A DNA stretch of 64,000 bases, from assembly GCA_019638275.1 (NCBI GenBank), contig JAHBUC010000001.1:186001-250000 (forward strand), in the 5' to 3' direction. The DNA comes from Cyclobacteriaceae bacterium (GTDB taxonomy: Bacteria; Bacteroidota; Bacteroidia; Cytophagales; Cyclobacteriaceae). How positions within the stretch are numbered: position 1 is the first letter of the stretch; the number at the start of each line of letters is the position of its first letter. Both the position numbers and the translations under genes were made by a program. Below, piece after piece: positions 1 through 64,000 of this stretch. The notes beneath the pieces were generated by a model. The model worked only from the letters and a program-made list of their open reading frames with translations. It did no database searches and was not told the origin of the DNA.

Positions 1-362
1 ACCTCTGGCGTTTCAGAAAGCCAGCGGGTTTCCTTCGCGAGCAAGCCGAAGCGATTGTTTTTATACAGGATGGCGCTGTATTCACCCAGTTGTTTCCCGT
101 CATCGCGGCCCACGCCAACGTAGGTGTAATCTGGCAATATGCGTATCAGGTCTTCAAGCTGATGGTGAAGGGCTTCCTGGATGCCAATCAGGTCAGGATC
201 GTACTTCTGGATAACATGGGCCACTTTTTGAATGCGGTTTGGCCACGCATTTTCTCCATCATTCGGGTTATCAAACCGGATGTTGTACGACATTACCTTA
301 ACTGATTGTGCGTCCGCCACCTGGCAAATCCCTATCAAAAGAAACAGAATCAATTTACGCAT
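1..362 (-). CDS. Endonuclease/exonuclease/phosphatase family protein (3' part missing)
   Basis: Only the first 120 codons lie in the window, because the gene runs off its left edge. The ATG at 362-360 opens a hydrophobic signal peptide (MRKLILFLLIGICQ..ADAQ), so the product is probably secreted or periplasmic. It is followed by the EEP-fold start KVMSYNIRFDN and by DLIGIQEA, whose Glu is the usual metal-binding residue of the DNase I/sphingomyelinase/phosphatase superfamily. The later catalytic His and Asp motifs are outside the window, so the substrate (nucleic acid, phospholipid or phosphoester) cannot be told. The gene is divergent from the S9 peptidase at 452, with 89 bases between them. 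The family call is firm and the function open. Confidence 0.85.
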   Translation of the reverse strand, partial: MRKLILFLLIGICQVADAQSVKVMSYNIRFDNPNDGENAWPNRIQKVAHVIQKYDPDLIGIQEALHHQLEDLIRILPDYTYVGVGRDDGKQLGEYSAILYKNNRFGLLAKETRWLSETPE

Positions 363-451
363 TTCTAAAAATACATTACCGCTGGTGGATATGCCATGCT
401 GTCGGAAGAAAATAATTGTAATTTAAAGTAGAATTAACCCACTATAATGCT

Positions 452-2368
452 ATGCTAATTAAAAAGGCCATTTACCCATTGGTGTTGCTCCTTTGCCTCG
501 GTGCTTGCAAAACAACCGAAACGGAAGCACCACCCCGACTGTATTCGATTGAACAGTTCATGGATGTGAAAAACATCTACAGTGCCGGGTTTTCCCCGGA
601 TGAGAAAAAACTTCTGCTCGGCTCGAATGAAACCGGTATTTATAACGTGTTTGAATTGGATATTGCTTCAGGTGAACGAAGGCAACTGACCAATTCAACA
701 GAGGAGTCGGTGTTTGCAGCTTCATATTTTCCCAACGATGACCGCATTGTCTATACCAGCGACAAAGGTGGGAATGAGATTGATCACATTTTTGTAAGAA
801 ATCCTGATGGTTCGAGTACTGATATAATCTCAGACTCAGAGGCTAAAGCTAATTTTTACGGATGGAGCCATGATAAGAAACTCATGTACTATGCTTCGAA
901 TAGTCGCGACCCGCGATTTTTTGACCTGTACCGGGTTGATGTAGAAGCTGCCCCTAAAGAAGGAAATGTTTATCCTTCCATGGTGGTGTATCAAAACAAC
1001 GAAGGACTTAACCCCACAGCTATTTCGCGCGACAACCGGTATATCGCATTAGTAAAACCGATTACCACCAATAATTCGGATGTGTACATTCTGGATTCAG
1101 AATCCGGTGAACGTAAGCACATTACTCCACACGAAGGTGATGTGGATTACAGCCCGCAATATTTTTCACCTGACGGAAAGAAGTTGATTTACCTCACCAA
1201 TGAAGGAAGTGAATTCATGTACATTTCCAGTTATGATCTGGCAACCGGTGAGAAAGCCAAAATTGAAGATGCTCCGTGGGATATCATGTACACATATTTG
1301 TCACGCAACGGGAAGTATCGTGTGGTGGCTATCAACAACGATGCCCGCACAGAGATAAAGGTGTACAATGAAGCCGATGGCGGAAAACTGGTTCAGTTGA
1401 AAAATGTTCCGAAAGGAGACATTACGGGGGTAAACATTTCCGACAGTGAGAAGTTGATGACCTTTTATGTGAGTACATCCAAATCGCCCAGTAACTTATA
1501 CCTCTACAACCTGGAAACAGATGAGATTAAACAACTGACCAATACGCTTACTGCTGAAATTAATCCGGATGACCTGGTGGAAGCTACCGTTGTTCGTTTT
1601 AAGTCGTACGATGGATTGGAGATACCGGCTTTATTGTATAAGCCGAAAGGATTGAAGAAAGGGGATAAGGTTCCGGCCCTGGTACAGGTTCATGGTGGAC
1701 CGGGCGGACAAACCCGACTAAACTACAGCAGCAGCTATCAGTACTTTGTTAACCATGGATATGCCATTTTATGTGTGAACAATCGCGGCAGCTCAGGATA
1801 CGGAAAAACCTTTTATGCTGCGGATGATAAAAAGCATGGCGATGTGGATTTGAAAGACTGTATTGCAGGTAAGCAGTATTTACAGACACTTGATTTCGTG
1901 GATACCGACAAAATTGGAATTTATGGTGGCAGCTATGGCGGATATATGGTGATGGCCGCATTGGCCTTTGCTCCTGAAGAATTCGATGTAGGCGTTAACC
2001 TGTATGGGGTTACCAACTGGTTGCGCACGTTGAAGAGTATTCCACCCTGGTGGACATCTTTCCGTGATGCGCTGTATACAGAAATGGGCGATCCTGTGAA
2101 AGATTCAGTGGCCTTGTATAACAAGTCACCTTTATTTCATGCGGATAAGATTACGAAGCCCTTTATTGTTTTACAGGGCAGCAACGACCCACGCGTTTTG
2201 CAGGTGGAATCAGATGAGATTGTGGAAGCGGCCAAAACCAATGGGGTTCCTGTAGAATACGTAATCTTCCCCGATGAGGGACACGGTTGGGTTAAAAAAG
2301 AAAATCAAATAAAATCGGCCGAGTCTATTTTGCAGTTTCTGGATAAAAACCTGAAAGACCAGAAATAG
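452..2368 (+). CDS. S9 family peptidase lipoprotein (acylaminoacyl/dipeptidyl-peptidase type)
   Basis: This 638-residue serine peptidase has an N-terminal lipobox (LCLGAC, lipidated Cys19), so it is expected to be anchored in the cell envelope. Residues of about 35-370 form a WD40-like/TolB-type propeller with repeated YFSPDGKKLIY and FSPDEKKLL blades. The C-terminal third is the alpha/beta-hydrolase domain. The catalytic triad is visible: Ser494 in GGSYGGYM, Asp579 in GSNDPRV and His611 in DEGHGW. The oxyanion region VHGGPGGQ is also present. Family members cut short peptides from the N-terminus, so a role in peptide use is likely; the exact specificity (prolyl, dipeptidyl or acylaminoacyl) cannot be read. 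The gene stands alone and converges on the NifU-domain gene, with a hairpin between them. Confidence 0.93.
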   Translation: MLIKKAIYPLVLLLCLGACKTTETEAPPRLYSIEQFMDVKNIYSAGFSPDEKKLLLGSNETGIYNVFELDIASGERRQLTNSTEESVFAASYFPNDDRIVYTSDKGGNEIDHIFVRNPDGSSTDIISDSEAKANFYGWSHDKKLMYYASNSRDPRFFDLYRVDVEAAPKEGNVYPSMVVYQNNEGLNPTAISRDNRYIALVKPITTNNSDVYILDSESGERKHITPHEGDVDYSPQYFSPDGKKLIYLTNEGSEFMYISSYDLATGEKAKIEDAPWDIMYTYLSRNGKYRVVAINNDARTEIKVYNEADGGKLVQLKNVPKGDITGVNISDSEKLMTFYVSTSKSPSNLYLYNLETDEIKQLTNTLTAEINPDDLVEATVVRFKSYDGLEIPALLYKPKGLKKGDKVPALVQVHGGPGGQTRLNYSSSYQYFVNHGYAILCVNNRGSSGYGKTFYAADDKKHGDVDLKDCIAGKQYLQTLDFVDTDKIGIYGGSYGGYMVMAALAFAPEEFDVGVNLYGVTNWLRTLKSIPPWWTSFRDALYTEMGDPVKDSVALYNKSPLFHADKITKPFIVLQGSNDPRVLQVESDEIVEAAKTNGVPVEYVIFPDEGHGWVKKENQIKSAESILQFLDKNLKDQK

Positions 2369-2376
2369 TGAGTTTC

Positions 2377-2432
2377 GAGATGCGGGTTACGGGTTACGAG
2401 GCTCCAGGCTTTGTAACCCTACCTGGCATCTC
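2377..2432. terminator. Nested inverted repeat between convergent genes
   Basis: GAGATGC (2377-2383) pairs with GCATCTC (2426-2432). Inside it GGGTTAC (2384-2390) pairs with GTAACCC (2413-2419). The GGGTTAC unit is tandemly duplicated. It lies between the stop codons of two convergent genes, so a bidirectional terminator is likely, although no strong T tract follows. Confidence 0.5.
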
Positions 2433-2446
2433 CAAACTTTTCCTTT

Positions 2447-3019
2447 CTAGAATGCTTCAACAGATCTCACCTCACCCGGCATCATGCGGGTAAAAAGGTT
2501 TTCAATACCGGCCTTTAGTGTTACCATAGAGGAGGGACATCCGCTGCATGAGCCTTGTAATTTTACTTTTACGATGCCATCATTAAATGAGTGATAGGTA
2601 ATGGCACCACCATCTTGTTCCACAGCGGGACGGATGTATTCTTCCAGGATTGTTTTTATTTTTTTCACCGTTTCGGTTTCTTCTTCTGCCGGTGCTGATT
2701 CAGCTTCACTCATTTCAATGATAAAGCGACCGGATTCGAGGAATTTCTGGATATGATCTCTGATTACGTTTTGAATCTCCAGCCACTCTACATCTTCACG
2801 CTTGGTAACCGTAATGAAGTTGCTCATGTAGAACACACGGTCAACAAACGGATAGTCGAACAACTCCTGCGCAAGGGGTGCATTGGCAGCACTTTCACGG
2901 GTGGGGAAATCAAAACTCATTCCATCCGGAATCAACATTTCATTCACCACAAATTTCAGTGAATTGGGGTTGGGGTTTGATTCCAGATAAATATGGATGT
3001 GCTTAGGGACTACGTTCAT
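2447..3019 (-). CDS. NifU-domain Fe-S cluster scaffold/carrier (Nfu type)
   Basis: The 190-residue protein has an Nfu N-terminal domain (about residues 8-95) and a C-terminal NifU domain (about 115-190) with the cluster-binding pair Cys158-x-x-Cys161 in GSCSGCPSS. Proteins of this layout bind a 4Fe-4S cluster across a dimer and pass it to apo-enzymes in the cytoplasm. An acidic Glu/Ala linker joins the domains. It is a single gene with its own -7 box (TAAATTTG) 43 bases upstream of the ATG, overlapping the 3' end of the neighbouring symporter gene. Likely clients encoded nearby include the radical SAM protein and QueG; that link is inference. The family call is secure. Confidence 0.92.
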   Translation of the reverse strand: MNVVPKHIHIYLESNPNPNSLKFVVNEMLIPDGMSFDFPTRESAANAPLAQELFDYPFVDRVFYMSNFITVTKREDVEWLEIQNVIRDHIQKFLESGRFIIEMSEAESAPAEEETETVKKIKTILEEYIRPAVEQDGGAITYHSFNDGIVKVKLQGSCSGCPSSMVTLKAGIENLFTRMMPGEVRSVEAF

Positions 3020-3061
3020 GCCTGAAATTTCGCTTTAGTATGTCAATAAAACAGTGTGGTG

Positions 3062-3069
3062 CAAATTTA
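3062..3069 (-). promoter_or_regulatory. Promoter -7 box for the Nfu gene
   Basis: The minus strand reads TAAATTTG, an exact match to the Bacteroidota TAnnTTTG element. It predicts transcription starting near 3056 and a leader of about 37 bases. No convincing -33 TTTG was found at the usual spacing. Confidence 0.5.
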
Positions 3070-4365
3070 GTTCATTGCAGGCTCTTTTCGAAAACCGTCT
3101 TCGGTGGTCGCCACCACACTGGCCACAACAGTATCACCGGTAATGTTTACGATGGTGCGGCACATATCGAGCGGTCGATCGATGGCAATGATAAGCGCCA
3201 ATCCTTCCGGTGAAACCCCAATCGCGCCAAGCACAATTACAAGGGTAATCAATCCGGCACTGGGTACAGCTGCAGCGCCAATAGAGGATAGGGTTGCGGT
3301 AAGAACAATCATCAGTTGATCAGCAAGGGTCAGATCGTGACCAAAGGCCTGCGCAATGAACACAGCTGTAACCGCCTGATGGATACTGGTACCATCCATG
3401 TTAATGGTGGCGCCAAGCGGAAGGACAAAACTGGTAATCTCTTCTTTAATGCCCAGGTTTTTTTCAGCACACTCCATCGTAACCGGCAAGGTGGCCGCGC
3501 TGGAACTAGTGGAGAACGCCATGATTTGTGCAGGAATAATGCCTTTTAGAAATTGTTTGTACTTGATGTGTGTGAACATCCGCATCACCAGCGGGTAGAT
3601 GACAAGAATCATTAGTGCAAGGCTGAGCAATACCGTTATGGCATACACACCAAGCGCACTGAATAACTCCAATGCCTGTTTCGGATCATCACCGGCAAAA
3701 TCTACGATCAGTGCACCGATCAATGCAAAAACACCAAGAGGCGCATAATGCATCACTATGTCCACGATCTTTAAAATGATTTCATTTACACCGTCAAAGA
3801 ATCCTTTAACATAAATTCCTTTCTGCTCAGGAATCATGATCAATGCAATACCAAATAGAATAGCAAAGAAAATCACTTGAAGCATGTTGCGGTTCGAGCT
3901 CATGGAACCAAAAATGTTTTCGGGAACGATGTCAACAATCACTTGCAACGGGCCGGATTCTTTTAGTTTTTGTGCATCGGTTACTTTCAAGTTGGCATCT
4001 TTTGCGTACTTCTCTGAAAGTTCAACTTGCTTTTCTTTGGAAAGAAAATTTCCAGGCTTAATGGTATTTACGGCCACCAATCCAACAACGATGGCTATAA
4101 CTGTCGTGATCAGATAAAAACTCATCGTCTTGCCGCCTATGCGCGAGAGTTTTGAAATGTCTTTCAGGTTTGATACACCGCTGATCAAGGATACAAGAAT
4201 CAACGGAATAGCGATCAGCTTTAACAGGTTTATGAAGATGGTTCCGAATGGTTTTACCCAATCGGAAATAAAGGGTCCCCAGTGTAAAAAGATGGAAACT
4301 AATCCGAGCACAATGCCCAAAAACATCCCAATAAAAATGCGGATGTGTAGCGGAATTTTCTTCAT
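3067..4365 (-). CDS. Dicarboxylate/amino acid:cation symporter (DAACS family)
   Basis: The start was set at the ATG at 4365 (MKKIPLHIRIFIGM), because 16 upstream codons do not resemble the family and precede the first membrane segment. The product has 432 residues and about eight hydrophobic segments plus re-entrant loops, as in GltP/GltPh. The serine-rich motif AFSTSSSAATLP and the substrate/Na+ motif GATINMDGTSIHQ are intact, as is the C-terminal DRPLDMCRTIVNITGD with the substrate-contacting Asp and Arg. It should import glutamate, aspartate or C4-dicarboxylates with Na+ or H+. It lies directly downstream of a close paralog in the same direction, which suggests tandem duplication. Which substrate each one prefers cannot be read from the sequence. 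Confidence 0.93.
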   Translation of the reverse strand: MKKIPLHIRIFIGMFLGIVLGLVSIFLHWGPFISDWVKPFGTIFINLLKLIAIPLILVSLISGVSNLKDISKLSRIGGKTMSFYLITTVIAIVVGLVAVNTIKPGNFLSKEKQVELSEKYAKDANLKVTDAQKLKESGPLQVIVDIVPENIFGSMSSNRNMLQVIFFAILFGIALIMIPEQKGIYVKGFFDGVNEIILKIVDIVMHYAPLGVFALIGALIVDFAGDDPKQALELFSALGVYAITVLLSLALMILVIYPLVMRMFTHIKYKQFLKGIIPAQIMAFSTSSSAATLPVTMECAEKNLGIKEEITSFVLPLGATINMDGTSIHQAVTAVFIAQAFGHDLTLADQLMIVLTATLSSIGAAAVPSAGLITLVIVLGAIGVSPEGLALIIAIDRPLDMCRTIVNITGDTVVASVVATTEDGFRKEPAMN

Positions 4366-4435
4366 AATGCAATAGCCAAATCTTCGCAATTTATGGGAAT
4401 GCGACTTAAACAAAATACCGTTCGCAGGATTTTAT

Positions 4436-5725
4436 TTATGCTTGATCAAGTTCTGCCGGAGGCGTTTCCATTAATTCACCCTCCGTTCCGGCTATTACAC
4501 TGGCTACGGTAGAATCACCGGTAATGTTTACAACGGTGCGTAGCATATCCAGGGGTCTGTCGACAGCCAGAATTAGTGCCAGCCCGGTAGGATCAAGGCC
4601 CACGGCTTCCAGCACAATAATGAGCATGATAATGCCCGCACCCGGTACAGCGGCTGCCCCAATAGAGGAAAGTACGGCCGTCATTAATATGGTAAGTTGC
4701 TGGCCGAGTGTTAAATCCAATCCAAATGCCTGTGCAATAAAAACAGCCGATACACCCTGGTGAATACTGGTGCCGTCCATGTTAATCGTTGCGCCTAACG
4801 GTAATACAAAGCTGGAAACTTCTTCTGAGATACCGAGGTTCTTTTCTGCGCAATCAATGGTAACCGGAAGTGTGGCAGCGCTTGAACTGGTTGAGAAAGC
4901 CAATACCTGTGCCGGAAGTATGCCTTTGATGAACCGTGCATACGGCATATTGGTGAAAGCTTTTAAAATGAGTGGATAAGTAATGAATACCATCATTGCC
5001 AATCCCAACACAACGTTCAGGCTATACACGCCCAGTGCCTTCATTAATTGTGTATCAATATTCAGACTGGCCAGTAAGGCAAACACACCAATCGGTGCAA
5101 AGCGCATGATCATGTCAACAATTTTCAGGATCACTTCATTGGCGCCATCAAAGAATGATTTTACCGGTCTGATTTTATCGGGTTTGGCCAAAATCATGGC
5201 CACACCAAACAACATGGCGAAGAAAATGATCTGCAACATGTTGGAGTTGTTCGACATGGCACCAAAAACATTTTCAGGCACTATATCTACCAGAACTTGT
5301 AGCGGGCCATCGTCCTTAACATCATGTGCAGAAGAGATGCGTGAGCCGATATCCGATGCGTATGCCTTGCTTAACTCCTCCCGCTTTTCGGGAGAAAGAA
5401 ATTTTCCTGGTTTGATAACGTTCACCAATACCAATCCTATGGTAACCGCGATTACTGTTGTAGCAAGGTATAGCCCAATGGTGCGACCGCCAATACGGGA
5501 AAGCTTCGAGATGTCAGAAAGATTGGAGATGCCGTCAATCAGCGAAAAAATGATGAGCGGAATGGCTATGAGTTTTAATCCGTTGATGAAGATGGTTCCC
5601 CACGGTTTAATCCAATTGTTGGTAAATTCGATTAGTCCCAATCCTTCAGCGCTAAAGCCCCAGATCATGCCCAGCGCCATGCCAATGAGAATTTTACCGT
5701 AAAGGGGAATACGTTTAAACTTCAT
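4436..5725 (-). CDS. Dicarboxylate/amino acid:cation symporter (DAACS family), paralog
   Basis: This 429-residue paralog of the next gene shares all key motifs: AFSTSSSAATLP, GATINMDGTSIHQG and DRPLDMLRTVVNITGD. It has the same membrane layout and is expected to be a trimeric inner-membrane symporter for acidic amino acids or dicarboxylates. The two genes point the same way with 70 bases between this stop and the next ATG, so co-transcription is possible. They differ most in the extracellular loop before the VDIVPENVFG segment and in the C-terminal tail (here ELMETPPAELDQA). Divergence in those places fits a duplicated pair with altered substrate or regulation, but this is inference. Confidence 0.93.
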   Translation of the reverse strand: MKFKRIPLYGKILIGMALGMIWGFSAEGLGLIEFTNNWIKPWGTIFINGLKLIAIPLIIFSLIDGISNLSDISKLSRIGGRTIGLYLATTVIAVTIGLVLVNVIKPGKFLSPEKREELSKAYASDIGSRISSAHDVKDDGPLQVLVDIVPENVFGAMSNNSNMLQIIFFAMLFGVAMILAKPDKIRPVKSFFDGANEVILKIVDMIMRFAPIGVFALLASLNIDTQLMKALGVYSLNVVLGLAMMVFITYPLILKAFTNMPYARFIKGILPAQVLAFSTSSSAATLPVTIDCAEKNLGISEEVSSFVLPLGATINMDGTSIHQGVSAVFIAQAFGLDLTLGQQLTILMTAVLSSIGAAAVPGAGIIMLIIVLEAVGLDPTGLALILAVDRPLDMLRTVVNITGDSTVASVIAGTEGELMETPPAELDQA

Positions 5726-5794
5726 GGCCTAAAAATAAGAGTATTTACAAAAGATGCACCCCCTAATTTGTATTAATGGGCACGTTGGAGCAGT

Positions 5795-7210
5795 TTACCA
5801 ACTGCTGCTCGCACCACCGCCACCGGAGTCACCGCCACCCCAACTGCCACCACTGTCGCTTGAGGATGAGGAACTGCTGTCACTACCCGATGAGGAAGAC
5901 ATGACCAGCATGGGGATGATGAATTTATCGATGTGGTGATGGCCACAATGCATGCAGGTGCGTTCTTCTTCGCCATATCCATCAGCGCTGTAGGTAGCAC
6001 GTTCTATTGTTCGTCTGGCACCGAAGTGATAGGTTAAAAAGCTGCATTTCGGACAATGCGTGAATTTTGATTTTTTAGTTGGATACCGAAGAATTTCAAT
6101 TGATCCGCAAGAATTGCATTTCCATACATCATAATCGATTGTACCCACTTTCTCTTCCGTTATTTGTCCTTCTTTTAAAAATTCATCTTCCTGCGCTTCT
6201 GAAAGTTTTGTGGTTGAGGCTTTGCATTTTTTGCACGTGCGCGGATGGTTTCGGAAACTGTTTCGTTTGCTTCGAAATAATGGATACAGCAAAATCATGG
6301 GCAGCGGAAAAAATACTGCGGCCAGTATCCAGTACACTTTTTGCCCGTTCATAAAGTTGTAGGCATCCTGCTGCTGGCCACTCAATACAAACTTTTTCCC
6401 GATAGCTGTTGCCCGGAGATAACGTTCAATAAACCACACGATAACAAGCGTGTAAAGGGCTGCCAGAAAAATTGAAAAGGGCCACTTCAGGTTGTACGCA
6501 ACAAAGAATACGGCCAATGGTAAGGCAAAGTAAAGAAGCAGCCAATGTAAACGTGTTATGGTTACCCTGGGATAGTCAGGCGAAGGTTTGAATTTTCCAG
6601 AGAGAGCCAGCATTAGAAAAAACACAAGGGCAACAACTGCGTACAAACCGCCCATGGCTATGTACGCGTAATGATCCTGCGAGGTATCTCGCGCAAACAA
6701 CTCTTCAATGGCTTCAGGTTTGGAAAGAATAGAAACCGTGGCCTCAATGCCGCGAAGCATGCCGGTATTATAATCACCTTCTTTGAAGTATGGTACCATG
6801 AAACGCTGTTGGATGCGCTTGCAGGTAGCATCGGGCAAAACACCCTCAACTCCATAGCCAGTATGAAACCGTATGGTGCGCTGATCCATGATAAACAGGA
6901 TCAACAATCCATTGTCGTTACTCGCTTGCCCGATTCCCCAATACCGAAAAAGACGTTGTGCAAAATCAACGTGATCTTCTTCCCCGATGGAAGGGAGCAT
7001 GACAACCGCCACCTCTGCTGTAGCAGCTTTTTCCAAATCGCCCAGCATTTGATTGATGCGGCTTACTGTGGTGTCGTGTAAAATTTTTGTTGGATCACTA
7101 ACGTAGCTGTTGTTAATCAGCTTGGTATTGGGTACAGTTTGAACTGTATACACTTGGGCGAACACCGACAGCGAAGCGCATGTCAGCATCAGGAGTAAAA
7201 TGTTTTTCAT
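5795..7210 (-). CDS. TPM-domain membrane protein with Cys-rich and Ser/Gly-rich C-terminus
   Basis: The 471-residue protein starts with a signal peptide (MKNILLLMLTCASLSVFAQ). A TPM domain (about residues 30-160; YgcG/Psb32-like) follows, with the family core AEVAVVMLPSI and GLLILFIMDQRTIRFHTGYGVEG. Membrane segments lie near residues 185-210 and 225-265, with another pair near 290-315. Next come paired cysteines in CKKCKAS, CNSCGS, CPKCSF and CMHCGHH, which look like two zinc ribbons. The end is a low-complexity Ser/Gly tail typical of TPM proteins. TPM domains in other organisms assist photosystem II repair or respiratory complexes or act as phosphatases; the role here is unknown. Its ATG at 7210 directly abuts the aroC stop, so it is probably co-transcribed with aroC. 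Confidence 0.85.
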   Translation of the reverse strand: MKNILLLMLTCASLSVFAQVYTVQTVPNTKLINNSYVSDPTKILHDTTVSRINQMLGDLEKAATAEVAVVMLPSIGEEDHVDFAQRLFRYWGIGQASNDNGLLILFIMDQRTIRFHTGYGVEGVLPDATCKRIQQRFMVPYFKEGDYNTGMLRGIEATVSILSKPEAIEELFARDTSQDHYAYIAMGGLYAVVALVFFLMLALSGKFKPSPDYPRVTITRLHWLLLYFALPLAVFFVAYNLKWPFSIFLAALYTLVIVWFIERYLRATAIGKKFVLSGQQQDAYNFMNGQKVYWILAAVFFPLPMILLYPLFRSKRNSFRNHPRTCKKCKASTTKLSEAQEDEFLKEGQITEEKVGTIDYDVWKCNSCGSIEILRYPTKKSKFTHCPKCSFLTYHFGARRTIERATYSADGYGEEERTCMHCGHHHIDKFIIPMLVMSSSSGSDSSSSSSSDSGGSWGGGDSGGGGASSSW

Positions 7211-8281
7211 TTATATCCGCGAAACTTTTGCGCGCAGCAGAAAATCGGCTAACACCAGGGCGGCCATGGCTTCAACAATCGGTACGGCTCGTGGTACAAC
7301 GCACGGGTCGTGTCTTCCCTTGCCGCTTACCGATACTTCGTTTCCTTCTTTATCTACACTTTGTTGATCCTGCATGATGGTGGCTACAGGTTTAAAGGCC
7401 ACATTGAAATAAATGTCTTCACCGTTACTGATGCCACCTTGAACACCCCCTGAGTGATTGGTTTTTGTTCTGACCTTGCCGCCTTCGTGTACAAACTCAT
7501 CGTTGTGTTGCGATCCGGTTAAGGTGGTTCCTTCGAAGCCACTTCCATATTCAAAACCCTTTACGGCATTGATACTCAACATGGCTTTGCCAAGTTCGGC
7601 ATGAAGTTTATCAAACACGGGTTCGCCCAATCCAACGGGAGTATTTTTAATAACGCAAGTCACTATGCCTCCAATCGTGTCGCGGTTCAAACGTGTTTCG
7701 TCAATCAGGGCAATCATTTTTTCGGCTGTTGCCGGATCAGGACAGCGTACGATGTTATCTTCTGTTTTGGAAAGATCAAGTTGCGTATAGAATGGCGCCT
7801 GAATAGAACCAACTTTCGAAACGTAAGCACGAATGTCAATGGATTCTTTTCTCAGCAATAATTTAGCAATGGCACCGGCTGCCACGCGTGCGGCTGTCTC
7901 GCGCGCAGAACTTCTTCCGCCACCACGGTAGTCGCGCAAACCGTATTTTGTCTCGTATGTGTAATCGGCATGCGAAGGACGAAAGGTGTTTTCAAGATGG
8001 CTGTAATCTTTGCTGCGCTGATCCTGATTTTCGATTACAAGAGCAATGGGTGCCCCAGTGGATTTTCCTTCAAATACACCACTCAGAATTTTGAATGTAT
8101 CCGCTTCTTTGCGTTGGGTGGTAATTTTGGACTGGCCGGGTTTTCTGCGATCGAGTTCAGATTGGATAAATGCTTCATCAATGTCAAGTCCGGCCGGACA
8201 TCCGTCAATAGTCGCGCCAATCGCCAGGCCGTGCGATTCGCCAAAGGTGGTGATCCGAAAAAGTTTGCCGTAAGTATTCAT
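7211..8281 (-). CDS. aroC: Chorismate synthase
   Basis: Chorismate synthase converts 5-enolpyruvylshikimate-3-phosphate to chorismate with reduced FMN, the last common step to the aromatic amino acids and folate. The start was set at the ATG at 8281 ([18 protein letters not shown]), which fits the family N-terminus; five extra codons upstream are unlikely. The 356-residue product carries the signatures [19 protein letters not shown] and [12 protein letters not shown], and the C-terminal block [18 protein letters not shown]. Length is normal. The TPM gene follows with no gap. An AT-rich inverted repeat separates it from batD upstream. Confidence 0.97.
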
Positions 8282-8282
8282 G

Positions 8283-8354
8283 AATTCAAAAATCAATATT
8301 CAAAATTTATTGGACGGGTTCAAAGTTTTAGACTTTGAATCTTGAATTTTGAAT
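8283..8354. repeat. AT-rich inverted repeat between batD and aroC
   Basis: TTCAAAGT (8319-8326) pairs with ACTTTGAA (8332-8339) around a five-base loop. Outside it, AATTCAAAAATC near 8283 pairs imperfectly with GAATTTTGAATT ending at 8354. The unit fills the whole gap between the two genes and touches the batD stop. It may act as a transcription brake or be a dispersed genomic repeat. Confidence 0.5.
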
Positions 8355-9802
8355 TATTTCTTGAACACAAGATAAGCCGATCCGGCCAACATCACCAAAA
8401 TAAGGCTGTTCATTAAAATCGTAAGCCAGCGGTCATCGGCAGTGGCCCGGAGTGTATTGTCTGACAGGTTGATGCGATCGTAGAAAGAACCTCCATCAAC
8501 GGATTCAATTACTTCATTTTTCAAGCTTTCTCCCTCTACTATTACCGAGGCAGTTGCCTTCAGCGTATCATATTTAGCTTTTACAGGATTAAAGAAAACC
8601 CATTGAAAGTCATTAGCCAATTTAAATTCACCCGGTTCTTTTGGGATAATAAAATAGCTGAACGATTTGCTTCCCATTACCCGGTTGGCATCGCGCCTGA
8701 TGTTTTGCCGTACATTAGGTTCGTAAAAATCAAAATTAATAGTGTTTTTAACATTCGGTTTTTCAATGGATGAAATGTTCCCTTCTCCGTAAATAATAAA
8801 ATCGTAGGAAAAACTTTTTCCGGTTTGCAGGGCGGTGGAACTGATTTTTTCTTCAAGCCGGTAATCGCCAACTGCTACTTGCTTGCTCAACGGATGCGGA
8901 GGCAACTCTTTTACTTTCACTGTTTTTGGTTTGGAATAAAAAGTCTTCAAATCTTCCTGTCGGTTTTGCCCGAAGAAGGATGGATTTTTAGCCACTTTGT
9001 ATTTTTTCATTTCCAAGGGTACAATTGGAAACACAACCGGCTCAGTATTGATCGGGTAGAACGTTGCCTGATACATTTTGTATCGGGTGTATAATTTGCC
9101 GTTCAGGGTTATTCGCTCTCCCTCAATGTTTTCAATATTGAAATTCTCTTCCCAGCAGTTGGCGGGCTTTAATTTTTTTAAAATCTCCGACATCTGTTTG
9201 CTGATCTCATGCCAATACAAGGGTGCTTTGTTGTCTTCAGCAACATAAAATCCCAGTATCGCATTAAAACCTTCACCAATGTACACTTCATCTTTATTGG
9301 TGGTGAGGGCAAGAAATGCATCTTCTTTAATGTCGATAAATTCAGTGGGCGGAGCGCCAAATGTGTTGTCGCGCTCAAAAAAGCTTCTGAATGGATCTGC
9401 CTGACGTTGTTGCGTAACGGGTGCGCCAACTTTCACTTTTTTTCCCGGTGAGGAGATTACCTGATCGTTTACTTTCATTTTGAAGGCAGGAACGGTTATC
9501 GTGCCTTGTCGCGAAGGGAAGTACGACATGATGATGCTTTGCGAGGAGGAAATCTGGCCGTTGATGATACTGGTTTGAGAGGAGGTGGATTGTCCGGCTT
9601 TTGAGAATCCATCAATATCCGGGAAGTTGTCAATACTCTTCAGGCGCTCGTTTTGGACCGATACAGTAATGGTCCACGCCTGGTTCTGACCGATTTCATC
9701 AGGCCCTAAGGTGATCTGAATATCCTGTCCGTAAGTGAACGTTACGCTCAACAGGGCTGATAGCAGTGTAAAAATAACGTTTATCGAAAAATCCGGCCGC
9801 AT
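8354..9802 (-). CDS. batD: BatD family protein
   Basis: The start was placed at the ATG at 9802 (MRPDFSINVIFTLLSALLS), which gives a clean signal peptide ending TYGQ; the longer frame would need a TTG. The 482-residue product has tandem beta-sandwich regions that start with ITLGPDEIGQNQAWTITVSVQN and include the family block FPDIDGFSKAGQS..SSSQTSIINGQ. It ends in one membrane helix (LTILMNSLILVMLAGSAYLVF) and a short basic tail. BatD proteins are periplasmic-facing partners of the BatA/BatB von Willebrand proteins, linked to aerotolerance in Bacteroides. No batA, batB or MoxR gene lies next to it here, so it is an orphan copy. A -7 box, TACTTTTG, lies 30 bases upstream. Confidence 0.87.
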   Translation of the reverse strand: MRPDFSINVIFTLLSALLSVTFTYGQDIQITLGPDEIGQNQAWTITVSVQNERLKSIDNFPDIDGFSKAGQSTSSQTSIINGQISSSQSIIMSYFPSRQGTITVPAFKMKVNDQVISSPGKKVKVGAPVTQQRQADPFRSFFERDNTFGAPPTEFIDIKEDAFLALTTNKDEVYIGEGFNAILGFYVAEDNKAPLYWHEISKQMSEILKKLKPANCWEENFNIENIEGERITLNGKLYTRYKMYQATFYPINTEPVVFPIVPLEMKKYKVAKNPSFFGQNRQEDLKTFYSKPKTVKVKELPPHPLSKQVAVGDYRLEEKISSTALQTGKSFSYDFIIYGEGNISSIEKPNVKNTINFDFYEPNVRQNIRRDANRVMGSKSFSYFIIPKEPGEFKLANDFQWVFFNPVKAKYDTLKATASVIVEGESLKNEVIESVDGGSFYDRINLSDNTLRATADDRWLTILMNSLILVMLAGSAYLVFKK

Positions 9803-9831
9803 GCTCAATCTCTGTACCAAAATGATCGTTA

Positions 9832-9839
9832 CAAAAGTA
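9832..9839 (-). promoter_or_regulatory. Promoter -7 box for batD
   Basis: The minus strand reads TACTTTTG, matching TAnnTTTG, 30 bases before the batD ATG. This gives a predicted leader of about 25 bases and supports the ATG at 9802. Confidence 0.45.
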
Positions 9840-9926
9840 AAAATGTTCTTTCAGTTGATTTAACTCCATGTTAAATTTAACTGTTGCAAGCATAACTAAT
9901 TTTTTAACCGTTCATTACGTATTGCG

Positions 9927-10103
9927 ATGCTAAATTATGTCAAGAAAGTACTCACCAAAGTGAGTTTTGACGCCCAGCTTTTTGAAAAAGAGCTGCGAAA
10001 GGCCATCAACCTGTTGATTGGCGATGACATCCGGGAGCTCAAACATTGGTGTTATGCCAGGTTTGGGAATCAGTACGAGGCGATCCTGAATCGCTGTTTC
10101 TAG
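9927..10103 (+). CDS. Small basic protein, 58 residues, unknown function
   Basis: An ATG opens a 58-codon frame, MLNYVKKVLTKVSFDAQ..., ending NQYEAILNRCF. I do not recognise a named domain. The composition looks like a real protein: mostly helical, basic, with a coherent hydrophobic pattern (FEKELRKAINLLIG, IRELKHWCYARFG) and two cysteines. A strong terminator hairpin follows 23 bases after the stop, as expected for a transcribed unit. It is divergent from batD and upstream of the DUF2752-TM2 pair. From memory, similar short proteins are common in Cytophagales, but I cannot confirm that here. It may be a cytoplasmic regulator or binding protein. Confidence 0.65.
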   Translation: MLNYVKKVLTKVSFDAQLFEKELRKAINLLIGDDIRELKHWCYARFGNQYEAILNRCF

Positions 10104-10126
10104 TTGACTAAATTTTGTTTCATCAG

Positions 10127-10152
10127 CCCCCTTGCCAAAACAAGGGGGTTTT
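10127..10152 (+). terminator. Rho-independent terminator after the 58-residue gene
   Basis: CCCCCTTG (10127-10134) pairs perfectly with CAAGGGGG (10141-10148) around a six-base loop and is followed by TTTT. It sits between the small gene and DUF2752 and excludes the TTG at 10132 as a start for DUF2752. Confidence 0.8.
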
Positions 10153-10167
10153 AATTTATATTCGGTA

Positions 10168-10479
10168 GTGTTTTCAAAACTTTCCGTGTTCTTTCGATAC
10201 GTTCCTCCAGAAGCTCTATTCTGGACGGTTGCGCTCATTGCACTAGCCTTTTACCAGCCTGAATCTCAAAGTCATTTTACCTTGTGCCCAGTAAGTAACA
10301 TGGGCTTTGATTTTTGCCCCGGCTGTGGCCTTGGCCGATCGATAGCGTGGCTGTACAAAGGCGAGATTGTTCAGTCGTGGCAAGCACATCCGTTAGGAAT
10401 ATTCGCAGTTATTGTTTTAACTTATCGTATAATTTCACTCACAATCAAATCAAACAAACCCTATGGCAAAAGTAACTGA
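10168..10479 (+). CDS. DUF2752 domain membrane protein
   Basis: A GTG at 10168 is chosen as start. The open frame extends upstream to a TTG inside the terminator hairpin, which is unlikely to be used, and no ATG is present; a GTG at 10186 is an alternative. The product of about 103 residues has the DUF2752 signature: FTLCPVSNMGFDFCPGCGLGRS, then a conserved turn WQAHPLG between two membrane helices. The CP...CPGCG cysteines may bind a metal, but function is unknown in the family. The frame overlaps the TM2-domain gene by 17 bases, a pairing I know as frequent in Bacteroidota, which suggests the two small membrane proteins work together. Confidence 0.8.
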   Translation: MFSKLSVFFRYVPPEALFWTVALIALAFYQPESQSHFTLCPVSNMGFDFCPGCGLGRSIAWLYKGEIVQSWQAHPLGIFAVIVLTYRIISLTIKSNKPYGKSN

Positions 10480-10807
10480 TGTGCTCCCTGAACTCACAGG
10501 TGAAGAGATGGTATATGTTCAGAATCTGGTAAAAGATTGGGATGACGAAAAGGCGAGAAACTTTGCAAATGTTTATCGTACCCGTAGAAAAGACCCGCAA
10601 GTGATTTTGATTACAGCGCTGCTTGGGTTAATCGTTGTTGCAGGTGTACATCGCTTTTTGCTTGGCCAGATTGGTATGGGTTTGCTTTACCTTTTTACGG
10701 GTGGATTGTGTTTGATCGGAACCATCATTGACCTAGTTAATCATCAACGATTGGCTTTTGAGTTTAATCAGAAGGTTGCAGAAGAGGTTGCTACGATTAT
10801 GAAGTAA
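10463..10807 (+). CDS. TM2 domain-containing protein
   Basis: The 114-residue protein has an N-terminal cytoplasmic part (LTGEEMVYVQNLVKDW) and a TM2 domain at about residues 45-95. The domain has two membrane helices joined by a short turn: ILITALLGLIVVAGVHRFLLGQ, then GLLYLFTGGLCLIGTIIDL. The G-x-H-R-F-L-x-G motif is the family hallmark. TM2 proteins are found in bacteria and animals, and their biochemical role is poorly known. The ATG lies inside the end of the DUF2752 frame, so translation is probably coupled. The gene converges on queG with no bases between the two stop codons. Confidence 0.88.
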   Translation: MAKVTDVLPELTGEEMVYVQNLVKDWDDEKARNFANVYRTRRKDPQVILITALLGLIVVAGVHRFLLGQIGMGLLYLFTGGLCLIGTIIDLVNHQRLAFEFNQKVAEEVATIMK

Positions 10808-11726
10808 TTACTTCGTTACAAACTCAATATTTCTTTTTAATCCGGTAAAGCCGGTACGCTTCACTGCCGATTTCTTAAACACTCTTCGAAAAACTTCGTC
10901 TGTGATTTCGCGCCAGTCGTTTTGCGACATGTGCTCAAGATCGGGGTGAGGTTGAAAGCGTGACTCGTTATGCGGTTGTGAAAAACGGTTCCATGGGCAT
11001 ACATCCTTGGCAGATGTCGCAACGAAAGTCCAGTTTTCAAATTTCCTTTACTTCGTTGGGTATTTCTTCTTTCAATTCAATGGTGAAGTACGAAATGCAT
11101 TTACTGCCGTCCACTACGTAGGGTTGCGGAATAGCATCCGTGGGGCATGCATCCATACAAGCGGTGCATGTGCCGCAGTAATCTTTTATCGGACCATCGT
11201 ATTCCAGTTCAAGGTCTAGAATAATTTCAGCAAGGAAGAAAAAGCTGCCCATGGAACGATTCAAGAGCAATGAATTTTTTCCAATCCAACCTAATCCGGA
11301 TTTTTTAGCCCACGCGCGCTCCATAACAGGTGCAGAGTCAACGAATACCCTGCCATTCACATCACCAATTTCATCCTGAATGCGTTGTAAAAATTCCTTG
11401 AGTTTATCCTTGACTACAAAGTGATAGTCCTCACCGTATGCATACTTGGCAATTTTCAGGTTGTTTGGTTGAGCTAAATCTTTTTTTGGATAGTAATTAT
11501 ATACGAGGCTGATCACAGATTTAGCGCCCGGCACCAGTTTGGTTGGATCAAGCCGCTTGTCGAAATGATTTTCGAGGTATTGCATCTTACCCTGATAACC
11601 GCGCTTAAGCCAGGCTTCAAGCTTTGGGGCTTCTTCTTCCAGAAATTCAGCTTTGGATATGCCGCAGAATGAAAAGCCTAATCCTGAGGCAATATTTTTT
11701 ATCTGGGCTGTTATTTTTTCTTTCAT
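10808..11726 (-). pseudogene. queG: Epoxyqueuosine reductase, frameshifted
   Basis: QueG reduces epoxyqueuosine to queuosine in tRNA using cobalamin and two 4Fe-4S clusters. The start is the ATG at 11726 ([12 protein letters not shown]). The first 229 codons are normal, with [16 protein letters not shown] and the first cluster motif [12 protein letters not shown]. The frame then stops (TGA near 11040). The expected second motif, CDICQ-x-VCPWNRF, and the C-terminus (NESRFQPHPDLEHM to RNIEFVTK) are all encoded down to 10808, but in shifted frames. Matching the family needs about three small indels within 11005-11047, all in short homopolymer runs. The total of 919 bases is one over a multiple of three. 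Either a decayed gene or clustered base-calling errors would explain it. Confidence 0.85.
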
Positions 11727-11727
11727 G

Positions 11728-11825
11728 CCACTAAGACACATTCACAATGGCTTTACCAACTCTTTTCACTTCATCAGTCAAGGCTTCAAATTTCATTGTG
11801 TCTTGGTGTCTTGGTGTCTTGGTGG
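11728..11825. repeat. Small element with terminal inverted repeats (MITE-like remnant)
   Basis: CCACTAAGACACA at 11728-11740 is inverted relative to 11797-11825, which carries three tandem copies of GTGTCTTG followed by GTGG. Between the arms the minus strand encodes a 21-codon frame (MKFEALTDEVKRVG..., 11796-11731). From memory, such CCACCAAGACACCAAG arms and an MKFE start resemble sequence around GxxExxY-protein genes in Bacteroidota, so this may be a deletion remnant of one. It fills the gap between queG and ruvB. Confidence 0.55.
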
Positions 11826-11831
11826 CGAGTA

Positions 11832-12863
11832 TCAATCGAATAAACCCGGTCGCTTACTTTGAGGCGGAACTATTTTCAGGTGTTTGTAAGCGAGTTCAGT
11901 AGCTTCACGTCCGCGTGACGTTCGTTTGATATATCCTTCCTGAATCAGAAACGGCTCATACACCTCTTCAATGGTTTCTGCTTCTTCACCAACGGCAGTA
12001 GCAATAGTAGAAATCCCTACCGGTCCGCCTTTAAACTTTTCAATGATGGTGAGTAAAATGCGGTTATCCATATCATCTAATCCATGTTCATCAACATCCA
12101 GGGCTTTCAGCGCGAGTTGCGCAATGGCCAGTGTAATGGTGCCATCACCTTTTATTTGGGCAAAGTCACGGGTTCTGCGTAGCAGGTTATTGGCAATGCG
12201 TGGCGTGCCTCTGCTTCTTCTCGCGATTTCAAAAGCAGCTTCAGTATCAATAGGTGTATTTAAAATAGAAGCAGAACGATTGATGATTTTTTGAAGGAGC
12301 GCTGAATCGTAATATTCCAATCGGGCATTGATACCAAAGCGCGCCCGGAGTGGTGAAGTTAACAGTCCGGCACGCGTGGTGGCGCCAATTAATGTAAAAG
12401 GATTCAACCCAATCTGAATCGACCGTGCATTCGGTCCGGTATCCAGCATGATGTCGATCTTGAAATCCTCCATGGCAGAGTATAAATACTCCTCCACTAT
12501 CGGGTTTAACCGATGGATTTCATCTATAAACAAAACATCATTTGTTTCCAGGTTGGTGAGCAAGCCTGCCAGGTCGCTTGGCTTGTCCAATACCGGGCCG
12601 GATGTGATTTTGATGTTGGTTTCCAGTTCGTTGGCAATGATGTATGACAAGGTAGTTTTGCCCAATCCCGGAGGTCCGTGCAGTAATACGTGATCCAACG
12701 ACTCATTCCGTTGCCGGGCGGCTTCCACAAACACCTTAATGTTGTCAACAACCTTTTGTTGCCCTGTAAAATCATGGAAAGAGAGCGGCCTGAGTGCCTT
12801 TTCAATTTCCTTTTCGGCAGCCGTTTGGTTTTCAGAATCCCCCTGCAAATAGTCCTCGCGCAT
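11832..12863 (-). CDS. ruvB: Holliday junction branch migration helicase RuvB
   Basis: RuvB is the AAA+ motor that, with RuvA, drives branch migration of Holliday junctions during recombination repair. The start was set at the ATG at 12863 ([19 protein letters not shown]); the upstream extension begins with TTG. The 343-residue product contains Walker [10 protein letters not shown], Walker B DEIHRL, sensor region [18 protein letters not shown] and the C-terminal winged helix with [13 protein letters not shown]. The sequence is complete and normal in length. ruvA and ruvC are not in the window. The gene diverges from apbE. Confidence 0.97.
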
Positions 12864-12965
12864 GTTGTGATGTTTCGCGAAGGTACTCAATTGTGGGGAT
12901 TTTGTTTAAGCAACAGTGTTGCATTTAGACAATTTCCATAACTTGCGCCTTCAATTTTTCTGCAC

Positions 12966-13988
12966 ATGAATAACCGCACCAAGAATATCATCTATAGTAT
13001 TTTATTGATCGTTACGGTTTATGCGGTATACCTGTATCGGAAAGGCCAGCCTGTGCCGATAATGATTGAAGGGAAAACAATGGGCACTTCCTATCACATT
13101 ACTTATTTTGATAAGCACGGTCGCAATTTTAAACCCTCGGTGGATTCTTTGCTGGAAGTTGTGAATCAGAGCATTAATACCTACTTACCTGATTCTGAGA
13201 TCACGCAATTCAATCGGGGAGAGGGGTTAAAATTCTCACTCCCATATTTTTTGCCGGTGCTGAAAAAGGCGCGCGAAGTTTTCACTGCTTCTTCCGGAGC
13301 ATTTGATCCTACAGTGATGCCACTGGTAAATGCCTGGGGCTTTGGTCCTGCCGAGCCACTTAATCCGGATAACCTTCAGGTAGACTCCATTCGTGAGGTA
13401 GTGGGGTTTGAAAAAATTCAATTCAATGCCGATAGTGTGTGGAAAACGGATAGCCGTACACAACTTGATTTTGGCGGGATCGGGCAGGGTTATGGTGCTG
13501 ATGTGATTGCAGATTTTCTGAAAGCCAAGGGTATTGTTAATGTGTTTGTAGAAATTGGCGGAGAAGGCATGGCATGTGGTATAAACCTGAAAACGAAAAA
13601 GCCTTGGGAGATCGGTATACTTGATCCGGCCTCTACACGTGAGAAACTTTTTTTCAAAGCGTATGCTTTACTTAAGGATAAATCCTTTACAACATCGGGC
13701 AATTATTTCAACTACCGCGAAATAGATGGTAAAAAATATTCGCACACCATTGATCCGGAAACCGGCTATCCCGCCCGGAAGGAAATTTTAAGTGCCTCTG
13801 TTTTTGCGGCCGATGCCATTACTGCCGATGCATGGGCCACAGCTTTTATGGTTATGGGGCATGAGCGCGCCATAGAGCTTTTGAAAAGTCGTTCAGAAAT
13901 CGAAGGATTTATTATTTACTCCAACGATCAGGGAGGAACAGACGTATTTTTATCAGAATCGTTGAAAACCAGTATTAAACTTAAGTAA
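12966..13988 (+). CDS. apbE: FAD:protein FMN transferase (ApbE family)
   Basis: ApbE enzymes attach FMN from FAD to a Thr or Ser of flavoproteins such as NqrB/NqrC and RnfD/RnfG on the outer side of the inner membrane. The 340-residue product begins with a hydrophobic signal anchor (IIYSILLIVTVYAVYLY). Diagnostic motifs follow: GKTMGTSYHI, DFGGIGQGYGADVIADFL, the HTIDPETGYPA block and the metal-binding AADAITADAWATAFMVMG. No lipobox is present. No Na+-translocating quinone reductase gene is in the window, so its target lies elsewhere. The ZIP gene follows four bases after the stop, so the two are probably one operon. Confidence 0.93.
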   Translation: MNNRTKNIIYSILLIVTVYAVYLYRKGQPVPIMIEGKTMGTSYHITYFDKHGRNFKPSVDSLLEVVNQSINTYLPDSEITQFNRGEGLKFSLPYFLPVLKKAREVFTASSGAFDPTVMPLVNAWGFGPAEPLNPDNLQVDSIREVVGFEKIQFNADSVWKTDSRTQLDFGGIGQGYGADVIADFLKAKGIVNVFVEIGGEGMACGINLKTKKPWEIGILDPASTREKLFFKAYALLKDKSFTTSGNYFNYREIDGKKYSHTIDPETGYPARKEILSASVFAADAITADAWATAFMVMGHERAIELLKSRSEIEGFIIYSNDQGGTDVFLSESLKTSIKLK

Positions 13989-13992
13989 TACA

Positions 13993-14751
13993 ATGACCCT
14001 CAAATTGCTGGTACTTTTCTTTACACCACTCCTTTCGGGGTTGTTGGTTTATTTGTTGCCAAGTGGTAAAACCCGAAGCTATCGTCTGCTTCTGGTATTT
14101 GCCGGTGCATATCTTTTTGGAATTACGGTAGTGCACATATTGCCCGAGCTTTATCGAGGACATGGCGAGGTTGAGCTGATTGGCCTTTTTGTATTGTGTG
14201 GTTTTTTTCTGCAGCAGATTCTGGAGCATTTTACATCAGGTGTTGAGCACGGACACATTCATACACATGATCACGTGCACGATCACCAACATTCGCATTA
14301 TCATGAACAGGTCTCAGCCATTGTGTTGTTGATGGCGTTGTGTGTTCACGCCTTTCTGGAAGGCGCCATGCTGGCACAACCGGCTTCAGGCATTCAATAT
14401 GATGTGAATGCCGTGTTGTTAGGCATTGCCTTGCATCGGGCTCCGGCAGCTTTTGCGTTAATGACCGTGCTTTCGTTTCAGCTTCATTCAAAAAATAAAG
14501 CAGTTCCTTACCTCATCGTTTTTTCAGTTGCGGCACCAATCGGGTTGTTAATTTCCACATACCTGGTAGAGGCTGAAATTCTTTCGCAATCGGGATTGGT
14601 ATTGCTTTATGCATTGGTGAGTGGAAATTTTCTGCACATCTCTACTACCATTGTGTTTGAAAGCAGTCCCGAACATCACTTCAATGCGCGAAAGCTTACG
14701 GTAGCCATATTGGGTGCATTGGTGGCCGTGGCGGTGGAGTATTTTCTGTAA
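13993..14751 (+). CDS. ZIP family metal transporter
   Basis: The 252-residue integral membrane protein has about eight hydrophobic segments. A histidine-rich cytoplasmic loop (about residues 83-105, HGHIHTHDHVHDHQHSH) typical of ZIP zinc/iron permeases lies between the third and fourth. The metal-path motifs HILPE in the second helix, HAFLEGAML in the fourth and LHRAPAAFAL in the fifth are present. Zinc uptake is the most likely role; iron or manganese cannot be excluded. The gene follows apbE with only four bases between, so a shared transcript is likely although no functional link is obvious. No Zur-like box was recognised. Confidence 0.88.
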   Translation: MTLKLLVLFFTPLLSGLLVYLLPSGKTRSYRLLLVFAGAYLFGITVVHILPELYRGHGEVELIGLFVLCGFFLQQILEHFTSGVEHGHIHTHDHVHDHQHSHYHEQVSAIVLLMALCVHAFLEGAMLAQPASGIQYDVNAVLLGIALHRAPAAFALMTVLSFQLHSKNKAVPYLIVFSVAAPIGLLISTYLVEAEILSQSGLVLLYALVSGNFLHISTTIVFESSPEHHFNARKLTVAILGALVAVAVEYFL

Positions 14752-14831
14752 ACGGCAAGCTTCTCATCTCGATCAATTTTTGTTTTCATTCAAAAAGCCG
14801 ATTTTAGTTGTCTTCAATCAAGCAAGACAAT

Positions 14832-16724
14832 ATGGATATTGTGCGTTCATTTGAGGATTACATAAAGCAATACCAACAGAGCATTGACAACCCCGAAACC
14901 TTTTGGGCCGATGTGGCTGGCGATTTTCACTGGCGAAAGAAATGGGATAAAGTGCTGGAATGGGATTTTCACAAACCCGAAGTACAATGGTTCGTTGGCG
15001 GGAAATTGAACATCACCGAGAACTGCCTGGATCGTCATTTGCCAGAACGGGCCAACCAAACAGCCATTATTTGGGAGCCGAATGATCCTTCTGAAGAGCC
15101 GCGTAACATTACTTACCAGGAATTATTTCATGAGGTGTGCCGGGTGGCCAACATGCTCAAAGCACAAGGTGTGCAAAAAGGTGATAAAGTTTGCATTTAC
15201 ATGCCGATGATTCCCGAAGTGGCGTTTGCCATGTTGGCGTGTGCGCGTATCGGTGCGGTTCACTCGGTTGTCTTTGCCGGATTTTCATCACGATCATTAA
15301 TCGATCGTATTAATGATGCCGGATGTAAACTGGTACTAACCACCGATGGCTCGTATCGGGGAGATAAGATTATAAACCTGAAAGCCATTGTGGATGAAGC
15401 GCTGGAGAGTTGTCCTTCCGTTGAACGTGTATTGATAAAGAAGCGCACCGGTTCAAAGGTTGTTATGAAAGCCAATCGGGATGTGTGGTGGGATGAGGCG
15501 ATAAAAAACATGCCGGATGTTTGTGCCGCAGAGGAAATGGATGCGGAAGACCTGTTGTTCATTTTGTACACATCGGGCTCAACCGGAAAACCCAAGGGCA
15601 TGGTGCACACCATTGGTGGGTATATGGTGTATACGAACTTCACATTTCGCACGGTATTTCAGTATCAGGAAGGCCAGGTGTATTGGTGCACAGCCGATGT
15701 AGGTTGGATCACCGGGCATTCTTACATCGTATATGGTCCGCTGTCTGCCGGAGCCACAACCTTGATGTTTGAGGGCGTTCCCTCATGGCCCGATATGGGT
15801 CGCTTCTGGCATGTGGCTGAAAAGCATCGGGTGAATATTTTTTATACGGCTCCTACGGCCATCCGCTCGTTGGAAAAAGCACCCTTGAGTTTTGTAAAGC
15901 AATATGATCTCCACAATTTAAAAGTGCTGGGTACGGTTGGTGAACCCATCAATGAAGAGGCCTGGCATTGGTACCACGAACACATTGGCAAAGGCAAGTG
16001 CCCGATTGTAGATACGTGGTGGCAAACCGAAACGGGTGGGTTCATGATTTCACCAATCGCACACATTACCAAACTCAAACCCGCTTTTGCTTCCTTTCCG
16101 CTGCCGGGGGTTCAACCGGTAATTATGGATGAAAAGCGACAGGAAGTAACTACCTCACCCGGAGAAGGACGATTGACCATTGGTTTTCCGTGGCCGGGAA
16201 TGGCGCGCACCATTTATGGCGATCATCAACGGTTTCGTGAAACATATTTCTCCACCTTTCCGGGAAAATATTTTACGGGCGATGGCTGCAGACGTGATGC
16301 AGAAGGTTATTACCGCATTACCGGCCGTGTGGATGATGTGATCATTGTATCGGGCCATAATTTGGGTACAGCCGAAATTGAAAGCGCAGTTGATGAACAC
16401 TCGGCAGTATGTGAAACGGCCGTAGTAGGGTATCCGCATGATGTGAAAGGTCAGGGTATTTATGCATACGTAATCTGTTACGATAGACCACATGAGGAGG
16501 AAAAACTTCGACATGAAATCCGCGAGTTGGTAGCAAAAATTATTGGCCCCATTGCCAAGCCCGACAAGATTCAGTTTGTAAGTGGCTTGCCGAAAACACG
16601 CTCCGGAAAAATTATGCGCAGAATTTTGCGAAAAGTTGCCGAAGGAAATACTACGGATTTAGGAGATGTTACTACCTTGCTCGACCCTTCGGTAGTGGAG
16701 GAAATCAAGGCAGGAGCATTGTAA
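14832..16724 (+). CDS. acs: Acetate--CoA ligase (acetyl-CoA synthetase)
   Basis: Acs activates acetate with ATP and CoA through acetyl-AMP. The start was set at the ATG at 14832 (MDIVRSFEDYIKQYQQS), because the longer frame begins with TTG. The 630-residue protein has the N-terminal ACAS_N region (FWADVAGDFHWRKKWDKVL), the P-loop LYTSGSTGKPKGMVHT, the adenylate motif DTWWQTETGG, and the hinge GRVDDVIIVSGHNLGT. The C-terminal KTRSGKIMRR holds the conserved Lys near residue 593, acetylated in other bacteria to switch the enzyme off. Length is typical. It stands alone and would supply the TCA enzymes encoded further downstream. Confidence 0.96.
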   Translation: MDIVRSFEDYIKQYQQSIDNPETFWADVAGDFHWRKKWDKVLEWDFHKPEVQWFVGGKLNITENCLDRHLPERANQTAIIWEPNDPSEEPRNITYQELFHEVCRVANMLKAQGVQKGDKVCIYMPMIPEVAFAMLACARIGAVHSVVFAGFSSRSLIDRINDAGCKLVLTTDGSYRGDKIINLKAIVDEALESCPSVERVLIKKRTGSKVVMKANRDVWWDEAIKNMPDVCAAEEMDAEDLLFILYTSGSTGKPKGMVHTIGGYMVYTNFTFRTVFQYQEGQVYWCTADVGWITGHSYIVYGPLSAGATTLMFEGVPSWPDMGRFWHVAEKHRVNIFYTAPTAIRSLEKAPLSFVKQYDLHNLKVLGTVGEPINEEAWHWYHEHIGKGKCPIVDTWWQTETGGFMISPIAHITKLKPAFASFPLPGVQPVIMDEKRQEVTTSPGEGRLTIGFPWPGMARTIYGDHQRFRETYFSTFPGKYFTGDGCRRDAEGYYRITGRVDDVIIVSGHNLGTAEIESAVDEHSAVCETAVVGYPHDVKGQGIYAYVICYDRPHEEEKLRHEIRELVAKIIGPIAKPDKIQFVSGLPKTRSGKIMRRILRKVAEGNTTDLGDVTTLLDPSVVEEIKAGAL

Positions 16725-16748
16725 GAATCATTTCCTGCTATTTTTGGT

Positions 16749-16756
16749 TACCTTTG
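16749..16756 (+). promoter_or_regulatory. Promoter -7 box for the Uma2 gene
   Basis: TACCTTTG matches TAnnTTTG and ends only four bases before the ATG at 16761. If it is used, transcription would start at or within a base or two of the start codon, giving a leaderless or nearly leaderless mRNA. Confidence 0.45.
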
Positions 16757-16760
16757 ATAT

Positions 16761-17342
16761 ATGGAAAGCTTCATTTTGAAATTCCCACAAGATACGCAGT
16801 TCAGCGATGATGAATTCTTTGAGTTTTGCGCAGCTAACGATCCGTTGCGTATCGAAAGAAACAGCAAAGGACAAATAATTATTATGTCGCCATCAGGAAG
16901 TAAAACCGGAAATATACATTTTAAGATCATCCATGCTTTCTCTACGTGGGTTATGGAGAATGAAGGATCGGGTTACGGATTTGATTCTTCGGCTGGCTTC
17001 AAGCTCCCGGACCAATCAATTTTAGCACCTGATGCAGCTTTTGTTGTGACGCAGCGCTGGGAAAGCTTAACTGAGGAGCAGCAGAAAAAATTTGCGCCTC
17101 TCACTCCGGATTTTATTATCGAAGTGCGATCCGAATCAGATAGCCTTAGCCAACTTAAAACCAAAATGGACGACTGGATTCGGAATGGCTGCCACCTGGC
17201 TTGGCTTATTGATCCAATAGAGAAGAAGGCATATATCTATAAACCAGATGAGTCGGTCACCACAATCGATAATTTCAAGGCAAAACTGAGTGGAGAAAGT
17301 GTTCTGCCGGGCTTTGAACTTGATCTGTCAAAACTTTTGTAA
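16761..17342 (+). CDS. Uma2 family (DUF820) putative restriction-like endonuclease
   Basis: The 193-residue protein matches the Uma2/DUF820 family of PD-(D/E)XK-fold proteins. The putative metal site is Asp91 in LAPDAAFV and Glu121 in FIIEVRSESDS, followed by the helix QLKTKMDDWIRNGCHLAWLIDP that is highly typical of the family. These proteins are very common and multicopy in cyanobacteria and appear scattered in Bacteroidota; their substrates are unknown and some may be remnants of mobile elements. Here the gene is single, with no methyltransferase or toxin-antitoxin partner nearby. It is flanked by acs and a DUF3127 gene on the same strand. Confidence 0.87.
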   Translation: MESFILKFPQDTQFSDDEFFEFCAANDPLRIERNSKGQIIIMSPSGSKTGNIHFKIIHAFSTWVMENEGSGYGFDSSAGFKLPDQSILAPDAAFVVTQRWESLTEEQQKKFAPLTPDFIIEVRSESDSLSQLKTKMDDWIRNGCHLAWLIDPIEKKAYIYKPDESVTTIDNFKAKLSGESVLPGFELDLSKLL

Positions 17343-17366
17343 TCTCTAATTCTTTTAATTGTTACT

Positions 17367-17711
17367 ATGGAAATAACAGGAACAGTAGTATCGCTTTTGC
17401 CCATGCAAAGCGGACAAGGAAAAAACGGAACATGGAAAAAGCAGGAGTTCATCCTCGAAACCCCCGGCCAGTATCCCAAAAAAGTATGCTTGTCGTTATG
17501 GGGCGAAAAGGTAGATGAAAACCGCCTCAACCCAGGTGACAGGATAACGGCTTCCATCAATATTGAAAGTCGTGAGTACAATGGCCGTTGGTATACCGAT
17601 GTGCGCGCCTGGAAAATTCAGAAGAGCACACAGGATCAACGCGAAATGGCACCACCTCCGGATCAATCGTTTATGCCGGATTCAAACTCAAGCGATGATT
17701 TGCCGTTTTAA
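17367..17711 (+). CDS. DUF3127 protein (OB-fold, SSB-like C-terminal tip)
   Basis: The 114-residue protein belongs to DUF3127, small OB-fold-like proteins of Bacteroidota. The core MEITGTVVSLLPMQSGQGKNGTWKKQEFIL and the strand YPKKVCLSLWGEKVD are characteristic, followed by GDRITASINIESREYNGRWYTDVRAWKI. The last third is a disordered Pro/Ser/Asp-rich tail ending in DDLPF. This resembles the acidic DDIPF tip by which single-stranded DNA-binding proteins recruit repair enzymes. A role in nucleic-acid metabolism is therefore plausible but unproven. The gene ends at a strong bidirectional terminator shared with nrdA. Confidence 0.82.
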   Translation: MEITGTVVSLLPMQSGQGKNGTWKKQEFILETPGQYPKKVCLSLWGEKVDENRLNPGDRITASINIESREYNGRWYTDVRAWKIQKSTQDQREMAPPPDQSFMPDSNSSDDLPF

Positions 17712-17746
17712 TTGAAAAACGAACATTAGCTGCTCAGGCAGAAATA

Positions 17747-17779
17747 AAAAGCCCCGATGAAAGTTTCATCGGGGCTTTT
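17747..17779. terminator. Bidirectional Rho-independent terminator
   Basis: AAAAGCCCCGATGAAA (17747-17762) pairs with TTTCATCGGGGCTTTT (17764-17779). A-rich and T-rich flanks on both sides make it work for DUF3127 on the plus strand and nrdA on the minus strand. Confidence 0.9.
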
Positions 17780-17800
17780 GTTTTAGTAGCGTAAATTCAA

Positions 17801-20242
17801 TCAACTACCACACGCTTCACACGCATCCGGGTTATCCAGTGAGCAAGCCATGTCCGACATTTTCTTTTCATAGTCGGCCACCTGGGTGTACGCCAGTTCC
17901 TTTTGCGGCTCAGGCTTGGTTGCAGTAACTGCGGCACCAACAGCAACTTCAGCCGTAACGGTTTGCTGCATCGCTGTTTTATCAAGGGTAAACTTGATGG
18001 CATCCGCAGCAGCGGTTGAGCGCAGGTAGTACATGCCGGTTTTCAATCCTTTCTTCCAGGCGTAGAAATGCATGGAAGTAAGTTTGCCGAAGTTCGGATC
18101 CTTCAAGTGGATGTTCAAACTCTGCGACTGGCAGATGTATGCACCGCGATCAGCCGACATATCAATAATGGCCTTTTGAGAAATTTCCCAAACGGTTTTG
18201 TAGATATCCTTAATGTTTTGCGGAATCTCTGGAATGGGTTGTACCGAACCGTTGGTGGCAATAAGCTTCTGACGCATCGTTTCATTCCACAGTCCCAGGT
18301 CGATCAGGTCTTTCATTAAATGCTTGTTGGCAATGATGAATTCACCAGAAAGTGTTCTGCGGGTGTAGATGTTTGATGTGTATGGCTCAAAGCACTCATT
18401 ATTACCAAGAATCTGTGAAGTAGAAGCGGTAGGCATCGGAGCGAGCAACAGCGAGTTGCGTACACCGTGCTTCTTCACATCTTGCTTCAGTTGTTCCCAG
18501 TTCCAGCGTCCGCTCTGAGGGTTCACGCCCCACATGTCGAACTGGAAGATGCCTTTGGATACCGGAGAACCTTTGAAGGTTTCATATGCTCCCTGAACTT
18601 TCGCCAGCTCCATAGAAGCTTCCATCGCACCGAAGTAGATCGTTTCGAAAATATCTTCATTCAGCCTGCGAGCTTCTTCCGAGTCGAATGGCATGCGCAA
18701 CATGATAAAGGCATCGGCCAATCCTTGTACGCCTAACCCAATAGGGCGGTGGCGCATGTTGGAGTTGCGTGCTTCTTCAACCGGGTAATAGTTTACATCA
18801 ATAACCTTGTTGAGGTTACGGGTAACTACTTTGGTAATCTCGTATAATTTCTGGTGATCGAACTTGCCATCTTCCGTTACAAATTTTGGCAACGCCAATG
18901 AGGCGAGGTTACAAACGGCAACTTCATCTTTGGAGGTGTACTCGATAATTTCCGTACACAAGTTGCTCGACTTGATTGTGCCCAGGTTCTTCTGGTTCGA
19001 TTTTCTGTTGGCAGAATCCTTATACAAGATGTAAGGCGTTCCGGTTTCAATTTGTGATTCCAGAATTTCAAACCACAGGTCTTGTGCTTTTACTTGTTTG
19101 CGGGCCTTGCCTTCTTTTTCGTACTTATCATACAAGCGTTCAAATTCTTCGCCCCACACTTCGGCTAAGCCGGGTGCTTCGTTCGGGCAGAAGAGTGACC
19201 ACATTTCGTTGTTCTCTACGCGTTGCATGAACAGGTCGGGTATCCACATGGCGTAGAACAAATCGCGTGCACGCATTTCTTCTTTACCGTGATTTTTCTT
19301 CAGGTCGAGGAAATCGAACACATCAGCATGCCACGGCTCGAGATAGATGGCAAAACTTCCTTTACGTTTTCCACCACCTTGATCCACATAACGTGCGGTC
19401 ATGTCGAAGTTGCGGAGCATCGGTACAATACCGTTTGAGGTTCCGCCTGTTCCTTTAATGTATGATCCTTTTGCGCGGATGTTATGGATGCTCAATCCAA
19501 TTCCTCCGGCAGATTGTGAAATTTTAGCACACTGCTTTAGTGTATCGTAAATACCATCAATGCTGTCATCCTGCATGGTAAGCAGGAAGCATGACGACAA
19601 TTGCGGCTTAGGTGTACCGGCATTGAACAATGTTGGTGTGGCATGCGTAAACCATTTTTCTGAAAGCAGGTTGTACGTTTCAATGGCCGCGGGAATATCC
19701 TCGCCATGAATACCAACGGCTACACGCATCAACATGTGCTGCGGGCGTTCCACTACCTTACCATCAATCTTCATCAGGTACGAACGCTCCAGTGTTTTAA
19801 AACCGAAGTAGTCGTAGCTGAAATCACGATCGTAAATGATGGCTTCATCCAATTCAGCGGCATGGTCGCGCACAATCTTCCAGGTTTCCTTGGAGATGAG
19901 GGGTGCGTTTTCACCCGTTTTGGGATCCACGTACGTGTACAAGCGCTTCATGGTGTTGGAAAAAGACTTGCTCGTAACTTTATGCAGGTTAGACGTAGCC
20001 AAACGAGCAGCCAACTTGGCGTAGTCGGGGTGCTTTGTGGTTAACGTGGCGGCAGTTTCAGCGGCCAGGTTATCGAGTTGCACGGTGCTTACGCCATCAT
20101 ACAAACCATTAATCACCTTCATGGCAACCTCTACCGGGCTGATATACTTCGTATCCAGTCCGTAACAGAGCTTTTCAATGCGAGCGGTGATTTTGTCAAA
20201 CTTTACGGACTCTCTGCGTCCGTCTCTTTTTATGACAAGCAT
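17801..20242 (-). CDS. nrdA: Class I ribonucleotide reductase, large (alpha) subunit
   Basis: The large subunit reduces ribonucleoside diphosphates to deoxy forms. The 813-residue product has an N-terminal ATP-cone (residues 1-90, [25 protein letters not shown]), which senses ATP/dATP. The catalytic barrel follows, with the redox Cys at 218 (PQLSSCFLL), [11 protein letters not shown] with the active-site Cys and Glu, and the radical-transfer end region. The C-terminus CEACGS supplies the mobile CxxC that accepts electrons from thioredoxin or glutaredoxin. Sequence style is close to eukaryotic R1. It lies 53 bases downstream of nrdB in one operon, the reverse of the usual alpha-beta order. Confidence 0.96.
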
Positions 20243-20295
20243 TTCTTAGGGTTGTTTAAAAAGTTTAAAAAATGGTGAAAAGTGTTTTGAAGATA

Positions 20296-21285
20296 TTAAA
20301 AATCTTCATTGAGTGAAAACTTCGGAGACGAATCTTTTTCCGAGCTGTTCAACACTCCGGCTTTCTGGTATTCTGCTACGCGTTTTTCAAAGAAATTTGT
20401 TTTTCCGCGCAGCGAAATCATATCCATAAAGTCGAACGGGTTGGTGGCACCATAAACTTTCTTACCAATCAATTCATTCAGCAGGCGGTCAGCCACAAAC
20501 TCAATATATTGTCGCATCAACTCTGCATTCATGCCGATAAGATTAACCGGCAGTGCATCGGTCACAAATTCTTTTTCAATTTCAACGGCATCCTTAATAA
20601 TGTCAATCACCGTTTGTTCCGGCAGTTTACCGACTACATGTTGTGTATAGAGGTGGCAGGCGAAATCGCAGTGCAGTCCTTCATCTCTGGAAATCAATTC
20701 GTTGGAGAAACTCAAGCCCGGCATAAGGCCGCGCTTCTTCAGCCAGAAAATGGAACAGAAAGAGCCTGAAAAAAATATGCCCTCAACAGCTGCAAAAGCG
20801 ATCAAGCGTTCCTGAAAACTTCCATTCGATATCCAACGCAACGCCCAATCAGCTTTTTTCTTCACGCAGTCAATGGTTTCGATGGCGTGGAATAAAGAGT
20901 CCTTTTCTTTCGGATCTTTTACGTACGTATCTATTAATAGGGAGTATGTTTCAGAGTGGATGTTTTCAATGGCGATCTGAAAGCCATAGAAAAACTTAGC
21001 TTCCGTGTATTGCACTTCTGAAACGAAATGCTCGGCCAGGTTTTCATTCACAATACCATCGCTGGCGGCAAAGAAAGCGAGTACATGTTTAATGAAATGG
21101 CGCTCACCGTCATTTAGGTTTTCCCAGTCGGTAAGGTCCTGGCTCAGGTCAATTTCTTCGGCAGTCCAAAAGCTGGCTTCTGCCTGTTTATAGAATTTCC
21201 AGATGTCGTGTTGTTGAATGGGGAAGAGTACAAAACGGTCTTTGTTTTCCCTTAAAATGGGTTCTTCTGGTAAAGAATGGCTCAT
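20296..21285 (-). CDS. nrdB: Class I ribonucleotide reductase, small (beta) subunit
   Basis: The small subunit carries the di-iron/tyrosyl-radical cofactor. The start is the ATG at 21285 ([11 protein letters not shown]), giving 329 residues; the longer open frame runs through the structured leader. Ligands and radical site are visible: Glu107 and His110 with Tyr114 in ENIHSETY, then EGIFFSGSF and [13 protein letters not shown]. The sequence is strikingly like animal R2 ([42 protein letters not shown], and a C-terminal acidic tail ending DF that docks on the large subunit). It is first in the operon, with its own promoter and a leader of about 150 bases. Confidence 0.96.
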
Positions 21286-21437
21286 CTTTCCTTGGGTTTT
21301 AGGGTTGTTTAAATATTTATCAGACTTCCGCGGACGGTGTGCCGGGGCATGTACCACCGTGGTTGCCAGGTTAAAAAATCAAAAAAGTTTACTTGTATTA
21401 ACCGGAAACAAGACTCACCTCTTTCCGGCTTGTGTAA
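21286..21437 (-). promoter_or_regulatory. Structured 5' leader of nrdB-nrdA, class unknown
   Basis: Between the predicted transcription start and the nrdB ATG lie about 150 bases with two stem-loops. The first pairs CCGGAAA with TTTCCGG (21402-21408 and 21422-21428, 13-base loop). The second pairs ACGGTG with CACCGT (near 21335-21361) and contains an inner TGCC/GGCA arm. The region following GGCAACC resembles no riboswitch I can name. No NrdR box was seen. The length and pairing suggest post-transcriptional control of ribonucleotide reductase. Confidence 0.45.
21309..21350 (-). other. Possible 13-codon leader ORF inside the nrdB leader
   Basis: An ATG at 21350 opens [13 protein letters not shown] and then TAA. 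GGTGG lies a few bases upstream. The ATG is inside the second stem-loop, so translation and folding would compete. No run of a single amino acid is present, so classical attenuation is not obvious. It may be chance. Confidence 0.25.
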
Positions 21438-21442
21438 GCGTA

Positions 21443-21474
21443 CAAATATTTGAAATGAGCACTACAAATCAAAA
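21443..21474 (-). promoter_or_regulatory. Promoter of the nrdB-nrdA operon
   Basis: On the minus strand, TTTTG (21470-21474) is followed after exactly 19 bases by AATATTTG (21443-21450), close to the Bacteroidota TTTG-N19-TAnnTTTG promoter with one mismatch. Transcription would start near 21437. Confidence 0.55.
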
Positions 21475-21699
21475 GATGTTCAGCGGCCAAAAATTCGGTT
21501 TTCATGCTGAATTTGCATATTTCGAAGGTTTATAAATGGTTGTGTTTTAGGTGGTTGGTAAGGCCTTTCAATGCTCTGCTTTCACTTAAAACGGGGTTGA
21601 AAATTTTTTTTATTTTTTTCTGATCCCCGAAAGGGCCTTATTTCAGGGGTTGATGTGCCAATTTCCAAATCCAAGGTTCTGAAATCTAAATTCTTTTTC
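21475..21699. other. Intergenic stretch between the nrdB and rplU promoters
   Basis: No convincing gene is present on either strand. It holds a long A/T tract (21600-21620) and an imperfect hairpin, CCCCGAAA...TTTCAGGGG, at about 21625-21650. Nothing else stands out. Confidence 0.5.
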
Positions 21700-21707
21700 T
21701 ACCTTTG
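21700..21707 (+). promoter_or_regulatory. Promoter -7 box for rplU-rpmA
   Basis: TACCTTTG matches TAnnTTTG 21 bases before the rplU ATG, which predicts a short leader of about 16 bases. Confidence 0.55.
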
Positions 21708-21728
21708 CAGTCCAATTTTTGAAAAGCT

Positions 21729-22037
21729 ATGTATGCAATTGTAAACATTGCCGGAACACAGTTCAAAGTGGCTAAAGACCAGTATATCTACGCGCCCAAG
21801 CTGGAGGGAGAGGCCGGATCAAGTGTAAACTTCGATCAGGTACTTCTGCTCGACCGTGACGGGAAAGTAGAAATTGGCGCCCCTACTGTTAAAGGCGCAA
21901 AAGTATCTGGTAAGATACTGGAGCACGTAAAAGGCGATAAGGTAATTGTCTTTAAAAAGAAGCGTAGAAAAGGCTATACCAAGAAAAACGGTCATCGCCA
22001 GCAGTACACGAAGGTTCAGATTGAAAGCATTGGTTAA
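21729..22037 (+). CDS. rplU: 50S ribosomal protein L21
   Basis: The 102-residue protein starts [20 protein letters not shown] and carries the L21 signature near the C-terminus, [22 protein letters not shown]21 binds 23S rRNA and is placed next to L20 in the large subunit. Length is typical. It forms the usual pair with rpmA 18 bases downstream. Confidence 0.97.
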
Positions 22038-22055
22038 TTCCTAAAGCATTTAGAA

Positions 22056-22319
22056 ATGGCACATAAAAAAGGTGAAGGTAAAGTAAAGAACGGCCGCGAA
22101 TCGGAAAGCAAACGATTGGGCGTTAAGGTATTTGGTGGCCAGAAAGTGGTTGCCGGTAATATTATCGTGCGTCAGCGCGGCACCAAGCACCATCCTGGCA
22201 AAAACGTGGGTTTAGGCAAAGATCACACCCTGTTTGCATTAACAAATGGTGTAGTTGTATTCAAAAAGGGTCGTGAAAACCGCTCGTTTGTATCGGTTGA
22301 GCCGGTAGCTGAGGCGTAG
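22056..22319 (+). CDS. rpmA: 50S ribosomal protein L27
   Basis: The 87-residue protein has the L27 signature [22 protein letters not shown]. The N-terminus [22 protein letters not shown] replaces the usual MAHKKG-GS-NGRDS and directly starts at the mature form, without the cleaved extension of Firmicutes. Its N-terminal tail reaches the peptidyl-transferase centre. It is the second gene of the rplU operon and ends at a strong terminator. Confidence 0.97.
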
Positions 22320-22347
22320 AAAGTCTGCGATTTATTCAATAACAATA

Positions 22348-22380
22348 AAAGCCCTCGGGAAAATTTCCTGAGGGCTTTTA
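22348..22380 (+). terminator. Rho-independent terminator after rpmA
   Basis: AAAAGCCCTC (22348-22357) pairs with GAGGGCTTTT (22371-22380), followed by ATTTTGTT. Further pairing extends into the loop. Confidence 0.9.
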
Positions 22381-22542
22381 TTTTGTTATGATTTTACTAA
22401 AACCATTGAATTTCATTTGGTTGATGATCAGTTATTTAGTTGATTGTTTGGAGAAAGGTAAAATCTAGCCAAATTTTCTTTTAATCCTCCGGATTATTGC
22501 TTTAACTTGGGGCAACCTATTTATTAACTAAACCTAAACCAT

Positions 22543-25500
22543 ATGAAGAAGATTGTACTCATGTACTTCTTGTTGGCTTTGGTGTCCAATGTCTGGGCAC
22601 AGGAGCGAACAGTTTCGGGTAGGGTAACATCCGCTGATGACGGATCCCCGTTACCTGGTGTAAACGTTCTCTTAAAAGGTACCGCTAACGGTACTGCAAC
22701 CGATGCTAACGGTAATTATAGACTTAGCGGTATTCCTGCCACTGGCGGAGCACTTGTTTTTTCTTTCATTGGCCTTCAAACCTCAGAAGTTCAGATTGGA
22801 GACAGAACAACGGTTGATGTTGCTCTTTCGCTAGACGTAACCCAACTCTCAGAAGTTGTTGTAACAGCCCTTAATATTGAGCGAGACAAAGCATCTCTTG
22901 GCTATGCTACTCAACAAGTAAGTGGTGATAACATTCGCTTAGCCCGTGAGCAGAATATCAATACAGCAATTGCTGGTAAAATAGCAGGTGTTCAGATTGT
23001 TTCTGGTTCAGGTGCAAAATTTGGTGCCCCTGCTATCCGTATTCGCGGTATACGCGGTGTGAATGCTCAAGATCCACTTTATGTGCTAGATGGAATCATC
23101 ATTAACGATCCGACATCTATCAACATGGACAATATTCAAAGCATAAACGTGTTGAAAGGAGCAAATGCGGCAGCCTTGTATGGTAACCGCGCGCGAGATG
23201 GAGTGGTTGTACTAACATCTAAAAGCGGAGGGCGTGGAGATCAGATCTCTATTGATGTGAATCAGACCACTACTATGGAACGGGTTTACATTCTACCAAA
23301 ATATCAAAATGAATATGGTGGTGGTTATGATCAGGACTTTGACATTTTTACCTATAACCCTGCTATCCATGCACCAGGATTGGCCGGTTTGAACGGAATG
23401 CCTTATGCCTATTTTAGTGCGGATGAGAGCTGGGGCCCCAGAATGGATGGTCGTATGGTAGCTCAATGGGATTCATTCACCCCGGGTACTGCAAATTATG
23501 GTCAGGCTCACCCATGGTCTCCGCAGCCAGATAACATCCGTGATTTTTTCAGAACCGGTGTAATGAACAATACAGGCTTGACCATTGGTAAGAGTGGCGA
23601 AAAATATTCACTTAACACAACGATAACCCGTTCTGCCAGAACCGGTGTTATGGAAAACACCGATCAGGACAAGCTTTTTCTAAACATCAATTTTAGAGCA
23701 AAACTCACTGAGAAGCTCGAAGTTCAGGCTTTTGCGAATTATAGTGATTCGTATACAAAAGGAAATCTTTTTGAGGGCTACAACAGTATCGGGTCAAATT
23801 TTAACCAATGGTATCAGCGTCAATTGAACACAGCTGACTTAAGAAAGTACTGGAAAATGCCTGACGGCCGTTATACCTCCTGGAACATTAGCTCACCAAC
23901 AAATGCTACTCCATTATATTGGGACAACCCGTATACCTATTTATATGCAGCATATAGTGAGTGGAATAGGGATGTTTTGAATTCCAAATTTGCAGTTACA
24001 TACGAGATTCTTCCAAAGCTTAAGGCTTCGGTTGACTTAATGAGAAGTAGCCGAAATGAAGTGTTTTACGATCGCAGGGATGCCGATTTAAAAATTGGCC
24101 CTGCGTTCTTCAGAACATATAGTGATAAACGCGTTGAAGATAATATTCAGGGTATGCTGAGTTACGAAAAGCAATTTGGAGATTTTTCTTTGGTTGCATT
24201 TGGCGGTATCATTTACCGGACAAATACCAGGGATTATATCAATGCCCAAACATCAGGCGGTCTTGCTATACCTGATTTGTATAACGTAAGCAACTCTTCT
24301 GACGTTATTCTCCCGTCAAATTACCTGGAGAAGTACAAGGTAAACAGCTATTTCGGTTCAGTGTCTGTTGATTGGAAAAGGATTGTATTTTTGGATGCAA
24401 CGTTCCGTACAGAACATGATTCAAGGTTGCGGAATGGAGATAATGCTTATCTCTATCCTTCTATCTCTACTTCGTTTGTCTTTTCTGAAGTCACCGACTT
24501 ACCATGGATGTCATTTGGAAAGGTTAGGGCAAGTTATGCCAAAGTGGGTAACCAGATAGGTGTTTATTCTGCATCACCAACTTATGCCTTGGGAACGGCA
24601 TTTGCTGGTAATCCGGTTACAGGAGTGCCAAATTCTTTAGTGGATCCAAATTTGAAACCTGCAACAACAGGGTCATACGAAGTTGGTCTTGAGTTGGGCT
24701 TTTTGGATAACAGAATTAATGCGGAATTGTCTTACTACTATCAGGACAATAAAGGTGAGTTGTTGAATGTACCTATTCCTTCGGCATCAGGTGGAAGTTC
24801 TTTCCTTACCAACTCCATTAACTCATACACAAAGGGTTTCGAATTGTCTATTGGGGGTACACCAATTAAAAATGCGAGAGGGCTTACCTGGGATGTTAAC
24901 TTTAACATTGCCAAAAACTATGTGCACATTGTTGAGTTAGGCTATGGAGTGAATTCTTTTGCCTTAAACAATGCCTTTCGTGGTACTTCAACCCTTGGCG
25001 GTTGGGATGGCCAGGCACTTGCCCGGAGAGATTCAGAGTGGGGTGTAATTGTTGGACGTAAATTGCGCAGAGATGAAAATGGTAATGTGATTGTTAGCTC
25101 TGCGGCCAGCACCTTGGGATTGCCTTTGACTGATGCCAATCAAGATATCGGTAAGGTGTTACCCGATTTTACCGGAGGTATGTTTAACCGGTTAACCTAC
25201 AAGAACTTTGAGATGGCCTTTACAATTGACTATCAGATTGGTGGTAACTTCATGTCGATAACCCGTATGTTTGGTGCATATGCCGGTTTAACATCTGAAA
25301 CTGTAGGTAACAACGATAAGGGAAATCCTATGCGTGATGATCCGAGTGAAGGCGGTGGATTAACTTTCGGTGGTGTTTTTGCTGATGGTACTCCAGCAAA
25401 TGTTTATATAGCAGCCGACCGGTATTGGAAGTCGCTGTTTGGTGTATCTGAGCAGTGGATTTACGATGCCACATTTGTAAAGATGCGTGAATTGCGCATT

Positions 25501-25728
25501 GGGTATAACTTCCCTTCTAGCATACTTTCAAAGACCAGGTTTGTAAAAGGAGCATCTGTTGCTCTTGTAGCGAACAACCCTTTCCTGCTTTATTCAAAAG
25601 TTGATGGTATTGATCCATCTGAAATTGGCGGAGATACAGTAGAGGCACGTAACAACGGATCGTGGGTTGAAAGTGGTAACCTTCCGGGAACGAGAAGTCT
25701 TGGTATTGATATAAGACTTAAATTCTAA
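22543..25728 (+). CDS. SusC/RagA family TonB-linked outer membrane protein
   Basis: The 1061-residue protein has a signal peptide ending NVWAQ. A carboxypeptidase-D-like beta-sandwich follows (residues 20-100, VSGRVTSADDGSPLPGVNVLLKG). Next is the SusC hallmark QLSEVVVTAL, the plug domain (about 115-235, with RIRGIRGVN..DPLYVLDGIIIN and NVLKGANAAALYG), and then a 22-stranded barrel. It ends with an aromatic C-terminal strand (LGIDIRLKF). With its SusD partner it forms a gated importer of oligosaccharides or peptides driven by TonB. The stop overlaps the SusD start (TAATG), so the two are translated together. No enzyme or regulator genes adjoin, so the nutrient is unknown. Confidence 0.95.
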   Translation: MKKIVLMYFLLALVSNVWAQERTVSGRVTSADDGSPLPGVNVLLKGTANGTATDANGNYRLSGIPATGGALVFSFIGLQTSEVQIGDRTTVDVALSLDVTQLSEVVVTALNIERDKASLGYATQQVSGDNIRLAREQNINTAIAGKIAGVQIVSGSGAKFGAPAIRIRGIRGVNAQDPLYVLDGIIINDPTSINMDNIQSINVLKGANAAALYGNRARDGVVVLTSKSGGRGDQISIDVNQTTTMERVYILPKYQNEYGGGYDQDFDIFTYNPAIHAPGLAGLNGMPYAYFSADESWGPRMDGRMVAQWDSFTPGTANYGQAHPWSPQPDNIRDFFRTGVMNNTGLTIGKSGEKYSLNTTITRSARTGVMENTDQDKLFLNINFRAKLTEKLEVQAFANYSDSYTKGNLFEGYNSIGSNFNQWYQRQLNTADLRKYWKMPDGRYTSWNISSPTNATPLYWDNPYTYLYAAYSEWNRDVLNSKFAVTYEILPKLKASVDLMRSSRNEVFYDRRDADLKIGPAFFRTYSDKRVEDNIQGMLSYEKQFGDFSLVAFGGIIYRTNTRDYINAQTSGGLAIPDLYNVSNSSDVILPSNYLEKYKVNSYFGSVSVDWKRIVFLDATFRTEHDSRLRNGDNAYLYPSISTSFVFSEVTDLPWMSFGKVRASYAKVGNQIGVYSASPTYALGTAFAGNPVTGVPNSLVDPNLKPATTGSYEVGLELGFLDNRINAELSYYYQDNKGELLNVPIPSASGGSSFLTNSINSYTKGFELSIGGTPIKNARGLTWDVNFNIAKNYVHIVELGYGVNSFALNNAFRGTSTLGGWDGQALARRDSEWGVIVGRKLRRDENGNVIVSSAASTLGLPLTDANQDIGKVLPDFTGGMFNRLTYKNFEMAFTIDYQIGGNFMSITRMFGAYAGLTSETVGNNDKGNPMRDDPSEGGGLTFGGVFADGTPANVYIAADRYWKSLFGVSEQWIYDATFVKMRELRIGYNFPSSILSKTRFVKGASVALVANNPFLLYSKVDGIDPSEIGGDTVEARNNGSWVESGNLPGTRSLGIDIRLKF

Positions 25729-27281
25729 TGATTATGAAAATGAAAAAGATATTAACTGTTATTACCCTTTCAATTGCCTTGGTGTTTTCCTCGTGCAATT
25801 GGGATGATTTTGGAGACCTGAACGTAAACCCCAACCAGGCTACAACGCCCACAACCAGAGCATTGCTAACCAATAGCATGATCTCAATAGGGGGGCTCAT
25901 TCTCTCCACACAGGGAGCTCTTTATGCGCAACATGTTTCGAATAAGCAGTATACATCCGGTGATAATTATCAGACCATCAATTTCTCAACAGATGGACTT
26001 TACAATGGTCCGTTGATGGATTTGCAGAAAATCATTGAGATGAATACAGAAACACCAAATGCCGTTGTGATTGATGGATTAAATGCAAATCAGATCGCGG
26101 TTGCTAAGATTTTAATGTCTTACTATTACCTGCATATGACTGATCGTTGGGGAGATTTACCTTATTCTGAGGCATTGAAAGGTGCTTCTGGTTTGTTATT
26201 ACCAGTATTTGATTCCCAAGAGGACATCTACGATGGCTGTATACAGACCCTTAAGGATGCAGTGGCTGCAATTAATACTGCTGTGCCAAATACAAATTTG
26301 AGAGGAGATATTATTTTAGGTGGCAACATGGCTATGTGGGTGAAATTTGCCAACACAATCAGGCTAAATGCAGCACTGCGTTTATCGAAGGTTAATCCCA
26401 CTAAAGCAGCCACTGAATTTGCCAGTGCGTTTAGTGCAGGCGTAATTGCATTGGATAACACAGAGAACATCAGGTATAACTACCAGAATCTTCAAACGTA
26501 TGAAAATCCATACTACAACTCGTTTGTAACATTGGGACGTGCAGACTGGGTGATTGCAGATCCGCTGATGAATATGATGCAGTTGGATACGTATACAAGC
26601 CCTCACCTGAGTTACTACAGCGCCTCTCATCCATATAAAACAGAAACCGGTAAAATGAATGTGGTAGCTGATCCTCGTCTTCCGGTTTATGCAAACCCTA
26701 TAGAAAATACGGCAAGTACTTTCATTGGTATGCCATATGGATTAAGTGAAGCCAATGCAGGTTCAATTTCTGCTGCGCAAGTATCTTTCTTAGGAAGTGT
26801 ATTCCGTCAGCGTACTTCGCCAGCTTTTATTTATACCTCAGCGCATGTTGCCTTTATTTTAGCAGAGGGAAGGCTGAATGGATGGATAAATTCAGCGCCA
26901 CTATCGGCACAGCAATATTATGAGGCGGGTATTCAGGCTTCATTGAATCAGCATGGTGTAGGTGCGGGTTATGCTAACTATATCACCAATAGTGAAGTTG
27001 CGTTTGATGCCGGTCGTGCTCTAGAGCAAATCATCACACAAAAATGGATTGCCATTTTTCCGAATGGTTATGAGGCATGGGCCGAGTGGAGAAGAACAGG
27101 CTTTCCAGATTTAGCTCCTGGTGACAATGCCCTTACTCCAAATGGCCAAATTCCAAGGAGACAAGCATATGGAACCTCAGAAGCCAACGCAAATAGCACA
27201 AATCATGCGGCTGCGTTGCAAAGACAAGGTTTTACTGCGGATGACCTTACGGGACGCGTTTGGTGGGATGAAGAAAATTAA
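25728..27281 (+). CDS. SusD/RagB family nutrient-binding outer membrane lipoprotein
   Basis: The 517-residue lipoprotein has the lipobox FSSC (Cys23), followed by NWDDFGDLNVNPNQATTPTTRALLTN, the start typical of the SusD-like_2 subgroup. The body is alpha-helical with TPR-type repeats (YYYLHMTDRWGDLPYSEAL and the conserved WIAIFPNGYEAWAEWRRTGFPDL near the C-terminus). It caps the SusC barrel at the cell surface and binds the nutrient. The ATG at 25728 shares its A with the SusC stop; ATGs at 25734 and 25740 are possible alternatives. A strong terminator closes the unit, which separates it from the second pair. Confidence 0.94.
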   Translation: MIMKMKKILTVITLSIALVFSSCNWDDFGDLNVNPNQATTPTTRALLTNSMISIGGLILSTQGALYAQHVSNKQYTSGDNYQTINFSTDGLYNGPLMDLQKIIEMNTETPNAVVIDGLNANQIAVAKILMSYYYLHMTDRWGDLPYSEALKGASGLLLPVFDSQEDIYDGCIQTLKDAVAAINTAVPNTNLRGDIILGGNMAMWVKFANTIRLNAALRLSKVNPTKAATEFASAFSAGVIALDNTENIRYNYQNLQTYENPYYNSFVTLGRADWVIADPLMNMMQLDTYTSPHLSYYSASHPYKTETGKMNVVADPRLPVYANPIENTASTFIGMPYGLSEANAGSISAAQVSFLGSVFRQRTSPAFIYTSAHVAFILAEGRLNGWINSAPLSAQQYYEAGIQASLNQHGVGAGYANYITNSEVAFDAGRALEQIITQKWIAIFPNGYEAWAEWRRTGFPDLAPGDNALTPNGQIPRRQAYGTSEANANSTNHAAALQRQGFTADDLTGRVWWDEEN

Positions 27282-27305
27282 TGCGTAAATCCTTCTTTTA
27301 CATTT

Positions 27306-27336
27306 AAAAAGGACCGCCCAAAAGGCGGTCCTTTTT
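27306..27336 (+). terminator. Rho-independent terminator after the first SusC/SusD pair
   Basis: AAAAAGGACCGCC (27306-27318) pairs with GGCGGTCCTTTTT (27324-27336), followed by more T residues. The stem is perfect. Confidence 0.93.
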
Positions 27337-27449
27337 ATTTTCTGAGGGATCAAGATATTGATTCTAAATACTTTGTAATGCCGTATGGCATTTAATAAAT
27401 ATTATCCTGTATCTTTATTTTGTGATCTTAACACTCTAAATATTAGCTT

Positions 27450-30400
27450 ATGAGAAAACTTTTACCAGTAGTATTATTTCTTGGGCTTAGCTTCATTGCT
27501 TTGGCTCAGGAACGCGTTGTTACCGGAAGGGTAACCTCGCAGGAGGACAGCGCCCCTATTCCAGGAGTTAACGTTTTAGTTAAGGGGACTTCGGTGGGTA
27601 CGGCTACCGACATTAATGGAAATTATAGCATCAGGGTACCTTCGAATGAGGCTATTCTTTCATTTTCATTTATTGGGTATATCAATGCAGAGGCTCCTGT
27701 TGGTTCGCGTTCAGTAGTTGATGTGCAAATGGCTCCGGATGTTACTCAGCTTTCTGAAGTTGTTGTTACGGGATACGGTACGCAGATTAAGCAAGACCTG
27801 ACCGGAAATATTGCAAAAATAAGTGGCGATGCTATTCAAAATGTGCCTGTTACAACTTTTGAACAGGCACTTCAGGGTAGAGCTGCTGGTGTTTTGGTGA
27901 CATCGCAAAATGGAAAGTTGGGTCAGGGTATGAATATCCGAATCCGGGGTTCTTCATCCATTTCTGCAAGTAATGAACCTTTGTACGTTGTGGATGGAAT
28001 GATTGTTACTGCAGATAATTTTTCCAGCAATCCTTCTGCTACCAATGCTTTGGCAGACATTAACTTTAATGATATTCAGTCAATTGAGATATTAAAGGAT
28101 GCCTCAGCTTCAGCATTGTATGGTTCAAGGGGAGCTAACGGAGTTGTGTTGATTACAACAGCGCGGAAAGTGCTGGTAAGACAAATTTTTCTGTTACTCA
28201 GTATGGTAGCAGCAAACCCACCAGAAACAGGGATTTTTTGAATTCAGCTCAATATGTTGAATTAATGCGCGAGTCAGCCTACAATAATGACTTGGCCGAT
28301 GGTTATGATCCAATTAACAATCCGGCAGATTACGCGGGTTCTTGGTTGGAATTTTGGGAAGATTACATGGACTACCTTGCAGGCGATACAGACTGGCGAA
28401 CACTTGAAACGGATACAGATTGGGAGAAAGAAGCATATCAAAAAGCTAACATCACTTCGTTTGATCTAACGGCTAGCGGAGGAAACGATAAAACAACATT
28501 TGCTTTTAGCGGAGGCTATACCAATCAGGATGGTATTTTGATTGGAAATAGCTTCAAGCGTGTAAGCGGTCGCTTGAACCTCGACCATAAGGCTACCGAT
28601 AGATTGAGCTTTCAAGCCAACATAGCAATTTCAAAATCGATGAACAATCGTTTAGCTGCTGACAATGCTTTTGCCACTCCGCTGCAACTTGTGGCGCAGG
28701 CGCCAATTACACCTGTTCGGGATAAGCAAGGAAATTTATTTGATGATGCTCTGAATCCTTCAATGTCATATTATCCGGCAACCGTAGAGCTCGAAAATTC
28801 GAATTTTCTGGTGAGTGTTTTTAGGAACATTGTTTCACTTGGTGCAACCTATAAGCTAACAGATGATTTACGAGTTATCGGGGAGTATGGTTTTGATTTG
28901 CTTACTCAGAATGATGATCGCTATCAGAATGAGTTTACACAAACCGGCCGTGCCGTTGGTGGTTACGGTCAATCACGTTGGGTTCAGGCTTTTAACTATA
29001 CCGCCAGGGCTATGTTGGCATACGATAAAGTGTTTAACCAGCACTCCTTATCCATTATTGGTGGAACAGAACTTCAGGAGAAATCTATTGATGTTACAGA
29101 TGCTCAAGGCCAGGGCTTTCCGTTAGCTGAATTGAAAAAACTCACATCAGCTGCAGAACCTGTATTTATTACTTCAACCTTAACGGAGGAAGCATTTCTT
29201 TCATTCTTTGCCCGAGCTAATTATAAGTTTAAAGACAAGTATCTATTGAGTTTAAGTGGTCGGTCTGATGCTTCTTCTAAGTTTGGACCTGATAATAAAT
29301 ATGGATTTTTCCCAGCAGCCTCTGCTGGTTGGATTTTGACCCAAGAGGATTTTCTGGCGGGAAAGAATACTGTTAGTTTCTTGAAATTCAGGGCTAGTTA
29401 TGGGGTTACTGGAAATGCCGGAATACCAAATTATCGTTACCTGGCTCAATATTCTGGTGTGGCTTATGGTGGCGAGTCGGGATTAGTTCCTTCCCAGATA
29501 CCTAACCCTGAATTGCGCTGGGAGAAAACGGCTCAATTTGATATTGGATTTGACTTTGGTTTTTTTAACGATAGATTGACTGGTGAAGTTGATTATTATA
29601 ACAAACAGACCACCGATTTATTATTGAATACACCTGTGCCGGCAACATCTGGCTTTCAAACTCAGTTTAGAAATGTTGGCAGTTTGGAAAACAAGGGTTT
29701 CGAGTTGGTGCTGAATTATTCCATACTAAAGAATGCGGATTGGTCTATTAGTATAGGGGGTAACTATGCTTCGAATCGCAACAAAATACTGAGTTTGAAT
29801 GGCGATGAGACGCGTATTGGTCCTACTGGCTCACGTTTTCTAAATGCCGTAATAGTAGGCCAGCCCATTGGTGCATTTTATGGTCGGGAGTATGCGGGTG
29901 CAAACCCAGCAAATGGCGATGCGCTTTTCTACATGAACAGAACTCCGACTCAAACTGAAATTGATAATGGAACTGCGTTTATTGTTCCAAACGGTGTTTA
30001 TGGCGATCGGTATGTAACCCGTTCATTTAATTCCGCTGAGTCTATTGTACTAGGTAACCCGACACCTACAGGTATTTATGGGTTCAATACCAATATTTCG
30101 TATAAGGGAATTGAATTGTCGGTTTTGTTCCAGGGCGTAACAGGGAACAAAGTTTTTGACGGAGCTGGCAGCTTTATGTCTGCAAATGGAAGATATGAAG
30201 ATAACTCTACCGTTGATCAAATGAGACGTTGGCAAAATCCTGGTGACATCACTGATGTTCCACAGGCGCGTCTTTATGGCAATAATGGAGCTCAATCATC
30301 AAGCCGATTCTTGTATGATGGTTCTTATTTAAGACTAAAAACGTTGACGGTGGCATATAATGTTCCTAACGCCATTTCAAGCAAGCTTTCGCTTACCAGC

Positions 30401-30568
30401 GCGCGCATTTACATTACCGGTCAAAACCTTCTGACCTTTACCAATTACAAAGGTTGGGATCCTGAGGTAAATACTGATTTCAACGCAAACAATGTTAATC
30501 TTAGTAATGATTTTTATGCTGCTCCTCAGCCTAAAAATTTCACTGTGGGTATAAAGGTTGGTTTTTAA
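27450..30568 (+). pseudogene. SusC/RagA family TonB-linked outer membrane protein, one-base frameshift
   Basis: Two frames together encode one SusC. The first (27450-28241) gives a signal peptide (MRKLLPVVLFLGLSFIALAQ), the carboxypeptidase-D-like domain, QLSEVVVTGYGTQ and the plug up to GVVLITTA. The frame is then lost near 28160 and continues one base earlier in the second frame (AGKTNFSVTQYGSSKP, then NSAQYVELM...) to the C-terminal strand at 30568. Adding one base, for example an A in ACAACAGC, restores about 1039 residues, normal for the family. The barrel part is well preserved, so the lesion is recent or a sequencing error. SusD follows 18 bases downstream. As written, only a 263-residue fragment would be made. 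Confidence 0.88.
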
Positions 30569-30586
30569 GAACAAACAATTAGAAAT

Positions 30587-31945
30587 ATGAAGACATTAAA
30601 GAATAAAATACTGATTGTTATTGCACTTAGCTTCGTTGCAGTTGCATGTGAAGATAAGCTTGAGCCTGTAGATCCAAACAATACAGGGGACGCAGTAGCA
30701 TTGGCAAATGATAAAAATGTAAAGACGACTTTGATTGGTGCTTATGATGCACTTTCTGCGGGTGCTTTTTATGGAGGCAATACGTTTAGAAATAGTGAAA
30801 TTCTGGCAGCCAATAGCGAGATTGTCTTTTCTGGTACATTTAACGATGTAGCTGACATTTACAGAAAGGAGATGATTACACTGAATGCAGATGTTGCTGC
30901 GTTATGGACAAACGCTTACAGAACTATTAATGTGGCTAATAACGTGCTTAGTGCACTTAGCGTGGTAAATGAAGCGGACCGGGATCAAGTTGAGGGAGAG
31001 GCACTGTTTTTACGAGGAGTTTCTTATTTCGAACTTATCAAGTTTTTTGCTCAACCGTATTCAGCGGGTAATGTGAGCACTAATCTCGGTGTGCCCTTGA
31101 TGTTGGTTGCTGATCGAAACAGTGTTGCACAAGTTCCACGTGCCACTGTTCAGGAGATTTATACACAGATCGTTGCTGACTTAACAAGTGCTGAAGCAAA
31201 ACTCGATGAGGGGCCACGACCAGGAAAGGCAACCAAAGAAGCAGCTGCTGCTTTTCTTTCACGCGTATATCTTCAAATGGCTGATTATCCAAATGCCAGG
31301 GATGCTGCCAATAGAGTAATAACATCAGGTAACTACAGTATACTTTCATCTTATTCCAATTGCTTCAATTCAGGAACAACAGCTGAAGATGTATTTAATA
31401 TCCCTGTAAGCACCGTTGATGGTGTAAACAACTTGGTAACATTCTATGCTCCTACAGCTTCTGGTGGACGCGGAGATATTGAAATTCAAAATTCTCATCT
31501 TGATCTGTATGAGGCAGATGACGATCGTCTGGATTTCTTTTTCCCAGACCCAGGTACAGGCGAAACCCGAACCGGAAAGTGGACGAATCAATTCGGAAAC
31601 GTAAAAGTAATTCGGTTGGCTGAGATGTATCTTACTCGCGCAGAGTGTAATCAGCGTTTAAGCACATCAGTAGGCGCTACTCCAGCGAATGACATCAATA
31701 ATGTAATCAGAAACAGGGTTGGCTTGTCTCCTTTAGGGGTAGTTACTTTGGCCGACATTCTTTTAGAACGAAGACTTGAACTCGCGCATGAAGGAGAACG
31801 TCTTCATGACGCAAAGCGACTTCAGGAATCGATTGTTGAGGGGGCTGTTGTGTTTCCGTACAATAGCGATAAATTGGTGTTCCCTATTCCTCAGCGGGAT
31901 ATCAATGTTAATCCTAACCTGATACAGAATTCGGGATATAATTGA
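30587..31945 (+). CDS. RagB/SusD family nutrient uptake outer membrane protein
   Basis: The 452-residue lipoprotein has the lipobox AVAC (Cys21). The typical SusD order follows: LWTNAYRTINVANNVLSAL, EGEALFLRGVSYFELIKFFAQPYS with the TPR core, VRLAEMYLTRAE-like VIRLAEMYLTRAECN, and the C-terminal block LLERRLELAHEGERLHDAKRL. It ends NPNLIQNSGYN, the usual close for the family. It belongs to the standard SusD clade, unlike the SusD-like_2 partner of the first pair, so the two loci are not simple duplicates in this gene. It is slightly short for the family. It would cap the neighbouring SusC. Two hairpins, one a strong terminator, follow the stop. Confidence 0.94.
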   Translation: MKTLKNKILIVIALSFVAVACEDKLEPVDPNNTGDAVALANDKNVKTTLIGAYDALSAGAFYGGNTFRNSEILAANSEIVFSGTFNDVADIYRKEMITLNADVAALWTNAYRTINVANNVLSALSVVNEADRDQVEGEALFLRGVSYFELIKFFAQPYSAGNVSTNLGVPLMLVADRNSVAQVPRATVQEIYTQIVADLTSAEAKLDEGPRPGKATKEAAAAFLSRVYLQMADYPNARDAANRVITSGNYSILSSYSNCFNSGTTAEDVFNIPVSTVDGVNNLVTFYAPTASGGRGDIEIQNSHLDLYEADDDRLDFFFPDPGTGETRTGKWTNQFGNVKVIRLAEMYLTRAECNQRLSTSVGATPANDINNVIRNRVGLSPLGVVTLADILLERRLELAHEGERLHDAKRLQESIVEGAVVFPYNSDKLVFPIPQRDINVNPNLIQNSGYN

Positions 31946-31998
31946 GATAAGAGCGAAATTCTTATCTAAAGAAAAGACTGCTCTAAGAGCAGTCTTTT
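31945..31998 (+). terminator. Two consecutive hairpins after the second SusD
   Basis: AGATAAGA (31945-31952) pairs with TCTTATCT (31960-31967). The second hairpin, AAAAGACTGCTC (31972-31983) with GAGCAGTCTTTT (31987-31998), is followed by a T-rich run and is a clear terminator. Confidence 0.88.
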
Positions 31999-32069
31999 CT
32001 TTTTTCAGACATAAAGGAATGCGGGTTGTAAAGAAAAGGCACCTCCCACTTTTTCTGAGGCTTTAAATC

Positions 32070-32912
32070 CTATTCTACAAGCATCTTCAGCAACGTACTC
32101 AACTTACTCTTCAAATTCCTCCGATCAACAATAAAATCCAGGAATCCGTGGTCTAGTACAAACTCGGCACTCTGAAATCCTTTCGGAAGATCTTTGCCAA
32201 TGGTTTCACGGATAACGCGAGGGCCGGCAAAGCCGATCAATGCTCCAGGTTCAGCAATGTTAAAATCGCCCAGCATGGCGTACGAAGCGGTTACACCACC
32301 TGTGGTCGGATCGGTCATTAATGATATGTACGGAATGCCAGCCTGATCTAACAGCGCTATTTTTGCAGATGTTTTGGCCATTTGCATTAGCGATAGTCCT
32401 GCCTCCATCATGCGCGCTCCACCAGAGCGTGAAATCATTAAAAAGGGTTTCTTATGCTCCAGAGAATGATCCATAGCGCGTGCAATCTTTTCGCCCACTA
32501 CAGAACCCATTGAGCCACCAATGAAACTGAAATCCATACAGGCCACGACAATATCCAAACCGCTCATTTTGCCGTGGGCTGTGCGCACGGCATCTTTTAG
32601 TTCGGTTTTCTCCTGGGTTTCTTTTATGCGCTTCGGATAAGCCTTCGTGTCTTTAAACTTCAACGGGTCGGCCGACTCCATATTTGGGTCAAGCTCGGTA
32701 AAGGCTCCATCATCGAACAGAATTTCAAAGTACTCTTTTGAGCCAATGCGTACATGGTAATCCTCTTCAGGTACTACGAAAGCATTGTTCTTTAACTCAC
32801 GGGTATGAATAATTTTTCCGCCTGGAGATTTAAACCAAAGTCCGTCAGGAACTTCGCGTTTCGATTCCGTTGGGGTGAGGATTCCTTTATCGGTTCTGTT
32901 AAACCACGACAT
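32070..32912 (-). CDS. accD: Acetyl-CoA carboxylase carboxyltransferase subunit beta
   Basis: AccD with AccA transfers the carboxyl group from biotin to acetyl-CoA, the first step of fatty acid synthesis. The start is the ATG at 32912 ([16 protein letters not shown]), as a TTG lies further up. The 280-residue product has the carboxyltransferase core [33 protein letters not shown] and [19 protein letters not shown], and [12 protein letters not shown]. The N-terminal zinc ribbon of E. coli AccD is present in outline ([21 protein letters not shown]...) but its four cysteines are absent, so no zinc can be bound there. accA is not adjacent. Confidence 0.95.
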
Positions 32913-32940
32913 AGTTTCTTCCAAAGCTGTGTTGTTTAAA

Positions 32941-34014
32941 TTACGCGAGGTCTATATTCTTATCCAGGTAAACATCCTGTATCGCATTCAAAATTTCAAC
33001 ACCCTCTTTTAATGGACGCTGAAATGCTTTTCTTCCGGATATTAAGCCCATGCCACCGGCACGTTTGTTAATTACCGCAGTCCGCACAGCATCAGCCAAA
33101 TCGCTGGCGCCTTTTGATTCGCCACCAGAGTTGATCAAGCCGGCACGCCCCATGTAGCAATTGGCAACCTGGTAACGGCACAAGTCTATCGGGTGCTCAG
33201 TAGTCAAGTGGGTATAAATGCGTTCATCCAACTTGCCGTAGCTGCTGCCACCGGTGTTTAGTGCTTTGTAACCTCCGTTATTTTCTGCAAGCTTTTGCTT
33301 AATGATATCTGCCTGAATGGTTACCCCAAGGTGATTGGCCTGGCCGGTAAGGTCAGCCGAAACGTGGTAATCTTTTCCGCCTTGTTTAAAGGCATTATTT
33401 CGGATGTAGCACCAAAGTATCGTTCCCATTCCTAATTCATGAGCCCGCTCAAAAGCTGCAGCTACTTCCTGTATCTGACGCGTAGAGTTGTCAGAACCAA
33501 AATAGATTGTGGCGCCTACTGCCACTGCACCCAGGTTCCAGGCCTCTTCAACCGAACCAAACATGATCTGGTCATGCTTGTTCGGGTAGGTGAGCAATTC
33601 GTTGTGATTGATCTTTACGATGAACGGTATCTTATGCGCATACTTGCGCGACATCATAGCCAATACGCCATAGGTTGTTGCCACCGCGTTGCAGCCACCC
33701 TCGATGGCAAGCTTTACAATGTTTTCCGGATCGAAGTATGCGGGGTTCTTGGCAAAGGAAGCTCCAGCGCTGTGTTCAATTCCCTGGTCAATGGGAAGAA
33801 TGGAAAGAAAACCAGTTCCACCCAAACGCCCGCGGTCAAACATGGCTTGCAGACTGCGCAAGGTTTGCGGGGTACGGTTTGATTGAGCAAAAACCCGATC
33901 TACGAAGTCAGGCCCCGGGGTATGAATCTGGTTAGCGGAGATGGTTTTGCTTTTATGATCAAGAAGGAATTTGGCGTCTTTGCCAAGGAGTTTAGAAATG
34001 CTTTGTTTCGCCAT
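32941..34014 (-). CDS. Class I fructose-bisphosphate aldolase (DhnA/FbaB type)
   Basis: The 357-residue protein matches the DeoC/FbaB-type class I aldolases of bacteria and archaea, which split fructose-1,6-bisphosphate through a lysine Schiff base without metal. Recognisable blocks are [30 protein letters not shown] and [20 protein letters not shown], with the C-terminal phosphate-binding [18 protein letters not shown] do not assign the Schiff-base lysine with certainty. It serves glycolysis or gluconeogenesis in the cytoplasm. It is on the same strand as accD, 28 bases upstream of the accD start, so the two may be co-transcribed from the -7 box at 34038. Confidence 0.92.
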
Positions 34015-34037
34015 AATTGTATTAAAAAGTAGGGTAG

Positions 34038-34045
34038 CAAAGTTA
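34038..34045 (-). promoter_or_regulatory. Promoter -7 box for the aldolase gene
   Basis: The minus strand reads TAACTTTG, matching TAnnTTTG, 24 bases before the ATG at 34014. The -33 element is not at standard spacing. Confidence 0.45.
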
Positions 34046-34115
34046 TCAATTATTTAAAAGTAACATCGCCCAAAAGCGCCTAAATACAGGGTTTTAACGA
34101 CAACGTTTGCATACG

Positions 34116-34142
34116 AAAAAAGCCACCTTTAGGGGTGGCTTT
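34116..34142 (-). terminator. Rho-independent terminator after rplS
   Basis: On the minus strand AAAGCCACC pairs with GGTGGCTTT (34134-34142 and 34119-34127), followed by a run of T. It closes the rpsP-rimM-trmD-rplS group. Confidence 0.9.
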
Positions 34143-34164
34143 AAGTTTTATAATTACCTGAAAA

Positions 34165-34518
34165 TCAGATTTTTTCCTTAATTCTGGCTGATTTGCCTTG
34201 ACGTCCCTTCATGTAGTAAAGTTTCGCCCTGCGCACCTTGCCTTGCTTAATTACTTCAACCTTATCAAGGCTGGGAGATGTGATGGGGAAAATACGCTCC
34301 ACACCAATACCATTGGAGATTTTACGTACGGTAAAGGTTTCACCATTGGTGCCATAGCCCCTACGCTGAATAACCACTCCCTGGAACTGCTGAATGCGTT
34401 CCTTGTTTCCTTCCTTAATCTTAACGTGAACGTTTACAGTATCACCAGCCTTAAAAGCAGGCATTTTTTCACGTGCCGCAGCGTATTCCTGCTCAACAAC
34501 TTTAATTAAATCAGCCAT
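34165..34518 (-). CDS. rplS: 50S ribosomal protein L19
   Basis: The 117-residue protein has the L19 core [45 protein letters not shown] and [23 protein letters not shown]19 sits at the interface of the ribosomal subunits. It is the last gene of the rpsP-rimM-trmD-rplS order common to bacteria. A 100-base gap to trmD contains a -7 box of its own, so it may also be transcribed alone. Confidence 0.97.
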
Positions 34519-34544
34519 AATAGCGTGTTTTCAAAAACGGACTG

Positions 34545-34552
34545 CAAATGTA
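34545..34552 (-). promoter_or_regulatory. Internal promoter -7 box for rplS
   Basis: The minus strand reads TACATTTG, matching TAnnTTTG, 26 bases before the rplS ATG. It would allow rplS expression apart from trmD. Confidence 0.5.
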
Positions 34553-34618
34553 GGGAAAGAATTGAGATTTTCGAAGCGGGTAAACAATGTTTTTTCCAAC
34601 CGAAAACGCCCGTTTTGG

Positions 34619-35293
34619 CTATTTCAGCAGGTTCGGGCGTCTTTTTTTGGTTCTTTCCAAGGCTTTTTCGTGTTTCCATTCTTCTATTTTAGAATGGTCG
34701 CCTGAAAGCAACACTTCAGGCACTTTCCAACCGTTGTATTCTGCGGGACGTGTGTAAACGGGTGGCGCCACCAGGCCATCCTGGAAGGAGTCGGTTAGGG
34801 CAGAGGTCTCATCGGAAAGCACTCCGGGAATCAGTCGGATGACCGCATCGGCAACGACAGCGGCTGCCAGTTCTCCCCCTGAAAGTACGTAATCCCCAAT
34901 GCTGATTTCGCGGGTGATGAGGTGTTCGCGTACGCGTTCATCAACGCCTTTGTAGTGGCCACATAACAAGATCAGGTTCTTCTTCAGGCTAAGTTCGTTG
35001 GCAATGGATTGGGTGAATAACTCCCCATCCGGACTCATATAAATCACCTCATCGTACGGTCGCTTTGATTTCAGGTCGTTGATGCATTTTTCAATAGGTT
35101 CAATCATCATGACCATGCCCGCGCCACCACCAAAGGCATAATCGTCAACCGGTTTGTGCTTTCCAGTGGCATATTGTCGCAGATCAACAATCTCAACCTG
35201 CGCCAGTCCCTTATTTTGTGCACGTTTTAAGATCGAATCGCCAAATGGGCTCTCAATCAGGCGGGGTAACACGGTAATGATGGAAATATGCAT
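34619..35293 (-). CDS. trmD: tRNA (guanine37-N1)-methyltransferase
   Basis: TrmD methylates G37 next to the anticodon, preventing frameshifting. The start is the ATG at 35293 ([17 protein letters not shown]), giving 224 residues. The SPOUT knot motifs are present: [30 protein letters not shown], and [16 protein letters not shown] with the catalytic Asp region; the C-terminal [20 protein letters not shown] is typical. The start lies two bases after the rimM stop, so the two are translated together. Confidence 0.97.
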
Positions 35294-35295
35294 GG

Positions 35296-35811
35296 TCAAA
35301 TATCCAAAAATCCCTCAGGTAGATTTACTGACACAACTTTTTTCGCTCGGTTTATGGATTTCAGTAACGGGGGCTGCGCAGGTATCATCACTTCTTTTTC
35401 TGCATAATCAACAAGGATAAACCGGTTCATGCCCGCCCGCTCAATTTCTTTCACTGCACCCAGTACTCCTGCTGTTTCATCGTGTACCTGAAAGCCAATA
35501 ATTTCATCGTCGTAGAAATCGCCAGCCTGGAGTTTTGGCCGTGACTTTTTTTCAAGGTAGATGGATAGGTTTTTCAAACCGGCTGCAACTTCCGGAGTGG
35601 AGACATCTTCAAACTTTACAAAAGCCTTGTCGGTTTTTACAGAAACGTATTCGATGAAATAGGGAACCAGCGTATTGCGTTGATCGATGAAAACGATCTT
35701 TAGCGCTTCCCAGTCTGAAGGAGAATCCGGATCAAGCGAAATCGTAACTTCGCCTTTCAATCCGTGTGGCCGCATGATAAAACCGGCTTTGAAACAATCT
35801 TCTTTTTTCAT
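35296..35811 (-). CDS. rimM: Ribosome maturation factor RimM
   Basis: RimM helps assemble the 30S head by binding S19. The start was set at the ATG at 35811 ([22 protein letters not shown]), giving 171 residues; the upstream extension lies in the terminator-like region. An N-terminal RimM barrel ([17 protein letters not shown]) is followed by a PRC-barrel domain ([30 protein letters not shown]). It ends with [14 protein letters not shown], the usual C-terminal motif. It lies between rpsP and trmD. Confidence 0.96.
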
Positions 35812-35859
35812 CTTACTAAAAATACAACCTTCTGCGGTTACGGTCGATTCTAAAAACAA

Positions 35860-35892
35860 AAATGCCAGTACCGAATTTCAGCACTGGCATTT
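35860..35892 (-). terminator. Terminator or attenuator between rpsP and rimM
   Basis: On the minus strand AAATGCCAGT (35883-35892) pairs with ACTGGCATTT (35860-35869), followed by TTTGTTTTT. A strong terminator at this place would make rimM-trmD expression much lower than rpsP, or depend on read-through. Confidence 0.82.
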
Positions 35893-35915
35893 GAATGAAA
35901 TCTAAATTCAGAATT

Positions 35916-36458
35916 TTATGCTTCTGCAGCGGGCTCAGCTGAAGCTTCACCCTCGGCAGCAGCAGTTTCTGCGCTTGCCTCAGGAGCGGTAGCCGAAGCA
36001 ACTTCAGCCTTCTTGCGGATGGCTTCAGCGCGGGCTTCCTTAATTTTAGCCTCAGCTTCCTTACGGGCTTTGGCTTTAGCTTCCTTATCGCCAGCCAGTT
36101 TGTCAACGCGGCCTTGAATTTTGGATGTTTTGCTTTCCTTCCACTCGTTTAATTTGCGGTCGGCTTCTTCCTGTGAAAGGGCTCCTTTAACAACACCAAT
36201 TTGCAGGTGTTTACGCAACATAATGCCGCGGTAAGAAAGCATCGCCTTAACGGTATCGCTAGGCTGAGCACCGTTCATTAACCACTGGAAGGCTTTTTCT
36301 TCATCCAATTCAATGGTTGCAGGAACGGTTAATGGATTGTACGTGCCGATTTTTTCAATAAAGCGACCATCGCGTGGTGCCCTGGCATCGGCTATGATTA
36401 CATCGAATCTTGCCAGTTTTTTGCGGCCTCTGCGGGCCAATCTGATCTTAACTGCCAT
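35916..36458 (-). CDS. rpsP: 30S ribosomal protein S16 with long C-terminal tail
   Basis: Residues 1-85 are a normal S16: [38 protein letters not shown] and the [15 protein letters not shown] block. It differs in carrying about 95 further residues, a charged Lys/Glu/Ala helix ([21 protein letters not shown]) followed by an acidic Ala/Glu tail ending EPAAEA. Similar tails are common in Bacteroidota S16 but absent in E. coli. S16 is needed early in 30S assembly. It heads the rpsP-rimM-trmD-rplS group, with a good promoter upstream. Confidence 0.96.
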
Positions 36459-36503
36459 TTTCTTTCAGTTTTTGTGGAACTCGTCCGTTTATAATTAGGG
36501 CTG

Positions 36504-36533
36504 CAAATATAGGAGATTTTAGCCGATCGGCAA
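36504..36533 (-). promoter_or_regulatory. Promoter of rpsP
   Basis: On the minus strand TTG (36531-36533) is followed after 19 bases by TATATTTG (36504-36511). This matches the Bacteroidota -33/-7 layout. The predicted leader is about 40 bases. Confidence 0.6.
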
Positions 36534-36621
36534 TTTAACCTGAAAAGAATGCTAAGCATGTTTACAGATTTAAATATTCGTTTACGCGATTATTCAATTT
36601 TTTTATCCAGAAGGGGTTCAA

Positions 36622-36629
36622 TACATTTG
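36622..36629 (+). promoter_or_regulatory. Promoter -7 box for sucA
   Basis: TACATTTG matches TAnnTTTG 21 bases before the sucA ATG. No -33 TTTG is visible at standard spacing. Confidence 0.5.
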
Positions 36630-36650
36630 ATTTCTCATCCCTTTTAAACC

Positions 36651-39377
36651 ATGGATAAATATTCCTACATCTCCAATGCTGATGTTGGCTACCTCGACCA
36701 ACTCTATCAAAATTATAAAAATGACCCCTCCAGCGTAGATCAAACCTGGCAAAAGTTTTTTGAGGGGTACGAATTCTCCATACAGCGATTTGGAGAAAAT
36801 GGTGGGGCAGCAGGTACAGCTGATACCCAATCTATTAAAGAGACCCAGGTGCGTAACCTGATCTTTGCATATCGTTCTTTTGGTCACCTGGCATCCAAGA
36901 CCAACCCCGTGCGGGAGAGACGGAACCACAACGTTCATTTTGATCTGAAGTTTTTCGGTCTTTCCGATGCAGACCTTGATACAGAATTTGATGTGGCCTC
37001 TGAGATTGGCATGGGCCGCGCTCCACTAAAAAAGATTGTGGAGAAGTTGAAAGCTGTTTACCTCGGCCCGATTGGTTTTGAATATAACTACATCCGCAAT
37101 GACGATGTGCGCCAATGGTTCTTTAACAAATGTGAAACGGAGTATTTCAATTATAGTCCAAGCCTGGATGAGCGCAAACGGATTCTGGCCAAGCTGAATG
37201 AAGCCGTTGTGTTTGAGAACTTTCTGCACACCAAATTTTTGGGACAAAAACGCTTTTCGTTGGAAGGTGGTGAGAACACAATTCCCGCACTTCAGGCCAT
37301 TATAAATAAGGCTGCTGAACTCGATGTGAAGGAAGTAGTGATTGGTATGGCACACCGTGGCCGTCTGAATGTGCTTTCCAACATTCTGGGAAAAACATAT
37401 GAACAGATTTTTACGGAGTTTGAAGGAAATATTAACCCGGATGCTACCATGGGTGATGGTGATGTGAAATATCACCTCGGTTATGCCAGCCGCATCGACA
37501 CGCCATCAGGTAAAAAGATTTATGTAAAACTAACGCCAAACCCTTCACACCTCGAAGCTGTAAACCCACTTGTAGTTGGCTACACCCGTGGACAGATTGA
37601 TGATGAGTTTGGGGGCGACCTGAAAAAGGCCATGGCCATTTTGATTCATGGTGATGCGGCTATTGCTGGCCAGGGTATTGTATATGAAGTGGCGCAGATG
37701 TCGGGATTACCAGGGTATACCACCGGAGGAACCGTTCATTTTGTGATTAACAATCAGGTTGGTTTTACAACCGATTATGATGATGCGCGTACGTCTATTT
37801 ATTGTACCGATGTTTCCAAGATTATTGATGCACCCGTATTGCACGTAAATGGTGATGATGCCGAAGCGGTTACTTTTGCCGCTAATCTGGCGGTGGAGTA
37901 TCGTCAGAAATTTGGAAAAGATATTTTCATCGACTTGTTATGTTACCGCAGACATGGCCATAACGAAAGTGATGAGCCTAAATTCACACAGCCAAAACTT
38001 TACAACATCATTGCCAAGCATCCGAACCCACGTGAAGTGTACGTGAAAAAGTTAACAACAAGTGGAGTTGATGGTGCGGCAATGGCTGAGGAGATGGACA
38101 AGAATTTCAGAAACCAGTTGCAAGACAGGTTAAATGAGGTAAAACAAAAACCTCTTCCTTATAAATTTCAAGATAGTGAAGAAGAATGGGCCACCATGCG
38201 AAAGGCTGTTGCAGAAGATTTTGATCAGTCGCCTAAAACGGGTGTGCCTGCTGCTGTTGTAGAAAAAGTAGGCAAAGCGCTCACTACCATTCCTGACGGA
38301 TTCAAGCCCATTAAGCAAATTGAAAAACTGTTAAAGGATCGTAAAGATGCTTTCTTTGATTCAAAAGCATTGGGCTGGGCCGAGGCGGAATTACTTGCCT
38401 TCGGATCATTGCTTGCCGAAAAATATATTGTGCGGATGTCCGGACAGGACGTAAAGCGGGGAACGTTCTCTCATCGCCACGCCTACTTCTGGGATGTAAA
38501 CACCAATCAATCATACTGTGGCCTTAATCATATTGAAGAAGGACAGGCAAAACTTCATATGTATAATTCGCTGCTTTCAGAATTTGGTGTGATGGGCTTT
38601 GAATATGGTTACTCCATGGCCACACCACATGCATTGGTTATTTGGGAAGCACAGTTTGGCGACTTTGTAAACGGTGCGCAAGTAATTATCGATCAGTTTT
38701 TAACGAGTGCTGAATCAAAATGGCAACGCCAAAACGGATTGGTATTGTTGCTTCCACATGGTTATGAAGGCCAGGGCCCAGAACACTCAAGTGCACGCCC
38801 GGAGCGTTTCTTGCAACAGGCTGCTGAGCTGAATATGATTGTGGTTAACCTGACTTCATCCTCCAACTATTTTCATATGTTAAGACGCCAGGTGAAGTGG
38901 GAATTCCGCAAGCCTTGTGTGATGTTCTCACCAAAATCATTGCTGCGGCATCCCGGTGTTGTTTCTCCGGTGAAGGAATTTACATCCGGATCGTTTGTTG
39001 AAGTTTTGGATGATCCAAGTGCAAATGCGAAAGATGTTAAACGCGTGGTATTCTGTACTGGAAAAGTATTCTTTGATTTGCAGGAGTATCAGCAAAAGAA
39101 AAAAATCAAGAACACAGCAATTGTGAGGTTAGAGCAACTCTATCCATTCCCGAAACAACAAGTGGGTGAGATACAGAAGAAATATAAAAACGCGGAATTG
39201 ATCTGGATGCAGGAAGAACCCTATAACATGGGCTACTGGGCGTACATACAACGCTTTATGCCGGATGAGAAATGGAAAGTGGTAGCACGCAAGTCGAGCG
39301 CCTCTCCGGCAACCGGATACTCCAAAGTTCATAAATCTGAACAAGAGAAAATTATCTCGCTTGCTTTTGAAATTTAA
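36651..39377 (+). CDS. sucA: 2-oxoglutarate dehydrogenase E1 component
   Basis: E1o decarboxylates 2-oxoglutarate with thiamine diphosphate and passes the succinyl group to lipoyl-E2. The 908-residue protein starts with the E1o N-terminal segment (YLDQLYQNYKNDPSSVDQTWQKFFEGYEF) that binds E2/E3. The thiamine-binding region follows, with IGMAHRGRLNVL, GDAAIAGQGIVYE, TTGGTVHFVINNQVGFTT and the GDDAEAV loop. The transketolase-like domain has YEGQGPEHSSARPERFLQ and the C-terminal RLEQLYPFP and MQEEPYNMGYW blocks. Length is typical. odhB and lpdA follow on the same strand. Confidence 0.97.
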   Translation: MDKYSYISNADVGYLDQLYQNYKNDPSSVDQTWQKFFEGYEFSIQRFGENGGAAGTADTQSIKETQVRNLIFAYRSFGHLASKTNPVRERRNHNVHFDLKFFGLSDADLDTEFDVASEIGMGRAPLKKIVEKLKAVYLGPIGFEYNYIRNDDVRQWFFNKCETEYFNYSPSLDERKRILAKLNEAVVFENFLHTKFLGQKRFSLEGGENTIPALQAIINKAAELDVKEVVIGMAHRGRLNVLSNILGKTYEQIFTEFEGNINPDATMGDGDVKYHLGYASRIDTPSGKKIYVKLTPNPSHLEAVNPLVVGYTRGQIDDEFGGDLKKAMAILIHGDAAIAGQGIVYEVAQMSGLPGYTTGGTVHFVINNQVGFTTDYDDARTSIYCTDVSKIIDAPVLHVNGDDAEAVTFAANLAVEYRQKFGKDIFIDLLCYRRHGHNESDEPKFTQPKLYNIIAKHPNPREVYVKKLTTSGVDGAAMAEEMDKNFRNQLQDRLNEVKQKPLPYKFQDSEEEWATMRKAVAEDFDQSPKTGVPAAVVEKVGKALTTIPDGFKPIKQIEKLLKDRKDAFFDSKALGWAEAELLAFGSLLAEKYIVRMSGQDVKRGTFSHRHAYFWDVNTNQSYCGLNHIEEGQAKLHMYNSLLSEFGVMGFEYGYSMATPHALVIWEAQFGDFVNGAQVIIDQFLTSAESKWQRQNGLVLLLPHGYEGQGPEHSSARPERFLQQAAELNMIVVNLTSSSNYFHMLRRQVKWEFRKPCVMFSPKSLLRHPGVVSPVKEFTSGSFVEVLDDPSANAKDVKRVVFCTGKVFFDLQEYQQKKKIKNTAIVRLEQLYPFPKQQVGEIQKKYKNAELIWMQEEPYNMGYWAYIQRFMPDEKWKVVARKSSASPATGYSKVHKSEQEKIISLAFEI

Positions 39378-39411
39378 TCAACCCTCAAACCATAAACTGT
39401 AAAATCAAACC

Positions 39412-40935
39412 ATGGCTATACAAGTAAAAGTACCCACTGTTGGCGAATCGATTACCGAGGTAACGATTGCCAACTGGCTTAAGAAGGATGGAGAAGCGGT
39501 GCAGATGGATGAAGTGATTGCTGAACTGGAATCCGATAAAGCCACCTTTGAGCTGACAGCACCGGCAGCCGGTGTGCTTCGCATTAAAAAGCAACAAGGC
39601 GATGCTGTGCCCATTGGAGAATTGATTTGTGAGATTGAAGAGTCTGCAGATGCGGGTTCGTCAAAAGGCAAGGAAGAAAGTAAACCTGCTGCCGAATCAA
39701 AGAAAGAGGCTCCAAAATCTACGGGTGAGGTAAAAGAGATGAAGGTGCCTGCGGTAGGGGAGTCCATCACGGAAGTAACGATTTCAACCTGGCTCAAAAA
39801 GGATGGCGATTTTGTAAAACTTGATGAAGTAATAGCCGAGGTAGAATCTGATAAAGCCACCTTTGAACTTCCGGCTGAGGCAAATGGTATTTTAAAGATT
39901 GTAGCAAAAGAAAAGGAAACCCTTCCGATTGGTGGGTTGATTTGCAAGATTGAAGTGATGGAAGGAGAACCTGTTGCATCCGCATCCGCCACAACCTCAA
40001 CATCCTCTTCGTCTTCACAGTCTTCCGCTTCTGATAAATCATATGCCTCCGGCCATCCGTCACCGGCAGCGGCAAAAATTTTGGATGAGAAAGGGATTTC
40101 TGCCTCACAGGTTCAGGGTTCTGGCGTGGGCGGCAGAATCACAAAGGAAGATGCCACCAAGGCGCAGCAAGGAGCGAAGCAGGAACCTGCCAAACAGGCC
40201 GTTTCCGGACCACCTGTTATTGGTGGTGGCGTTTCGCGCAATCAGCGCAAAGAAAAAATGACTTCGCTTCGTAAAACGATTGCCCGCAGATTGGTTTCGG
40301 TTAAAAACGAAACGGCCATGCTTACTACGTTCAACGAAGTTGACATGAAGCCAATCATGGATATGCGCGCCAAGTACAAAGATAAGTTTAAGGAAAAGTA
40401 TGGGGTGGGCTTAGGCTTCATGTCGTTCTTCACAAAGGCGGTTTGTCAGGCGTTGAAAGAATGGCCTGCGATAAACGCTCAAATTAATGGCGATGAAATT
40501 ATCTACCACGATTATTGTGACATCTCCATTGCGGTTTCTACACCGCGTGGATTGGTGGTGCCTGTTATCCGCAATGCGGAAGCCCTTTCGTTTGATCAGA
40601 TTGAAGCTGAAATCGGAAGACTGGCTGCACGTGGCCGCGATGGTAAACTTTCTATTGATGAAATGACAGGTGGTACCTTCTCCATCACCAACGGTGGTGT
40701 GTTTGGTTCGATGTTATCAACACCTATTATCAATCCGCCCCAGTCAGCCATTTTAGGTATGCATAATATTGTAGAGCGACCTGTAGTGAAAAATGGCCAG
40801 GTGGTAGTTACTCCGGTAATGTATGTGGCCCTTTCGTATGATCACCGTATTATTGATGGCCGTGAGTCGGTGAGCTTCCTGTATCGCGTGAAAGAAATGT
40901 TGGAAGATCCTGGAAGGTTAATACTGGGTGTATAA
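39412..40935 (+). CDS. odhB: 2-oxoglutarate dehydrogenase E2, dihydrolipoyl succinyltransferase, two lipoyl domains
   Basis: E2o forms the core of the complex and transfers the succinyl group to CoA. The 507-residue protein has two lipoyl domains (residues 1-80 and about 105-185), each with the lipoylated Lys in [10 protein letters not shown] Ser/Thr-rich linker follows, then the E3/E1-binding domain ([21 protein letters not shown]) and the catalytic domain ending [12 protein letters not shown] with the active His and Asp. Most E2o enzymes have one lipoyl domain; the two here are very similar and suggest internal duplication. The gene lies between sucA (34-base gap) and lpdA. Confidence 0.96.
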
Positions 40936-40983
40936 CGTTGCCAAATTTTACTTTAAAATAAAACCCGCTAAAATTTTCTGTTT

Positions 40984-42381
40984 ATGGATTATCAAGTAAT
41001 AGTAATTGGTTCTGGTCCCGGAGGTTATGTGGCAGCCATACGCTGCGCACAACTCGGAATGAAAACGGCCATCGTTGAAAAATACAATACCCTTGGTGGT
41101 ACGTGTTTAAACGTGGGCTGTATTCCATCCAAAGCGTTACTTGATTCATCCGAACATTTCCACAATGCGGAGCATAATTTTGCGGAACACGGCATTGACA
41201 TTTCTAAACCGAAAGCTAACCTGACACAAATGATCAAGCGTAAAGCGGGTGTTGTCAAGTCTAACGTGGATGGCATCGCTTTCCTAATGAAGAAAAATAA
41301 AATTGATGTGCATACGGGAGTAGGGGCGTTTGTCGATAAAAACACCATTAAGATCACGCCTGCAGATGGAAAGGAAAAAACCATTACCGGTGAGAAGATC
41401 ATTATTGCAACGGGTTCGAAGCCAACACCACTTCCATTCGCGCCATTTGATAAAAAGCGAATAATCTCCAGTACGGAAGCATTGGAGTTAAAGGAAATTC
41501 CTAAGCATTTGATTGTAGTAGGTGGAGGCGTAATCGGTATGGAGCTGGGCTCTGTTTATGCCCGAATCGGTTCTAAGGTAACGGTGGTAGAATTTCTGGA
41601 CAGCATTATCCCCACAATGGATGGCACAATGGGTAAAGAATTACAGAAGGCTACCAAAAAACTGGGAATGGAATTTTTTCTGGGGCATAAGGTCACGTCT
41701 ATTGAAAATAAGGGCAAAGAAGTTTTACTGAAAGCTGAGGATAAAAGCGGCAAGCAGATTGAATTGAAGGGTGATTATTGTTTGGTAAGCATTGGCCGCA
41801 GGCCATATACGGATGGACTTGGGTTGGATAAGATTGGAATTGAAACTGATCGCGGACAAATTCCAGTCGACAATCATTTGCGCACAAAAGTAGATAACAT
41901 TTATGCCATTGGTGATGTGGTGCGAGGTGCTATGCTGGCGCACAAAGCTGAGGAAGAAGGTGTGATGGTTGCTGAGCAATTGGCCGGACAAAAGCCACAT
42001 ATCAATTACAATTTAATTCCGGGTGTGGTGTACACCTGGCCGGAAGTGGCGAGTGTAGGATATAGTGAAGAGCAATTGAAGAAAGACGGCCGCGCCTACA
42101 AAACCGGATCATTTCCTTACAAGGCTTTGGGTAGAGCACGGGCATCGATGGATCTTGATGGGCTTGTAAAAATTCTGGCCGATAAAAACACGGATGAAAT
42201 TTTAGGCGTGCACATTATCGGTGCTCGCGCTGCCGACATGATTGCAGCAGGCGTTGTAGCGATGGAATATCGCGCTTCAGCAGAAGATGTTTCGCGTATG
42301 AGTCATGCACATCCAACGTACATGGAGGCCGTGAAAGAAGCATGCCTGGCAGCAACCGCCAACAGGCCGATACATATGTAA
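40984..42381 (+). CDS. lpdA: Dihydrolipoyl dehydrogenase (E3)
   Basis: E3 reoxidises the dihydrolipoyl groups of E2, reducing NAD+. The 465-residue flavoprotein has the FAD motif VIGSGPGGYVAAIR, the redox disulfide GGTCLNVGCIPSK, the NAD-binding VVGGGVIGMELGSVYARIGSKVT, the second FAD motif DNIYAIGDVVRGAMLAHKA and the C-terminal catalytic HAHPTYMEAVKEA. It is complete. Its place after odhB shows it serves the 2-oxoglutarate complex, though it may also be shared with pyruvate dehydrogenase and glycine cleavage. Confidence 0.97.
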   Translation: MDYQVIVIGSGPGGYVAAIRCAQLGMKTAIVEKYNTLGGTCLNVGCIPSKALLDSSEHFHNAEHNFAEHGIDISKPKANLTQMIKRKAGVVKSNVDGIAFLMKKNKIDVHTGVGAFVDKNTIKITPADGKEKTITGEKIIIATGSKPTPLPFAPFDKKRIISSTEALELKEIPKHLIVVGGGVIGMELGSVYARIGSKVTVVEFLDSIIPTMDGTMGKELQKATKKLGMEFFLGHKVTSIENKGKEVLLKAEDKSGKQIELKGDYCLVSIGRRPYTDGLGLDKIGIETDRGQIPVDNHLRTKVDNIYAIGDVVRGAMLAHKAEEEGVMVAEQLAGQKPHINYNLIPGVVYTWPEVASVGYSEEQLKKDGRAYKTGSFPYKALGRARASMDLDGLVKILADKNTDEILGVHIIGARAADMIAAGVVAMEYRASAEDVSRMSHAHPTYMEAVKEACLAATANRPIHM

Positions 42382-42388
42382 TGGTAAA

Positions 42389-43528
42389 TTACTTTTTGTA
42401 TTGAACAAATGCCCGAAGGCCGAGCATAATCACCAACGGTATCAAAGAGTAGTGTAACGTCTGCGGCAGCCATGCCCATGAAATAAGCAGAAGCACCTGA
42501 ATGGCACATACGGTCAGGAAATATTTTTTTACCCATTCACGGGATTTAAAAACAAGGAACGCTGCAACCAAATTGGTGGGCAGCGCCCAAAGTACGTTCA
42601 GGTTATTGGCAGCAGCTTTATGATCGGTGGCAACCCAAAGCAAAAATAGCAGTAAACCGACCAGACCGGTAACACCAAACACCAGCGCATCAAACCAGTT
42701 GGATGTTTTCTTTCGTTTAAAATCGTAAAGAGAAATTGCCACGGCCAGCAGTGCAAAAAGTGCGAATACGTAAATCGGTTGAAAAATGCCGTTACTGAAA
42801 ATTTGAGGCTCAGGCTGATAGCGAATTAGTTTTTCCTTTACCAGGGGTTGTCCATTAATCTCGGCATGATCAAACCCTTGTTCCACATAATCGGGCAAGA
42901 ACATGTGTTCATAGGGTGTTGCTACTTTATCCATCGGCAGGCCGAGACACAAATCAATGCCTAAATCGCCCCAAGGTTGGTATTTCAAATACAGGTCTGT
43001 CAGTGCGCGGATTGATAGTGGATTGGTAATGTGAGATCCATCAAAAACCACAGCCTCGCCAAAAACTTTTTGTATTATTTCAGGAAGTTTAGTGGCGCAG
43101 TTGTCGTAGAAGTAATCGTAAAAATAGAACTGGTTTTCAGGCTTGGCATTCCACACCAGGTAATCAAATAGTTTTTGCTTTTGTTCGTAGGTTAAGTTCA
43201 GTACTTGTTCGTGCACGTACCGGTTGTAATATTGATACACGTATTCAAACCGTTCGTAGTCCTGCACAGCCAGTCGGTACCGGTTATGCCCGCGGGCAAA
43301 GTTGAGGTAGAAGTTTGGTTGTTCGAAGTCGAAAACACCGTAGTTGAACGCTGCATTGATCCCGTTAACCGGATCATATACACGAAATGCGCTGTGACCG
43401 AATGCGGTGAATACGGCCTCTTGCCCCGGACCACAGGTAATTACTGAAATCTCGGCCTGCTCGGAAAGTTGCCTTGCAAACGCAGTTTGTGCAATTGACC
43501 ACAGTAGAAATAGCAATACCTTTTTCAT
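42389..43528 (-). CDS. DUF4105 domain protein with C-terminal membrane helices
   Basis: The start was set at the ATG at 43528 (MKKVLLFLLWSIAQTAFARQ), a signal peptide, giving 379 residues. The DUF4105 domain (about residues 25-200) shows the typical EISVITCGPGQEAVFTAFGHSAFRVYDP and YDYFYDNCATKLPEIIQ; the conserved His and Cys suggest a cysteine-peptidase-like (NlpC/P60-related) fold, but activity is unproven. After about residue 255, four or five membrane helices follow. It is anchored in the inner membrane with the domain outside. The gene is convergent with lpdA. Confidence 0.82.
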   Translation of the reverse strand: MKKVLLFLLWSIAQTAFARQLSEQAEISVITCGPGQEAVFTAFGHSAFRVYDPVNGINAAFNYGVFDFEQPNFYLNFARGHNRYRLAVQDYERFEYVYQYYNRYVHEQVLNLTYEQKQKLFDYLVWNAKPENQFYFYDYFYDNCATKLPEIIQKVFGEAVVFDGSHITNPLSIRALTDLYLKYQPWGDLGIDLCLGLPMDKVATPYEHMFLPDYVEQGFDHAEINGQPLVKEKLIRYQPEPQIFSNGIFQPIYVFALFALLAVAISLYDFKRKKTSNWFDALVFGVTGLVGLLLFLLWVATDHKAAANNLNVLWALPTNLVAAFLVFKSREWVKKYFLTVCAIQVLLLISWAWLPQTLHYSLIPLVIMLGLRAFVQYKK

Positions 43529-43602
43529 GCGGTGAAAGATGGCCAATAAATAAGATTAATTCAAACAACTTGCTATTTTGCCTTTTTAGATTTCTTACTG
43601 AA

Positions 43603-44925
43603 ATGATGTTGCGTTTGAAGGCGATTGGGGATTGGCTTGGCATCAGGCACCCGGAGGATACCGGTATCTTTTTTACGACCAGAAGGGCGGTACTGTATAC
43701 TCGGATTCTGATGGTAACTGCGTTAGCAGTTTTCATTACGCTCATAAAGGATGTTATTGACCAGGGATTTTCATTTGTGCCTTTAGTTGTATTTTTTCTT
43801 TCTGTTGTCATTTGCATTTCCATTGTTTTAAACCGTACAGGAAGAACGACCAGTTCGAAGGTTATTTTTTTATTATTAATGAACCTGGTAATTGGTCTGC
43901 TATGTTCGGTTATTCCACCGGAGCGACTCGCCTTTATTTATTTCTTCCCTTTGCTGATTATGGCGTTTGTGATTTTTAAAGATCACCAGAAAGGACTTCA
44001 GCAGATTTTTATTGCTCTGTCATCAGCGATGCTGATGCTGTTGGTTATTACCGGGTTTAAACTTTTTTGGGATTATCAATTGTCTGTTTCTGAGTTGGGA
44101 CAAAAGAACATGGTGATTAATGTTATTGTCACCATAGTGACCATTACCCTGTGTGTTGATTTTTTGATGCGTACCAATAAGCGCGCTGAAGAAAGCTTGA
44201 AAAGACAAGCCGCCTTTATCGCACAGCAAAACCTGGAGCTGAAAAAGATTAACGCAGAACTCGATCGCTTTGTTTATAGTGCTTCGCATGATCTGCGTGC
44301 GCCACTGGTTTCCATTCAGGGTCTTTCGAAACTGGCTATTTCAGAATCGCAGAGTGACATTGATCGGAAATACTTTAAACTGATTAATGACCGTGTTGTG
44401 CGGTTGGATGACTTTATTCGCGACATTATTGAGTACTCCAGAAACGCCCGGACCGAACGAAAGCCAGAATCGTTTTCGCTTAGCGCCATGATGCATGAAG
44501 TAATCGAAAACCTGAAGTATATGGAGGACGCAGATCGGATAGTATTTTTAGTGTCTTCTTCTGTGGAGGAAGTGCACACCGATAAAAGCCGGCTGAAAGT
44601 TGTGCTGTCGAATATCATTTCAAATGCGATAAAATATCATAACCTACGGCAGGAAAATCCAAGTGTACAAATTACCACCAGTCAGTCAGAGTCAACTATA
44701 TGCATTCGTATTCAGGACAATGGAATTGGTATTCAAGATGAGGCCCGGGAGAAGATTTTTGATATGTTTTACAGGGCTACTGATCGGGCAGGTGGTTCGG
44801 GTCTTGGGTTGTATATTGTAAAGGAAATAGTAGAAAAACTGGAAGGCACCATTGCAGTGAGTTCTGTATTTGGTGAAGGAACAACCTTTGAGGTATGTAT
44901 TCCGGTTCAGCTTCAGGCACAATGA
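43603..44925 (+). CDS. Membrane sensor histidine kinase
   Basis: The start was set at the ATG at 43603 (MMLRLKAIGDWLGIR); the upstream extension overlaps the divergent DUF4105 gene. The 440-residue protein has about six membrane helices (residues 30-200) with no recognised extracellular sensor domain. A short coiled coil (EESLKRQAAFIAQQNLELKKIN) and the DHp domain follow, with phospho-accepting His229 in ASHDLRAPL. The HATPase domain has NIISNAIKYH, QDNGIGI and GGSGLGLYIVKEIVEKL. No response regulator gene is adjacent, so it is an orphan kinase. Its stop overlaps the radical SAM start (ATGA), so the two are translated together. Confidence 0.92.
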   Translation: MMLRLKAIGDWLGIRHPEDTGIFFTTRRAVLYTRILMVTALAVFITLIKDVIDQGFSFVPLVVFFLSVVICISIVLNRTGRTTSSKVIFLLLMNLVIGLLCSVIPPERLAFIYFFPLLIMAFVIFKDHQKGLQQIFIALSSAMLMLLVITGFKLFWDYQLSVSELGQKNMVINVIVTIVTITLCVDFLMRTNKRAEESLKRQAAFIAQQNLELKKINAELDRFVYSASHDLRAPLVSIQGLSKLAISESQSDIDRKYFKLINDRVVRLDDFIRDIIEYSRNARTERKPESFSLSAMMHEVIENLKYMEDADRIVFLVSSSVEEVHTDKSRLKVVLSNIISNAIKYHNLRQENPSVQITTSQSESTICIRIQDNGIGIQDEAREKIFDMFYRATDRAGGSGLGLYIVKEIVEKLEGTIAVSSVFGEGTTFEVCIPVQLQAQ

Positions 44926-45941
44926 CAAATTTTCGTGACATACTAAATGGAGTTTCGAAAACATCGCTTCAACGTGTTTTCAATGCCGTGCGTGTCTGGT
45001 CAAGTTATCATCAATCGAAAGTAACAGGAAAACCTTCCATCAGTGGTTTACCCATCAGCATTTCGATAGAGCCAACCACCAGTTGCAATTTACGATGCCC
45101 GGAATGCCCGAGTGGTTTACGCTCTTTCACGCGCCCAACAGGCATGCTCCAGCAGATGCTGTTCAGAAACGTTATCGATCAACTGGCATCAAAACTCAGC
45201 TATCTTATTTTTTACTTTCAGGGCGAACCTTATCTGAACCCGGGATTTTTGGATATGGTACGCTACGCGAGTAGTAAGGGTATCTATACCGCCACCTCAA
45301 CCAACGCGCATTACCTCACAGCAGAAAATGCAAAGCGAACGCTTGAGTCGGGCTTGGACAGGCTCATTATTTCGATTGACGGTACAACACAGGATACCTA
45401 TGAGGCATACCGGGTAGGTGGTAGCCTGGAAAAGGTAATAGAGAGCACGCGGCAAATTGTTGCCCTGAAGAAGCAGCTGAAATCAAAAACACCTCATCTT
45501 GTATTTCAATTTTTGGTGGTAAAGCCAAACGAGCACCAGGTTCCTGAAGTATATAGACTTGCAAAACAATTGGGCGTAGATGAGGTAATGTTGAAAACCG
45601 CGCAAATCTATGACTATGAAAATGGTTCCGACTTGATCCCTGATCAGGATAAATACTCCAGGTACAGAAAATCATCATCTGGAAAATTCGAAATCAAAAA
45701 CAACCTCGATAACCACTGTTGGAAAATGTGGCACAGTTGCGTGATTACCTGGGACGGAAAAGTTGTGCCATGCTGCTTTGATAAAGACGCCCATTTTGTT
45801 TTGGGTGATCTCAGCAAAAACACGTTTGAGGAAATCTGGTTTGGTGACCAGTACAATCAATTCCGATCGTCCCTACTTAAATCGCGAAAAGAAATTGAAA
45901 TCTGTAAGAATTGCACAGAAGGCACTAAGGTGTGGGCTTAG
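44922..45941 (+). CDS. Radical SAM/SPASM domain protein
   Basis: The start is the ATG at 44922, overlapping the kinase stop. The 339-residue enzyme has the radical SAM cluster motif with Cys55, Cys59 and Cys62 (SCNLRCPECP). GEPYLNP follows and then the body of the SAM barrel. The C-terminal SPASM region has CWKMWHSCVITWDGKVVPCC and CKNC, enough cysteines for at least one auxiliary 4Fe-4S cluster. Relatives modify peptides or act in cofactor and cell-surface biosynthesis; no precursor-peptide gene or partner enzyme is visible beside it, so the substrate is unknown. The kinase-enzyme overlap is unusual and worth noting. Confidence 0.88.
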   Translation: MTNFRDILNGVSKTSLQRVFNAVRVWSSYHQSKVTGKPSISGLPISISIEPTTSCNLRCPECPSGLRSFTRPTGMLQQMLFRNVIDQLASKLSYLIFYFQGEPYLNPGFLDMVRYASSKGIYTATSTNAHYLTAENAKRTLESGLDRLIISIDGTTQDTYEAYRVGGSLEKVIESTRQIVALKKQLKSKTPHLVFQFLVVKPNEHQVPEVYRLAKQLGVDEVMLKTAQIYDYENGSDLIPDQDKYSRYRKSSSGKFEIKNNLDNHCWKMWHSCVITWDGKVVPCCFDKDAHFVLGDLSKNTFEEIWFGDQYNQFRSSLLKSRKEIEICKNCTEGTKVWA

Positions 45942-45944
45942 CAA

Positions 45945-47534
45945 TTATTCCAGAATAACTTTTTTTAGATAGTATACTTTCGGATCAATTTGGGGCCAGG
46001 TTGAATTTGTAACCTTGACTCCATTCTGGGAGACAATTGTTCGTTTAAGCCCATCATCTGTTTGGATATCTAGTGGCAGATCGCCTTCGTAATTCAACAA
46101 CCTGATCTGATAAGTGGAGTTTCCAAGATCACGAACTGAAACTTCCAATTTTTTTATTGTGCGCAGGTAAAAATCAAAGAGTGGTTTTAAATTTTGGTTA
46201 CTCGTTTCGCTGAACAATTTCTCCACATCGTTTGTATTCACAAGATTGTCATAGGTGTATTTGGGATCAGTAGCAAGTTTTTTCAGGGTTGGAAAAAATA
46301 CCTCATCACCAATAACATAACGTAAGGTGTGCATAAAAAAGGCTCCTTTGCCATAAATATCTCCGTGATACACAGTATCTGTATCCAGATTTTCACCCAT
46401 TACAATCGGGAGCTTGTTTTGGGTGTTTCTGGCCGTTTGTTGCATTCGTTTCAGATAGGCTTCTTCTCCATCGTATTCACGTGTATAGAGTGCGTCACCA
46501 AAGCTGCAGATTCCTTCCTGTACCCACATATCTGCCCAATCAATACCGGTTACTTTATTAGCCCACCACTCATGCCCAAATTCATGGTGCAACAGCCAGT
46601 CAAAATCCTTTCCGCCAGATTTAGTGAAATTGAATTTATTGCCGTAGGCATTTAACGTTTGGTGCTCCATGCCTAAGTGAGGGGTTTCACAAACGGCCAT
46701 CTTTTCTTTTATCCACGGATATTCCCCGAAGTATTTTTCAAGCACACCAGCCGATCGCTCAAAAATATCAAGCAGCGAATTGGCTTGATCAAAATTTTCT
46801 TCTAACAGGTATGCCTGCATGGGAACACTATTTCCATTGATGGTTTTATAGGTGCGCGTTGCAACTTTATATTTCCCGATATTGAAAAGAATGCTGTAGT
46901 TGTTTATGGTATAGTTTGTTTCCCAATGGTATGTTGACTTTCCATTACGGGTAGAAGTTTTACGAAGAAGACCGGGGCCAGCCACATACAAACCTTCCGG
47001 AACAGTTATTAAAAGTTCAGCACCTTCATTGGGCTCGTCACTTGGGTGATCTTTACATGGGAAATAGATTTTAGCACCTTCGCCCTGGCAGGTAATGGCA
47101 ACCCACGGATTTCCGGCACTGTCCTTCGCCCAGGTAAATCCACCACTCCAGGGTGGCCGTTGAGCAATGCCTGGCTTTCCGCCATATTCAATTTTTACAA
47201 TGGCGCTGCCCGCGGGTAATGGTTTGTTGAGTTTAATGGAAATAAGATCATTTTCGTGCGAGAATGTTTGTTCCTTTTTGTTTACCCACACTTTTCTCAC
47301 CTTCAACAGGTTTACCAAATCAAACAATAACGTGTTTGTCGGTTGTGAGGTAATGGTTGTGATCTCCGTAAAGCCATCGATGGTTTGTTGGGCGGGGTCT
47401 ACATCCAATACAATGCGATAATGGCGGACATCCATGATAGCTTGCTCCGGTTTAAGCACACCGCCCGATTTCAGGTTTTGTGCATTCAGGACCAGGGAAC
47501 AGAATAGGAAAAGGAGGAAGGAAACGTGCCGCAT
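45945..47534 (-). CDS. M1 family metallopeptidase
   Basis: The start was set at the ATG at 47534 (MRHVSFLLFLFCSLVLNAQ), a clean signal peptide; the same frame is open for 63 more codons upstream but these overlap a different small gene. The 529-residue exported aminopeptidase has an N-terminal beta domain (MDVRHYRIVLDVDPAQQTIDG). The zinc site is H317-E-F-G-H321 with Glu340 in MWVQEG. The substrate motif is GMEHQTLN in place of the usual GAMEN. It likely trims peptides in the periplasm or at the surface. It converges on the radical SAM gene and lies 58 bases downstream of the Cys-rich protein. Confidence 0.93.
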   Translation of the reverse strand: MRHVSFLLFLFCSLVLNAQNLKSGGVLKPEQAIMDVRHYRIVLDVDPAQQTIDGFTEITTITSQPTNTLLFDLVNLLKVRKVWVNKKEQTFSHENDLISIKLNKPLPAGSAIVKIEYGGKPGIAQRPPWSGGFTWAKDSAGNPWVAITCQGEGAKIYFPCKDHPSDEPNEGAELLITVPEGLYVAGPGLLRKTSTRNGKSTYHWETNYTINNYSILFNIGKYKVATRTYKTINGNSVPMQAYLLEENFDQANSLLDIFERSAGVLEKYFGEYPWIKEKMAVCETPHLGMEHQTLNAYGNKFNFTKSGGKDFDWLLHHEFGHEWWANKVTGIDWADMWVQEGICSFGDALYTREYDGEEAYLKRMQQTARNTQNKLPIVMGENLDTDTVYHGDIYGKGAFFMHTLRYVIGDEVFFPTLKKLATDPKYTYDNLVNTNDVEKLFSETSNQNLKPLFDFYLRTIKKLEVSVRDLGNSTYQIRLLNYEGDLPLDIQTDDGLKRTIVSQNGVKVTNSTWPQIDPKVYYLKKVILE

Positions 47535-47592
47535 GGTATTTTGATTTTGAATCAATTTACCAAAAGAAAACAAGAAGACGGTAGGAACGAGG

Positions 47593-47754
47593 TTATCCTT
47601 TTTGTTGGATTTGCTTCTCGATAGTTGCGAAGTCAATACCGCATTTGCCACAACCTGAAGCGCACGACCTTGCCTGAAAAGAGCGATAAACCACCCGGCC
47701 AAGATAAAAGGCGGCACCAACAAAAATCAGCGTGACAACTATCCCTTGAAACAT
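47593..47754 (-). CDS. FeoB-associated Cys-rich membrane protein
   Basis: An ATG at 47754 opens a 53-codon frame: MFQGIVVTLIFVGAAFYLGRVVYRSF, a single membrane helix, then a basic stretch and CASGCGKCG. This is the layout of the small FeoB-associated Cys-rich family (membrane anchor plus C-x3-C-x2-C). In other bacteria these follow feoB and are thought to help ferrous iron uptake. No feoA or feoB is in the window, so this copy is an orphan next to an M1 peptidase. It is hidden because a longer frame on the same strand, the peptidase's upstream extension, runs across it. Confidence 0.82.
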   Translation of the reverse strand: MFQGIVVTLIFVGAAFYLGRVVYRSFQARSCASGCGKCGIDFATIEKQIQQKG

Positions 47755-47916
47755 GTTCTAAAAGTAGGCAAAATCGGCTGTTTAAACCGTCCGGTTACGG
47801 ACGAAAAATGCCGTATCTGGACATCTGGGATGTTCATTTTGGCCTGATTAGGGTGGTTTTCACGCTTTAGACTCTGGCACTCCGTTTGGCAAATACCTTC
47901 AGTTAATTTTTATAAA

Positions 47917-50319
47917 ATGCTCAGAAACTACCTCAAAACTGCTTTTCGAAATCTCTGGCGCGAGAAGGGATCTACCTTGATCAATATATCCGGACTTACA
48001 TTGGGAATATCATGTTCCCTGGTTTTATTCCTATTGGTAAAGCATGCTGTAAGCTTTGATACATTTCATACAAATCGTGATCGGATTTACCGGGTAGTAA
48101 CCCAATCGAAAGGAAATGATGGTTTAAACTTCTCACCGGGAATCCCGGCAGTTTTACCCGATGCTTTTGCTACTGATTTTCCCGAGGCTGAACAGGTAAC
48201 ATTCACTTCTTATCGTTCCGGAAGTTTGATCACCATTCCTCAGACAAACGGTGAGTTGAAAAAGTTTGATGAACGGAGTGGCGTGGTTTACGGCCAGCCC
48301 AGTTTTTTTAAAATTTTCAACCGCAACATTTTAATAGGCGATGCCGAAAAAGGACTAGATGAACCCAACGAGGTAATTCTATCCAAGCGTTCGGCACTAA
48401 AATATTTTGGAAAGGAAGATGCTATTGGAGAGGTTCTACGATTTGAAGATCAGGAATTCAAGATAACCGCAATCATGGAAGATTACCCGGACAACACTGA
48501 TCTTCCATTTGATGTAATGCTTTCGTACATCACGATCAAGAGCAACAATGAGCGCGGTTGGGGAAGCACGTGGAGCGATGAGCAATGCTATATTCTATTA
48601 GATGAGGATGCTTCCATTTCACAACTGGAGGCTCGGATGCCTGCTTTTGTAGAGAAACACCTGGGTAATGATAATCCGAACGAAAGAACTTTTCTGTTTC
48701 AGCCTTTAAGTGAGATCCATTTTGAGGAGCGTTTTGGCAATTACAATTATAATACATCCCCCCGCCCCTTACTTATTGCCCTAAGCCTGATCGCGGTTTT
48801 CCTGATTGTAACAGCCTGCATTAATTTCATTAACCTTTCAACAGCCGAGGCCATTAAACGTTCGAAGGAAGTTGGGATAAGAAAATCGCTGGGAGGAACA
48901 CGTTTCCAACTGGTTGGGCAGTTTTTGGGTGAAACAACGCTGTTAACATTGGTAGCCGTTTTACTTTCGTTAGCATTTGCTCAGGTTGCCTTGAGTTTTT
49001 TAAATCCGTTTATGGAGCGGAACCTGGCTTTAAACCTGGGTACCGACTATTATGTATGGATCTTCCTGATAAGCATTACGGTAGTGGTGTCATTACTTTC
49101 CGGATTATATCCATCTTTTGTAGTATCGGGTTTCAGCCCGGCATTGGCATTGAAAAATCTGATCAGCAATAAGAATTCTTCCGGGTACAATTTGCGAAGA
49201 GGATTGGTTGTTTTTCAATTCTTTATTTCTCAGTTTTTTATCATTGGTACCATCGTCATTATTCAGCAAATAAATTTTATCCAGCAGCGTGATCTTGGAT
49301 TCGCTAAGGAGGCAATTATTTCAATACCTATCCCGGTTCGCGAAACCGCTGCCGGCAATGATGGGACAAGTAAAATGCGCACACTCAAAAATGAAATTGT
49401 GGCATTGGCCCATGTAGAAAAGGCAAGTCTGAACAGTACCCCACCTGCTTCCGGAAGTGTTTCCGGTACGGGTTTTACAATTTCAGGCAACACTGAAAAT
49501 TATGGCACGCAGCTGAAGTTAGCAGACGGAGATTACATGGATTTATTTAAACTTGAATTGGTGGCTGGTACAAAACTAATTGATTCCGATACAGCCACAG
49601 GCTTTGTAGTGAATGAGAAGTTGGTCAAAATAGTTGGTATTAACGATGTTCAGGAAATTCTTGGTAAGGAGTTGCGTATGTGGGGCAGAACATTACCGGT
49701 AATTGGTGTAGTGAAGGATTTCAACACCGTGTCTCTATCGCAGCCTATTGAACCGGTTGCCATGTTTAATAGAATTTCGAATTATGAAAATCTATCCGTT
49801 AAACTAAGTGGAGCTGATTTTCAGGGAACAATTGCTGCGATTCAGAAAAAGTGGGAAGCTGCATACCCGGAATATATTTTCAGTTATGAATTCCTGGATG
49901 AACAGATTCGTTCGTTCTATGATGGCCAGCGAAGAATTTCTGTGCTGTTAACCATCTTTACCTCTATGGCAATTTTTATAGGGTGTCTGGGTTTGTTCGG
50001 TCTGGCAACTTTTATGGCCTCCCAGAAAACAAAAGAAATCGGTATTCGAAAAATATTGGGCGCATCTGTAGAGAGCATTATTCTCAAATTTTCGCGCGAG
50101 TTTGTAGTTCTGATTGCATTAGGCTTTTTATTGGCAGCACCGGTTGCCTGGTTCTTAATGCGCGAGTACCTGAATCAATTTGCGTATCGTATTGAACTCG
50201 GGCCACTAATTTTTATTACCGGTATCGGCATCACGGTATTGATAGCCATCTTGACAGTTGGATACAAATCATTTAAAGCGGCTACGGTTAACCCCGTAGA
50301 ATCTTTGCGATATGAGTGA
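47917..50319 (+). CDS. ABC transporter permease, MacB/FtsX type
   Basis: The 800-residue protein starts with the Bacteroidota signature MLRNYLKTAFRNLWREKGSTLINISGLTLG, a membrane helix and a periplasmic MacB-like domain (about residues 45-280). A first FtsX domain follows (about 285-410; INLSTAEAIKRSKEVGIRKSLGG), then a second periplasmic domain (430-660) and a second FtsX domain (675-795; TKEIGIRKILGASVESI). Such duplicated permeases work with a separate LolD/MacB-type ATPase; none is encoded next to it. These transporters do not move solutes across the inner membrane but act on periplasmic substrates such as lipoproteins, peptides or antibiotics. The substrate is unknown. Confidence 0.93.
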   Translation: MLRNYLKTAFRNLWREKGSTLINISGLTLGISCSLVLFLLVKHAVSFDTFHTNRDRIYRVVTQSKGNDGLNFSPGIPAVLPDAFATDFPEAEQVTFTSYRSGSLITIPQTNGELKKFDERSGVVYGQPSFFKIFNRNILIGDAEKGLDEPNEVILSKRSALKYFGKEDAIGEVLRFEDQEFKITAIMEDYPDNTDLPFDVMLSYITIKSNNERGWGSTWSDEQCYILLDEDASISQLEARMPAFVEKHLGNDNPNERTFLFQPLSEIHFEERFGNYNYNTSPRPLLIALSLIAVFLIVTACINFINLSTAEAIKRSKEVGIRKSLGGTRFQLVGQFLGETTLLTLVAVLLSLAFAQVALSFLNPFMERNLALNLGTDYYVWIFLISITVVVSLLSGLYPSFVVSGFSPALALKNLISNKNSSGYNLRRGLVVFQFFISQFFIIGTIVIIQQINFIQQRDLGFAKEAIISIPIPVRETAAGNDGTSKMRTLKNEIVALAHVEKASLNSTPPASGSVSGTGFTISGNTENYGTQLKLADGDYMDLFKLELVAGTKLIDSDTATGFVVNEKLVKIVGINDVQEILGKELRMWGRTLPVIGVVKDFNTVSLSQPIEPVAMFNRISNYENLSVKLSGADFQGTIAAIQKKWEAAYPEYIFSYEFLDEQIRSFYDGQRRISVLLTIFTSMAIFIGCLGLFGLATFMASQKTKEIGIRKILGASVESIILKFSREFVVLIALGFLLAAPVAWFLMREYLNQFAYRIELGPLIFITGIGITVLIAILTVGYKSFKAATVNPVESLRYE

Positions 50320-50324
50320 TCTTT

Positions 50325-50378
50325 CCTTTGGTGGTCCGAGGGCCTTAACTCTCTGCATGGCTTTCGGATTACCAAAGG
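50325..50378. terminator. Long imperfect inverted repeat between convergent genes
   Basis: CCTTTGGTGGTCCGA (50325-50339) pairs with TCGGATTACCAAAGG (50364-50378), 15 bases with two mismatches around a 24-base loop. It fills the gap between the permease and the phosphatase stop codons. No T tract follows, so a bidirectional brake is likely but not classical. Confidence 0.5.
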
Positions 50379-51179
50379 TTACTTAAACCATCGCGACTGA
50401 ATAACTTCCTGCATCTGGGCGTGAACGGCCCCGGCCGCAATCAATTCTCCACCATGCAAAAAATTGTCTCCACCCGAAAAGTCGGTAACTTTTCCACCGG
50501 CTTGTTGAACAATGAACGCACCAGCGGCTACGTCCCAGGCGTTGAGGTTATATTCAAAAAAACCATCCATTCTACCACAAGCTACATACGCCAGATCCAT
50601 GGCCGCACTTCCCAGCCTGCGTATTCCGTGTGTTTCTTCCAAAAATAATTTGATGATATCAAGGTAAACATCGCGTTTGTCGAGGTGGTAATATGGAAAG
50701 CCGGTGGCCAGCAGACTTTCTTGTAATTGACTTACCGAAGAAACCCGTATCGGTTCATCATTACAAAACGCCTGGCCATTTTCTATGGCATGGTAACAAT
50801 CGTTGTTGGAAACATCGTACACCACACCCAGTACCACTTTGTTTTTGTAAGCCAATGCTATACTGATGGCAAATACCGGTAAACCATGCATGAAGTTGGT
50901 TGTCCCGTCAAGGGGATCAATAATCCATATGTACTCCTGATCTTTTGTAGCATCAGCTGTTCCTTCTTCGGTAACAAAACCACTGGCGGGGACAAATTTC
51001 TTCAAGGCTTCCACCAATCGGAATTCTGCTTCTTTATCTACATAAGAAACCAGGTTGTTGAATCCCTCTTTAAATTCAATTTTTGAACGATCAAATTCAG
51101 CGGCCTCTTTCCGGATGAAAGCACCCACTTCGCGACAAAGTTGAATTACATCTTTTTCTAAAGCAGCCAACGGTATCAT
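50379..51179 (-). CDS. Inositol monophosphatase family protein
   Basis: The 266-residue enzyme has the metal-binding signatures of the IMPase family: GFVTEEGTAD with a metal-binding Glu, DPLDGTTNFMHGLP (motif A) and WDVAAGAFIVQQAGG (motif B). Family members hydrolyse inositol phosphates, PAPS-derived 3'-phosphoadenosine nucleotides, fructose-1,6-bisphosphate or glycerol phosphates; SuhB also aids rRNA transcription. The sequence does not decide between them. It is cytoplasmic and Mg2+-dependent. It is followed upstream by rsmI on the same strand, with a 45-base gap. Confidence 0.9.
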   Translation of the reverse strand: MIPLAALEKDVIQLCREVGAFIRKEAAEFDRSKIEFKEGFNNLVSYVDKEAEFRLVEALKKFVPASGFVTEEGTADATKDQEYIWIIDPLDGTTNFMHGLPVFAISIALAYKNKVVLGVVYDVSNNDCYHAIENGQAFCNDEPIRVSSVSQLQESLLATGFPYYHLDKRDVYLDIIKLFLEETHGIRRLGSAAMDLAYVACGRMDGFFEYNLNAWDVAAGAFIVQQAGGKVTDFSGGDNFLHGGELIAAGAVHAQMQEVIQSRWFK

Positions 51180-51224
51180 AAAACCTATATCAAAAAAACA
51201 GAACGCGATAATGTAACAATTTGT

Positions 51225-51908
51225 TCAAGGCTTTCCACCAACAACAATTACAATTTCACCTTTTACCTCTTTAGCCGAAAACCAGGCATGAACTTCTTCC
51301 AGGCTTCCGTTTTTTGTTTCTTCATAGAGCTTTGTCAATTCACGTGAAACGGATGCGGACCGGTCGGCTCCGAAATGTTCCTTGAATTGCTCCAATGTTT
51401 TTACCAACCGGTGTGGCGATTCGTAAAACACCATAGTTCTTTCTTCCTCCGCCAACTTCTTAAGCAACGTTTGCCGACCTTTTTTGTGTGGCAGAAATCC
51501 TTCAAACACAAAGCGATCGCACGGAAGTCCTGATTTAACCAGGGCCGGAACAAAAGCCGTTGCACCCGGCAGGCATTCAACTTTTAGTTCAGCCTGCAGC
51601 GCTGCCCGAACAATTAAAAAGCCCGGGTCGGAAATTCCAGGTGTGCCAGCATCGCTGACCAATGCCATTGTTTCACCTTGTTGTAATCGTTTCACAAGTC
51701 CTTCAACAACCTTGTGCTCATTAAAATTATGAAAACTTTGCAACGGGCGACTAATGGCATAGTGTTTCAGTAATTTACCTGACGTTCGTGTATCTTCTGC
51801 CAGAATCAAATCAACGGCCTTCAGTATTTCAAGTGCACGAAGGGTAATATCACCCAAATTGCCGATGGGTGTCGGTACAATGTATAAGGATGAAGTCAGG
51901 GCCGTCAT
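51225..51908 (-). CDS. rsmI: 16S rRNA (cytidine1402-2'-O)-methyltransferase
   Basis: RsmI methylates C1402 in the decoding centre of 16S rRNA. The 227-residue SAM-dependent enzyme begins [24 protein letters not shown], the family signature, followed by [27 protein letters not shown] and [13 protein letters not shown]. The C-terminal extension of E. coli RsmI is absent, which is common. Its ATG overlaps the stop of the upstream pterin dehydratase gene by four bases (ATGA), so the two are translated together. Confidence 0.95.
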
Positions 51909-52138
51909 GAAGCCAGGGCATCAATGGCTTCAGCCAGTTGCAAATCTTTTTCTGTTACGGTGTTTGCTGCATCGTGTGTACATAGCTCAAAGCTTACGGT
52001 GTTCCAGGTGTTTGACCAGGTTGGATGGTGGTTCATTTTTTCAGCCACAATAGCCACCCGTGTCATAAACCCGAATGCTTCGGTAAAATCTTTGAATACA
52101 AAGGTTTTGATCAGTTTATTGTTTTCCGTCTTCCACAT
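51905..52138 (-). CDS. 4a-hydroxytetrahydrobiopterin dehydratase (pterin-4-alpha-carbinolamine dehydratase)
   Basis: The 77-residue protein has the PCD signature [27 protein letters not shown] with the active-site His pair, followed by [15 protein letters not shown] and the C-terminal helix [15 protein letters not shown]-like segment. PCD recycles pterin after aromatic amino acid hydroxylases, or acts on molybdopterin-like pterins and as a transcription cofactor. No phenylalanine hydroxylase gene is in the window. Its 3' end overlaps the rsmI start by four bases. Confidence 0.92.
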
Positions 52139-52194
52139 TTCGTTTTCCGTTTTGTCTAAAAACGAAATTACAAAATTTGGAGGCTAATACGGAT

Positions 52195-52455
52195 TTAAAG
52201 TGCAATCAATCCTTCGATGGCCGCGGCTTTTTGGTAGATTTCAATAACCACATTACTGGATGGAGCCATGATCTGAATGGTTAAGCTGGTATAGTTCCCT
52301 TCACGAGAAGGTTTTTCCGTTACCTCATGGGCGGGAAACAAATTTCTTACCTCGGTTTCCTTTCCTTTTGGAACGATGAATTTAAACATGTACAACGATG
52401 GCCAGCTGTAGTGTTGCTCTAATTTTGAACGAAAAGATTCAACAGAATTATCCAT
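52195..52455 (-). CDS. DUF493 family protein (YbeD-like)
   Basis: The 86-residue protein matches DUF493, small alpha/beta proteins of the YbeD type. Recognisable are YMFKFIVPKGKETEVRNLF and the strand NYTSLTIQIMAPSSNVVIEIYQKAA. The family resembles the ACT/ferredoxin-like regulatory fold, and in E. coli it lies near lipoic-acid genes. Function is unproven. It lies downstream of the ppiD-like gene, separated by a terminator, and is followed by the pterin dehydratase. Confidence 0.85.
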   Translation of the reverse strand: MDNSVESFRSKLEQHYSWPSLYMFKFIVPKGKETEVRNLFPAHEVTEKPSREGNYTSLTIQIMAPSSNVVIEIYQKAAAIEGLIAL

Positions 52456-52464
52456 AAAATAAAA

Positions 52465-52491
52465 AACGTCCGGAGTAACACCCCGGACGTT
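52465..52491 (-). terminator. Rho-independent terminator after the PpiD-like gene
   Basis: On the minus strand AACGTCCGG (52483-52491) pairs with CCGGACGTT (52465-52473), followed by a run of T. The stem is perfect. Confidence 0.9.
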
Positions 52492-52513
52492 CCCAAAGGT
52501 GTTTTATATGTGA

Positions 52514-54619
52514 TTAATAGAACTTATAACGCTTGTCAACAATCTGTGCATCCAGCTTAATGGCTTCAGCAATGCTTGATGAGTTGCGATTTACAGCACT
52601 TTGCTGCAACTGTGTTTTAAACATGGTATAATCACCAACAGCCGGTGCCGCTGTTTTGTTTTGCACTTCGATTAACAGCACGCCATTCTCACCAGCGTAG
52701 GGTGCTGAAAGCTTACCATCTTCCAATGAAAACGCCATACCAACAGCTATCGGATCGAAACCAGCTGATGTTAATGTGTTGGTATTAAGTTTTAGACTGC
52801 TGTTGGCGTACACAGTAGCATCTTTACCATAGGCAGTGGCTACTTCATCCAATGTACCTTGCAATGATTTGAGCTTCTCAGCTATAATTTTACCCTTCAA
52901 CTGATTCTTTACGGCAGGTGTAATTTCTTCCTTCACAACATCCAACGGCTTATACCCTTTCTCAATTTCACCGGTCATTACAGCTACTGCATATTGATCC
53001 TGCAAATCGAAGACTTCAGAGACTTTGTCTGTTTCGGCTTCACGGAAGAGCCATTGCACAACAGCGCGGGCATCACCCAGGTTATTCACCCTGCGATCGG
53101 CCGGACGCACATTCCTGGCATCAAAAACGCTGTACCCTTCCTTTTTAGCGCGCTCAATAAAGTCTTTTTCGCCTTTTAACTCGCTTGCAAACATTTCAGC
53201 TCTACGAATGGCAGCATTGATAGAGGCATCACTCGGAATAATCTCACGATCGATAACGGCAACTTCATAGTAGTTGTTGTCCTTAACTTCGGTTACATCA
53301 ATGATGTGGTAACCAAAGTCTGTTTCAACAACATCATTCAATACCCCCTTTTTCGTTGCACCAAAAACGGCATCTTCAAAAGGCTTAACCATTGCGCCAG
53401 AGCTGAACCAGCCTAAGTCTCCACCACGTGGCGCTGTTCCATCTGTTCCAAATTCACGGGCCTTTTCTGCAAAATCAGCGCCTGCTTTAATGTCTTTTAA
53501 AATGTTGTGTGCTTTTTCTTTGGCGCTTTTTTTAGAAGCTTCACTATCATCATCCCAACGGATTAAGATGTGGCTTGCACGGGCGCTGAAGATGGTGTCC
53601 TTTCCAACCTTGGCAAGCTTAATGAGTTTGTAGGCACCTTCATCCAAAACAGGGCCTTTCACTTCTCCAAGGGTTAACTCATTCAGGTTAATGGATTCGG
53701 GTAATGAAGAAACCGAGTAACGTACGTAAGCACTCTCAGCATTATCCGCATTGATAATGGCAAATAAAGAGTCGTTTTCAGCGGCTTTGAAATCAGCAGC
53801 CAGGCGCGATAACTCTTCACGGAATGAAAGGGAATCTTCAGCGGAAGGCTCCACATCAAACCGAACAAACTTCATGTCGCGGCTAGGTTCACTGTTAAAC
53901 TTCTCTTTGTTTTTGTTGTAGTAAGCTTTCAGGTCAGCATCGGTAACCGTTACAGTTGTGTCGCTGATTGAAAAGTAGGGTACATACAAGTACCGGATTT
54001 CGGCCACATCATTTTGCAGATGGTATTCTTTTTCCGCTTCAGCAGAAGTTACATACGCGCTTTTAATGAGCAGGTTTTCATATTTGATGCGCTGACGGCC
54101 AGGTTGAAGGTCGCGTTGAAAAACTTCCCACTGCATGCGTTCCGGAGAATTCATCGGGGCGAGTTTAATGTTGGAGATATACATGCTTAACTGCCCTCGA
54201 TCAAATTGCCCGGTTTGTGGATTGACAAAGGATTGTTTGATGCCTTCATTAATGTTTTTACCAGTAAGCATGTCCACCATCTCATCGTCAGAAACGGTTA
54301 CCCCCAATTTTTTAAACTGAGGTTCAATGGCATGGCGTAGAATCAGCATTTCCCAGGCCTGTTCGCGCAACGTTGGCATTTCTGTATCGCCAGGCTGGCG
54401 GTTGAAATACAACATATAGTTAGCCTCACGCTCCCGTACGGCTTGCTGGTATTCGTTTATCGTAACTGTGTGCCCGGCTATTTCGCCTACTGAGTCATCA
54501 TCAAAAAGAAATGAGTTGTTGCTGAAAAGATCACCCAAAACAAAGGCTGAGATGGCTACAAATACAAATACAACCACCCAGGTACCCATCTTACTCCGCA
54601 ACGTTCCAATAAATGCCAT
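52514..54619 (-). CDS. PpiD-like peptidylprolyl isomerase/chaperone
   Basis: The 701-residue protein has an N-terminal membrane anchor (VVVFVFVAISAFVLGDLF) and a SurA-like chaperone domain (residues 35-250). A parvulin domain follows (about 340-440: ASHILIRWDDD, GGDLGWFSSGAMVKPFEDAVF, TDFGYHIIDVTEV), and then a second large domain with rotamase-like segments. It is anchored in the inner membrane with the body in the periplasm, where it would help fold outer-membrane proteins. It is longer than SurA and similar in layout to PpiD. It has its own -7 box and a terminator. Upstream lies the CNNM protein and the lptC cluster, all envelope genes. Confidence 0.92.
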   Translation of the reverse strand: MAFIGTLRSKMGTWVVVFVFVAISAFVLGDLFSNNSFLFDDDSVGEIAGHTVTINEYQQAVREREANYMLYFNRQPGDTEMPTLREQAWEMLILRHAIEPQFKKLGVTVSDDEMVDMLTGKNINEGIKQSFVNPQTGQFDRGQLSMYISNIKLAPMNSPERMQWEVFQRDLQPGRQRIKYENLLIKSAYVTSAEAEKEYHLQNDVAEIRYLYVPYFSISDTTVTVTDADLKAYYNKNKEKFNSEPSRDMKFVRFDVEPSAEDSLSFREELSRLAADFKAAENDSLFAIINADNAESAYVRYSVSSLPESINLNELTLGEVKGPVLDEGAYKLIKLAKVGKDTIFSARASHILIRWDDDSEASKKSAKEKAHNILKDIKAGADFAEKAREFGTDGTAPRGGDLGWFSSGAMVKPFEDAVFGATKKGVLNDVVETDFGYHIIDVTEVKDNNYYEVAVIDREIIPSDASINAAIRRAEMFASELKGEKDFIERAKKEGYSVFDARNVRPADRRVNNLGDARAVVQWLFREAETDKVSEVFDLQDQYAVAVMTGEIEKGYKPLDVVKEEITPAVKNQLKGKIIAEKLKSLQGTLDEVATAYGKDATVYANSSLKLNTNTLTSAGFDPIAVGMAFSLEDGKLSAPYAGENGVLLIEVQNKTAAPAVGDYTMFKTQLQQSAVNRNSSSIAEAIKLDAQIVDKRYKFY

Positions 54620-54639
54620 AAGTCAAATTTTAAAGACCG

Positions 54640-54647
54640 CAAATTTA
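54640..54647 (-). promoter_or_regulatory. Promoter -7 box for the PpiD-like gene
   Basis: The minus strand reads TAAATTTG, matching TAnnTTTG, 21 bases before the ATG at 54619. The predicted leader is about 15 bases. Confidence 0.5.
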
Positions 54648-54736
54648 ACCCGCTTTGCGGATTAGAAAAACTGGTTTTTGAAAATAAACGGATAATTATT
54701 TTACCCGTAATAAGCTGACAATTAGGCGTTTGCTGC

Positions 54737-56011
54737 CTAATCTTCCGGCCTGTAAGTCATCAATACCGTATCGATGCGATTATCGAGGGTGGATTGTACG
54801 GTAAATGTAAATGGGGGTATGGGTACGGTTTCTCCTGCCTGGGGAAGGTTTTCGGTATAGCTTAAGATCAGCCCCCCCAGGGTCTCATATTCCCCAACAG
54901 GAAGGGCCCAGCCATACGTGTCGTTCAGGTAATCAATTTCAAGGCGGGCGCTTAGCAGCCAGGTGTTTTTATCAAGCTGCTGTTCGGTTAAATCATCTTC
55001 ATCGTGCTCATCTTCAATTTCTCCGAAAATTTCTTCAATCACATCTTCCATACTAACCAGGCCGGAAGTACCACCAAATTCATCCACTACTACTGCCAAA
55101 CTTTTCTGCTCGTTGATGAAGCGGATCATCAGCTCATTGGCCAGTATCGTTTCCGGTACGATGATGATAGAGGTGAGTATGTCCTCGATTTTTTCAGGCT
55201 TTTTGAACAATTCAGAAGAGTGGCAATACCCGATAACATCGTCAATGCTTTCCTTGTAAATAAGAATTTTAGAGTGCCCGCTTTCCACAAAAGCTTGTCG
55301 GAGTTCTTCTATGCCATCCTGTACATCAACGGCAACAATTTCTGTTCGTGGAATCATACATTCACGCACGCGAACAGATTTAAATTCCAGCGCGTTGTGA
55401 AAAATTTTCTTGTCCAGTTCAATGTCTTCATCTTCATGCTTTACCCGTTGCATGTTTTTCAGGTAATGGTTCAGATCGGTTAAACCAAACACCGGCTTCT
55501 CATCGGAGTATTCTGTTCTGAAAATTTTGGTAATAACAAATTTCGAAAGTGATACGATAAAAATAACAACCGGATACAGTACATAGTACATCACGTTGAA
55601 TGGAACGGCCAATGCCGTGAGCATGAAATTCGGATTGATCAGGAACAAACTCTTCGGGAGAAACTCGGCTGTAAACAGTACCAGTACGGTTGCTGCAAAG
55701 GTTTGCAAAATCATGATCGTGGCATCATTCTGCAGGTGATCCGGAAGGAAGTGTTGAAGCTGCGGCTCCAGCAACTGGGCCATAAAAATTCCATACAACA
55801 CCAGGGCAATGGTATTACCGATCAGGGTTGTTCCAATAAACATGGAAGGCTTCTTGATGAATTTTGAAAAAATTTTGCCTGAAAGAATGCCCTGCTTTCC
55901 TTGTAGTTCAAGCTGAAGCTTGTTGGCTGAAATGAATGCGATTTCTATTCCGGAAAAGAAAAAGGAAAAAACCAACGATAGAAAAATCAACGTAAGTAAG
56001 ACCGGATCCAT
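54737..56011 (-). CDS. Hemolysin/CorC family membrane protein (CNNM, CBS and CorC domains)
   Basis: The 424-residue protein has a DUF21/CNNM membrane domain (residues 1-190, beginning LLTLIFLSLVFSFFFSGIEIAFISANK). A CBS pair follows (about 205-325; CMIPRTEIVAVDV, LIYKESIDDVIGYCHSSEL), then VDEFGGTSGLVSMEDVIEEIFGEI and a CorC/HlyC C-terminal domain. CNNM proteins act in Mg2+ or Co2+ homeostasis; a Bacteroidota paralog, GldE, supports gliding, and this gene could be that type, but the sequence alone does not decide. Its ATG is one base after the stop of the 51-residue membrane protein. Confidence 0.9.
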   Translation of the reverse strand: MDPVLLTLIFLSLVFSFFFSGIEIAFISANKLQLELQGKQGILSGKIFSKFIKKPSMFIGTTLIGNTIALVLYGIFMAQLLEPQLQHFLPDHLQNDATIMILQTFAATVLVLFTAEFLPKSLFLINPNFMLTALAVPFNVMYYVLYPVVIFIVSLSKFVITKIFRTEYSDEKPVFGLTDLNHYLKNMQRVKHEDEDIELDKKIFHNALEFKSVRVRECMIPRTEIVAVDVQDGIEELRQAFVESGHSKILIYKESIDDVIGYCHSSELFKKPEKIEDILTSIIIVPETILANELMIRFINEQKSLAVVVDEFGGTSGLVSMEDVIEEIFGEIEDEHDEDDLTEQQLDKNTWLLSARLEIDYLNDTYGWALPVGEYETLGGLILSYTENLPQAGETVPIPPFTFTVQSTLDNRIDTVLMTYRPED

Positions 56012-56012
56012 G

Positions 56013-56168
56013 CTACTTGCGTTTTCGATACGTTAACACAAAGAAGAAGACGATAGAAAGCATAATGGCCCAGTAGGCATGGCCCAACCCGAGCGTCATA
56101 ATCTGGTGAATGCCAATAATCAAAAAAACGACAGAGAGGGAAAGCAACAGGATGTCGGGTAACTTCAT
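56013..56168 (-). CDS. 51-residue membrane protein between lptC and the CNNM gene
   Basis: The ATG at 56168 opens MKLPDILLLSLSVVFLIIGIHQIM and a second helix, YWAIMLSIVFFFVLTY, ending RKRK. Two membrane helices with a positive C-terminal tail predict both ends in the cytoplasm. No named domain was recognised. It sits in a tight array: 30 bases after lptC and one base before the CNNM start, so it is almost certainly translated. A role in the envelope is plausible from context only. Confidence 0.78.
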   Translation of the reverse strand: MKLPDILLLSLSVVFLIIGIHQIMTLGLGHAYWAIMLSIVFFFVLTYRKRK

Positions 56169-56198
56169 AAGCAGGGCAAAGATAATGATTTTGGCAGG

Positions 56199-56747
56199 CT
56201 ATTGCCGCTGCGGGGCCGGTTGCTCGCCTTCTTCAATGGTAAACTCTCCCTGTGGTTTGGTAATGGTGTATGACGACATGTCTTGTTTAGCCTTGAGCCC
56301 TTCACCATAGATTACTTCGGTTTGCATGCGGATGGTTACAAACTTATCGGTATAAATTTCTTCTTTTTCAGGTTTCCAGAAGAGTTCTTCGGTGTTCAGT
56401 TGTTCATTTTTCTCCAGGTTGATAACCTCCACTTTTCCGGTGGCTTTCCAGGTATTATCCTTTTTGGTGTAATAAGCCATGTTAGCCCGAAGCGTTGAAG
56501 TCAGGCTTCCGTCTTCGCCAAAAAATTCAAGGTAAATGCCTTTTGGAAATTCGCGATCGCCATTCTGGAATTCATACACCAGATCGGCCAGCATTTTTAC
56601 TTTAACAGCCTGGTTTTCGCTGTAATGCAGCTCTACATTTTCCGCTTCCCGGTAAGGGCCATCATATTCTATCGGTTGCGTTAATTCTCCTTTTCCGCAC
56701 CCCGAGAGCGTGAGCAAAATCACTGATATGAAGAGATAGTTTTGCAT
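56199..56747 (-). CDS. lptC: LPS export periplasmic protein LptC
   Basis: The 182-residue protein is a lipoprotein by its lipobox LSGC (Cys17), unlike the helix-anchored E. coli LptC. The LptC beta-jellyroll follows (ENVELHYSENQAVKVKMLADLVYEF, KGIYLEFF, ANMAYYTKKDNTWKATGKVEVIN, EELFWKPEKEEIYTDKFV). It would pass lipopolysaccharide from the LptBFG transporter to LptA. The C-terminus is Gln/Pro-rich. Genes for the other Lpt parts are not in the window. A terminator separates it from the TPR gene upstream, so it has reduced or separate expression from that gene. Confidence 0.88.
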   Translation of the reverse strand: MQNYLFISVILLTLSGCGKGELTQPIEYDGPYREAENVELHYSENQAVKVKMLADLVYEFQNGDREFPKGIYLEFFGEDGSLTSTLRANMAYYTKKDNTWKATGKVEVINLEKNEQLNTEELFWKPEKEEIYTDKFVTIRMQTEVIYGEGLKAKQDMSSYTITKPQGEFTIEEGEQPAPQRQ

Positions 56748-56756
56748 AAAATGAAA

Positions 56757-56782
56757 AAGGCCATAGTCATTGCTATGGCCTT
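56757..56782 (-). terminator. Rho-independent terminator between the TPR gene and lptC
   Basis: On the minus strand AAGGCCATAG (56773-56782) pairs with CTATGGCCTT (56757-56766), followed by TTTCATTTT. It ends the coaX-OMP-TPR unit. Confidence 0.88.
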
Positions 56783-56801
56783 CTGTTATTCTTTCCGGTT
56801 A

Positions 56802-58142
56802 TTAATCCCGTGTACGAATGGTAACAGATTCATTAATCCAGCAAGCTACGCGTTGTGTGTCACCTACCGACCAGTTGATCAGGAAGATCTCTTCTTTTGA
56901 AGGGAACTGCTCCTTGGCCCGGGCCATTCCTTTGGCATCACCTGCACGCTGGTACATATCGTAGGCAGCCAGGTACACCAATCGGTCTTCAGCCATGTTG
57001 CTTTGTTTGGCACAGTCTGAAAAGCTGCTGTAGTACAAATCACCGATTTTTTCGTACGCTTCTTTTTTAGAGCCATCGGCTGCCAGTGCCTGACGATACA
57101 AATCACGGGCCGCAACCTTCGAACCCTTACGCCCTTCAATAGCGCCCTGGTAAATGAGTATGTCTGCTTTTTCAGAATTTCCAGGAGCTACCTCAAGTGC
57201 TATTTGAAACATTTGATTTGCCTTGGTGAAATTCTCTATGGAGAGGTAACGTATGCCAAGGTTCTTGGCAATTCCATAGTCTTTTTCTTCTTGAAGAATT
57301 CTTTCGGCAGCTTCAATCCACAACGGATCATCGGTACACTTATCCTGAAGCATGAACACAAAGATTTTCTTGGCGAGGCCTAAATCAGAAGGGTTTTGTG
57401 TGAACTTCGGCCCTAATTTCGTTCTCACGAAGTTACAATCCACGGTAATTAAACCGATAAGAATTTTATCAACTTCTTCTTTCCATGTTCTATAACGTGT
57501 AACCTGATCGTTTTTTCCCTGGCTCAGGGCCAATTTTATTTTTGAATCAAGAACACTTTGGATTACATCGTAGCGCTCAAGCACCTCATCATCGGTGAGA
57601 TTTTTTAGTTTGAGCTTGTTGATTCGCACAACCTGCATGTAGGGTATGATGGTACCATCCAGAATGTTGTTTCCATTCAGCTTAAAGGCTTGATCCATTA
57701 AATCAAGCACGAGTTTTTCTTTGCCGGCTTCATTAGCCCAGAAAGCAACCGCTGCAAGCGCTTTACGATTAATTACGTTATCTTCTTCGCCACAGTATTT
57801 AATTCTCAAATCGTGGATCAAAAGAAGTGAGTCAACCAAAGCGTTTTGTTTAGCATTATCTTTTTCAGCACGGGCGAGATTCTGATAAATCTCAGCGCCA
57901 TTTATGTAAATGCTGGTATTGAGGTCAGGTGTATTTTTCAACAACCAATCCAAATGCGGTTTGGCCTTTACAAAATCCTTGTTCTTGCGATAGTCATCGT
58001 ACAATGAAATCTTTTCCTCTGTTTTTGCTTTCATTTCAGCATCGGCAGGGAATTTCCATTCCTTGCACTGCGAAAATGCAGTGTTCAGATTCATGAACAA
58101 TGTGACAACAAGAATAATGGGCGCTACTAACTTTTTCATCAT
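56802..58142 (-). CDS. Tetratricopeptide repeat protein, exported
   Basis: The 446-residue protein has a signal peptide (MMKKLVAPIILVVTLFMNLNTAFSQ) and several TPR-like helical repeats, the clearest being GIRYLSIENFTKANQMFQIALEVAPGNSEKADILIYQGAIEGRKGSKVAARDLYRQA in pieces, and YEKIGDLYYSSFSDC. It is likely periplasmic and would bind partner proteins. It directly follows the outer-membrane protein gene, ten bases away, so it probably acts together with that protein in envelope function. Specific role unknown. The N-terminal half is unlike known families I can name. Confidence 0.8.
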   Translation of the reverse strand: MMKKLVAPIILVVTLFMNLNTAFSQCKEWKFPADAEMKAKTEEKISLYDDYRKNKDFVKAKPHLDWLLKNTPDLNTSIYINGAEIYQNLARAEKDNAKQNALVDSLLLIHDLRIKYCGEEDNVINRKALAAVAFWANEAGKEKLVLDLMDQAFKLNGNNILDGTIIPYMQVVRINKLKLKNLTDDEVLERYDVIQSVLDSKIKLALSQGKNDQVTRYRTWKEEVDKILIGLITVDCNFVRTKLGPKFTQNPSDLGLAKKIFVFMLQDKCTDDPLWIEAAERILQEEKDYGIAKNLGIRYLSIENFTKANQMFQIALEVAPGNSEKADILIYQGAIEGRKGSKVAARDLYRQALAADGSKKEAYEKIGDLYYSSFSDCAKQSNMAEDRLVYLAAYDMYQRAGDAKGMARAKEQFPSKEEIFLINWSVGDTQRVACWINESVTIRTRD

Positions 58143-58151
58143 TTTAATTTT

Positions 58152-59429
58152 CTAATCAAATCTTCTTCGAATAAACCACTGGTCGTTAAATGTGATGCCA
58201 AAATAAACCCGGAAGTACGTCTCCTCTAAAACATTTTTTGACCTATCACCCCGTTTGCCTGTGCTAAAGGCGAAATCAAGACTTGAACGGCCAGCTGGCA
58301 TAGAAAACCCAAAATTAATGCCAAAATCCCTAAGCTGATTGTTATTTATCAAAAAAGGTGCGTTTTCATAGTGAATTCCCGCTCTATAGGTCAATCTTTT
58401 CAGATAATTGTCTGATAATCCATCGGGCGTGAATTCTCCACCCGCGGAAAAACGCCACGCTTCGCCAAGGTTTTGATTGTCTTCATCATTTATGCTGTTG
58501 AACTCCGACCAGCTTTGCATTGTGTATTCAGCGCCTGCTGCCCATTTTGAGCCTTTGCTTATAGAAAGACCTGCCGTTAACGATGATGGATATTTGATGT
58601 TACCGCGCGTTCTTACCAGGGTGTCGGATGTGGAAGGGGTTCCGCTCAAAAATCTTCGTTCGAACACGGTTCTCTTGCTGGCCCGCATATTGGTGTTGAA
58701 GGTATAGGTTAATCCTGCACTGATGCGATAATCGTCACGCTTACCAATCGAATCCTGAGAGAAGGACAATCCGGCTGTGAACTGAAAGTCTTTGATGTAA
58801 GTTTGCTCATTAACGGCCACCGTGTAGTATACAGGTTGCTGTACGCTGATAAGCGTGTTGGTGAAGTCATTAGTGATCGATCCGAACAGATAGGCTGCTT
58901 TAACTCCTACAGACCAATTGTCGTGAATACGCACACCGTTTGACCAATAAAATTGTGATAGTCCACCGCTTCCTTGCTCCACAATCAAAACAGTGTCTTG
59001 TTGTGGCGAGCCTTCAACCTCTTGCTGATACTGAAGCCGATAATTCACATTTGTGAGCGGCATTAAGCCTACGGATGTTGACCACCTACCTGGCTTAACG
59101 GGAAATGCTGTAACGAGGTAGTTCAGGTTTCCATTTGTGCCTCTTGCTGAAGCCGTATCGCTTTTTATAGACTTTGATTCCAGCAATGCTCCAGCTTGAA
59201 ATACGGTGTAGTAATTAAAAACCAGTAAGGCAGGATTTTGATTGTTTACAAACCAGAATTGTGGTTGACTAACACCTGTTCCACCCTGGGCCTGATTTTG
59301 AATAAGTGCATTGCCATAGGGCTCACCTATGCCAAATGTGGAGAAGGGTGAACGTGCCGCCTGACTGAAGGCAGTGAAAGCTAAAACCGATAAAATCAGG
59401 GAAAGGAAATACGACTTAGTTAGCGACAT
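58152..59429 (-). CDS. Outer membrane beta-barrel protein
   Basis: The 425-residue protein has a signal peptide (KSYFLSLILSVLAFTAFSQA). It continues as a series of alternating strands of the FadL/PorV-like barrel type: RSPFSTFGIGEPYGNALIQNQAQGG near the N-terminus, many GLTYTFNTN and AGAEYTMQSWSEF type strands, and an aromatic C-terminal strand, RVYFGITFNDQWFIRRRF. It is probably a channel or assembly platform in the outer membrane. The first bases overlap the end of coaX by 14, and the TPR gene follows directly, so these three genes form one unit. No named family is assigned with certainty. Confidence 0.78.
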   Translation of the reverse strand: MSLTKSYFLSLILSVLAFTAFSQAARSPFSTFGIGEPYGNALIQNQAQGGTGVSQPQFWFVNNQNPALLVFNYYTVFQAGALLESKSIKSDTASARGTNGNLNYLVTAFPVKPGRWSTSVGLMPLTNVNYRLQYQQEVEGSPQQDTVLIVEQGSGGLSQFYWSNGVRIHDNWSVGVKAAYLFGSITNDFTNTLISVQQPVYYTVAVNEQTYIKDFQFTAGLSFSQDSIGKRDDYRISAGLTYTFNTNMRASKRTVFERRFLSGTPSTSDTLVRTRGNIKYPSSLTAGLSISKGSKWAAGAEYTMQSWSEFNSINDEDNQNLGEAWRFSAGGEFTPDGLSDNYLKRLTYRAGIHYENAPFLINNNQLRDFGINFGFSMPAGRSSLDFAFSTGKRGDRSKNVLEETYFRVYFGITFNDQWFIRRRFD

Positions 59430-60135
59430 TATGTAATAAAATTCGGTTTAAACCTATCAGCACCAGATTTGGGCACGCAAATATGGACGCTTTCAGTTGG
59501 TTTTCAAAAAAGGGTGCATCTCCACCGCATAAAATCACCTGCAATTCGGGATATTTTGCCCGATATCGGGCAATTAATCCATCAATTTCATCAATCACAC
59601 CTAACACAATTCCGCTTTGAATGGACGTTTCGGTGCTGTTTCCAATCAAATCAGGATCAGCTTTAGGCACTACTAACGGCAGTTTCGCAGTAAACGTATG
59701 CACAGCTTTAAAGCGCATGGCTAATCCAGGCGAAATACCACCACCCTGGTAGTTACGATTGTTATCTACAAAATCATAAGTGATACACGTGCCTGCATCT
59801 ATAACAAGAGTATTTTTTGAAGGAAAAAGTTGTATGGCTCCGCAGGCCCCGGCAATTCTGTCAACACCTAATGTGTGTGGGGTTTGGTAAAGATTATTAA
59901 TCGGCAAGGGTAATGTCGGTGTGAGTTTGACTTTTATTCTAACCTGTGTTGCCAGATTCATCAGGTGATCTGCATCAGCATTAACAGAGCTTACAATCAG
60001 GTGCTCTGCTGTTGTGCGTTGAAGAAAGTTTTCCACTTCACCGGCATCAGCCAGCACTCTTTTTTCAAGAAGATTTTCCTGATCGAAAATGGCTACCTTC
60101 GTTGATGTATTGCCGGAATCAATTACCAGGTTCAT
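59416..60135 (-). CDS. coaX: Type III pantothenate kinase
   Basis: CoaX phosphorylates pantothenate, the first step to coenzyme A. The start was set at the ATG at 60135 (MNLVIDSGNTSTKVAIFD), giving 239 residues; the upstream open frame is part of the divergent promoter region. Motifs of the ASKHA kinase fold are seen: DSGNTSTKVAI, HTLGVDRIAGACGA, LVIDAGTCITYDFV and GGGISPGLAMRFKAVHTFTAKLP. Length is normal. It heads the outer-membrane protein and TPR genes, with a 14-base overlap, and is divergent from anmK across a 28-base gap. Confidence 0.94.
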   Translation of the reverse strand: MNLVIDSGNTSTKVAIFDQENLLEKRVLADAGEVENFLQRTTAEHLIVSSVNADADHLMNLATQVRIKVKLTPTLPLPINNLYQTPHTLGVDRIAGACGAIQLFPSKNTLVIDAGTCITYDFVDNNRNYQGGGISPGLAMRFKAVHTFTAKLPLVVPKADPDLIGNSTETSIQSGIVLGVIDEIDGLIARYRAKYPELQVILCGGDAPFFENQLKASIFACPNLVLIGLNRILLHNVAN

Positions 60136-60163
60136 GGTATGGATCAATTGAATTGATAAAAGT

Positions 60164-61243
60164 ATGGATTCGAAACAGAAATATAAAGTGTTGGGACTAA
60201 TGTCGGGTACATCGTTGGATGGCGTGGACATTGCCTGTTGTACGTTTCAATTAAAGTCTTCACAGTGGCAATTTAAAATTGAGAAAGCGGTTACTGTTCC
60301 CTATACAACATCGTGGATAACCAAGCTGTCAACGGCTCATTTGCTATCCGGTGAGCAGTTACTTGAATTGCACACGGCCTACGGTACTTACCTGGGTGAA
60401 CGCTGCAAAAAATTCATGCAACTCTATGGCATCAGGCAGGTGGATTTCATCGCGTCACACGGGCATACAATTTTTCACCAGCCGGATAAGCGATTCACCT
60501 TTCAGCTGGGTGACCTTCATGCACTTCATGTGGCATCGGGCAAACCCGTTGTGGGCGATTTCAGAAGCATGGATGTTACGCTTGGCGGGCAAGGTGCTCC
60601 GTTGGTGCCAGTGGGTGATCAATTGCTTTTTCAGGAATATGATGTTTGTCTGAATCTTGGCGGTATTGCCAATATTTCGCAGCAGGTTAAAGGCAAGCGA
60701 GTGGCTTTTGATGTTTGTTTTGCCAACATGGGCTTGAATTACCTCGCCTCAAAAGCGGGTAAGCCTTACGATGAAGGAGGAAAGATGGCTGCTGATGGTG
60801 AATTGGATTCACGTATGCTTTCAGAGTTGTCGAAAGTGTACACAAAAATAAATACGGAAAGACCTTCACTGGGTCGCGAATTTTTTGAGCAGAAAATCAA
60901 ATCCATACTTGACCGGGAAGAGATTTCACTACCCAATCGCCTGCATACCTTTACTGAGTCCATCGCGATTGCTATCGCGTCTTCGCTTCAGTATTCAAAA
61001 AAACGCATCTCTGTACTTTGTACCGGTGGAGGAGCCTTTAACGCTTACCTGTTGTACCGAATGATTGAACATTGTGGCGACCGGGCCGATTTGGTTGTAC
61101 CGGATACCGATGTAGTAAAATTCAAGGAAGCCCTTGTGTTTGCTTTTCTTGGCATCAGGCGCGTGCGAAACGAAATCAATTGCCTGAAGTCGGTAACACG
61201 AGCACCGCGCGATAGCAGCAGTGGTGTGTTGGTAGGTTTCTAA
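60164..61243 (+). CDS. anmK: Anhydro-N-acetylmuramic acid kinase
   Basis: AnmK converts 1,6-anhydro-MurNAc, released from the cell wall by lytic transglycosylases, to MurNAc-6-phosphate for recycling. The 359-residue protein has the kinase motifs GLMSGTSLDGVDIACC, SHGHTIFHQP, NLGGIANIS and CTGGGAFNAYLLYRM. It is complete and normal in length. It is divergent from coaX, so the two probably share a regulatory gap of 28 bases. No murQ or other recycling gene lies next to it. Confidence 0.95.
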   Translation: MDSKQKYKVLGLMSGTSLDGVDIACCTFQLKSSQWQFKIEKAVTVPYTTSWITKLSTAHLLSGEQLLELHTAYGTYLGERCKKFMQLYGIRQVDFIASHGHTIFHQPDKRFTFQLGDLHALHVASGKPVVGDFRSMDVTLGGQGAPLVPVGDQLLFQEYDVCLNLGGIANISQQVKGKRVAFDVCFANMGLNYLASKAGKPYDEGGKMAADGELDSRMLSELSKVYTKINTERPSLGREFFEQKIKSILDREEISLPNRLHTFTESIAIAIASSLQYSKKRISVLCTGGGAFNAYLLYRMIEHCGDRADLVVPDTDVVKFKEALVFAFLGIRRVRNEINCLKSVTRAPRDSSSGVLVGF

Positions 61244-61278
61244 GGGTTTGCCATCTTTGCCGCCATAATTCCAAAACC

Positions 61279-62505
61279 ATGCGCGAACTGCTTAAAAAGT
61301 TTGAGACTAAACGCCCCGAGATTGTATTTGAATGGAAAGATGCAGAAACCGATGCAGAAGGTTGGGTGGTGATCAACTCGTTACGGGGTGGTGCTGCCGG
61401 TGGTGGAACGCGCATGCGGGCAGGGTTGGATAAACGCGAAGTGGAATCACTTGCCAAAACCATGGAGGTGAAATTCACCGTTTCTGGTCCTCCGATTGGT
61501 GGTGCAAAATCAGGCATCAATTTCGATCCAAACGATCCGCGTAAAGCGGGTGTATTGCAACGTTGGTATACGGCTGTTATGCCTTTGCTTAAATATTATT
61601 ACGGCACCGGTGGCGATTTGAATGTAGATGAAATTCATGAAGTAATTCCCATCACGGAAGATGTAGGTATCTGGCATCCGCAGGAAGGCGTATTTACGGG
61701 GCACTATAAACCTACAGAAGCGCAAAAAGTAAATCGCATTGGCCAGTTGAGGCAAGGTGTAATAAAGGTTATTGAAGATGAACGCTTTACGCCATCACTC
61801 TCAAAAAAATATACCATTGCCGATATGTGTACAGGATATGGCGTGGCGGAGGCTGTGAAACATTATTACGAACTCTGGGGTGGCAACCTGGCCGGTAAGC
61901 GCGCGGTTGTGCAAGGTTGGGGTAATGTTGGTGCGGCAGCCGGTTTTTACCTGGCTAAGATGGGTGTAAAAATTGTGGGCATAATTTCCCGTGAAGGAGG
62001 ATTGCTGAACGATCAGGGCTTTTCGGTTGAGGAGATTGCTGCCCTGGTGGTAAATCGTGTTCAAAACAAACTGCATGCGCCAGGTCTGCTGTCTTTCGAA
62101 GAAGTGAATCAAAAAATCTGGGATCAGTCGTTTGAAATTTTCATTCCGGCCGCAGCATCACGCCTGGTAACGCGCGATCAGGTGGATCGGATGATGGCTT
62201 CAGGCCTTGAAGTATTTTCATGCGGTGCCAATGTTCCGTTTGCCGATCCGGAAATATTTTTTGGCGCCACCGGTTTATATGCCGATCAGAAATTTTCGGT
62301 TATCCCGGATTTCATTGCCAACTGCGGTATGGCCCGTGTATTTGCGCACTTCATGGAACGCGAGGTGTCAATGGATGATCAATCTATTTTTGATGACATC
62401 GCGCACACGATCCGCAAGGCGTTGGAAAAAACGAGAGCAGTTAATCCGGATAAAACAGGAATTGCGCAGGCATCATTTGAAATTGCCCTGCAACAACTTG
62501 TATAA
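61279..62505 (+). CDS. Glu/Leu/Phe/Val dehydrogenase (glutamate dehydrogenase type)
   Basis: The 408-residue enzyme has the substrate-binding block GPPIGGAKSGINFDP with the catalytic Lys, GGDLNVDEIHEV, and the NAD(P) Rossmann motif VQGWGNVGAAAGFYLAKMG. A C-terminal block, IPDFIANCGMARVFAHFME, follows. The N-terminus (EIVFEWKDAETDAEGWVVINSLRGGAAGGGTRM) is shorter than in hexameric glutamate dehydrogenases and resembles leucine/phenylalanine dehydrogenases, so the amino acid used is uncertain. It would join nitrogen metabolism to the TCA cycle. It follows anmK and is convergent with nhaD, with seven bases between stops. Confidence 0.88.
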   Translation: MRELLKKFETKRPEIVFEWKDAETDAEGWVVINSLRGGAAGGGTRMRAGLDKREVESLAKTMEVKFTVSGPPIGGAKSGINFDPNDPRKAGVLQRWYTAVMPLLKYYYGTGGDLNVDEIHEVIPITEDVGIWHPQEGVFTGHYKPTEAQKVNRIGQLRQGVIKVIEDERFTPSLSKKYTIADMCTGYGVAEAVKHYYELWGGNLAGKRAVVQGWGNVGAAAGFYLAKMGVKIVGIISREGGLLNDQGFSVEEIAALVVNRVQNKLHAPGLLSFEEVNQKIWDQSFEIFIPAAASRLVTRDQVDRMMASGLEVFSCGANVPFADPEIFFGATGLYADQKFSVIPDFIANCGMARVFAHFMEREVSMDDQSIFDDIAHTIRKALEKTRAVNPDKTGIAQASFEIALQQLV

Positions 62506-62512
62506 CTTCGGC

Positions 62513-63889
62513 TTAGTGTACCGCGAAGAACGGCCAGGTTAACAGGTACACAATTGCTCCTGCAAAATAACCCATCAAGGCCAGCAGTGTAATGCGCTTC
62601 AGGTACCAGATGAAATCGATTTTCTCCATACCCATGGCAGCCACACCGGCAGCAGATCCAATAATCAGCATACTTCCTCCAGTACCGGCACAATAGGCCA
62701 GGTATTCCCAAATCATGCTATCAGGTGGATAAGTGGTCATGTCATACATACCCATGCTGGCAGCAACTAACGGAACGTTATCAACAATGGAAGAAAGGAT
62801 ACCGATTAATGTGATAATCACGCGGTCATCACCAAGGGTGTGCGATAAATACTCAGCAAAATTGTGAAGCGTACCCATTGCTTCAAGTGAGCCCACTGCC
62901 AACAAAATACCGAGAAAGAATAAAACGCTCGGCATATCAATGCGTGTAAGGGCGTGCGCTGCTGTGTAGCGCTGCTTTACCGATTCATCCATCTCTGGAT
63001 TGATCAGTTCAGAAACAACCCACAACACACCAAGGCCGAGCATCATGCCCAAATAGGGAGGCAGATGGGTAACGGTTTTAAAAATCGGAACGGAGATTAA
63101 TGCACAAACCCCGACAATCAGCATGATGGTGCCGCCACCACTTCCTTCTTCTTCTGTTTTAGATTTAGTTTCCGCTACGCCCAGATCGCCTTTCATTTTA
63201 AAGGTTAAATAAATGAGGGGTATTATAGCACAAACGATACTTGGCAATAGCAGTGTTTTAACAATGTTGAATGCAGTAATCTGTCCGCCAATCCACAGCA
63301 TGGTAGTGGTTACATCACCGATGGGAGACCATGCGCCACCTGCGTTTGCCGAAACCACAATCATACCGGCAAAGAAAAGTCGCATTTCCTTATTTGGTAT
63401 GAGCTTGCGAATAAGCGATACCATAACAATGGTGGTAGTCAGGTTATCGAGAATAGCCGAAAGAACAAACGTTACGCCACAAACAATCCACAGTAATTTC
63501 TTTGGGCTTTTTGTGCGGATGCGATCGGTAATAAACTTAAAACCATGGTGAGCATCAACCAATTCCACAATGGTCATGGCGCCCATGAGGAAAAACAGAA
63601 TTTGAGCAATTTCATCAAGGTGTTCGCCAAGTTGTTTGCCCACATATCCGCGATGGATGTCGGTAAGCGAAAGCGAGGAGAAATCGGCTACGGTTCGTTT
63701 TAAATCATCTACAAAGTGCTGATAATGTGAGTTTTGCAACAGGGTGTCTGGCGAGTCGGCCACCATAAAAAGGGTCCAGCAGATTACACCTGTAAGCAGG
63801 GCAGAGGCTGTTTTATTGATTTTGAGGGGGTGCTCAAAGGCGATAGCCAGGTACCCGATAATGAAGATTGCAACAATAACCAGTTCCAT
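62513..63889 (-). CDS. nhaD: Na+/H+ antiporter NhaD
   Basis: The start was set at the ATG at 63889 (MELVIVAIFIIGYLAIAFEH), as the longer frame begins with TTG. The 458-residue protein has about twelve membrane helices and belongs to the NhaD group of the ion transporter superfamily. Recognisable blocks are LNKTASALLTGVICW-like INKTASALLTG, DNLTTTIVMVSLIRKL, SANAGGAWSPIGDVTTTMLW and DNVPLVAASMGMY, with GTGGSMLIIGSAAGVAAMGME. It exchanges internal Na+ or Li+ for external H+, giving salt and pH tolerance. It is the last gene of the window. The region upstream to 64000 holds no other gene. Confidence 0.94.
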   Translation of the reverse strand: MELVIVAIFIIGYLAIAFEHPLKINKTASALLTGVICWTLFMVADSPDTLLQNSHYQHFVDDLKRTVADFSSLSLTDIHRGYVGKQLGEHLDEIAQILFFLMGAMTIVELVDAHHGFKFITDRIRTKSPKKLLWIVCGVTFVLSAILDNLTTTIVMVSLIRKLIPNKEMRLFFAGMIVVSANAGGAWSPIGDVTTTMLWIGGQITAFNIVKTLLLPSIVCAIIPLIYLTFKMKGDLGVAETKSKTEEEGSGGGTIMLIVGVCALISVPIFKTVTHLPPYLGMMLGLGVLWVVSELINPEMDESVKQRYTAAHALTRIDMPSVLFFLGILLAVGSLEAMGTLHNFAEYLSHTLGDDRVIITLIGILSSIVDNVPLVAASMGMYDMTTYPPDSMIWEYLAYCAGTGGSMLIIGSAAGVAAMGMEKIDFIWYLKRITLLALMGYFAGAIVYLLTWPFFAVH

Positions 63890-64000
63890 TAACTCCAATA
63901 GGTTTAGTCTCAGTTGGCGATAATATTACGCCATCAGGGCAGCATCAGCAAATTAAATTGTGATTAACGGAAGTTGGGCAAAAATTTACCGTTCTGAAAG
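63890..64000. other. Upstream region of nhaD
   Basis: No gene is visible in this final stretch. On the minus strand TTAATTTG (about 63950) resembles a -7 box weakly. Nothing else stands out. Confidence 0.35.

Follow-up and report, generated by a model that had tools for sequence, protein, structure and literature searches.

The nrdB and nrdA genes of this genome, which belongs to an uncultured group of Bacteroidota, are preceded by a genuine, lineage-specific structured leader that fits no Rfam family. Comparison of homologous leaders shows that two hairpins, named here H1 and H2, have been preserved through compensatory change as their sequence drifts, and we regard the structured leader as real because it is the shape of the hairpins, not their sequence, that evolution has kept. 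The leader is probably an mRNA-protecting and ribosome-loading element rather than a riboswitch. The explanation that we favour, with a probability of about 45%, is that of a purely structural 5' leader, in which H1 would protect the 5' end and H2 would act as a spacer hairpin, no ligand being needed. The genes, promoter and hairpins are located as follows in the window, by which we mean the whole stretch of 64,000 nucleotides that was analysed.

Positions 20296 to 21285, minus strand: nrdB, with its ATG at 21285, which we take from its translation to encode the small subunit of a class I ribonucleotide reductase.
Positions 17801 to 20242, minus strand: nrdA, judging from its translation presumably the large subunit of the class I enzyme.
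Positions 21286 to 21729: intergenic region common to nrdB and to the divergent gene pair that, from the translations, we take to be rplU-rpmA.
Positions 21443 to 21474, minus strand: promoter TTTTG-N19-AATATTTG, with TTTTG at 21474-21470 and AATATTTG at 21450-21443.
Positions 21286 to 21439, minus strand: nrdB leader, of about 153 nt from a predicted +1 near 21438.
Positions 21391 to 21439, minus strand: hairpin H1, whose main stem pairs 21430-21422 with 21408-21400 and whose three inner base pairs join 21420-21418 to 21412-21410.
Positions 21439-21436 with 21394-21391, minus strand: weak outer helix of H1 (GCUU with AAGU), set off from the main stem by a 5/5 internal loop.
Positions 21323 to 21367, minus strand: hairpin H2, made of an outer GGC/GUC helix, an AA/AA internal loop and an inner stem.

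The promoter proposed in the preliminary description, TTTTG-N19-AATATTTG on the minus strand, is present in the window and upstream of nrdB in all 17 genomes of the genus, with a spacing of 19 in 16 of them and of 20 in G012. AATATTTG differs from TAnnTTTG by one mismatch, and two genomes (G015 and G002) have a second TTTGA at spacing 14 in addition to the first at 19. The +1 near 21438 is predicted by applying the placing of the Flavobacterium psychrophilum -7 box, at -12 to -5 (part of PMC9723704), and the resulting length of about 153 nt agrees with the earlier estimate of about 150 bases. This makes the nrdB leader a long one: the median 5' UTR measures 24 nt in F. psychrophilum (same part of PMC9723704) and 32 nt in B. 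thetaiotaomicron, where 13.5% exceed 100 nt (excerpt of PMC7366714). Used as a DNA query, positions 21280-21480 gave a whole or partial match in 13 of the 16 other genus genomes and in 1 of 42 genomes outside the genus. This last match is short, and the query also matched a T-rich stretch of 26 bases elsewhere in its own genome. Ten public contigs that contain the promoter core are all metagenome-assembled genomes labelled Cytophagales, Cyclobacteriaceae or Flammeovirgaceae.

A control for the promoter within its own genome was made with strict patterns, which gave one and two places (too few), and with a looser pattern, whose 31 matches are probably mostly due to chance since the reversed pattern gives 25. 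Thirty of the looser matches were taken as loci, and 18 of these are intergenic with some open reading frame downstream. Among the 18, the locus before a gene that its translation leads us to call greA (z -5.8) surpasses nrdB (z -3.4), and that before a presumed rpsH, also named from its translation, is about equal (z -3.2); a 5' hairpin at such promoter loci is thus uncommon but not unique. At the greA-like locus (L155, about 1500-1650; G000:C19:138055), the promoter-like site is directly followed by the strong hairpin and a U-rich run, which look terminator-like and recall the GraL leader of E. coli greA.

The window sequence alone is weak evidence for structure, and it is the comparative test that is convincing. 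The perfect 7-bp stem noticed earlier, CCGGAAA/TTTCCGG, is present on the minus strand (21428-21422 with 21408-21402) and extends to 9 bp if its G-U and A-U ends are included, whereas the outer helix of H1 can pair in more than one register and is counted as weak. Against shuffled sequences H1 is unusually stable (z -3.69, p 0.003); H2 by itself is not unusual (z -0.44, p 0.33), nor is the whole leader (z -1.24, with 27 of 200 shuffles equally stable). For the second, nested stem-loop of the preliminary description, ACGGTG/CACCGT and an inner TGCC/GGCA arm can both be found in the window, but the consensus structure lacks the inner arm, whose columns are variable.

Covariation and conservation of the stems are found in homologous leaders. 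RNAalifold was applied to a sequence-only alignment (A2) of the nine genus leaders that can be aligned by sequence, and it returned both hairpins with 25 pairs. Two-sided compensatory changes affect 11 of these 25 pairs against 5.7 in shuffles, none of 500 shuffles reaching 11, in a count whose structure came from the same nine-sequence alignment and in which four of the nine sequences are mutually close. The changes fall on 8 of the 13 pairs of H2 and on 3 of the 12 pairs of the main and inner stems of H1, which is thus a conserved hairpin near the 5' end, the feature sought in a 5' stabilising stem-loop. Moreover, 88.2% of the 221 cells are paired; shuffles give 77.3%, none of the 500 being as high, and sliding the structure along the alignment gives 36-52%, at most 52.3%. 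The number of further pair types, 24 against 20.4 in shuffles (19 of 500 as high), is the one less striking measure of the five.

No common structure was returned by RNAalifold from a sequence alignment of all 17 genus leaders, because the hairpins are not alignable by sequence across this set. When the segments are folded singly, z is negative in 17 of 17 genomes for H1 (mean -1.99) as well as for H2 (mean -2.12), with p<=0.05 in 10 of 17 for each, whereas control stretches of equal length upstream of the promoter have a negative z in 23 of 34 cases and p<=0.05 in 4 of 34. H1 is not individually significant in seven of the 17, and in G013 its segment prefers a different fold. In the eight less alignable genomes p<=0.05 is reached by H1 in four and by H2 in seven. 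Structure, rather than sequence, thus seems to be kept.

Fixed 52-nt 5' segments also stand out within the genus (mean z -1.95 versus -0.63, Mann-Whitney p 0.011). A 5' hairpin is present in the near genera represented by G062, G031, G082 and G071 (p 0.000, 0.050, 0.060 and 0.060, respectively), and none was found in the next nearest, G033 (p 0.575). Taken as a set, the 5' segments of 46 non-genus genomes are no better than controls (mean z -0.76 versus -0.51, p 0.47; p<=0.05 in 11 of 46 segments and 9 of 63 controls), in a survey that covers 63 of 80 genomes after leaving out 17 without a usable promoter by rule, with the promoter placed by hand in up to ten of the 63 and some rule-placed promoters doubtful. 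A 5' hairpin common to the whole family is therefore unsupported. Some separate clades carry 5' hairpins of their own, unrelated to H1. For example, nrdB leaders of another clade (L083, L085, L089, L090, L091 and L092, from G081, G077, G017, G091, G059 and G064) have one directly after the promoter, in which AGGCTGT or a variant pairs with CAGCCT or CGGCCT (p 0.005 to 0.075); it is followed by T-rich sequence and looks terminator-like.

H1 adjoins the predicted 5' end, and H2 lies between a U6 tract and AACAACCCTAAA. The sequences that flank H2 recur in front of nrdA.

Positions 21370 to 21379, minus strand: box A, the U tract before H2, AUUUUUUAAC.
Positions 21298 to 21309, minus strand: box B, AACAACCCUAAA, ending 12 nt upstream of the nrdB start codon.
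Positions 20250 to 20272, minus strand: boxes A and B between nrdB and nrdA, adjacent and without a hairpin, TTTTTTAAACTTTTTAAACAACC.

Box A is a T tract (ATTTTTTAA in the window) in which five T columns are the same in every one of the 17 genus leaders, and the ACAACC columns of box B are equally invariant in all 17. The longer string AACAACCCTAAA is found twice in the genome (4.26 Mb), once upstream of nrdB and once upstream of a gene that we take to be thioredoxin-like. In the reverse order, box B then box A, the two are also seen before a thioredoxin-like gene as AACAACCCTAAATTTTTTTAACC (L160, about 1501-1540). Box A is found as TTTTTTAA before nrdA too, and in the 14 genomes of the genus whose nrdA start could be read, U6AA directly precedes this gene in 14 and AACAACC in 13; three loci unreadable by the script were left out of this count, one of which (G010) visibly has box B along with a shortened form of box A. 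Both boxes are present in four of 13 loci of other genera (G062, G071, G033 and G024). The distance from box to box varies, and the boxes themselves vary less. In the nrdB leader of G033 they are adjacent and followed by a hairpin, an arrangement that fits boxes forming one unit and a hairpin that is a movable spacer.

These arrangements suggest how the favoured, purely structural leader might work. H1 begins at the predicted transcription start or only a few bases from it and would hide the 5' end from decay enzymes, by analogy with E. coli 5'-terminal stem-loops; the enzymes concerned would be those that need a single-stranded 5' end, and such shielding might give the nrd mRNA a long life. 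H2 would absorb surplus leader, bringing the U tract of box A close to box B (AACAACCC), as they are before nrdA, and would keep the start region free for ribosomes. A protective H1 is favoured because this hairpin lies close to the predicted +1 and hardly anything about it except its shape is constant, and a spacer is the simplest reading of H2 because H2 separates boxes that are neighbours before nrdA. Assuming the predicted start, the first four leader bases are mostly paired in five of 17 genus genomes, and the start region is only 0.60-0.78 unpaired. It is the structure that the comparison reveals; stabilisation, ribosome access and the part of any regulator are functions that we infer from it.

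The boxes could instead be the point of the leader. Box A (UUUUUUAA) and box B (AACAACCC) would then form a candidate site for an RNA-binding protein or a small RNA that sets the level of both subunits, with H2 as a hinge, which we consider doubtful, although several observations are in its favour. Both boxes stand before both genes, recur before nrdA within and beyond the genus, and are better kept than their spacing. The pair is also rare: TTTTTTAA-N1-30-AACAACC has only three occurrences in the 4.26 Mb of this genome, one ahead of nrdA, one within a reading frame and one spanning a different start, so that it is almost confined to nrdA there (nrdB is absent from the three because H2 puts more than 30 nt between its boxes). 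Moreover, none of the 17 genus genomes gave a match to the NrdR model (NCBIfam TIGR00244), which is positive in 9 of 14 control genomes. This speaks against an nrd operon controlled by NrdR and makes the boxes candidates for RNA-level control specific to nrd. However, the family-wide search counts against this reading. Across 196 genomes the pattern TTTTTTAAAC-N2-14-AACAACC was matched 34 times, in 27 of the genomes: 15 matches precede nrdA, one precedes nrdB (G033) and the other 18 are away from nrd genes, in some cases immediately ahead of another start, so that the boxes may be a general initiation motif; the reversed pattern gave 10 matches, the level expected by chance. We know of no binder of either box. 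More specifically, a dedicated binder in a Cyclobacteriaceae lineage without NrdR might read U6AA and AACAACCC before nrdB and nrdA, with H2 as a sequence-free hinge that brings the boxes together and the subunits made in step, a scenario that we hold to be improbable.

It is unlikely that regulation resides in transcription, through DnaA at the intergenic region between nrdB and rplU, and that the hairpins only tune the basal level. Among the nrdB upstream regions of 80 genomes (L047-L126), 18 have exact DnaA boxes, 22 in total where dinucleotide shuffles predict 0.42, and closely spaced pairs with 2 bp between the boxes are found in two near genera (G031 and G082, the partner box having at least six of nine matches). 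E. coli DnaA prefers pairs spaced by 2 or 3 bp and binds a 3-spaced pair before nrdA (both from part of PMC11317965). Nevertheless, the window's own upstream region has no exact box; within the genus an exact box is present in three genomes only, about 180 bp above the -7 box, and the boxes of G070 and G023 lie between a -7 candidate and the gene.

A riboswitch of a new class, or another RNA that senses a ligand (a dNTP, a nucleotide or cobalamin), is very improbable. A covarying structure does precede a nucleotide-metabolism gene, and there is a precedent in the annotated cobalamin riboswitch of the Propionibacterium acnes nrdAB leader (excerpt of PMC3848588). However, no Rfam 15 covariance model matched the window at its gathering threshold, cobalamin and all other riboswitches included, and the single sub-threshold match (E 2.7) is on the plus strand, upstream of the promoter; the absence of any recognised riboswitch class stated in the preliminary description is thus borne out. 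No conserved ligand-binding core was found in a loop or junction, and a ligand pocket is argued against because stems, loops and internal loops drift freely within the genus. No terminator-like site, that is a G+C-rich stem directly followed by a U tract, was found in 21200-21750, where the U tract of the window starts 13 nt after the main stem of H1, and an attenuator based on an intrinsic terminator was rejected. From sequence comparison, a ligand-binding RNA before nrdB appears unlikely. The earlier suggestion that RNA structure controls ribonucleotide reductase therefore keeps its first part, a structured leader conserved in the genus and outside any Rfam class, but the sensing of small ligands such as dNTPs gains no support.

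The preliminary description also drew attention to a short frame with its ATG inside the second stem.

Positions 21309 to 21350, minus strand: open reading frame of 13 codons, from the ATG at 21350 to a TAA ending at 21309.

Attenuation through translation of this frame as a leader peptide is scarcely credible and was rejected, since the frame exists in the window but is not conserved, a closed frame of 11-13 codons being found at that place in only three of 17 genomes (G000, G001 and G016), while from the ATG there the frame runs on in G009 and has 2 codons in G004, and the H2 region has no ATG in five of 17 and ATGs elsewhere in seven. The 13-codon frame is probably not a gene.

Control of ribonucleotide reductase is usually described as a matter of allostery and of transcription factors, NrdR and DnaA among them. 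Should the leader determine how long the mRNA lives, or tie the two subunits together, the dNTP supply of Bacteroidota would gain an RNA layer; otherwise the leader is a clear case of conservation through structure alone. The boxes shared by nrdB and nrdA are the part most worth an experiment. Judged by title or by the opening of the abstract, none of the papers listed by searches of the open-access literature deals with the leader of an nrd gene from Bacteroidota.

Among known systems, the ompA mRNA of E. coli carries a 5' stabilising stem-loop, and 5'-terminal stem-loops of E. coli were reportedly studied by Emory in 1992; both subjects figure among the references of PMC7509114. To our knowledge, the second hairpin and the nrd boxes have no counterpart among such stem-loops. 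The mRNAs of recA in Acinetobacter and vacA in Helicobacter are also stabilised in this way (part of PMC7509114). The nrdB leader shares with ompA, recA and vacA its length, a hairpin located at the 5' end or close to it, and a structure that seems to outweigh sequence, whereas it belongs to another phylum and another gene, and its effect on half-life is a predicted one. In Propionibacterium acnes much of the nrdAB transcription appears to stop before the first gene (excerpt of PMC3848588). The leader there is likewise an RNA element of a class I reductase operon, but the one described here has neither a cobalamin or other Rfam match nor any terminator-like site that we could find. GraL of E. 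coli greA is similar in having a hairpin just downstream of the promoter and differs in ending in a terminator (part of PMC6829880), of which none was found in the nrdB leader. The main text of PMC9723704 contains neither "nrd" nor "ribonucleotide", and no Rfam family reaches its threshold here; with the 64 structured 5' transcribed regions that this source gives for F. psychrophilum, and with the Flavo-1 motif, the nrdB leader has in common that all are structured leaders of Bacteroidota.
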